DNA of 32,496 bases from a bacterium. GTDB taxonomy: Bacteria; Patescibacteriota; Minisyncoccia; UBA6257; JAGOQP01. The position numbers and the translations under genes are program-made. Position 1 is the stretch's first letter. Each line of letters opens with the position of its first letter. Below the pieces are notes generated by a model. The model saw only the letters and a program-made list of their open reading frames with translations, did not search any database and had not been told where the DNA came from. This document shows positions 1 through 32,496 of the stretch, in pieces. The stretch is taken from NCBI GenBank assembly GCA_021780615.1, contig JAJXYJ010000002.1:1-32496 (forward strand). Direction: 5' to 3'.

Positions 1-118
1 ACCATGAATTGAGACAGGAATTTCCATCCCCTCTGCTTCTTTGGCACATTCAGCCCATTTTTCAAGCTCATCTATAATCTGGTTCCAACTGATTTCGCCG
101 GGGAGTACTACCACAAGA
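1..118 (-). CDS. Partial hypothetical protein, N-terminal part only, running off the left edge
   Basis: Minus-strand open frame reads ...VVLPGEISWNQIIDELEKWAECAKEAEGMEIPVSIHG with protein-like composition. The start is uncertain (possibly GTG) and lies in the 108-150 hairpin. Not in the ORF track because it is truncated. Confidence 0.35.
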
Positions 119-150
119 ATACTCCCTCAAAGGGGGTATTCTTGTGGTAG
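108..150. repeat. Near-perfect 19-bp inverted repeat (hairpin)
   Basis: CTACCACAAGAATACTCCC-tcaaa-GGGGGTATTCTTGTGGTAG; one G-T wobble. Confidence 0.8.
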
Positions 151-378
151 CTTCTCCCAAGGAATCGAACAGTGAGTCCCCGTGTTGGAAAATAGGAGTC
201 CGCCCAGGGCGGACGACGTAAGAAACCAGAAGGTTTCTTAAGCGGGGGTCGGGGGTGAGCGGGGAGATAGCAAAGCGTCCTACCGGGGGTACGTACATAA
301 TAAAATATCCCAAACGTACCATTTCCAATAGGAGAGTTGAAAGTCATCTAAAATATTGCTATTATCAGCCGGTACATT

Positions 379-450
379 GCCGGAGTAGCTCAGTGGCAGA
401 GCGCAGCCCTGAAGAGGCTGGCGTCGAGTGTTCGATTCACTCCTCCGGCA
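379..450 (+). tRNA. tRNA-Phe(GAA)
   Basis: Acceptor GCCGGAG/CTCCGGC, anticodon stem CAGCC/GGCTG with loop CTGAAGA, T-arm GAGTG-TTCGATT-CACTC, A73. Confidence 0.95.
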
Positions 451-624
451 CAAGTGAGCGAAGCGAATGCAGCTGCCGAAGGGAGCGAGCAAACTGCTTT
501 GCTCGCGATCGGGAATTGAACGCCGGAGCATGTTCTTTCCAGCAGGAAAGAACGCGAGGAGATGATCAGCCCGAGCCGAGCGGCGGGCGAGGTGAGAGGC
601 GAGATCAAGAACTCCTCCGGCACA
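439..624 (+). repeat. Direct repeat of the tRNA-Phe 3' end (ACTCCTCCGGCACA at 439-452 and 611-624) bracketing a GC-rich hairpin-rich segment
   Basis: 14-nt exact repeat. GCCGGAG at 522-528 can pair with CTCCGGC at 615-621. Internal hairpins GCGAGCAAA-ctgc-TTTGCTCGC and GTTCTTTCC-agca-GGAAAGAAC. Confidence 0.65.
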
Positions 625-697
625 TAGGTTATTTTTGTGGTTATAAAAATGATGTGTCATTGTTTTGTTAACCACAATAGTATGATATAATCATCGT

Positions 698-1153
698 ATG
701 ACATGGGATTATATAGCAGGATTCTTCGATGGAGAAGGATCTGTTTGCCATAATGGTAAGGGGTATAGGATTACCATAGCTCAGACGAATGAGGATGTTT
801 TAAAAGATATCATCTCTTTTAGTGGGGTTGGGAGCGTCGTTAAGGTGACTAAGCGTAAAAAACATTGGAAGGATAGCTGGGTATATTACATTGCGAATCA
901 AAAAGATGTATATTTTTTTCTAGGGAAAATATTGCCATTTCTTGTGGTAAAGAAAAAACACGCTGAGGGAGTTGTGGTTTTTCTCACCCGATATCTAAAA
1001 GAAAAAGAATTACATGAGCAATTAGTAAAAGAAAAGATTAATCATGCAATAAAAATGAGGGCAAAAAAGCGTCCTTATAGAGAAATAGGAGAAAAAGTTG
1101 GTCTTGACTGGAGTTATGTGAGGCGTATATTGATGAAGCGTGGAATTCACTAA
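698..1153 (+). CDS. Free-standing LAGLIDADG-family homing endonuclease-like protein
   Basis: N-terminal YIAGFFDGEGSV is a LAGLIDADG motif. 151 aa with one visible motif; C-terminal helix-turn-helix-like segment (YREIGEKVGLDWSYVRRIL). Confidence 0.85.
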   Translation: MTWDYIAGFFDGEGSVCHNGKGYRITIAQTNEDVLKDIISFSGVGSVVKVTKRKKHWKDSWVYYIANQKDVYFFLGKILPFLVVKKKHAEGVVVFLTRYLKEKELHEQLVKEKINHAIKMRAKKRPYREIGEKVGLDWSYVRRILMKRGIH

Positions 1154-1161
1154 ATTAAAAT

Positions 1162-1235
1162 GGTGGGCGTAGCTCAATTGGTAGAGCATCAGTTTGTGGC
1201 ACTGAGGGTTGCGGGTTCAAGTCCCGTCGCTCACC
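1162..1235 (+). tRNA. tRNA-His(GTG)
   Basis: G-1 present opposite C73; acceptor GTGGGCG/CGCTCAC; anticodon stem TCAGT/ACTGA with loop TTGTGGC. Confidence 0.94.
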
Positions 1236-1241
1236 CCCAGC

Positions 1242-1270
1242 AACAAAACCCCCTTTGTGGGGGTTTTGTT
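1242..1270 (+). terminator. Rho-independent-like terminator after tRNA-His
   Basis: AACAAAACCCCC-TTTGT-GGGGGTTTTGTT. Confidence 0.8.
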
Positions 1271-1384
1271 ATGTGACCAGGGATTTGAAGGGTGTATAAA
1301 AGGGAAAAAATATCACAATCTTCCATTTCACAAAAAATGTTATTTGTATTAGTATATATGTATAATCTAATACCCATGTTTTAA

Positions 1385-1530
1385 GCCTAAATAACACGGG
1401 TAAAAGCAGTTCAAGGTAATAAGCTCTTTGTCAGAGCACTTTGAACGGCCATACCAGAAAACTGGTATGGATGGGGTATACCCCATCGCTGGTGGGAATC
1501 TTTTTGGTTAAGGTCGATCTATCATCAGAG
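1385..1530 (+). promoter_or_regulatory. Structured 5' leader or ncRNA of unknown class upstream of a surface-protein gene
   Basis: Consecutive helices: GTTCAAGG/CTTTGAAC enclosing GCTCT/AGAGC, CCATACCAG-aaaa-CTGGTATGG, and the palindrome ATGGGGTATACCCCAT. Confidence 0.5.
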
Positions 1531-1547
1531 TAGTATTAAACACAAAT

Positions 1548-3041
1548 ATGAAAATAAAATATTTTTTAATTTTACCAATTATAGTAGTTCTTATTCTCTT
1601 AAATGTTTCCTCGGTACGTGCACAGGTTTTTACGGACAACCTTTACTTTGGACTTCAAAATAATTCCCAGGTTTCCCAGCTCCAGGATTTTCTAACCTCG
1701 CAGGGTCTATACACTGGTCCGATTACGGGTAACTTCTATTTTCTTACTCTAAATGCCGTTAAGGCATTCCAGATAAAACAGGGTATTACTCCTGCCGCTG
1801 GATATTTCGGACCCATGACAAGAAATGAAGTTAATAAGATAGCAGATGTGGAGGTAAGTGCTTCTAATTCAGAGGCAATCTCTGAGGTGGGAACGAGTAC
1901 GCCTCCGGTTCAGGCTTCTAGCACTATACAACTTCAGCTTGATGCTCTTTTAAAACAAGTTAGCTTGCTACAACAACAATTACAAATACAACAGAGCAAT
2001 GCCCAACAAATTCAGGGCCTTCAAACACAAGTACAACAACAAACACAGACACTCCAACAAATTCAGCAGAATACAGCTCCTACACCAACCCCAACCCCAA
2101 CCCCAAGTCCATCACCCGTGTCTCAAAGTAATTTTTCAACAACTGCAACCTTGAAAGTTTTCCGCGATTCAAATTCTCCACCTTCGAGTACTTTTGTATC
2201 TGATGCGACTGGTAATGTAACAGGAGTTTCGGTATTTGCATTTGATCTTAAAACTGATAACGATTCAGCAAAAATTGATCAAGTAGTTCTTCAGTTTAGT
2301 GGTTCAGCAATACCGACTGTCGCGTACTTGTACGATGGCGGTAGCTTGTTGCAGTCAGCAAGCATCAGCGCTTCAACTGGATATGCAACATTCACCAATA
2401 TGATGAATGACTTTCAAGTATCTCCAAATAGCACAAAAGTTATCACTGTGAAGGTTGATTTTGTAAACGCTGGCAACAATCCAAGTCCTACTTTAGTTAC
2501 TATTGCACAAACTGGTGCATGGACTGCTTATAAGTCTGATGGTACTGTATACACTTTGAGTGGTAGTGGCACATCTGACACGTTCTATGTCATGAAAGTT
2601 GCTCCGACGTTTGCTTTGGCAAGCGCGAATGCAACCTACACTGCGGGAACGTATGCAGGTGCAACAGGAACCATGACGGGAACCTTCACGTTTAACGTGA
2701 CGGCAAACGGTGCAGATATCTATCTTGCATCATCAACTCTCGGTGCATTCCAGATTAACTTGGGTGGAATGACAGCTGCTATAGTGCCAAATGCGTTGGT
2801 TTCATACCAGGATCCTACTGGATACCCGCAGGTTTCTGGCTACTATGACATTCCGGAAGGCTCAACTGCTACATTTACTGTAAATGCAACTGCATTACAT
2901 CCCGGAACGGCTGCAAATGTGGGTAGCACCTATATGTACATAAGCGGTGTCACTTGGAACACGTTGCCTCAGGTTTCAGGTCAATCAACATTGACCTATA
3001 TGAGCACCATCTTGAAGACCCCGTACGTTTCTGTGCAATAA
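1548..3041 (+). CDS. Secreted or cell-surface protein with peptidoglycan-binding domain, Gln-rich coiled segment and PT-rich linker
   Basis: Signal peptide MKIKYFLILPIIVVLILLNVSSVRAQ; PG_binding_1-like NNSQVSQLQDFLTSQGLYTGPITGNFYFLTLNAVKAFQ; TPTPTPTPSPSP linker. Confidence 0.8.
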   Translation: MKIKYFLILPIIVVLILLNVSSVRAQVFTDNLYFGLQNNSQVSQLQDFLTSQGLYTGPITGNFYFLTLNAVKAFQIKQGITPAAGYFGPMTRNEVNKIADVEVSASNSEAISEVGTSTPPVQASSTIQLQLDALLKQVSLLQQQLQIQQSNAQQIQGLQTQVQQQTQTLQQIQQNTAPTPTPTPTPSPSPVSQSNFSTTATLKVFRDSNSPPSSTFVSDATGNVTGVSVFAFDLKTDNDSAKIDQVVLQFSGSAIPTVAYLYDGGSLLQSASISASTGYATFTNMMNDFQVSPNSTKVITVKVDFVNAGNNPSPTLVTIAQTGAWTAYKSDGTVYTLSGSGTSDTFYVMKVAPTFALASANATYTAGTYAGATGTMTGTFTFNVTANGADIYLASSTLGAFQINLGGMTAAIVPNALVSYQDPTGYPQVSGYYDIPEGSTATFTVNATALHPGTAANVGSTYMYISGVTWNTLPQVSGQSTLTYMSTILKTPYVSVQ

Positions 3042-3081
3042 TTAAGTTGAATAGAAATAACGGTATTTGGAGTGTCATAAA

Positions 3082-3110
3082 AACAAAACCCCCTTTGCGG
3101 GGGTTTTGTT
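3082..3110 (+). terminator. Rho-independent-like terminator, nearly identical to 1242-1270
   Basis: AACAAAACCCCC-TTTGC-GGGGGTTTTGTT. Confidence 0.8.
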
Positions 3111-3209
3111 ATGCACAGGACAACTATTGAAAAGTCTGAGCATATACACTACTGTGTATGTGAAAAAATAGATCTTACTATAATTTAATAAAATCGAAAG
3201 GAAAGAAGA

Positions 3210-3977
3210 ATGAAAAAACCTCATCCGCCATATGTTGGTGTCACCGGAATTACTTCCCCCAAAGAAGTGAAAGAAATTTTGAAGATTATTCCAGATAATC
3301 TCCAAAGGAAAGTTTTTTTGGGAACCTTGGTAAGTCAGATGACGTTGGAAGGCAAAAAAAATAATGTGCCCTCCCGATATCCAGACATGTCAATTATTCC
3401 CGATGTGTTGGTGCGCGATGAACGTATTGCACACGTTATTCATTTCTCTCCTGGCCAACAGGAGCTGTCCATAGAATCTTTGCGGAAAATTGCGAGGCTT
3501 GGTAAAGAAAATATCGATGGAATCCAATTGAATGCATTGTGGCCAGATCCGGCGGTCCTCTCTGCTTTTAAAAAAGAATATCCCTCCATAAAGGTTATTC
3601 TCCAAGTGGAGTTTATTGAAGATATCCAAAAAAAAAGACAGCGAACGGTTGGTAGTATAGCTAATCATGCGTCTCGATATATTGGGACGGTTGACTATCT
3701 TCTTTTGGATCCGAGCTTGGGAAGGCACATTCCTTTGAATCCCAATATTATCCTTCCGTATGTACGCTATTTTTCTCGTAATGAGCATGCATTTCATATG
3801 CATGTATCGGTTGCCGGAGGATTGAGTGCAAAAAGAATTAAAGCGCTTAAACCCTTATTGAGCGAATGTCCTACCTTGTCTTTTGATGCCGAAAGCGCTC
3901 TGCGTTCGTCATCGCTAGATATTCTTTCTATAGGAGAGGTGCGCCGCTATCTGAAGCGGGCGGCACAGCTCTTATGA
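3210..3977 (+). CDS. TIM-barrel-like protein (phosphoribosylanthranilate isomerase-like fold suspected)
   Basis: YVGVTGITSPKEVKEIL, HVIHFSPGQQELS, GIQLNALWPDP, KVILQVEF, HVSVAGGLSAKRIKAL resemble alternating beta/alpha barrel elements; SD GGAAAG upstream. Confidence 0.55.
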   Translation: MKKPHPPYVGVTGITSPKEVKEILKIIPDNLQRKVFLGTLVSQMTLEGKKNNVPSRYPDMSIIPDVLVRDERIAHVIHFSPGQQELSIESLRKIARLGKENIDGIQLNALWPDPAVLSAFKKEYPSIKVILQVEFIEDIQKKRQRTVGSIANHASRYIGTVDYLLLDPSLGRHIPLNPNIILPYVRYFSRNEHAFHMHVSVAGGLSAKRIKALKPLLSECPTLSFDAESALRSSSLDILSIGEVRRYLKRAAQLL

Positions 3978-3983
3978 GTTATT

Positions 3984-4006
3984 AAAGCCCCTAAAAAGGG
4001 CTTTTT
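3984..4006 (+). terminator. Terminator
   Basis: AAAGCCC-ctaaaaa-GGGCTTTTT. Confidence 0.8.
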
Positions 4007-4097
4007 ATATGTCTCAATGGTTTGTTTTTAATATGCTGTTATGGTATACTAGGGACATATAAAGCAGATGGGTGTACCCATTTTTTATTGATATTGT

Positions 4098-6113
4098 ATG
4101 GCAAAACAGGAAGACAAAAAGAAAGCGTCGTCATCGTATAGCGCAAAGGATATCTTTGTTCTTGAAGGACTTGATCCAGTCAGAAAGCGTCCGGGTATGT
4201 ATATCGGCTCCACGGGGCCTGATGGTTTGCATCACCTCGTGTGGGAAATTGTTGATAACTCCATTGACGAAGCGATGGGGGGGTTTGCCAAGCATATTCG
4301 CATTGAATTGCTCAAGGATAATGTTGTTTCGGTGACTGATGATGGCCGCGGTATTCCCGTGGACATGCATCCGAAAACAAAAAAATCCGCCCTAGAAACA
4401 GCGCTCACCACATTGCATGCCGGAGGAAAATTTGGCGGGGACACCTATAAGGTGTCAGGGGGATTGCATGGGGTGGGAGTATCGGTGGTCAATGCACTTT
4501 CCAAGTGGATGAAAGCAGAGGTCTACAAAGATGGAGGCATATACGTGCAGGAATATCACATTGGCGTGCCACAGCAGAATGTAAAAAAGATTGGCACTAC
4601 CGAAAAGACCGGAACGAAAATAACATTTCGTCCCGACGAGGATATATTTCAAAAAATAGAATTTGATCGCAAACGCATTGTTGATCAAATTCGTCAAAAA
4701 GCATTTTTGGTTAAAGGGGTAAAAATGGAGGTGATTGATACGCGCGGTGATGTGCCGGCATATTACGCCTTTCATTTTGAGGGGGGATTACTCTCATTTT
4801 TATCATACCTCACGGAATTTTCTGATCGTTTGCAACAGGAGCCATTCTACGTAAATAAAGATTACGAAGACATGAACGTGGAAGCGGCGTTTGTGTACAA
4901 CAACGACACAGAAACGCAGGAGCTGAGCTTCGCTAATAACATCTACACGCTTGATGGAGGAATGCATTTAACGGGGTTTCGTTCGGCACTCACGCGCGTT
5001 TTAAATGACTATGCTCGTGAAAATAATTTTATTAAAGAGAAAGAAGAAAATCTGACGGGGGACGATATTCGCGAAGGACTTGTTGCCATTGTGTCACTTA
5101 AAATTCGCGAACCGCAATTTGAAGGGCAAACCAAGGGGCGATTAGGAAATCCGCCCGCTCGTACCGCGGTAGAAAGTGTTGTTGCTGAAGCGCTTAAAGA
5201 ATTTTTAGACAAACATACACAAGAAGCAAAAATTATCGTTAGCAAAGGGCTGTTGGCGGCCAAGGCACGCAAGGCGGCCAAGGCGGCAAAAGATACCGTC
5301 TTGCGGAAAGGACCTTTGGAGGGACTGACGTTGCCGGGAAAATTAGCTGACTGCACGTCGCGTAATCCTGCTGATTCAGAATTGTTCATTGTGGAGGGAG
5401 ACAGCGCAGGAGGATCGGGCAAACAAGGCCGTGATCGGCGGTTTCAGGCAATTTTGCCATTGCGGGGAAAAATTTTAAATGTGGAAAAAGCACGATTGGA
5501 TAAAATGCTTGCCAACAATGAAATCAGATCATTGGTGATTGCGTTGGGAACGGCTATTGGCAATGATTTTTCAGTGGATAAAATCAGATATCACAAGATT
5601 GTTATTATGACCGATGCGGACGTTGATGGGTCACACATCTGTACGTTATTGTTGACGTTGTTTTTCCGTTACTTCCGTCCCATTATTGAGCAGGGGTATT
5701 TATATATCGCACAGCCACCGTTGTATCAGATAAAATTTGGCAAAGAAATGCGATATGCATATTCCGACGGAGAAAAAGAAACAGTGATAACTGACATGCA
5801 AGCGATTCGTGGGGCGCGACGCAAAGATAAGGCGGAAAAAGAACACGATGATGTATCCGATAACACGTTGGAAACACCCGAGGCAAAGGAGAAGGGGATC
5901 AACATCCAGCGCTATAAAGGGTTGGGAGAAATGAATCCTGATCAGCTTTGGGAAACAACCATGGATCCGACAAAGCGTGTGCTGAAGCGAGTGACCATTG
6001 ATGATGCTCAGGCGGCGGATCGGTTATTTAATATCCTTATGGGAGAGAAAGTGGAGCCGCGCAAACATTTTATTCAGAGTCGGGCGGCAACGGTAAAGAA
6101 TCTTGACATTTAA
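4098..6113 (+). CDS. gyrB: DNA gyrase/topoisomerase IV subunit B
   Basis: VRKRPGMYIGSTGPDGLHHLVWEIVDNSIDEA, LTTLHAGGKFGGDTYKVSGGLHGVG, EGDSAGGSGKQGRDRRFQAILPLRGKILNVEKA, IMTDADVDGSHI, QRYKGLGEMNPDQLWETTMDP. Confidence 0.97.
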   Translation: MAKQEDKKKASSSYSAKDIFVLEGLDPVRKRPGMYIGSTGPDGLHHLVWEIVDNSIDEAMGGFAKHIRIELLKDNVVSVTDDGRGIPVDMHPKTKKSALETALTTLHAGGKFGGDTYKVSGGLHGVGVSVVNALSKWMKAEVYKDGGIYVQEYHIGVPQQNVKKIGTTEKTGTKITFRPDEDIFQKIEFDRKRIVDQIRQKAFLVKGVKMEVIDTRGDVPAYYAFHFEGGLLSFLSYLTEFSDRLQQEPFYVNKDYEDMNVEAAFVYNNDTETQELSFANNIYTLDGGMHLTGFRSALTRVLNDYARENNFIKEKEENLTGDDIREGLVAIVSLKIREPQFEGQTKGRLGNPPARTAVESVVAEALKEFLDKHTQEAKIIVSKGLLAAKARKAAKAAKDTVLRKGPLEGLTLPGKLADCTSRNPADSELFIVEGDSAGGSGKQGRDRRFQAILPLRGKILNVEKARLDKMLANNEIRSLVIALGTAIGNDFSVDKIRYHKIVIMTDADVDGSHICTLLLTLFFRYFRPIIEQGYLYIAQPPLYQIKFGKEMRYAYSDGEKETVITDMQAIRGARRKDKAEKEHDDVSDNTLETPEAKEKGINIQRYKGLGEMNPDQLWETTMDPTKRVLKRVTIDDAQAADRLFNILMGEKVEPRKHFIQSRAATVKNLDI

Positions 6114-6198
6114 CGGGGAAGTCTGCCATACTATACCGATAGCCCCATGCAGTAGGTATAGAAAAAGCGGGGTTTTTTTATAAGACATATTTAAGACT

Positions 6199-6384
6199 AT
6201 GGGAGCAAAAATAAAAGCATATTTTGTGGAGTCGTACCATGAATTAAAACGAGTCAACTGGCCGACGAGGCAAGAGACAATGCAGTTAACCCTGGTAGTG
6301 ATTTCATTTTCATTAGCGGTAGCAGTGTTTTTGGGGTTGCTTGATATTGGTTTTTCTCGTGGGTTGGGAGCGCTCATCTTTTAA
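6199..6384 (+). CDS. secE: Preprotein translocase subunit SecE
   Basis: YFVESYHELKRVNWPTRQETMQLTLVVISFSLAVAVFLGLLDIGFSRGL; directly upstream of nusG. Confidence 0.93.
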   Translation: MGAKIKAYFVESYHELKRVNWPTRQETMQLTLVVISFSLAVAVFLGLLDIGFSRGLGALIF

Positions 6385-6390
6385 TAACGT

Positions 6391-6978
6391 ATGGCTGAAG
6401 AACAAAAAGAAAACCAAAAAGGAGTGCATTTTGATGAAAAAACAAAAGCACAGCGAGCGTGGTATGCCGTGCATACGTACTCAGGCTACGAAGATGCTGT
6501 GTTGCGCTATCTTAAACAGCGCGTTGAGTCGTTGTCCATGAATGACAAGATTTTTAACGTCATTGTTCCCAAGGAGAAAAAAATCAGGATTAAAAATGGC
6601 AAGCGGAAAGTGGTTGAGGATAAGGTGTATCCGGGATATGTGTTGGTGGATATGATCCTTTCCGAAGATTCATGGTATGTGGTGCGCAATACGCCTCGCG
6701 TTATGGGGTTTGTGGGTCCAGATTCAACAAAGCCGACACCGCTTTCTACCGATGAAATAGAATATTTGTTGTCCCGTATGAATGAGGACAAGGAAACGAA
6801 ATTTAAGGTTGAATACGCGGTAGGAGATCTGGTAAAAATAGTTGATGGACCATTTCGTGATTATGAAGGAAAGATTTTGGAAGTTGATGATGAACACGGG
6901 AGGGTGAAAGTATCGGTACCGGTGTTTGGCAGAGAGACGATTGTGGAGATTGATTCGTTGCAATTGCAGAAGATATAA
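6391..6978 (+). CDS. nusG: Transcription termination/antitermination protein NusG
   Basis: WYAVHTYSGYEDAVLRYLKQRVE, KVYPGYVLVDM, WYVVRNTPRVMGFVG, GDLVKIVDGPFRDYEGKI. Confidence 0.97.
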   Translation: MAEEQKENQKGVHFDEKTKAQRAWYAVHTYSGYEDAVLRYLKQRVESLSMNDKIFNVIVPKEKKIRIKNGKRKVVEDKVYPGYVLVDMILSEDSWYVVRNTPRVMGFVGPDSTKPTPLSTDEIEYLLSRMNEDKETKFKVEYAVGDLVKIVDGPFRDYEGKILEVDDEHGRVKVSVPVFGRETIVEIDSLQLQKI

Positions 6979-7092
6979 GAGGGACGTAGTAAGGAGTTAG
7001 GAATATGGAGTAAGGATGATTATTACACACTCATCACCCTTTATCCCAAATTAATTCCTTAATACTTAATACATAATACATACTACTTAATT

Positions 7093-7518
7093 ATGGCAAA
7101 GAAAATAAAAATAGTTATTAAATTACAGTTGGAAGCAGGAAAGGCAAATCCGGCCCCTCCGGTGGGAACCGCATTAGGGCCGCAGGGCATTAACATTGGC
7201 CAGTTTTGTCAGCAATTCAATGAGGCGACCAAAGACATGGTAGGAAACATCGTGCCGGCGGAAATCACTATTTTTGATGATCGCACGTTTGAATTTAAGC
7301 TCAAAACATCGCCTGCATCAGATATGTTGCGCAAGGCGGCAGGTGTGGAAAAGGGAGCAGGCAATCCGTTGAAAAACAAGGTAGGCAAGGTGACCAAGGC
7401 ACAGATCAGGGAAATTGCCGAAAAGAAAATGCCGGACTTGAATGCTGTGGATATTGAGGGAGCAATGAAAATTATCGAAGGCACCGCTCGCAGTATGGGA
7501 ATAGAAGTGACGGAATAA
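7093..7518 (+). CDS. rplK: 50S ribosomal protein L11
   Basis: [60 protein letters not shown]. Confidence 0.97.
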
Positions 7519-7524
7519 TAATTC

Positions 7525-7552
7525 CGTCATCCTGAGCTTGTCGAAGGATCTC
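7525..7552. repeat. REP-like intergenic motif CGTCATCCTGAGCTTGTCGAAGGATCTC
   Basis: Imperfect palindromic motif immediately after rplK; resembles a motif I recall as common between bacterial genes. Confidence 0.5.
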
Positions 7553-7581
7553 CTGTGTAATATAAAAGGTTATTATAAAGT

Positions 7582-7606
7582 AAACCCCGCGGAAGCGGGG
7601 TTTTGT
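7582..7606 (+). terminator. Terminator after rplK
   Basis: AACCCCGC-ggaa-GCGGGGTTTTGTG. Confidence 0.8.
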
Positions 7607-7616
7607 GTATAAAAGA

Positions 7617-7638
7617 AAAAACCTCGCTTTCGCGAGGG
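7617..7638 (-). terminator. Minus-strand terminator for the small ORF 7653-7880
   Basis: CCTCGC-tttc-GCGAGG with the A-run on the + side, i.e. a U-run on the minus transcript. Confidence 0.65.
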
Positions 7639-7652
7639 GCTCACCCTATCTG

Positions 7653-7880
7653 TTAATGATAGGTGACTATGTCTATCGTATTTTGATTGCTGCTTACTAA
7701 GTATGTCGTTCCAGGCAACAGGTCAAGATTTGTATGAGAAGAAACGATACTGGAAGAATTAATTTTGGGCGTATGAAGGGGATCATGAAATCCTATAATA
7801 ATGTCTCCGTTCTCGAGTTCAAAAATTTTTCCGTCAGAATTCTTTGTCTGAAATTTTTGCGAATCCACTATTTTTATCAT
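7653..7880 (-). CDS. Small hypothetical protein (~75 aa)
   Basis: MIKIVDSQKFQTKNSDGKIFELENGDIIIGFHDPLHTPKINSSSIVSSHTNLDLLPGTTYLVSSNQNTIDIVTYH; followed by a minus-strand terminator. The ORF-track start (7931) is probably too far upstream. Confidence 0.5.
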   Translation of the reverse strand: MIKIVDSQKFQTKNSDGKIFELENGDIIIGFHDPLHTPKINSSSIVSSHTNLDLLPGTTYLVSSNQNTIDIVTYH

Positions 7881-7994
7881 GGTATGGTCCTTTATAATTT
7901 TGTTAAACATCTGGTTGATATTATATACCATAATACAATGTAAGTCAAGTACTGAGGGTGTGAAACAAAGCCTATTATATGCTACATTTTAATT

Positions 7995-9461
7995 ATGAAA
8001 TTTACCCCTACCATCGGATTAGAAATACACGCCGAACTGTTAACGAAGACAAAGATGTTTTGTGATTGTTTAAATGACGAAACAGAACTGACACCCAATA
8101 AAAATATCTGCCCTGTTTGTGCAGGTCATCCGGGAACATTGCCGGTACCCAATAAGCAGGCAGTTGATTTTGTCATCAAGACCGGCCTTGCACTCAATTG
8201 CATGATTAATCACCGATCGAAGTTTGATCGCAAAAATTATTTTTATCCCGACCTTCCCAAGGCGTATCAAATCAGCCAATACGATCAGCCGCTGTGCAAG
8301 GATGGGTTTTTAGTGCTTCCGGAAAGCGGCAAAAAAATTCGCATCACGCGCATTCATTTGGAAGAGGATACTGCCCGGATTGTTCACGAAGGTCCCTCGA
8401 TAAATTCAGGACAATCAGCGTCGCTGATTGATTTTAATCGTGCAGGCGTACCGCTTATGGAATTAGTGACTGAGCCGGACTTTCATAGTGCTGAGGATGT
8501 GGTAGCGTTTGCAAAGGAATTCCAAAAGGTTTTACGGTATGTGAGTGTGTCTGATGGAGATATGGAAAAGGGACATTTGCGGCTGGAGGCAAACATTTCT
8601 ATTGCCCCAGAGGGGAGTCAAACATTGGGAACAAAGGTTGAGGTTAAAAACCTTAATTCATTTCGTGCGGTGGGTGGTGCGGTTGAATATGAAATCAAGA
8701 GACACACACAGCTATGGAATGAAGGTAGACAGAATGAGATTATCCAAGAGACTCGCGGATGGAACGATGCGAAAGGGGAAACATATACACAGCGATCCAA
8801 AGAGGAAGCGCATGATTATCGGTATTTTCCCGAGCCTGACATTCCGCCTATGGAGTTTTTGGATGCTGATATCAAGGCGATAACAGAGACGATTGTGGAA
8901 CTTCCCTCTGCGCGGCGAGAACGGCTTTCATCGGAATACAATCTCTCCGCACAGCAAGTTGCATTGTTGGTACAAGATTCCGTGTTGTGCAGTTTTTATG
9001 AAGAGGCGGTATCGGAGGCGCGCGCAGATGTGCCTGATATTTCTCCCGAACTTATATTCAGCTATTTGTCGTCTGATGTGAAAGGAATTGAGTCCGATGT
9101 GGGTATTATTCTTGCCGAATCAAAATTGACGCCGGCATTTTTGGCGGATATTGCAGTGCTGGTACATGGTAATACCATATCAAGCCGCGTGGCAAAAGAT
9201 ATGTTGAAACGGGTATATCAAAGCGGAGAAAACCCAAATAATATTGTGAAGCAAGAAGGGTTAGTGCAGGTGTCCGATGAAAGTGCGTTGATGGCGATTA
9301 TTCAAAACATTATTACGTCACATGCCGACGTAGTGGCGCAATACAAGGCGGGTAAGCAAAACGCCCTGCAGTTTCTCATTGGTAAGGCTATGGCTCAAAC
9401 CAAGGGCGCCGCAAATCCATCAGTGTTGAGGGAGCTTTTTGAGAAGGAGTTGATGAGGTAA
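7995..9461 (+). CDS. gatB: Asp-tRNA(Asn)/Glu-tRNA(Gln) amidotransferase subunit B
   Basis: TPTIGLEIHAELLTKTKMFCDC, NKNICPVCAGHPGTLPVPN, RKNYFYPDLPKAYQISQYDQPLC, DFNRAGVPLMELVTEPDFHS, EVKNLNSFRAV. Confidence 0.97.
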   Translation: MKFTPTIGLEIHAELLTKTKMFCDCLNDETELTPNKNICPVCAGHPGTLPVPNKQAVDFVIKTGLALNCMINHRSKFDRKNYFYPDLPKAYQISQYDQPLCKDGFLVLPESGKKIRITRIHLEEDTARIVHEGPSINSGQSASLIDFNRAGVPLMELVTEPDFHSAEDVVAFAKEFQKVLRYVSVSDGDMEKGHLRLEANISIAPEGSQTLGTKVEVKNLNSFRAVGGAVEYEIKRHTQLWNEGRQNEIIQETRGWNDAKGETYTQRSKEEAHDYRYFPEPDIPPMEFLDADIKAITETIVELPSARRERLSSEYNLSAQQVALLVQDSVLCSFYEEAVSEARADVPDISPELIFSYLSSDVKGIESDVGIILAESKLTPAFLADIAVLVHGNTISSRVAKDMLKRVYQSGENPNNIVKQEGLVQVSDESALMAIIQNIITSHADVVAQYKAGKQNALQFLIGKAMAQTKGAANPSVLRELFEKELMR

Positions 9462-9583
9462 GGATGAAAATTCCAAATATCAAGCACCAAATTTCAAACA
9501 ATATCTAAATACCAAAAACCAAATGACCGAAACAGATTTGTTTTGAATTTTGGTGATTCGAATTTATTTGTCATTTGGAATTT

Positions 9584-10510
9584 TTATTTTTTCATAAATT
9601 CTCTAACCAGTGTCTCCGCCTTCTTCGCGTCAGCTCTTTCCATCCACACAATTTCTTTATTTCTTTTAAACCATGTCATTTGACGCTTAGCGAATTTATT
9701 AATCTCTGATTCAAGATGTAAAAGCATATCTTGCTTTGATAATGCTCCTTGCAAAAATCGGGCGACATAGCGATACTCAAGTCCCAGATCCTCGAGTCGT
9801 TTCCATGAAACGCCCTGCGTATGCAGGTTAGCAACCTCGCCAATCATGCCTTGTTTCATGCGTTTGATGAGTCGCGCATGAATGCGTGCGGTGAGTGTAT
9901 CGGCATCTGGGTGAATTCCTATAATGAGTGCGTCATAGCATGCTTGTTTGAGGAGTGGGGGAATGGGTTTTTTGGTTGCTTCTATGATTTCCAAGGCGCG
10001 AATGAGCCGGCGACGATTGAAGCGGTCTATGCGCGCGGCGCGGGTTGGGTCTTTTTTTGAAAGAAGTGCGAATAGTTTTTCTGTACTTAGTGTTTCAAGT
10101 CTTTTGCGCAAGGATGCATTTGGTTTTACGGCAGGAAATATATATCCGTATAGTATTGCATCTATGTAGAGGCCAGTGCCTCCACAAAGAATAGGAACGA
10201 TATTTTTCTTTTGTAATTGGGTGATTATTTTTTGTGCCGCCTTTTGATAGCGCGCGACGGTATAGATACGTGACGGGGACGCAACATCAAGCAGATGATG
10301 GGGAACACCCTTCATTTCTTTGGCGGTTATTTTTCCCGCACCAATAGTGAGTCCTCGATATACCTGCCTTGAATCAGCGGAGATAATCTCCGCTTCCGCA
10401 ACACCAAATATTTTTTTGTGGGCATTAATGTGGCGTGCGAGAGCGACCGCAAAATCTGATTTTCCGGTGGCAGTAGGGCCGACAATGGCAATAATCTTTT
10501 TCTGATGCAT
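9584..10510 (-). CDS. miaA: tRNA dimethylallyltransferase
   Basis: IIAIVGPTATGKSDFAVALA, IISADSRQVYRGLTIGAGK, GVPHHLLDVASP, PILCGGTGLYIDAILYG, RRLIRALEI. Confidence 0.96.
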   Translation of the reverse strand: MHQKKIIAIVGPTATGKSDFAVALARHINAHKKIFGVAEAEIISADSRQVYRGLTIGAGKITAKEMKGVPHHLLDVASPSRIYTVARYQKAAQKIITQLQKKNIVPILCGGTGLYIDAILYGYIFPAVKPNASLRKRLETLSTEKLFALLSKKDPTRAARIDRFNRRRLIRALEIIEATKKPIPPLLKQACYDALIIGIHPDADTLTARIHARLIKRMKQGMIGEVANLHTQGVSWKRLEDLGLEYRYVARFLQGALSKQDMLLHLESEINKFAKRQMTWFKRNKEIVWMERADAKKAETLVREFMKK

Positions 10511-10696
10511 GTATGTATATGGGGAAGGAAATAATGGCGCATCATTGATGCACTATAATGATATATATAGTATATAATATTTTTATATTAATTTAATGTA
10601 GTACATGCATACGTTACATTGATATACGTTACACTAATATGTGACGTTCATATACTGCATTAACATCTTATGATGAACATAATAAATTACAACAAA

Positions 10697-10740
10697 CCTG
10701 CTCCCCTTTCCGTCCCGATCGGGACGGAAAGGGGAGCAGG
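10697..10740. repeat. 44-nt perfect palindrome (22-bp arms)
   Basis: CCTGCTCCCCTTTCCGTCCCGA|TCGGGACGGAAAGGGGAGCAGG. Confidence 0.92.
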
Positions 10741-10804
10741 AGGTGTCCTTTTTTATTTGTATGGTCGTTGATTTATTATGGGAATAAATCTTTTTTGAAT
10801 AAAC

Positions 10805-12664
10805 TTAGATAGAGGAGGGAATTATTCTTTTATCAGCAATTTCTTCAAGAAGATTTTTTTCAAAGTGTTCTAGGGAAATGGTTTTTGTTTCTTTCATGTG
10901 TCGTTGCCGGATATTTACAGTACCTGCTTCCATTTCTTTGTCTCCCACTACAAGAATGTAGGGGACTTTTTTGAGTTCCGCTTCGCGGATGCGCTTGCCC
11001 AGTGTTTCGCTGTCTCCTGATAATTCCACGCGCACTCCTTTTTGGTGGAGTGTACCCGCCAATTTTTGCGCGTAAGCCTTATGCCGGTCGGCGATGGGAA
11101 TGATGACTGCCTGTACCGGCGCAAGCCACGCGGGGAACGCGCCTGCGTAGTGCTCAATGAGAAATGCCATAATGCGCTCGAATGCGCCGATGGATGAGCG
11201 GTGAATGACTACGGGTTCTTTTTCTTTGCCGTCCGCATCAATGTAGGTAAGGTGAAATCGTTTCGGCATGACGAAGTCATACTGCACGGTGAATGCCGTT
11301 TCTTCTTGTCCGTTCACTTTCTTCATTTGGATATCAATTTTAGGGCCGTAAAATGCCGCCTCATCCTTTGCTTCAAAGAATGGCGCCTTGATATCTTTGA
11401 GTACTTTGCGCAACACTCCTTCTGCATGTGCCCATGCCTTATCATCTTTGTAGTATTTTTTAGTATCAGCGCGGTTGCCCAAAGAAAGCCGATAGCGGTA
11501 GTCGACACCCTTTTTGAGTCCGAATATATTGTTGGCGTAATCAATGAGATCCAATACATCCTTTATTTCTTGTTCTGCTTGGTCTTTGGCGCAGATAATG
11601 TGGGCATCAGCAAGGCAGAACATGCGTACGCGCGTGAGTCCCGAAAGCTCGCCACTTTTTTCATAGCGGAACTGCGGAGAGATTTCCGCGTAGCGCACCG
11701 GCAATTCTTTGTAGCTGTGCGGGCGGGAGTTGTAGAGCGTAAAATGGTGCGGACATGTCATGGGGCGCAAGATAAGTTCTTCATCATCTACTTTCATAAC
11801 CGGATACATGGTGTCTTTATAGTAGGGATAATGTCCCGATTGTTTGTAAAGATCCACTTTGGCAAGCGGGGGAGTGACCACATGCTGATAGCCGCGTTTA
11901 GTTTCTTCTTCCAACACGAATTTTTCCAACTCCTTTCGTATTACAGTGCCTTTGGGAGTCAGAAGCGGCAACCCTTTGCCCACGATATCCGAAAATACAA
12001 ACAGGTCCAGTTCTTTGCCCAGCTTGCGATGGTCCCGCCTTTCAGCTTCTTCCTGTTGAGTGATGTATGCATCAAGCGTCTTTTGGTCCGCAAATGCGAC
12101 GCCATAGATACGGGTAAGCATCTTGTTTTTTTCGCTGCCTTTCCAATATGCCCCTGCAATGCTCATGAGTTTGAATCCTTCGGGGGGTATCTCTTTGGTG
12201 TTTTTGATATGGGGACCGGAACACAAATCAACGAATATGATTTTCTTTTCGCGGGGAGAAATTTTAAGCGATGTTTCGTAGATGCTTAATGGCGCTTTTT
12301 TCTTGTGCAGTTCCTCAATAAGTTCAAGCTTGTAAGGAGCATCTTTAAACATCTTTTTTGCCTGCACATACGTAACCGGTTTTTTTTCAAACGCAAGATG
12401 TTGTTTGACGAGTTCCCGCATCCTTTTTTCCAGCTGTGGCAAATCAGCATCGCTTAATCCGCGTGTATCAGCTTGTCCGCGTTTTTCAGCGTTCCGTCCG
12501 TGTACGTCCGCGCTTAGGTCAAAATCATAGTAAAACCCATTCTCAATAACCGGTCCGATGCCCAGTTTTGCCTTGGGATATGTTTCCAGTACGGCGGTTG
12601 CCAGCAGGTGGGAAAGTGAGTGCCTGACCTTGAATAGAGATTTATCTTCTTTTATGTCCTTCAT
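10805..12664 (-). CDS. thrS: Threonine-tRNA ligase, no N-terminal TGS domain
   Basis: RHSLSHLLATAVLETYPKAKLGIGPVIENGFYYDFDL, LRPMTCPHHFTLY, PVRYAEISPQFRYEKSGELSGLTRVRMFCLADAHI, HRSSIGAFERIMAFLIEHYAGAFPAWLAPVQ. Confidence 0.97.
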   Translation of the reverse strand: MKDIKEDKSLFKVRHSLSHLLATAVLETYPKAKLGIGPVIENGFYYDFDLSADVHGRNAEKRGQADTRGLSDADLPQLEKRMRELVKQHLAFEKKPVTYVQAKKMFKDAPYKLELIEELHKKKAPLSIYETSLKISPREKKIIFVDLCSGPHIKNTKEIPPEGFKLMSIAGAYWKGSEKNKMLTRIYGVAFADQKTLDAYITQQEEAERRDHRKLGKELDLFVFSDIVGKGLPLLTPKGTVIRKELEKFVLEEETKRGYQHVVTPPLAKVDLYKQSGHYPYYKDTMYPVMKVDDEELILRPMTCPHHFTLYNSRPHSYKELPVRYAEISPQFRYEKSGELSGLTRVRMFCLADAHIICAKDQAEQEIKDVLDLIDYANNIFGLKKGVDYRYRLSLGNRADTKKYYKDDKAWAHAEGVLRKVLKDIKAPFFEAKDEAAFYGPKIDIQMKKVNGQEETAFTVQYDFVMPKRFHLTYIDADGKEKEPVVIHRSSIGAFERIMAFLIEHYAGAFPAWLAPVQAVIIPIADRHKAYAQKLAGTLHQKGVRVELSGDSETLGKRIREAELKKVPYILVVGDKEMEAGTVNIRQRHMKETKTISLEHFEKNLLEEIADKRIIPSSI

Positions 12665-12712
12665 ATGCGATTATAGTAGCAGACCTGTGGCTGTTTTGCA
12701 TAGGGAAACATA

Positions 12713-12741
12713 TTGACAATATTTGCATATGAATGTATTAT
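12713..12741 (+). promoter_or_regulatory. Sigma-70-like promoter
   Basis: TTGACA-N17-TATTAT. Confidence 0.75.
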
Positions 12742-12825
12742 ATAAACGCAACGTGATAACGTATGTTCTATCATGTGTTGCACCTTAAAAAATATTTTAT
12801 ACAACAATTATAAGGAGAATAGACC

Positions 12826-13617
12826 ATGGGAGAACATGGAACGGCCCCCGTTAAAAAAGCGACCATGCAGCAAGTCTTGGATTTGCAGCATGAGTTTGGA
12901 AGGGTATTTCAAAATATACCTTTTGATACTGCGAAGAGGATATTGGGCAACAAAACTCAAATCCGCAGATTAATTGCCGAAATTTGCAAAAAAATCGACA
13001 TTCCTACTCAATCAGAAAACATTCTTGCTCAAATTCCGCTTCTTGAGAAATATTATCAGAAAGTATACGGAATAAAGCTGGATCTGTTTGAGATTGCATT
13101 TCCTGACAATCCTCAATTCCCTGTAATCATGGTTGATGATCTTTCTCAAGACGAAGACCAGATTATGGATTGCATCAGAATTTTTTTTAATAAATCTGTT
13201 TTTAATAAATCTGATGGTTCGGTGAACTTGTACGAATATATGAATCCAGTTGCTCTGCACATTAATCGCGAAGCGGAAAATAAGCAGGTTCGCCAATTAC
13301 AATCCGGTTTAGTCGTATTTGCGCATACCGGGCAGAATGAGCCGGACAGCAACCACCGTGAAAAATCTTATAATGTCGCGACAGCAGAAGGTATGCAGTT
13401 CATGAAATTCCGCGAGTATCTCCGCGCTACCGGCTTCCATAAATATACCAAGGAGTATTTTATGGATAAAAAGGGCTGGACACGGACATCATCTTTATGG
13501 GCCAATAGCTATCTGGTGGTCGGCGATTGGGGCGGCGGTGCGGCGGGGCTGTGCGCGCGCGGCGGCGATGTGGACGACGCCAGTCCGGATGGCGGTCCTC
13601 GTGAGTTGTTTCAGTGA
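12826..13617 (+). CDS. Hypothetical protein, Gly/GC-rich C-terminus
   Basis: 263 aa; MQQVLDLQHEFGRVFQNIPFDTAKRILGNKTQIRRLIAEICKKIDIPTQ...; SD AAGGAG upstream; strong promoter upstream and terminator downstream. Confidence 0.75.
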   Translation: MGEHGTAPVKKATMQQVLDLQHEFGRVFQNIPFDTAKRILGNKTQIRRLIAEICKKIDIPTQSENILAQIPLLEKYYQKVYGIKLDLFEIAFPDNPQFPVIMVDDLSQDEDQIMDCIRIFFNKSVFNKSDGSVNLYEYMNPVALHINREAENKQVRQLQSGLVVFAHTGQNEPDSNHREKSYNVATAEGMQFMKFREYLRATGFHKYTKEYFMDKKGWTRTSSLWANSYLVVGDWGGGAAGLCARGGDVDDASPDGGPRELFQ

Positions 13618-13621
13618 TTTC

Positions 13622-13665
13622 CCCTCAACCTTTCAGACATTCTGTTCTGGGGTTGGGGGATTTTT
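13622..13665 (+). terminator. Terminator
   Basis: CCCCTCAACC...GGTTGGGGG followed by ATTTTTA. Confidence 0.7.
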
Positions 13666-13733
13666 ATTGCAATAAGCAGTGAGGAAAGAGGGGGAGAGTA
13701 ACTGGTAATCAGTGATTGGTAACTAGAATTAAA

Positions 13734-13777
13734 TTTTTAAATATTAATCAGCCGGCTGGCGGATTAATATTTAAAAA
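13734..13777. repeat. 16-bp perfect inverted repeat
   Basis: TTTTTAAATATTAATC-agccggctggcg-GATTAATATTTAAAAA. Confidence 0.85.
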
Positions 13778-13792
13778 CTGCCATATATCATT

Positions 13793-13820
13793 GAGATTCT
13801 TCACTTCGCTCAGAATGACA
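13793..13820. repeat. REP-like motif GAGATTCTTCACTTCGCTCAGAATGACA
   Basis: Reverse complement TGTCATTCTGAGCGAAGTGAAGAATCTC; of the 'GTCATTCTGAGCGAAGCGAAGAATCT' type I recall as widespread. Confidence 0.55.
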
Positions 13821-13962
13821 TAATCCATTTCTTGTGTTTAGACATTCCTGCTGACAGGCATAAAGATGTAAGATGTATGTATAAAATTCAAAAATTAAAA
13901 ATTTTTCGTCAGCTGGAGGATTAAATTTCCTAATTACCAGTTACCGTTTGCCGATTACTATT

Positions 13963-16900
13963 CTAATTCAGCTTCAGCACCTGATCACACACGATCTTTG
14001 CATCATCGTCCCGCTCGGAGAGTTTTCCCTGCACGATAACAATATTTTTTTCTTGCCATGCTTCGGTTCGTCGCTCCAATGTTTCGGCAAAAACAATAAC
14101 TTCAATGGTATCGGTGAGATCTTCCAAAGTAATAAATGCAATCTGTTTCTTATTTTTAGTGATGATTTTTTTAACCGCGTTGATGACGCCGGCAACACGT
14201 ACGGGTTTGCCTTTATATTCGCCGTTTTTGGCATGCGTGAGTGTTTTGATGGACGTCACCTTTTTTTCTTCCAATACTTTTTGGTATTTTTTGAGCGGAT
14301 GATTGGATATATAAAATCCAATCAATTCCTTTTCCCAAAAAAGTTTTTCTTCCTCGTTGGCATTGGGTGCATCCCGCAAAACCAAACGAGCCCCGCCTTC
14401 AACGGCTCCAAAGAGGCTGTGTTGCAATGAGGTGGCGTTCTTTTTCATTTGTTGGGAGAAAGCAAGAATTGCATCCAAGTTCGTAAGAAGGTGATTGCGT
14501 TCTTCTTGTAAACTATCAAAGACACCGGTTTTAATCATGCTTTCCAGGGATTTTTTATTGAGATCCTTGTGGAGTACGCGCGAAAGGACGTCTTGAAAAT
14601 GGGCAAATGGGCCGCCACGTTGTCGTTCGCGAATAATTTCGGCGACGATGGTGCCTCCTACATTTTTAATGGCAGTAAGTCCAAAACGAATGTTGGTGCC
14701 TTCCGGTTCAAAGAGTTCGTGACTTTGATTGATGTCGGGGGGGAGTGTTTGAATGCCCCAGCGTTTTGCCTCTCCGACTAAAAATGAAATACGGTCGGTA
14801 TCGCCTCGATCGGAATTAAATAAACTAGTCATCAATTCCACGGGAAAGTGAGCTTTAAGATACGCAGTCTGATAGGCAATAACCGCATAGCAGACAGCAT
14901 GTGATCGGTTAAAACCGTAACGAGCGAAGGGCGGGAATAAATCCCAAATGGCCCGCGCCGTCTTTTTATCAATGCCCTTGGCAATCATGCCATTAATCAG
15001 TTTTTCTTTTTGTTGATCAAGTAATTCTTTTATTTTTTTACCGATTGCTTTGCGCAGAGTATCTGCTTCCGAGAGTGTGAAGCCGGCAAGGTCGCGGGCA
15101 ATGCGCATCATTTGTTCTTGGTAGATGCCGATGCCATATGTTTTAGAAAGAATTGGTTCCAAAAGCGGGTGAAGGTAAGAGACTTCTTCACGACCGTGTT
15201 TACGGGCAATGTAGGAAGGAATCAGTTCCATAGGGCCAGGGCGGTACAGTGCCACCATAGCGATAATGTCTTCTAGCTCGGTTGGTTTGAGTTCTTTGAG
15301 ATATCGTCGCATACCGCTTGATTCAAATTGAAAAACGCCGGTGGTATGCCCTCCTTGCAGTGTGTGAAATGTTTTCTCGTCGTCCAAGGGAATTGCCGAG
15401 ATATCAACATCAATATCTTGAGTTGTTTTAATGAGTCTGAGGGTGTCTTCAATAATGGTCAGGTTCTTGAGCCCCAGTAAGTCCATCTTTAAAAGTCCCA
15501 GCGATTCAACGGTCTTCCCTTCGAATTGCGTGATGATGGTGTTGTCGTCCTGTGGCGCGTGTTGGAGCGGCATGTGTTCGGTGAGCGAGTTTTGAGAAAT
15601 AACAATACCGCATGCATGTACAGATGCATGGCGCACGACGCCTTCCAGATGCATCGCCGCGTCAATGAGTTTATGCGCATCAGTGCTGGTGTCGTATTCT
15701 TTTTTAAATTCGGGTATGCCATCCAATGATTGTTGTAGAGAAAAGTTAAAGGGGATCAGTTTGGCAATGTGATCACAGAATGAATATGAAAATCCCAAGG
15801 CGCGTCCGACGTCACGAATGGCTGCGCGCGATGCCATGGTTCCAAATGTGATAATGTGGGCGACGCTATCTTGGCCGTATTTTTCTTTGAGATATCCCAT
15901 CACCTCATCGCGCCGGACATCGGTAAAGTCAATGTCGATATCGGGCATTTGTATGCGATCCGGGTTTAAAAACCGTTCAAAGAGCAAATCGTACTTAATG
16001 GGATCGACATCGGTAATTTTAAGAATGTAGGAAACGATACTTCCTGCAGCCGATCCGCGTCCGGGACCAACAACAATTTTTCTGTCCTTTGCCCAGTTAA
16101 TAAAATCCTGCACGATGAGGAAGTAGTCGGCGAATCCCATTTTTTCAATAACCCCCAGTTCATAGGTGAGACGTTCGCGTACTGCCGGTCCCGCATCGGG
16201 ATACCGGTCGGTGATACGTTCTTCAATGAGTGCGTGTAAAAAAGAGGTGCTCGTTTGGCCTGTGGGAAGGGGAAATTCGGGAAGAAGCGTTGTTCCTAAA
16301 TCAATATCAACATTACATTTTTGTGCGATGGCGACGGTGTTGGTGATTGCTTCAGGATGGTCTTTGAAGAGTTCTGCCATTTCCTCTTTGCTCCGCATGG
16401 AAAAATCACCCGCGCGCAAGCTCATGCGATCATCATCGGTTATTTTATTGCCTGTCTGTACCGCCAAGAGAATATCGTGATAGAAAGAATCATCTTTGGT
16501 AAGGTAGTGGATATCTTGCGTAGCGACTAAGGGGATGTGTTCTTGATCAGCGAGCGCGATTAGGAGGGGAAGGACTATTTCCGCTTCCTTAATGTGTTCT
16601 TGTTTCCATATCTCAATATAAAAATCATCGCCAAAGCGTTCTTTGAATGCGCGCGCGACTTCATGTGCTTGTTCTTTCTGTCCGCGCAATAGTAATTTAG
16701 AAATTTCCCCACTCAAACAGCCCGATAGGACAATGAGTCCATCGCCGTGTGCAAAAAGAATTTCTTTATCAATTCGTGGTTTATAATAAAAGCCTTCTAA
16801 ATTGGCAATGGTGATAAGCTTTAAAAGATTTTTCCATCCGGTGTTATTTTTTGCCAGGAGTGTAAGGTGATGGTACTTATCGGCATTAACAGGGGTGCGA

Positions 16901-17133
16901 TCGAGTCTGCTTTTTGGTGCGACGTATGCCTCAACGCCTAAAATTGGTTTGACGCCTATCTTTTTGGCTTTCTTATAAAATTCAATGGAACCGTACAAAT
17001 TGCCATGATCGGTGAGCGCCACCGCGTTCATATCCAACTCTTTTACGCGCTCCACAAAATCATCAATTTTTGCCAACCCATCCAATAACGAATAGTGACT
17101 GTGATTATGCAGATGGACAAAATCAGTAGGCAT
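13963..17133 (-). CDS. dnaE: DNA polymerase III subunit alpha
   Basis: FVHLHNHSHYSLLDGLAKIDDFV (PHP domain), VGPGRGSAAGSIVSYILKITDVDPIKYDLLFERFLNPDRIQMPDIDIDF, ALYRPGPMELIPSYIARKHG, FNRSHAVCYAVIAYQTAYLKAHFPVELM. Confidence 0.97.
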   Translation of the reverse strand: MPTDFVHLHNHSHYSLLDGLAKIDDFVERVKELDMNAVALTDHGNLYGSIEFYKKAKKIGVKPILGVEAYVAPKSRLDRTPVNADKYHHLTLLAKNNTGWKNLLKLITIANLEGFYYKPRIDKEILFAHGDGLIVLSGCLSGEISKLLLRGQKEQAHEVARAFKERFGDDFYIEIWKQEHIKEAEIVLPLLIALADQEHIPLVATQDIHYLTKDDSFYHDILLAVQTGNKITDDDRMSLRAGDFSMRSKEEMAELFKDHPEAITNTVAIAQKCNVDIDLGTTLLPEFPLPTGQTSTSFLHALIEERITDRYPDAGPAVRERLTYELGVIEKMGFADYFLIVQDFINWAKDRKIVVGPGRGSAAGSIVSYILKITDVDPIKYDLLFERFLNPDRIQMPDIDIDFTDVRRDEVMGYLKEKYGQDSVAHIITFGTMASRAAIRDVGRALGFSYSFCDHIAKLIPFNFSLQQSLDGIPEFKKEYDTSTDAHKLIDAAMHLEGVVRHASVHACGIVISQNSLTEHMPLQHAPQDDNTIITQFEGKTVESLGLLKMDLLGLKNLTIIEDTLRLIKTTQDIDVDISAIPLDDEKTFHTLQGGHTTGVFQFESSGMRRYLKELKPTELEDIIAMVALYRPGPMELIPSYIARKHGREEVSYLHPLLEPILSKTYGIGIYQEQMMRIARDLAGFTLSEADTLRKAIGKKIKELLDQQKEKLINGMIAKGIDKKTARAIWDLFPPFARYGFNRSHAVCYAVIAYQTAYLKAHFPVELMTSLFNSDRGDTDRISFLVGEAKRWGIQTLPPDINQSHELFEPEGTNIRFGLTAIKNVGGTIVAEIIRERQRGGPFAHFQDVLSRVLHKDLNKKSLESMIKTGVFDSLQEERNHLLTNLDAILAFSQQMKKNATSLQHSLFGAVEGGARLVLRDAPNANEEEKLFWEKELIGFYISNHPLKKYQKVLEEKKVTSIKTLTHAKNGEYKGKPVRVAGVINAVKKIITKNKKQIAFITLEDLTDTIEVIVFAETLERRTEAWQEKNIVIVQGKLSERDDDAKIVCDQVLKLN

Positions 17134-17165
17134 AGGTACCCCTATTATAGTGATAGTGGCGCATA

Positions 17166-17879
17166 TTGCAAAATGGTCGTCTACGGGCGTACGATAGAGT
17201 CATGCAAAACGTCGGGGGGAAAAATAAAAAAACATACGCTCGTGATGCGCAACACTATTGTATCGGTATTGATGAGGCGGGGAGGGGACCTTTGGCAGGG
17301 AGTGTCTATGCGGGAGCGGTGATGTTGCCGGCATCATATCGCGCGTTGTTTAAAAAGACGAATGCCCCAAAAAAACTGGCTGATTCTAAAAAACTTTCGC
17401 CATCCCAGCGGGAAGCATGGTTTGCGTGGATGAAAAAAAATGGCATTGCGTATGGACATGGGGCGGTATCCTCGTCGCGCATTGATCGTATGAACATTGC
17501 ACGGGCATCTGATATGGCGGCGCAACGGGCATTTGAACAGTTGCGCTCACGGCGCGTTATCACTGCCGCGCAGGTTGTTGCCGATGGGGGGCTTTCGGTA
17601 CGCGTGTCAGAGGGATTTTCATTCAAACACTTTCCCAAAGCCGATGAGCGAGTCGTCGCCGTGTCACTAGCCTCCATTGTTGCCAAGGTACTTCGTGATC
17701 GGTATATGCGTCGTATGCATAGCATGTATCCAGATTATGGATTTGATATTCATAAGGGGTATGGCACGCGTATGCATTATATTGCTCTCCGTCGTTATGG
17801 TCCCTCTTTAATACATCGGTTGACTTTTCTTGGTTCGTTGCGTACAATGGAACAGAAAGAAAGAGGTAGTAATCGGTAA
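17166..17879 (+). CDS. rnhB: Ribonuclease HII
   Basis: YCIGIDEAGRGPLAGSVYAGAVML, LADSKKLSPSQREAW, DERVVAVSLASIVAKVLRDRYM, YGFDIHKGYGTRMH. The start codon could be the internal ATG at 17202. Confidence 0.94.
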   Translation: MQNGRLRAYDRVMQNVGGKNKKTYARDAQHYCIGIDEAGRGPLAGSVYAGAVMLPASYRALFKKTNAPKKLADSKKLSPSQREAWFAWMKKNGIAYGHGAVSSSRIDRMNIARASDMAAQRAFEQLRSRRVITAAQVVADGGLSVRVSEGFSFKHFPKADERVVAVSLASIVAKVLRDRYMRRMHSMYPDYGFDIHKGYGTRMHYIALRRYGPSLIHRLTFLGSLRTMEQKERGSNR

Positions 17880-17934
17880 TCAGTTACCGATTGTTTATTA
17901 CCAATTACCAATTACCAGTTACTAACACACTACT
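17866..17934. repeat. Inverted phrase repeat GTAGTAATCGGTAATCAGTTACCGATTG...TTACCAATTACCAATTACCAGTTACTAACACACTAC
   Basis: Imperfect arms built from GGTAAT / ATTACC words; overlaps the 3' end of rnhB. Confidence 0.6.
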
Positions 17935-18120
17935 ATGGGAGGCGTACCAATGCGGCATCACACCAGTTCCAAAGTCGGACGGCGCCGCTCACATCATGCG
18001 TTAAAACCAGTTCAACATATTGCTCCATGTCCTGAGTGCAAACATCCTATTATGTCGCATCGCGCATGTCCGCACTGTGGTTACTACCGGGGACGGCATG
18101 TAAAGACGGTTAAAAAATAG
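17935..18120 (+). CDS. rpmF: 50S ribosomal protein L32
   Basis: [53 protein letters not shown]; zinc-ribbon CxxC pairs. Confidence 0.94.
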
Positions 18121-18130
18121 AAAGTTTTTA

Positions 18131-18166
18131 GTGCAGTACGACATATGTTTGTGCTGCATTTTTTCT
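18131..18166 (+). terminator. Terminator after rpmF
   Basis: TGCAGTACGAC...GTTTGTGCTGCA followed by TTTTTT. Confidence 0.6.
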
Positions 18167-18281
18167 ATAATAATTTCTGACATCCAAGCACCGTGCACTA
18201 TGGGCAATGAAAACGAAGATTGACATAAGAATTTTACAATAGCTTGAAACGGTATATACTACGCACACCTATTACATTTAT

Positions 18282-18794
18282 ATGGCAACTCGTCACCTTG
18301 CACGTTCCATCGTTCTCCAGTCGCTCTATGAGTGGGATTTTTCCCACAAAGAAGGGGATCTTATAAAAATTGTTCAACGGAACCTTGATGAATTTGGGCC
18401 GGGTATTAACGAGCCTGAATTTGTGTGGAAAATTGTACAAGGAGTCATTGAACATCTTGCTGATATTGATACCATTATTTCAACGTCAGCGGTTGAATGG
18501 CCTTTTGATCAAATTACCATCATTGATCGGAATGTTCTGCGTATTGGCGTATACGAACTAGTCTATGCGGATCACAACGAGGTGCCTTACAAAGTTGCCA
18601 TTAACGAGGCGATTGAGTTGGCAAAAAATTATGGTGGCATTAACTCAGGAAAATTTATTAATGGTGTGTTAGGAACGGTATATAAACAATTGGAGCAGGT
18701 CTCACAAGAAGGAGGTGATAGTGCTTCGGCGGTTATACCAGAAACATCTGATCAGGCACCGTCCACTGCCCCTCACCACATACCAGAGGTATAG
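18282..18794 (+). CDS. nusB: Transcription antitermination factor NusB
   Basis: [68 protein letters not shown]. Confidence 0.95.
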
Positions 18795-18805
18795 CTTTTA
18801 GACAT

Positions 18806-19495
18806 ATGCACGACACTTCAGGGATTGAACAAACTATTGGCGTATCGTTTCACCGGAAAGATATACTCATTGAAGCGTTAACGCACCGATCGTATCTTAA
18901 CGAAAATCCATCGTGGGAATTGCCGCACAACGAACGACTCGAATTTTTAGGGGACGCGGTATTGGAGTTGGTGGTTACGGAAAATTTATACGCAACATAT
19001 CCGTTATTGGATGAGGGAAAGTTAACAAATGTGCGAGCGGCGTTGGTTAATTATGTGTCACTGTCCAAGGTGGCGCGTGCCATTAAGTTGGAAGATGCGC
19101 TTTTAATGTCCCGAGGAGAAGCTAAAGATACAGGGCGCGCGCGGGATGTTATTTTGGCCAATGCGTGTGAAGCATTGCTTGGGGCGCTTTATTTGGATCA
19201 CGGATACGAGGCCGCGGCAACGTTTATTAAAAAACATATTTTAATACTTGCCGACGATATTGTGGTCAATCAATCATTTAAGGATGCAAAAAGTTATTTT
19301 CAGGAACTGGCACAAGAGAAACATAAAGTAACGCCAACATATAAAGTGCTGGAAGCAACGGGTCCCGATCATAATAAAACATTTGTGGTGGGTGTTTTCT
19401 TAAAGGACAAAAAAATAGCCGAAGGGAAGGGGTATTCAAAACAGGAGGCGGAAACAGAAGCCGCAAAGAATGGCCTGCAGGCAATGGGCGAGTAG
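18806..19495 (+). CDS. rnc: Ribonuclease III
   Basis: LIEALTHRSYLNENPSWELPHNERLEFLGDAVLELVVTENLY, ANACEALLGALYLDHGYEAA, C-terminal dsRBD. Confidence 0.97.
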   Translation: MHDTSGIEQTIGVSFHRKDILIEALTHRSYLNENPSWELPHNERLEFLGDAVLELVVTENLYATYPLLDEGKLTNVRAALVNYVSLSKVARAIKLEDALLMSRGEAKDTGRARDVILANACEALLGALYLDHGYEAAATFIKKHILILADDIVVNQSFKDAKSYFQELAQEKHKVTPTYKVLEATGPDHNKTFVVGVFLKDKKIAEGKGYSKQEAETEAAKNGLQAMGE

Positions 19496-19510
19496 GTATT
19501 ATTTTTTGGT

Positions 19511-21715
19511 ATGTTTTTAAAAAGACTTGAAATAAATGGATTTAAGTCATTTGCTCAAAAGACAGTCTTTGAGTTTTCTTCGGGTATTGTGGGCATTGTC
19601 GGTCCCAACGGATCGGGAAAATCAAATGTCATTGATGCTATCCGCTGGCTATTGGGGGAGCGTGAGGCAAAAAATTTGCGGGGAGGAAAAATAGAGGATC
19701 TTATTTTTGCCGGCACCGCAAAAAAACCGCGCATGTCCATGGCGCAGGTGAGTTTGGTATTTGATAACACCTCAGGACAACTCCCTGTTGATTTTAAAGA
19801 GGTGGTTATTACTCGCAAAATAAGCCGTAACGGCGACTCTGAATATTACATCAACGATGTGCCAGTGCGCCTCAAAGACATTATTGATTTCTTTTCAAAG
19901 ATAAAATTGGGAACCAAAGGACTCACCATTATCGGTCAGGGGGCGGGAGATATTTTTGTGCGGGCGACGCCTCAGGAACGCATGATGATGGTGCAGGAGA
20001 TTTTGGGTTTGCGGGAATATCAGATAAAAAAAGCCGATGCCGCGCGCAAATTAAAACATACCACCAATAATTTAGAAAAGGTGCAGGCAATGGTACAGGA
20101 AGTGGCGCCGAGGTTGCGGATGTTAAAACGTCAAACAGCAAAATGGGAAAAGCGCTTTGAAGTGGAACAGCAACTCCGTGATTTAGAAAGTGATTTCTTT
20201 ACGTACAAAATAAAATTACTCCGTGACCGAGGCCATCAACTCACCGAACCAATGGGGGCCTTAGAAGAACACATAGCCGCCCTGCAGGTGGAAGAACAGA
20301 GTTTTGAAAAGGAGTTGGCTATATTGGAATCCGGATCGCTCTCGTCACAAAAACTTCAGGATATACAAAATCGTAAACGTGAACTGTTTGCAAAAAAATC
20401 AGATTTTGAGCGAAAACTTTTTCGTGCTGAGGCGGCACTGGAACGGGTGCAGGCAGTCAGTGAGAAACACAGCGTTGATGCCGCCACGGCACAGCGTGCG
20501 TTAACCGATGTGAGAAAAGATCTTGAGGCGATGCTTGACATACAAGAGGTCCATTCCCTCAAAGAGCGGATTACCGCTGTCCTAGCGATGGTGCACGAAG
20601 TGCTCACGGGAAATATGTCAAAAGAATCAACTCCTCCCAAGACCGATGAGATGGAAAAAGAGAGGGCTCAAACTCAAAAATACATTGCACAAGCCGACGC
20701 CGCCATTCGAGAATTAGAACAAGCAGAACGGGATCTCTCGTCAGGAGTGGAATCATTCAATACACGTTTTAAATCGGTATTTGGACAGTTGGAACAGGTG
20801 CGGACGCAGATACACCATATGCGCGATCAACAAAACACCATTCGTTTTGAAACGGAAAAAAATGAGTACAAGCTCGAAGAGTTAAAAAACTACATTGTTT
20901 CTTTGGGGGGAGTGGCAGAAACATTTTTTACTCGTGCCGCCGACCCCGCATTTCACGCTTCTTTTTCTCCTCAGGAACTTGAGGATCGTGAACGACAGAT
21001 ACTTCGTTTGCGTGGTGAATTGGCGGCTATCGGAGATATTGACGAAGCGCTTCTTAAAGAAACCACCGAAGTTGAAGCTCATTATACCTATCTCACCCGT
21101 GAATCCCAAGATCTTGAAACGGCATCAAAAGATTTAGCACGTCTCATGAGTGAACTTCACGAAAAAATAACGGGACAATTTCAAGATTCGTTTAAGCAGG
21201 TAAATGAAGAATTTAACACCTTCTTTCGACTTATGTTTGGAGGTGGGGCGGCAAAGATGAAAATCATATCACGCGAAAAACAGCCAACGGTACTGGAGGG
21301 CGAACTTGAAGAGGTTGCTTCGCCGGTCAGTGGTGGCGACGATGCATCGCAGATGCAGGGGATTGATGTGGACGTATCTATTCCGCAGAAAAAAATTACC
21401 AGCTTAGAAATGCTTTCGGGAGGAGAAAAAAGTTTGGTGTCTATTGCGGTGCTCTTTGCACTTATCGCGGTAAGTCCGCCACCGTTTCTGGTTCTTGATG
21501 AAGTAGACTCGGCATTGGACGAAAAAAACTCAAAGCGGTTTTCGGATCTCATTAAAAATTTTGCGCACCATACGCAATTTATCGTGGTGACTCATAACCG
21601 CGTGGCAATGGAAGCGGCTGAAGTGCTCTACGGCGTGACTATGGATGAAGGCGGGGGCTCAAAGGTGCTTTCATTAAAACTTGAGGATAAGTTGGCGCAA
21701 GAAGTGGCACGATAA
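19511..21715 (+). CDS. SMC-like ATPase, short (734 aa), no recognisable hinge
   Basis: Walker A IVGPNGSGKSNVIDAIRWLLGE; signature MLSGGEKSLVSIAVLFAL; Walker B FLVLDEVDSALDE; coiled-coil arms of about 180-230 aa each. Confidence 0.93.
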   Translation: MFLKRLEINGFKSFAQKTVFEFSSGIVGIVGPNGSGKSNVIDAIRWLLGEREAKNLRGGKIEDLIFAGTAKKPRMSMAQVSLVFDNTSGQLPVDFKEVVITRKISRNGDSEYYINDVPVRLKDIIDFFSKIKLGTKGLTIIGQGAGDIFVRATPQERMMMVQEILGLREYQIKKADAARKLKHTTNNLEKVQAMVQEVAPRLRMLKRQTAKWEKRFEVEQQLRDLESDFFTYKIKLLRDRGHQLTEPMGALEEHIAALQVEEQSFEKELAILESGSLSSQKLQDIQNRKRELFAKKSDFERKLFRAEAALERVQAVSEKHSVDAATAQRALTDVRKDLEAMLDIQEVHSLKERITAVLAMVHEVLTGNMSKESTPPKTDEMEKERAQTQKYIAQADAAIRELEQAERDLSSGVESFNTRFKSVFGQLEQVRTQIHHMRDQQNTIRFETEKNEYKLEELKNYIVSLGGVAETFFTRAADPAFHASFSPQELEDRERQILRLRGELAAIGDIDEALLKETTEVEAHYTYLTRESQDLETASKDLARLMSELHEKITGQFQDSFKQVNEEFNTFFRLMFGGGAAKMKIISREKQPTVLEGELEEVASPVSGGDDASQMQGIDVDVSIPQKKITSLEMLSGGEKSLVSIAVLFALIAVSPPPFLVLDEVDSALDEKNSKRFSDLIKNFAHHTQFIVVTHNRVAMEAAEVLYGVTMDEGGGSKVLSLKLEDKLAQEVAR

Positions 21716-21718
21716 GAA

Positions 21719-21815
21719 TATGGAATTGGTAGTATGGAGTATGGAAGAAAACATGGTGAATATTTTTCTTCCTTCATACTTGCTCCTTATCCCATAATAC
21801 TATTCCTTCATTGAC
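21719..21815. repeat. Inverted phrase repeat (GGTAGTATGGAGTATGGAAGAAAA ... TTTTTCTTCCTTCATACTTGCTCCTTATCCCATAATACTATTCC)
   Basis: Imperfect inverted arms between the SMC-like gene and rpsP. Confidence 0.6.
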
Positions 21816-21869
21816 TTTCCCCCTTATTTTCTATACACTAGCATCCATTGAAGTAACGAATTATTTATT

Positions 21870-22250
21870 ATGTTAGCAATCAAACTCCGTCCCATTGGCA
21901 AGAAAAAGCAGATCTCATACCGCGTGGTGGTAGGGGAAAAACGGTCAAAATTAGTCGGTAAATTTACCGAAGATATTGGCTGGTACAATCCGCATACAAA
22001 CAAATTTTCATTAAACAATGACCGGGTAAAGTATTGGATCGCCTCAGGCGCGCTTCCAACGCCGTCTGTGCATAATATCCTCATTACCGCAAAACTCATT
22101 GAAGGAACAAAAATTCCTTTGCATGGAAAATCAAAACAACCTCAGCCCGAAGCCGCTCCTGTTGCACCAACAGCCGCCGCAGCGCAACCAGAACCTCAGG
22201 CATCACCAGAGCCAGAGCCGCAAGAAGCGCCAAGCGAGGTGACAGAATAG
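21870..22250 (+). CDS. rpsP: 30S ribosomal protein S16 with Ala/Pro/Glu-rich tail
   Basis: MLAIKLRPIGKKKQISYRVVVGEKRSKLVGKFTEDIGWYNPHTNKFSLNNDRVKYWIASGALPTPSVHNIL. Confidence 0.95.
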   Translation: MLAIKLRPIGKKKQISYRVVVGEKRSKLVGKFTEDIGWYNPHTNKFSLNNDRVKYWIASGALPTPSVHNILITAKLIEGTKIPLHGKSKQPQPEAAPVAPTAAAAQPEPQASPEPEPQEAPSEVTE

Positions 22251-22318
22251 TAAGAAAAAGATATACTACGTAAGCTAAAATATAAAGGTCGTTCGAGCAA
22301 GAAATCACGAATGTACGT

Positions 22319-22672
22319 ATGGAACAATTCAAAGATCAGATGTTTCTCGAATTCCTCGTGAAGTCCATTGTTGATAATCCGCAGGACGTTGTTGTTGAGC
22401 GGACAATCGATGAGATGGGCGTGTTATTGACGTTGAAGGTGCACCGTGCCGACATGGGACAAATTGTCGGTCGCCAAGGATCAACCGCAAAGGCAATTAG
22501 ATCATTGTTGCGTATTGTGGGTATGAAGAACAATGCGCGCGTGAATCTTAAAATTCTTGAGCCGGAAGGAGGGTCCATGCCTCGCCGAGAGCACAATGAG
22601 CACGAAGAGGAACAAGGGCAACAGCCTGTTTCAGATGTCGACCAAGCGGTCGCCGATCTTCAGAATCTCTAA
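22319..22672 (+). CDS. KH-domain RNA-binding protein (KhpA/YlqC-like)
   Basis: LEFLVKSIVDNPQDVVVERTIDEMGVLLTLKVHRADMGQIVGRQGSTAKAIRSLLRI; between rpsP and trmD. Confidence 0.88.
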   Translation: MEQFKDQMFLEFLVKSIVDNPQDVVVERTIDEMGVLLTLKVHRADMGQIVGRQGSTAKAIRSLLRIVGMKNNARVNLKILEPEGGSMPRREHNEHEEEQGQQPVSDVDQAVADLQNL

Positions 22673-22696
22673 GGTAGAACAGTCTTTTTTTAAAAT

Positions 22697-22731
22697 AATA
22701 ACCCCGCTCCTTTCCAAAGGGGCGGGGTTTG
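22697..22731 (+). terminator. Terminator
   Basis: CCCCGCTCCTTTCC-aaa-GGGGCGGGGTTT. Confidence 0.75.
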
Positions 22732-22846
22732 TGGTTTAATGAGGGGGAATGAATTTTATAATTTTTAATTTTTGAATTTTTAAATAATGTTTTAGTTTCT
22801 CCTGCCTGCCGGCAAGCAGGAATGTTTAAAAATTAGCCATAATCCC

Positions 22847-23536
22847 ATGACTTTCCATTTCATATCCCTCTTTCCCGATGTATTTGAGCCATATCTTTCC
22901 GCATCGGTTATTGGAAGAGCTCAAAAGAAAAAAATCATAACAGTCAAAGCGCATGACCTGCGCCGTTGGGCGACCGATAAGCATCACAAGGCGGACGACA
23001 AGCCATTTGGGGGTGGTCCAGGCATGGTGCTGAAGGTTGAACCGATATATAAGGGAGTTAAAAGTATAAAGTCAAAAGTTGAAAGTAGAAAAGGAAAAAA
23101 ACAGAAGACACGGGTGATTCTTTTGAGTACGCGGGGAACATTGTTGACTGGGGCGGTGGCAAAACGGCTTTCTACATATGATCATCTTATTTTTATCTGC
23201 GGCCGATATGAGGGGGTTGATGAGCGGGTTGCAGAGCATGTGGCGGATGAAGAGATCTCCATCGGCGACGTGGTGCTTTCAGGAGGGGAGCTTCCCGCAC
23301 TGGTGGTCGCTGACGCAGTGGCCCGCTTTATTCCTGGTGTGCTAGGGACATACGAATCATTGGAAGATATTAAAGGAAGTTATCCGACCTACACGCATCC
23401 TGAAGTTTTTTTCCCCGTCAAAAAAGGTGTTCAGGGTAAAACGCGAGGATGGCGTGTGCCGTCCGTGCTTTTATCGGGAGATCATAAAAAAATAGATGCT
23501 TGGCGAAAGGATACTGATGGGCGCACGGGAAAATAA
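22847..23536 (+). CDS. trmD: tRNA (guanine37-N1)-methyltransferase
   Basis: MTFHFISLFPDVFEPYLSASVIGRAQKK, HKADDKPFGGGPGMVLKVEPIY, ICGRYEGVDERVAEHVADEEISIGDVVLSGGELPALVVADAVARFIPGVLG. Confidence 0.96.
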   Translation: MTFHFISLFPDVFEPYLSASVIGRAQKKKIITVKAHDLRRWATDKHHKADDKPFGGGPGMVLKVEPIYKGVKSIKSKVESRKGKKQKTRVILLSTRGTLLTGAVAKRLSTYDHLIFICGRYEGVDERVAEHVADEEISIGDVVLSGGELPALVVADAVARFIPGVLGTYESLEDIKGSYPTYTHPEVFFPVKKGVQGKTRGWRVPSVLLSGDHKKIDAWRKDTDGRTGK

Positions 23537-23554
23537 TGTGATATACTACAAACT

Positions 23555-24157
23555 ATGACAGAACCTACATTTATCACATTGGTTTCTTGGGTTATTGCTC
23601 ATGGGTACACACTATTTTTTGTCGCCTCAATACTTGAGGGCCCTCTGGTCACTGCTGCCGCCGGTGTCGCCGCATCGTTAGGATATTTTAGTTTGCCGAT
23701 TATTATCCTTATTTCCATTGCAGGAGACCTGGTTGCCGACACGCTCTATTATGCCATCGGCTATTGGGGTGGTAGAAAATTTGTCGAACGGTTCGGTATC
23801 TATGTGGGACTTACGATTGAGCGGATTAAAAAATTTGAATCATTGTTGCATCGTCATTTAGGAAAGACGATGGTTTTTTTTAAACTATCTCCGGTCATTC
23901 CGGTTCCGGGTATTTTACTCATCGGTTCATCCCGCGCCCCGCTACGGAAATTTGTTAAAACATCTTTGATCATTACCGTTCCCAAATCAATCTTGTTTGC
24001 GTTCATTGGGTTCTATTCGGGGAAGGCGTATGCATATCTGAGTGGTACAATTGTGAAGGCGCAATATGCCGTATTTATCTCGGTACTTCTTATTTTTGCG
24101 GTGTATTTTCTGTACAAGTGGGGATCTGAGTATATTGTTGAAAAGATAAAAGAATAG
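23555..24157 (+). CDS. DedA family / VTT-domain membrane protein
   Basis: Multiple TM segments; EGPLVTAAAGVAASLGYFSLPIIILISIAGDLVADTLYYAIGYWGGRKFVERFG; FFKLSPVIPVPGILLIGSSRAPLRKF. Confidence 0.85.
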   Translation: MTEPTFITLVSWVIAHGYTLFFVASILEGPLVTAAAGVAASLGYFSLPIIILISIAGDLVADTLYYAIGYWGGRKFVERFGIYVGLTIERIKKFESLLHRHLGKTMVFFKLSPVIPVPGILLIGSSRAPLRKFVKTSLIITVPKSILFAFIGFYSGKAYAYLSGTIVKAQYAVFISVLLIFAVYFLYKWGSEYIVEKIKE

Positions 24158-24242
24158 TTTTTTCTTGACATGCATTCGTTTTGTTGCGATGCTCTATCCA
24201 GCTATTTTATATTTTGAAAATAATAAAAAAAGGAATAACTCT

Positions 24243-25406
24243 ATGAATATTCTTATGGGTCATGAAGCTCAACCGGAAGGAGACGGCGTTACTGTTGTGG
24301 TCAGAAAAATTGCTAAAAAAGCGGTTGAGTATGGCGATAAAAGTATTGTCGTAACTGGCTGGGTGCAACATCAAGAACTTTCTCCAGTTCCGCTCTATTT
24401 CGTACCGGCAATTAGATTTCCTCTGTATCGGGAATATAGAATGCCCTATCAGACTCGTTTCGACGAAAATCTGGTAAAAAAGTTGGATGCTTTTGATCCT
24501 GACGTTATTCATTTGCACAGTCCAGGACCATTTTTTGCGCGTGCAATCATTGCATACGCTCGTCAAAAAGGCATCCCTATTATTGGTACGTATCATACCG
24601 ATTTTGATAAGTATCTTCGGTATTATCACCTCTCATTACTTCGTCCGCTTCTCTGGTTTTTGCTACGGGGGGTCTACAACAATGTGGATGCGGTCACAAC
24701 GCCTTCACAAGCAACCGCGGAAAGTCTTATATACCACGGAGTAAAAAATGTACATGTTATCCCGTGGGGGACAGATCTTAAAGGATTTAATCCCTCATAT
24801 CGATCCGCCCAATGGCGGGCAAAAATTCTTACTGGTGAACAGAAGAAAATTATGCTCTTTGTGGGGCGCCTCACGTGGGAAAAGGATTTAAAGACGCTTG
24901 CTAAAGTATGGAACATCTTACGTGGCACACGCAACGATGTTGTTATGGTTATTGCCGGAGACGGTCCTAACAGAAAAGATCTTGAAAAATTAATGCCCAA
25001 AGCTCAGTTTCTTGGGCGCATTAATAAAGAGGATCTTGCCATAGCTTATGCCTCCAGCGATATTCTTTTGTTTCCGTCAAGTACGGAAACGTTTGGTAAT
25101 GTCACTATTGAAGCGATGGCGTCGGGTATTGTGCCTGTCGTCGCCAATGAAGGGGGGAGTAAAACACTCGTCAAAGACGGAGAAACCGGATTTTTATGCC
25201 GTACGCGAGATGCAAAAGATTTTGCGCAAAAAACGCAGCAACTTCTGGATGATGAAAATCTCTACGCACGGATGCGCAGTGCATGCATAACGTATGCCCA
25301 AGATTTCTCTTGGGAGCGGGTATATGAACATATCCGCGATATATACACTTCAGTTATTCAAGAAGAGGTTCCTGCCTATGAGGAAGAACTTCTCTCGCAG
25401 GGATAG
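24243..25406 (+). CDS. Glycosyltransferase family 4 (GT-B)
   Basis: MNILMGHEAQPEGDGVTVVVRKIAKKAVEYG..., GTYHTDFDKYLRYYHL, IPWGTDLKGFNP, LFVGRLTWEKDLKTLAKV, FPSSTETFGNVTIEAMASGIVPVVANEGGSKTLVKDGETGFL. The internal ATG at 24243, with SD AAAGGAAT, is preferred over 24165. Confidence 0.9.
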   Translation: MNILMGHEAQPEGDGVTVVVRKIAKKAVEYGDKSIVVTGWVQHQELSPVPLYFVPAIRFPLYREYRMPYQTRFDENLVKKLDAFDPDVIHLHSPGPFFARAIIAYARQKGIPIIGTYHTDFDKYLRYYHLSLLRPLLWFLLRGVYNNVDAVTTPSQATAESLIYHGVKNVHVIPWGTDLKGFNPSYRSAQWRAKILTGEQKKIMLFVGRLTWEKDLKTLAKVWNILRGTRNDVVMVIAGDGPNRKDLEKLMPKAQFLGRINKEDLAIAYASSDILLFPSSTETFGNVTIEAMASGIVPVVANEGGSKTLVKDGETGFLCRTRDAKDFAQKTQQLLDDENLYARMRSACITYAQDFSWERVYEHIRDIYTSVIQEEVPAYEEELLSQG

Positions 25407-25409
25407 GCA

Positions 25410-25440
25410 ACACCGTGTAGCAACTCTACACGGTGTTTTT
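25410..25440 (+). terminator. Terminator
   Basis: ACACCGTGTAG-caact-CTACACGGTGTTTTT. Confidence 0.88.
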
Positions 25441-25542
25441 ATGGAATGACACAAAGCCATATTGGGGCTATTAATAAACATTTTTGTTCAAGAGGGTGTG
25501 GATAACGTAAAAAAATGGCTCATAAGCTCATTTTTTTATTAC

Positions 25543-25589
25543 TTGACGGAAGATGGGTGACGCGATATGTTTAATGTATATATAACATT
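25543..25589 (+). promoter_or_regulatory. Promoter plus candidate operator of the lexA-like gene
   Basis: TTGACG-N17-TATGTT (25543-25571), then dyad AATGT-atatata-ACATT (25573-25589) across the predicted +1. Confidence 0.6.
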
Positions 25590-25602
25590 ATTGAACAAAC
25601 AT

Positions 25603-26259
25603 ATGGATATATTAACACCGCACGAAGAAAAGGTTTTAGGAGCTATTAAATCTTTTTTTGCCAGCCATCGAGTGATGCCAACAGTGAGAGAAATCCAACA
25701 AGAAGCCGAACGCATGGGATTGGTGGTTAAAAGTATCGGAAGTATTTTTCTCTATCTTAAAAGTCTTGAGCGCAAAAACTATATTACCCGCCCTTCAGAT
25801 CGAAAACGACGGGGTATTGAACTTATTGATGCGGCAAAGGATCATTTCATTCGCGTACCGCTTTTTGGATCGGCGAGTGCCGGGACGCCGGTGTTTTTTG
25901 CCGAACAAAACATAGAAGGATACCTGCGTGTCTCTAGTCGTCTCCTGCGCAATGATAAAGTATTTGGGCTGCGCGTCGCAGGGGATTCTATGAATCAGGC
26001 GGAAGTGAATGGTAAGAAAATAGCGGATGGAGATTTTATCCTCGTAGATCCTGGTCCGCACGAGTATCACGATGGCGATAAAGTGTTGGTGGTTATTGAT
26101 GGCTTGGCGACTGTTAAAAATTTTAAACGGGTGGAAAAGAGGGTTATTGGGCTTTTTCCGCAATCAAGCAATCCGGTGCACCAGCCGATATATCTCACGC
26201 CCATGGATGATTTTATCATCAACGGCAAAGTCATTGATGTGCTCAAACACTTTCGCTAA
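25603..26259 (+). CDS. lexA: LexA-like repressor / S24 peptidase
   Basis: N-terminal wHTH MDILTPHEEKVLGAIKSFFASHRVMPTVREIQQEA; cleavage-type SASAGTP; GDSM catalytic Ser; ATVKNF with Lys; UmuD/S24 fold motifs. Confidence 0.87.
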   Translation: MDILTPHEEKVLGAIKSFFASHRVMPTVREIQQEAERMGLVVKSIGSIFLYLKSLERKNYITRPSDRKRRGIELIDAAKDHFIRVPLFGSASAGTPVFFAEQNIEGYLRVSSRLLRNDKVFGLRVAGDSMNQAEVNGKKIADGDFILVDPGPHEYHDGDKVLVVIDGLATVKNFKRVEKRVIGLFPQSSNPVHQPIYLTPMDDFIINGKVIDVLKHFR

Positions 26260-26351
26260 AAAAAGAATTGGCATGTTGTACTGTATACATTTTTATGATA
26301 GGGTTTTTGTCGGTTCTCAATAAAATTTAAAAAATCTACAAGGAGGATGCC

Positions 26352-26747
26352 ATGCATACGCAGGCAAGAAAGGCTGAAATAGGAGTAGGACTTATTTCAG
26401 TTGGAATTGTTTTTATTCTCTTTCCTATCGTTAATTTTTTTAATGTTCCTCTTGATTTAGGAGAGGCGTCAATTTCTATCTTATTTGGTGTGATATGCAT
26501 CATTACAGGAGCGTGGGATATTTGGTTCCAAATATCCTATTCGGGAGATAATACTTGTATTTCTCGATGGCAGAAAGAAATACAAGATGATGAAGTTTTT
26601 CTTGGCTATTACACTCAAGAAACATTTAACGCTCTGGAAGTTGAGGAAAAAAGAATGGGGGTACATGGTAACAAAAAGGGAAAATATCCCGTTTTTGTCA
26701 AAATTCCTCAAGAAATCAAAGGAGGGATTGAAAATACAAATGCATGA
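26352..26747 (+). CDS. Small hypothetical membrane protein
   Basis: SD AAGGAGG upstream; two hydrophobic helices (IGVGLISVGIVFILFPIVNFF; SISILFGVICIITGAWDIWF). Confidence 0.7.
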   Translation: MHTQARKAEIGVGLISVGIVFILFPIVNFFNVPLDLGEASISILFGVICIITGAWDIWFQISYSGDNTCISRWQKEIQDDEVFLGYYTQETFNALEVEEKRMGVHGNKKGKYPVFVKIPQEIKGGIENTNA

Positions 26748-26753
26748 ATTTTT

Positions 26754-26777
26754 TGCCGGTGATACGCCGGCATTTTT
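26754..26777 (+). terminator. Terminator
   Basis: GCCGG-tgatacg-CCGGC followed by ATTTTTT. Confidence 0.75.
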
Positions 26778-26854
26778 TATGAACCTCATTTCCCTTGCTT
26801 TTTACTCGCTGCTCCTGTATACTCCTTTTCGTTGTGATATAAATTATATTTGTT

Positions 26855-27625
26855 ATGGCAATGAAGGTAAAAACTGAAGAAAAAGAAGTTGATTCACGTG
26901 AAGAAGAAAAGGACGCTTCGACGCTCCATTTTGATTTTCAAAATTCAGGCGTTGACGAAGAGGCGCTCATGGATATGACGAAGGCGGGGGTACTGTACGG
27001 GCATAAAAAATCTCGTAAAAATCCTCGTTTTAATGATTATATTTTTAGCGTGCGCAGCGGTATTGAGGTGATTGATATTTCCAAAACGGTGCAGGCCATT
27101 GAATTTTTGGCGCAATTCCTTAAAAAGAACGTTGCGGAAAAAAAGAATATTCTCATCATCGGCACGCAACCAGCGGCGCGCGAAGCGGTTGAAAAACTTT
27201 CGCAGGCGTTGGGCGATTGTCCGTATGTGGTGACCAAGTGGATCGGTGGACTTATTACCAATTTCAGTGTTCTTTCTAAGCGATTGGCATACTACAAAAA
27301 ACAAAAAAAGGGACTTGCCGAAGGTGCGTTTGATAAGTACACCAAACGCGAACGGCTTTTGATGGAGCGAGAGGTTCAAAAAATGGATACCAAGTTTAAA
27401 GGATTGGAAAAATTTGAAGTGGTACCTGATGTTATTTTTCTTATTGACTCATCACCCAAAAATCACCAGACAGCGCTCCATGAAGCACAGGTTAAAAAGC
27501 TTACTGTTGTGGGCATTATCGATAACGATGATAACCCGGGAGATTTTAGTTATTTTATTCCTGCCAATGATCACGCTCGTGCATCAATTGAATGGGTTAT
27601 CAATCGTCTGATTACTAACTTATAG
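26855..27625 (+). CDS. rpsB: 30S ribosomal protein S2
   Basis: MTKAGVLYGHKKSRKNPRFNDYIFSVRSGIEVIDISKTVQ, YVVTKWIGGLITNFSVLSKRL, PDVIFLIDSSPKNHQTALHEAQ, ELTVVGIIDNDDNP-like segment. Confidence 0.96.
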   Translation: MAMKVKTEEKEVDSREEEKDASTLHFDFQNSGVDEEALMDMTKAGVLYGHKKSRKNPRFNDYIFSVRSGIEVIDISKTVQAIEFLAQFLKKNVAEKKNILIIGTQPAAREAVEKLSQALGDCPYVVTKWIGGLITNFSVLSKRLAYYKKQKKGLAEGAFDKYTKRERLLMEREVQKMDTKFKGLEKFEVVPDVIFLIDSSPKNHQTALHEAQVKKLTVVGIIDNDDNPGDFSYFIPANDHARASIEWVINRLITNL

Positions 27626-27685
27626 GAAAGCCGATAGTACGTTGAGGATGTTACATTATATTTTTGAGTATAAAACGAACACATT

Positions 27686-28126
27686 ATGAATGACGCCATC
27701 ATACAGCTTCGTGAACAAACCGGTGCGGGAGTTATGGATTGCAAACGTGCATTAGATGATTCCGCAGGCGACGTGCAGAAAGCAAAGGAGCTCATCTTTC
27801 AACGGGGATTTGCGAAGGCTGCAAAAAAAGAGGATCGCAAAACAGGAGCCGGATATCTTGAAGCATATGTTCACGGTGGTCGCATTGGAGTTCTTCTTGA
27901 GGTTCGATGTGAAACCGACTTTGTCGCCAAAAACGATCAATTTAAGGCATTTGTGCATGATGTCGCCCTCCAGATTGCTTCTATGAATCCGGAAAATGTT
28001 ACTGATTTACTGGCACAACCTTTTATCAAGGATTCATCATTGACTATGAACGACTTATTATCTCGAATGATTGCCACCATTGGAGAAAATATGAAAATTG
28101 AGCGCTTTGCTCGTTACGAACTCTAA
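27686..28126 (+). CDS. tsf: Elongation factor Ts (short form)
   Basis: IIQLREQTGAGVMDCKRALDDSAGDVQKAKELIFQRGFAKAAKKEDRKTGAGYLEAYVHGGRIGVLLEVRCETDFVAKNDQFKAFVHDVALQIA. Confidence 0.95.
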   Translation: MNDAIIQLREQTGAGVMDCKRALDDSAGDVQKAKELIFQRGFAKAAKKEDRKTGAGYLEAYVHGGRIGVLLEVRCETDFVAKNDQFKAFVHDVALQIASMNPENVTDLLAQPFIKDSSLTMNDLLSRMIATIGENMKIERFARYEL

Positions 28127-28131
28127 TATTT

Positions 28132-28485
28132 ATGACGACTTATATTGCAGAAATTATATTTTTTGCAAGTATTGCGTATATTGCATACCTTATCATTATC
28201 AAGTTGCCAGTGACGGACATAACGGCTCTTGAAGGAAATGAAAAAAAAGGACGCAGGATTGAGTATGATCTTTTACATGCGCTTGATAAGCAGGCGTTGT
28301 CTTTAGTGGGTAAAACATTACGACGAGTGCGGCTGTTTATTCTCAAAATTGACAATGCGGTGGTGCATCGACTTGAATCAGTGAAACGAAAGGCGCACGA
28401 TCATGAGGAGGGGAGTCAAAACATATTGCGCGAGATTAGCGAAAAAGCAGAGTCCCAAAAAGCGGAGCAGGATAAGAAGAAGTAG
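28132..28485 (+). CDS. Hypothetical protein with one N-terminal TM helix and charged tail
   Basis: TTYIAEIIFFASIAYIAYLIIIKLP, then a Lys/Glu-rich region; tightly follows tsf. Confidence 0.6.
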   Translation: MTTYIAEIIFFASIAYIAYLIIIKLPVTDITALEGNEKKGRRIEYDLLHALDKQALSLVGKTLRRVRLFILKIDNAVVHRLESVKRKAHDHEEGSQNILREISEKAESQKAEQDKKK

Positions 28486-28582
28486 CCATAGACGTTGCTT
28501 TATAAAAAAATATTGTGCATAGTAGTGGAGCGATAATAAGTGGCACGATATGGTTGTGTATAAAACAGATGGAATCCATAGT

Positions 28583-28806
28583 GCGTGGGTGGCGGAGTGG
28601 TTAATCGCATCCCGATAGTGTATCTTTATAGCTGTTCAATTCTATAGTGCGTGGGTGGCGGAGTGGTCAATCGCATCAGACTGTAAATCTGACGCCCGTT
28701 GGGCTACGTAGGTTCAAATCCTACCCCACGCACTATGAATTGAACAATTTCTCACTATCGGGACGCCCGTTGGGCTACGTAGGTTCAAATCCTACCCCAC
28801 GCACCA
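28583..28806 (+). other. Outer tRNA-Tyr-like shell (class II tRNA body with encoded CCA) whose anticodon loop is replaced by an insert containing a complete tRNA-Tyr
   Basis: 5' half GCGTGGGTGGCGGAGTGGTTAATCGCATCCCGATAGTG (28583-28620) and 3' half CACTATCGGGACGCCCGTTGGGCTACGTAGGTTCAAATCCTACCCCACGCACCA (28753-28806) form acceptor, D, variable and T arms. TCCCGATAGTG/CACTATCGGGA is an 11-bp extended anticodon stem. Confidence 0.8.
28649..28732 (+). tRNA. Inner tRNA-Tyr(GTA)
   Basis: Acceptor GCGTGGG/CCCACGC, anticodon stem TCAGA/TCTGA with loop CTGTAAA, long variable arm CGCCCGTTGGGCTACG region, T-arm GTAGG-TTCAAAT-CCTAC, A73. Followed by CTA, not CCA. Confidence 0.93.
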
Positions 28807-28873
28807 TGGATTCGATGTGTTGCAAAAGGCGTATGACTGTTATGGACGCACTTTTTTAAATACAAAATGTATT

Positions 28874-28945
28874 GCCACCTTAGCTCAGCGGTAGAGCAAC
28901 TGTTTTGTAAACAGTAGGTCCGCAGTTCAAATCTGCGAGGTGGCT
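28874..28945 (+). tRNA. tRNA-Thr(TGT)
   Basis: Acceptor GCCACCT/AGGTGGC; anticodon stem ACTGT/ACAGT with loop TTTGTAA. Confidence 0.94.
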
Positions 28946-29116
28946 CAGGGATAGTTATCAACCTCCAGTTTTCAATGATCAATAAATTTCCAATTGGTCG
29001 GTTTTGTGATTTTTGTATATCTTCTGGAGTATGGAAGATATTAAAAATTAGTATCTTATGCTTATTGCCAAAGGAGTAGTCTTTTGCTAGGATGTGTTAG
29101 TTACTCATATACAAAA

Positions 29117-29383
29117 GCCGATGTAGCTCAGTTGGTAGAGCAACTCCATGGTAAACATTTGCCCATTGTGGTGGAAACGCCTCAATGAACCTCGAATTAC
29201 GGTTAAAGGCCATCCGCATGGTTCAGACCGTCCCGCCCTAGGCGGGCGAACGACTGACAAGAGGAGCTAACCCTTGTATGAGGTATGCTCAAGATACAGT
29301 CTAATCCTTCTATATAAAGCGGATAAGTAAAAAGAAGGTAGAAATGAAGGAGTAGGTCCGCAGTTCAAATCTGCGCATCGGCT
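29117..29383 (+). tRNA. tRNA-Thr(GGT) interrupted by an intron in the anticodon loop
   Basis: Acceptor GCCGATG/CATCGGC; exons 29117-29162 and 29347-29383 rejoin anticodon stem ACTCC/GGAGT with loop ATGGTAA. Confidence 0.9.
29163..29346 (+). other. Group I self-splicing intron (~184 nt, no ORF)
   Basis: S-element-like CTCAAGATACAGTC; P7 GACTG/CAGTC; R-like GGTTCAGAC; P8 GAGC/GCTC; hairpin CCCGCC-cta-GGCGGG; 5' exon ends in T, intron ends in G. Confidence 0.82.
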
Positions 29384-29469
29384 CATGTGGCTTTTTTAAA
29401 TAAAGAAGAAATGCGCTTGCTTTTTGTGTCGCGACAAGGTATAGTGGCAACTATTGAATTTCATCGCAT

Positions 29470-29640
29470 ATGGCAAAGTCAAAATTTAGAGAAAATTTAA
29501 TCAAACTCAAATGTTCCAAATGTAAACGTATCAACTACTATACACGTAAGAACAAAAAAACATCGACGGCAAAGCTGGCTATTAAAAAGCATTGTCCATG
29601 GTGCCGCATTCATACGATACACAACGAAACAAAAATATAA
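29470..29640 (+). CDS. rpmG: 50S ribosomal protein L33
   Basis: MAKSKFRENLIKLKCSKCKRINYYTRKNKKTSTAKLAIKKHCPWCRIHTIHNETKI; below the ORF-track length cutoff. Confidence 0.92.
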   Translation: MAKSKFRENLIKLKCSKCKRINYYTRKNKKTSTAKLAIKKHCPWCRIHTIHNETKI

Positions 29641-29662
29641 CCCATACGGGTTATATTTTTTT
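29634..29662 (+). terminator. Terminator after rpmG
   Basis: ATATAACCC-atac-GGGTTATATTTTTTT. Confidence 0.8.
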
Positions 29663-29689
29663 ACCAAGAGGAGGTGTTAAAACTATGTG

Positions 29690-29760
29690 CGGGTCCACGA
29701 GGATTTGAACCTCGATCATCGGTTTTGGAGACCGACATTCTACCATTGAACTATAGACCC
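29690..29760 (-). tRNA. tRNA-Trp(CCA)
   Basis: Reverse complement GGGTCTATAGTTCAATGGTAGAATGTCGGTCTCCAAAACCGA...CGAGGTTCAAATCCTCGTGGACCCG; anticodon loop CTCCAAA, G73. Confidence 0.95.
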
Positions 29761-29839
29761 TGTTGCGTTCCAGCATAGCGCAGAGCGGGCATCTGCGCAA
29801 CTGTTGCCATATATATAGGCAAGCGATATCATAAGATAT

Positions 29840-30493
29840 ATGGCACATACTAATAAAGAGCTAGTACGCGAATTACGAGAGGTGGGATATATAAAAACAG
29901 ACCGTATTGCCGAAGCGTTTATGGCGATTGATCGGGCATTTTTTGTCCCCCAAGAGTTACAGTCTCGTGCATACGAAAACGTTGCGTTGCCCATCGGCGA
30001 TGCGCAAACAATTTCCCAACCATTGGTTGTGGCGTTTATGTTAGAACTCCTTGGTTTACAAGAGGGGCATAAGGTTCTTGAAATCGGAACAGGGTCAGGA
30101 TGGAAATCAGCGCTGGTTGCATTTCTTATTAAAACGTCATCGCAGACTTCGCATCCCAAGCCATGCATGTATTCAATGGAACGCATTCCCGCTTTATCAC
30201 ATGGAGCGCGCAATGCCATAGAGTCAGCCGCTCCAGACCTATTGTCCTACATTACGTTCATAGAAGGAGATGGATCAAAAGGATATGAACGTGGGGCGCC
30301 CTATGATCGAATTATCGCCGCCGCCGCAAGTGATCATGTCTGTGAGGCATGGAAAAACCAGTTAATTATTGGAGGTAGAATCGTTGCGCCGATAGGAGAG
30401 AGCATTGTTGTGGTTGATAAAACGGGGAAAGATGTCTTTGAACAAAGGGAATACTATGGATTTTCGTTTGTGCCACTCATAAAAGGTGAGTAA
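29840..30493 (+). CDS. pcm: Protein-L-isoaspartate O-methyltransferase
   Basis: VDRAFFVP-like AIDRAFFVPQELQSRAYENVALPIGDAQTISQPLVVAFMLELLGLQEGHKVLEIGTGSGWKSALVA; APYDRIIAAAAS; WKNQLIIGGRIVAPIGE. Confidence 0.93.
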   Translation: MAHTNKELVRELREVGYIKTDRIAEAFMAIDRAFFVPQELQSRAYENVALPIGDAQTISQPLVVAFMLELLGLQEGHKVLEIGTGSGWKSALVAFLIKTSSQTSHPKPCMYSMERIPALSHGARNAIESAAPDLLSYITFIEGDGSKGYERGAPYDRIIAAAASDHVCEAWKNQLIIGGRIVAPIGESIVVVDKTGKDVFEQREYYGFSFVPLIKGE

Positions 30494-30532
30494 TAAAGCC
30501 GATATTTATTCGTAGCGATGAAGATAAAAATA

Positions 30533-30561
30533 TTGACATTTCTTTTTGTTTATAGTATTAT
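30533..30561 (+). promoter_or_regulatory. Sigma-70-like promoter
   Basis: TTGACA-N17-TATTAT. Confidence 0.72.
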
Positions 30562-30680
30562 ATGGAAAGGACATTTCCAATTCAAAATCCGAAAGGAGCC
30601 TTGAAAAAAAGAGGAGGAAGTGTACAAAGTTTGAAAATAATTTAATTTTTTAATCACTATATAAAAAAAGGAGGCTTTCG

Positions 30681-31382
30681 ATGAAAGCTATCAATGTTTT
30701 TATTTTCTTTTTTATCTTTTCTTTTTCGTTATTTGCTCAGACGTATATACAAGTCGGAGCGGATCCACAAGATCTCCAAAGGAAAGTACGTTCCGACGAG
30801 ATGCTCATTAAGTATCTCAAAGATTTTTATGTCCGCACCGAATCAGGGAGCGGAAAAGTTGTAACAGGGATTTTACGGAAGGGAGAACCCCTTATCGTAA
30901 AAAAAGATGATTTCCAAAGGGGGGAGATAAAAGATTTTGTTATTCTTCAGTGTGGAAATGAAACATCTGTTTACTCACGAGTGGGTGTTTCATCGTTACA
31001 ATATCTCGATATGAATAATGTTGAGGTTATATGGACTAATACACCTCAGATTGTCAAAGAAAAGGTGTATGTCCCTCAAGAAGAACCATCTCCTCAAAAT
31101 TATTACCCTCCTTCTTATCCACATCAGCCTCCCGTTGTTGAAAAAAGTGACCACACACTTTTATGGGTTATTGGAGGAGTTGTTGTTGCATCTATTATAG
31201 CTACGGCAATCCTCCTTAATCACCATGATTCTGGTGTTGTAGTTAATAACTACACGAGTGGTGGTACTGGTAGCGGTACTGGCGGAGGACCGGTAAATCC
31301 TCCAAATGGACCTGTAAATCCAGGTAATGGTGTAGCAATCCCTCGGGGGGTTGTTATCGGAGGATCTTTCGGATTATTTTAG
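30681..31382 (+). CDS. Secreted or membrane-anchored hypothetical protein with Pro-rich linker, TM helix and Gly-rich C-terminus
   Basis: Signal MKAINVFIFFFIFSFSLFAQ; TM LLWVIGGVVVASIIATAILL; GGTGSGTGGGPVNPPNGPVNPGNG tail; SD AAGGAGG. Confidence 0.8.
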   Translation: MKAINVFIFFFIFSFSLFAQTYIQVGADPQDLQRKVRSDEMLIKYLKDFYVRTESGSGKVVTGILRKGEPLIVKKDDFQRGEIKDFVILQCGNETSVYSRVGVSSLQYLDMNNVEVIWTNTPQIVKEKVYVPQEEPSPQNYYPPSYPHQPPVVEKSDHTLLWVIGGVVVASIIATAILLNHHDSGVVVNNYTSGGTGSGTGGGPVNPPNGPVNPGNGVAIPRGVVIGGSFGLF

Positions 31383-31386
31383 TTCT

Positions 31387-31422
31387 GCGGTTTCTTATGG
31401 GCTTATGCCTGCAAGAAACCGC
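31387..31422 (+). terminator. Hairpin, probable terminator
   Basis: GCGGTTTCTT-atgggcttatgcctgc-AAGAAACCGC; no clear U-tract. Confidence 0.5.
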
Positions 31423-31478
31423 TCTATATATAAGGTTTTAAGCAGTAACATCGCTTGAATCCTTATACGTAGCAATTA

Positions 31479-31507
31479 TTGACATATTAAGAATAGTTTG
31501 TTATAAT
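31479..31507 (+). promoter_or_regulatory. Consensus sigma-70-like promoter
   Basis: TTGACA-N17-TATAAT, exact consensus. Confidence 0.85.
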
Positions 31508-31591
31508 ATAAACTCTACGAGAAAAAATGGGTATGAAGGTGTTTTCCTTGTAGGAAATTATCTTCTACTTTGTAGTTATAAATATATACGC

Positions 31592-32496
31592 ATGAAACAA
31601 TATATAAAACAAATAGTCATAGCCATTGTGGCGGTCGGTGTTATTATGGGAGCAAGCATAGCGCCTCTGTTTTCACATACGGCTCGTGCGGCAGGACAGG
31701 CGGCATTTAATAATGACCCACAGGATTATGCCACAGTGCGCGTTTCAAATTACACGCAAAACCCTGGATCAACATCATCATGGTCATCAAATGTGACGGC
31801 CAACAACGGTGATCTGGTGAGTTTTTCTATTTACTATCACAATACTTCGCAAACGACAGCTAATAATACTAAAGTGAGTTTGTCAGTGCCGATACAAATT
31901 AGCGGATCAACGTTTTCAGTATCAGGAAAGGTATGGGCTGATAATGCATCGGCAGTAAACGGTAGCGCGAGTGTTAATCTTCAGGGGACTGCTGGACAGC
32001 AATGGACGGCAACACTTGATTCAGCTTACTGGTATCCTAATCAAACACAATCATCTCCGCAATCAATAAATACCTCAATGATTGCGTCAGGAGCCTCTAT
32101 TGGCAATATTGCTCCAGGATGGTCAACACAAGGCTCTGTGGTAGTGCGATACAAAGTCACTGCAAGCGGTGGCGGCGGTGGCGGCAATGCGCCGATTGTA
32201 CAAACAAATCAAGCAACGAACGTTACCACAAGCGCGGCAACACTGCAGGGAAATGTTGACCCACAAGGATCGACAACTACGTATTGGTTTGAATATGGCC
32301 AAACGGCTTCGTTTGGATACACCACTTCACAGGTAAATGCCGGCTCAAGCGCAAACAGCGCTTCGCAACCAATTTCAAATTTGTTACCTAACACCACGTA
32401 TTACTTCCGCGTTGATGCGCAGAATCAGTATGGTACTACCCATGGTTCAACATTAAGTTTTACCACTCAAAATATCGTAACGGGTAATGCGCCCCA
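31592..32496 (+). CDS. Secreted surface protein with fibronectin type III-like repeat (3' truncated by window)
   Basis: ATG at 31592: MKQYIKQIVIAIVAVGVIMGASIAPLFSHTARAAGQAAFNNDPQDYATVRVSNYT...; FN3-like APIVQTNQATNVTTSAATLQGNVDPQGSTTTYWFEYGQTASFGYTTS...LLPNTTYYFRVDAQNQYGTTHG. Open to the window end, so missing from the ORF track. Confidence 0.85.
   Translation, partial: MKQYIKQIVIAIVAVGVIMGASIAPLFSHTARAAGQAAFNNDPQDYATVRVSNYTQNPGSTSSWSSNVTANNGDLVSFSIYYHNTSQTTANNTKVSLSVPIQISGSTFSVSGKVWADNASAVNGSASVNLQGTAGQQWTATLDSAYWYPNQTQSSPQSINTSMIASGASIGNIAPGWSTQGSVVVRYKVTASGGGGGGNAPIVQTNQATNVTTSAATLQGNVDPQGSTTTYWFEYGQTASFGYTTSQVNAGSSANSASQPISNLLPNTTYYFRVDAQNQYGTTHGSTLSFTTQNIVTGNAP

Follow-up and report, generated by a model that had tools for sequence, protein, structure and literature searches.

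MITEs, REPINs and Rickettsia palindromic elements are short inverted repeats scattered through the genome, and we know of no element of this type that carries a complete tRNA gene within a cognate tRNA. Bacterial tRNA genes can be interrupted in the anticodon loop by group I introns, or targeted at their 3' ends by mobile elements that rebuild the native gene at the junction. Archaeal tRNA introns, which a protein endonuclease excises at a bulge-helix-bulge, and split or permuted tRNAs also disrupt tRNA genes in the anticodon region (PMC4390854). In tRNA-dependent lysogeny, mycobacteriophage Fionnbharth and others integrate in the anticodon loop of a host tRNA and carry a tRNA of the same isotype (PMC10865867). 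The window presented here, a stretch of 32,496 nucleotides from a member of the Patescibacteria, bears a complete tRNA-Tyr gene nested within another one. No description of nested tRNA genes was found in the open-access literature searched (nested or interrupted tRNAs, Parcubacteria palindromic elements). We consider it probable that a tRNA cassette bounded by a palindrome disrupts the resident tRNA gene and takes its place in a single step, leaving a dead outer body around a working inner tRNA.

Anatomy of the tRNA-Tyr nest

The nest consists of two tRNA-Tyr halves which flank a whole tRNA-Tyr(GTA) and are linked to it via complementary arms (Table 1). ARAGORN and Rfam call the inner gene alone at this locus (64.7 bits). 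Inner and outer copies are connected by two direct repeats, one of 37 nt (28575-28611 and 28641-28677, 95% identity), which differs by a T/C in the D loop and a C/T in the leader, and one of 51 nt (28691-28741 and 28762-28812, 96% identity), which includes the trailer; the 43-nt 3' tRNA half shows no differences. The arms pair over 14 nt (28607-28620 with 28753-28766, 93%), and a flanking helix (28564-28589 with 28796-28821, 88%) lengthens the outer acceptor stem. The 261-nt region has a predicted fold of -120 kcal/mol (z = -8.8 vs shuffles), in which the outer tRNA-like body leads through the arm helix to the inner tRNA. Sequence, repeats, ARAGORN/Rfam and fold thus confirm the preliminary description of a whole tRNA-Tyr within the halves of a second tRNA-Tyr-like gene. 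Its statement that the halves are nearly identical to the inner gene also stands, while its junctions are refined, as the junction TC and GA are present in the intact gene too. What the outer copy misses is the entire anticodon arm TCAGACTGTAAATCTGA, hence its halves, however joined, cannot give a tRNA-Tyr and the non-decoding nature proposed for the outer body is borne out.

Table 1. Features of the nested tRNA-Tyr locus (positions in the window).
Feature	Position	Strand	Description	Evidence
Outer leader	28564..28582	+	pairs with trailer 28803-28821	inverted-repeat search (I1)
Outer tRNA-Tyr-like 5' half	28583..28611	+	acceptor 5' strand and D arm, stops at anticodon arm	sequence, repeats
Left palindrome arm	28610..28620	+	TCCCGATAGTG	inverted repeat I4, predicted fold
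Inner leader	28634..28648	+	pairs with inner trailer, lengthens acceptor stem	fold, inverted repeat I5
Inner complete tRNA-Tyr(GTA)	28649..28732	+	no encoded CCA	ARAGORN, Rfam
Inner trailer	28733..28749	+	partner of inner leader	fold, repeat search
Right palindrome arm	28753..28763	+	CACTATCGGGA	inverted repeat I4, fold
Outer tRNA-Tyr-like 3' half	28762..28806	+	variable arm, T arm, acceptor 3' strand, A73, encoded CCA	sequence, repeats

The insert between the outer halves is about 150 nt long and contains no gene except the tRNA. The nest locus is single copy in the 612-kb assembly (estimated 96% complete), whose 28 tRNA matches include as long ones five Leu, two Ser and one Tyr. The inner gene is the sole tRNA-Tyr found in this genome (G000) and the sole gene called at the locus, which supports the earlier view of the inner tRNA as functional-looking. 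Because the outer anticodon arm is lost and the inner gene is the sole tRNA-Tyr found, the outer body is, judging from sequence, most likely a dead gene and not a spliced or scaffold RNA.

Other tRNA-associated features were located in the window and in related genomes. The tRNA-Thr(GGT) at 29117-29388 (+) has its anticodon loop interrupted by a group-I-intron-like insert (Rfam Intron_gpI, 16 bits, below cut-off), the exons of which would join to the perfect loop ATGGT/AA; the same arrangement occurs in G011 (L003, 2551-2820). A 151-aa ORF at 698-1153 (+), between tRNA-Phe and tRNA-His, matches LAGLIDADG_3 and may be a free-standing homing endonuclease, and a LOOT RNA (RF03000, 52.8 bits) is located at 1384-1487 (+), downstream of tRNA-His. 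In G003, the end of a 271-aa HTH and LAGLIDADG_3 protein (L034, 195-1010 (-), 5e-20) overlaps the 5' end of tRNA-Tyr. Another type of tRNA-associated insertion appears at L031, L003, L005 and L006 (Tyr) and at L040 and L041 (Trp), where a complete tRNA without CCA is followed by a 100-190 nt insert and then by a short stretch repeating the tRNA 3' end, which in some cases includes CCA; several of these inserts contain an inverted T-arm copy.

Recurrence of nests across Patescibacteria

At least 18 other genomes of the class proved, in pattern searches, to contain tRNA-in-tRNA nests that keep two matching outer halves, and nests were also found across Patescibacteria (Kerfeld-, Levy-, Berkel-, Roizman- and Giovannonibacteria, among others); the search for the same arrangement proposed in the preliminary description has yielded nests in many genomes. 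Their isotypes include Thr, Val, Ile, Gly, Ala, Met, Trp, Phe, Cys, Ser and Tyr, and in the nests read the inner isotype equals the outer one. Being pattern-based, these searches missed many nests. The first pattern, two D arms too near each other for tandem genes, matched 55 of 384 genomes of the class, and many of the loci read were true nests (a Thr, Val, Ile or Gly tRNA within one of its own isotype, as well as Ala, Met and Trp). Tyr, Cys and Ser nests came from a second pattern, which gave 16 hits against 2 for its reversed form used as control. Among genomes of the same family no further Tyr nest was found, and G001 has a tRNA-Trp within a tRNA-Trp. An independent Tyr nest (L309) has its anticodon arm replaced likewise, a different, still-paired outer acceptor stem and its own arms. 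Repeated insertion would lead to nests three or four deep: L100 is a complete three-level nest (5'-5'-whole-3'-3') with all outer halves present and matching acceptor stems, and L099 has four successive 5' parts (three halves and a whole gene) with a single 3' half. The window's genome also holds a second nest (L094, contig C3, from 4394 onward), a tRNA-Val(CAC) within a Val-like 5' half and arms, the outer 3' half of which is mostly lost.

Independent assemblies, some with contigs as long as 857 and 923 kb, also carry nests. This recurrence in many genomes and on long contigs, together with the diverged inner and outer copies and the complementary arms, makes it very unlikely that the window's nest is an assembly chimera.

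In a scan of named GTDB genomes, at least 117 stretches carried the pattern. Among the matches listed for this one pattern, both outer halves were present in 9 of 21 Patescibacteria against 1 of 96 other stretches, and a 3' half or complementary arms in 10/21 against 4/96 (p = 2.7e-6, likewise among the matches listed). Outside Patescibacteria, a nest-like tRNA-Ala was observed in Lentisphaerae (L214, MHBQ01000037.1), with the break TTCG/CAA, the palindrome TCCCGAGGCGC at the 3' junction and a longer insert. Viral stretches with the same pattern had both halves in 0 of 71 and held no nest, on which grounds a viral origin was rejected. A related explanation takes the nest as the relic of a larger element, phage or integrative, which entered by tRNA-dependent integration and was deleted down to its tRNA, in line with the phages known to enter the anticodon loop of a host tRNA with a same-isotype tRNA (PMC10865867). 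We regard it as improbable, since the inserts, with their complementary arms, are short and symmetric, neither larger intermediates nor an integrase were seen, and the 71 viral stretches with the pattern held no nest.

Palindromic arms and the fate of the outer gene

The arms fall into several sequence families. They differ among nests yet remain complementary, as 99% of cells pair and 8 of 10 pairs are changed on both sides, in arms picked by eye, a choice that favours this outcome. The preliminary description had asked for relatives whose extra helices carry compensatory changes, and such relatives exist. An integron attC-like reading of GTTAGAT/ATCTAAC was dropped because the arms differ between nests in a compensated manner. 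Folding was computed for 19 nests: the mean probability of the inner acceptor stem was 0.88 in native sequences, 0.83 with random complementary arms and 0.64 with random non-complementary ones (p = 2e-4); in L009 and L104, as exceptions, the native sequence is not predicted to form it. By these calculations the arms help the inner tRNA to fold, and by folding onto each other they would prevent mispairing between the outer halves and the inner tRNA.

The window's own arm CTATCGGGA has 7 copies in its genome, near chance frequency, and these arms were rejected as a high-copy element. In some genomes, CCCCGTTAGA/TCTAACGGGG is a palindromic element present in many copies that differ in their contents, and its half-sites number 63 in G286, 45 in G295 and 47 in G299. 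All ten anticodon loops broken by CCCCGTTAGA enclose a whole tRNA of the same isotype and no CCCCGTTAGA-broken anticodon loop without an inner tRNA was found, whereas the copies read outside tRNA genes mostly enclose other DNA. The contrast speaks against a rescue of the outer gene by splicing, and for a model in which an insertion survives only when it brings a replacement. Concerning other locations, reading of the sequence placed CCCCGTTAGA palindromes within two pilin genes of G286, where they are inserted in frame at the signal peptide (L284, L285; ..GFTPLEI..KFLTGFTLIEL..), like Rickettsia palindromic elements. Bacteroidetes tRNA fragments (L184, L185, L253) carry a D-loop palindrome, CCCGATAGCTATCGGG, equal to the arm sequence of the window's nest.

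Under a splicing model the insert would behave like an intron: the outer halves would be ligated into a second working tRNA, and the intron would release the inner tRNA. Exact removal between positions 35 and 36 would restore a perfect loop at L224 (TTCG/TAA), L279 (TTCA/TAA), L078 (CTTA/TAC), L092 (CTTC/CAA) and L033 (CTCC/AAA), and the exons of the interrupted tRNA-Thr(GGT) in the same window would join correctly around their group-I-like insert. However, no anticodon is left in the outer copy of either the window's nest or L309, the Thr(TGT) outer copies of L009, L077, L104, L108 and L121, from distant genomes, are short of 3 nt of stem and variable loop beside the junction, and many others lack a 3' half or bear T-loop palindromes. 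Splicing would moreover allow broken loops without an inner tRNA, of which none was found for CCCCGTTAGA, and the group I intron core (RF00028) has no match in 28583-28806, with a weak match over the neighbouring tRNA-Thr region (29009-29321). A spliced nest therefore has a low probability, and the unusual processing or splicing route among the roles offered earlier did not find support.

Probable resident and newcomer copies

Outer copies were met in every state of decay, with 3' halves lost, palindromes in T loops and anticodon stems gone, although many keep fully paired acceptor and T stems. These paired stems, and the stable fold of the whole, would suit an outer body selected as a scaffold or chaperone domain for the inner tRNA. 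Against it, many outer copies are damaged or half lost around an intact inner tRNA, and inner types stand uninterrupted in relatives; we consider such a domain very improbable, and the maintained scaffold or protective RNA suggested before did not find support. A dead outer gene, which would decay over time, is favoured instead.

The two states of a site could be compared directly for Trp. The uninterrupted tRNA-Trp of G010 and G006, from the same family, has 97% identity to both outer halves in G001, whereas the inner tRNA of this nest is of another type, one that stands without outer halves in G008, G005 and G011. This comparison of empty and filled sites points to the outer copy as the resident and the inner one as the newcomer. 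In most nests, the inner copy resembles the outer one no more than same-anticodon tRNAs from separate genomes resemble each other (mean of 0.82 vs 0.80 for the 5' halves). In the window, the halves are 97% and 100% identical to the inner gene and part of the leader and trailer is also alike, and in the Met nest L118 inner and outer halves are 100% identical; there, a local duplication is also allowed, and this near-identity points toward it and against a foreign cassette. As an explanation of the nests, a local accident, in which replication slippage or template switching places a duplicate of a tRNA gene within the anticodon hairpin of that gene, palindromes being by-products and no mobile cassette taking part, is rather unlikely, given the unlike copies of most nests, the foreign type of the Trp inner tRNA and the junction sequences that distant genomes have in common within an isotype. 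The 3-nt loss shared by the Thr(TGT) outer copies would be expected if the junction travels with the insert.

According to the replacement of a resident gene by a cassette, a small unit, a complete tRNA-Tyr gene flanked by two complementary arms, would have arrived as such and interrupted the anticodon arm of the resident tRNA-Tyr. The inner tRNA would be co-transcribed with the outer halves, the transcripts processed to the inner tRNA, and the latter would serve as the cell's working tRNA-Tyr. Since an insertion in a single-copy essential tRNA gene should survive only if a tRNA of the same kind is carried, matching inner and outer isotypes would follow, and with the eventual loss of the outer halves one tRNA gene would be fully replaced by another. 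Among the three roles offered in the preliminary description, selfish tRNA insertion is the best one. The wider reading, that a protein-free mobile cassette enters the anticodon arm of the cognate resident gene, kills it, becomes essential and spreads among Patescibacteria, is possible and we put it forward tentatively. No transposase, integrase or endonuclease linked to nests was found, the families tested being Y1 and LAGLIDADG_3. Y1 (REP-type) transposase, present in about 12 of 18 nest genomes against 7 of 14 others with no clear association and absent from the window's genome, gained no support as the mover, and the LAGLIDADG_3 homing endonuclease (9/19 against 7/14, no association) was rejected.

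Nests suggest an undescribed way for one tRNA gene to take over from another. As tRNA genes are highly conserved and essential, and mostly single copy in reduced genomes, their phylum-wide breakage and one-step replacement from inside would bear on the turnover of tRNA sets and the fixation of foreign tRNAs. If true, the mobile cassette would be a tRNA gene that moves and imposes itself, and would offer reduced genomes a general way of replacing tRNA genes. Annotation is affected because tools detect the inner gene only, and nests provide a natural setting in which to ask whether a tRNA can be processed by bacteria from the middle of another tRNA.

Comparison with known systems

Nests share the interruption of the anticodon loop with group I introns of bacterial tRNAs, but the nest has no catalytic core and an inner tRNA instead, and its exons are not joinable to a working tRNA, as the outer anticodon arm is absent. 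Archaeal tRNA introns and split or permuted tRNAs are alike in the disrupted anticodon region; they hold no complete tRNA inside (PMC4390854), and the anatomy of nests does not suggest archaeal-type introns. With mobile elements at tRNA 3' ends they have in common the tRNA gene as target and the partial tRNA copies that remain, although in nests the gene would be destroyed and a whole tRNA lies inside. The inverted-repeat ends of MITEs and REPINs are found in nests as well, and the CCCCGTTAGA family resembles these and the Rickettsia palindromic elements in being dispersed in some genomes and in its in-frame copies in pilin genes, whereas the window's arms are not amplified in their genome. 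Finally, as in tRNA-dependent lysogeny (PMC10865867), nests break a single-copy host tRNA at the anticodon without rebuilding it and the same-isotype tRNA of the insert would take over. That system involves a whole phage with a tyrosine integrase, a short att core and the tRNA elsewhere in the phage genome, without complementary arms or nesting, while the nest insert is protein-free. Although they fall outside its membership, having no integrase or phage genes on the insert, nests would by analogy work like a minimal, protein-free form of tRNA-dependent lysogeny.
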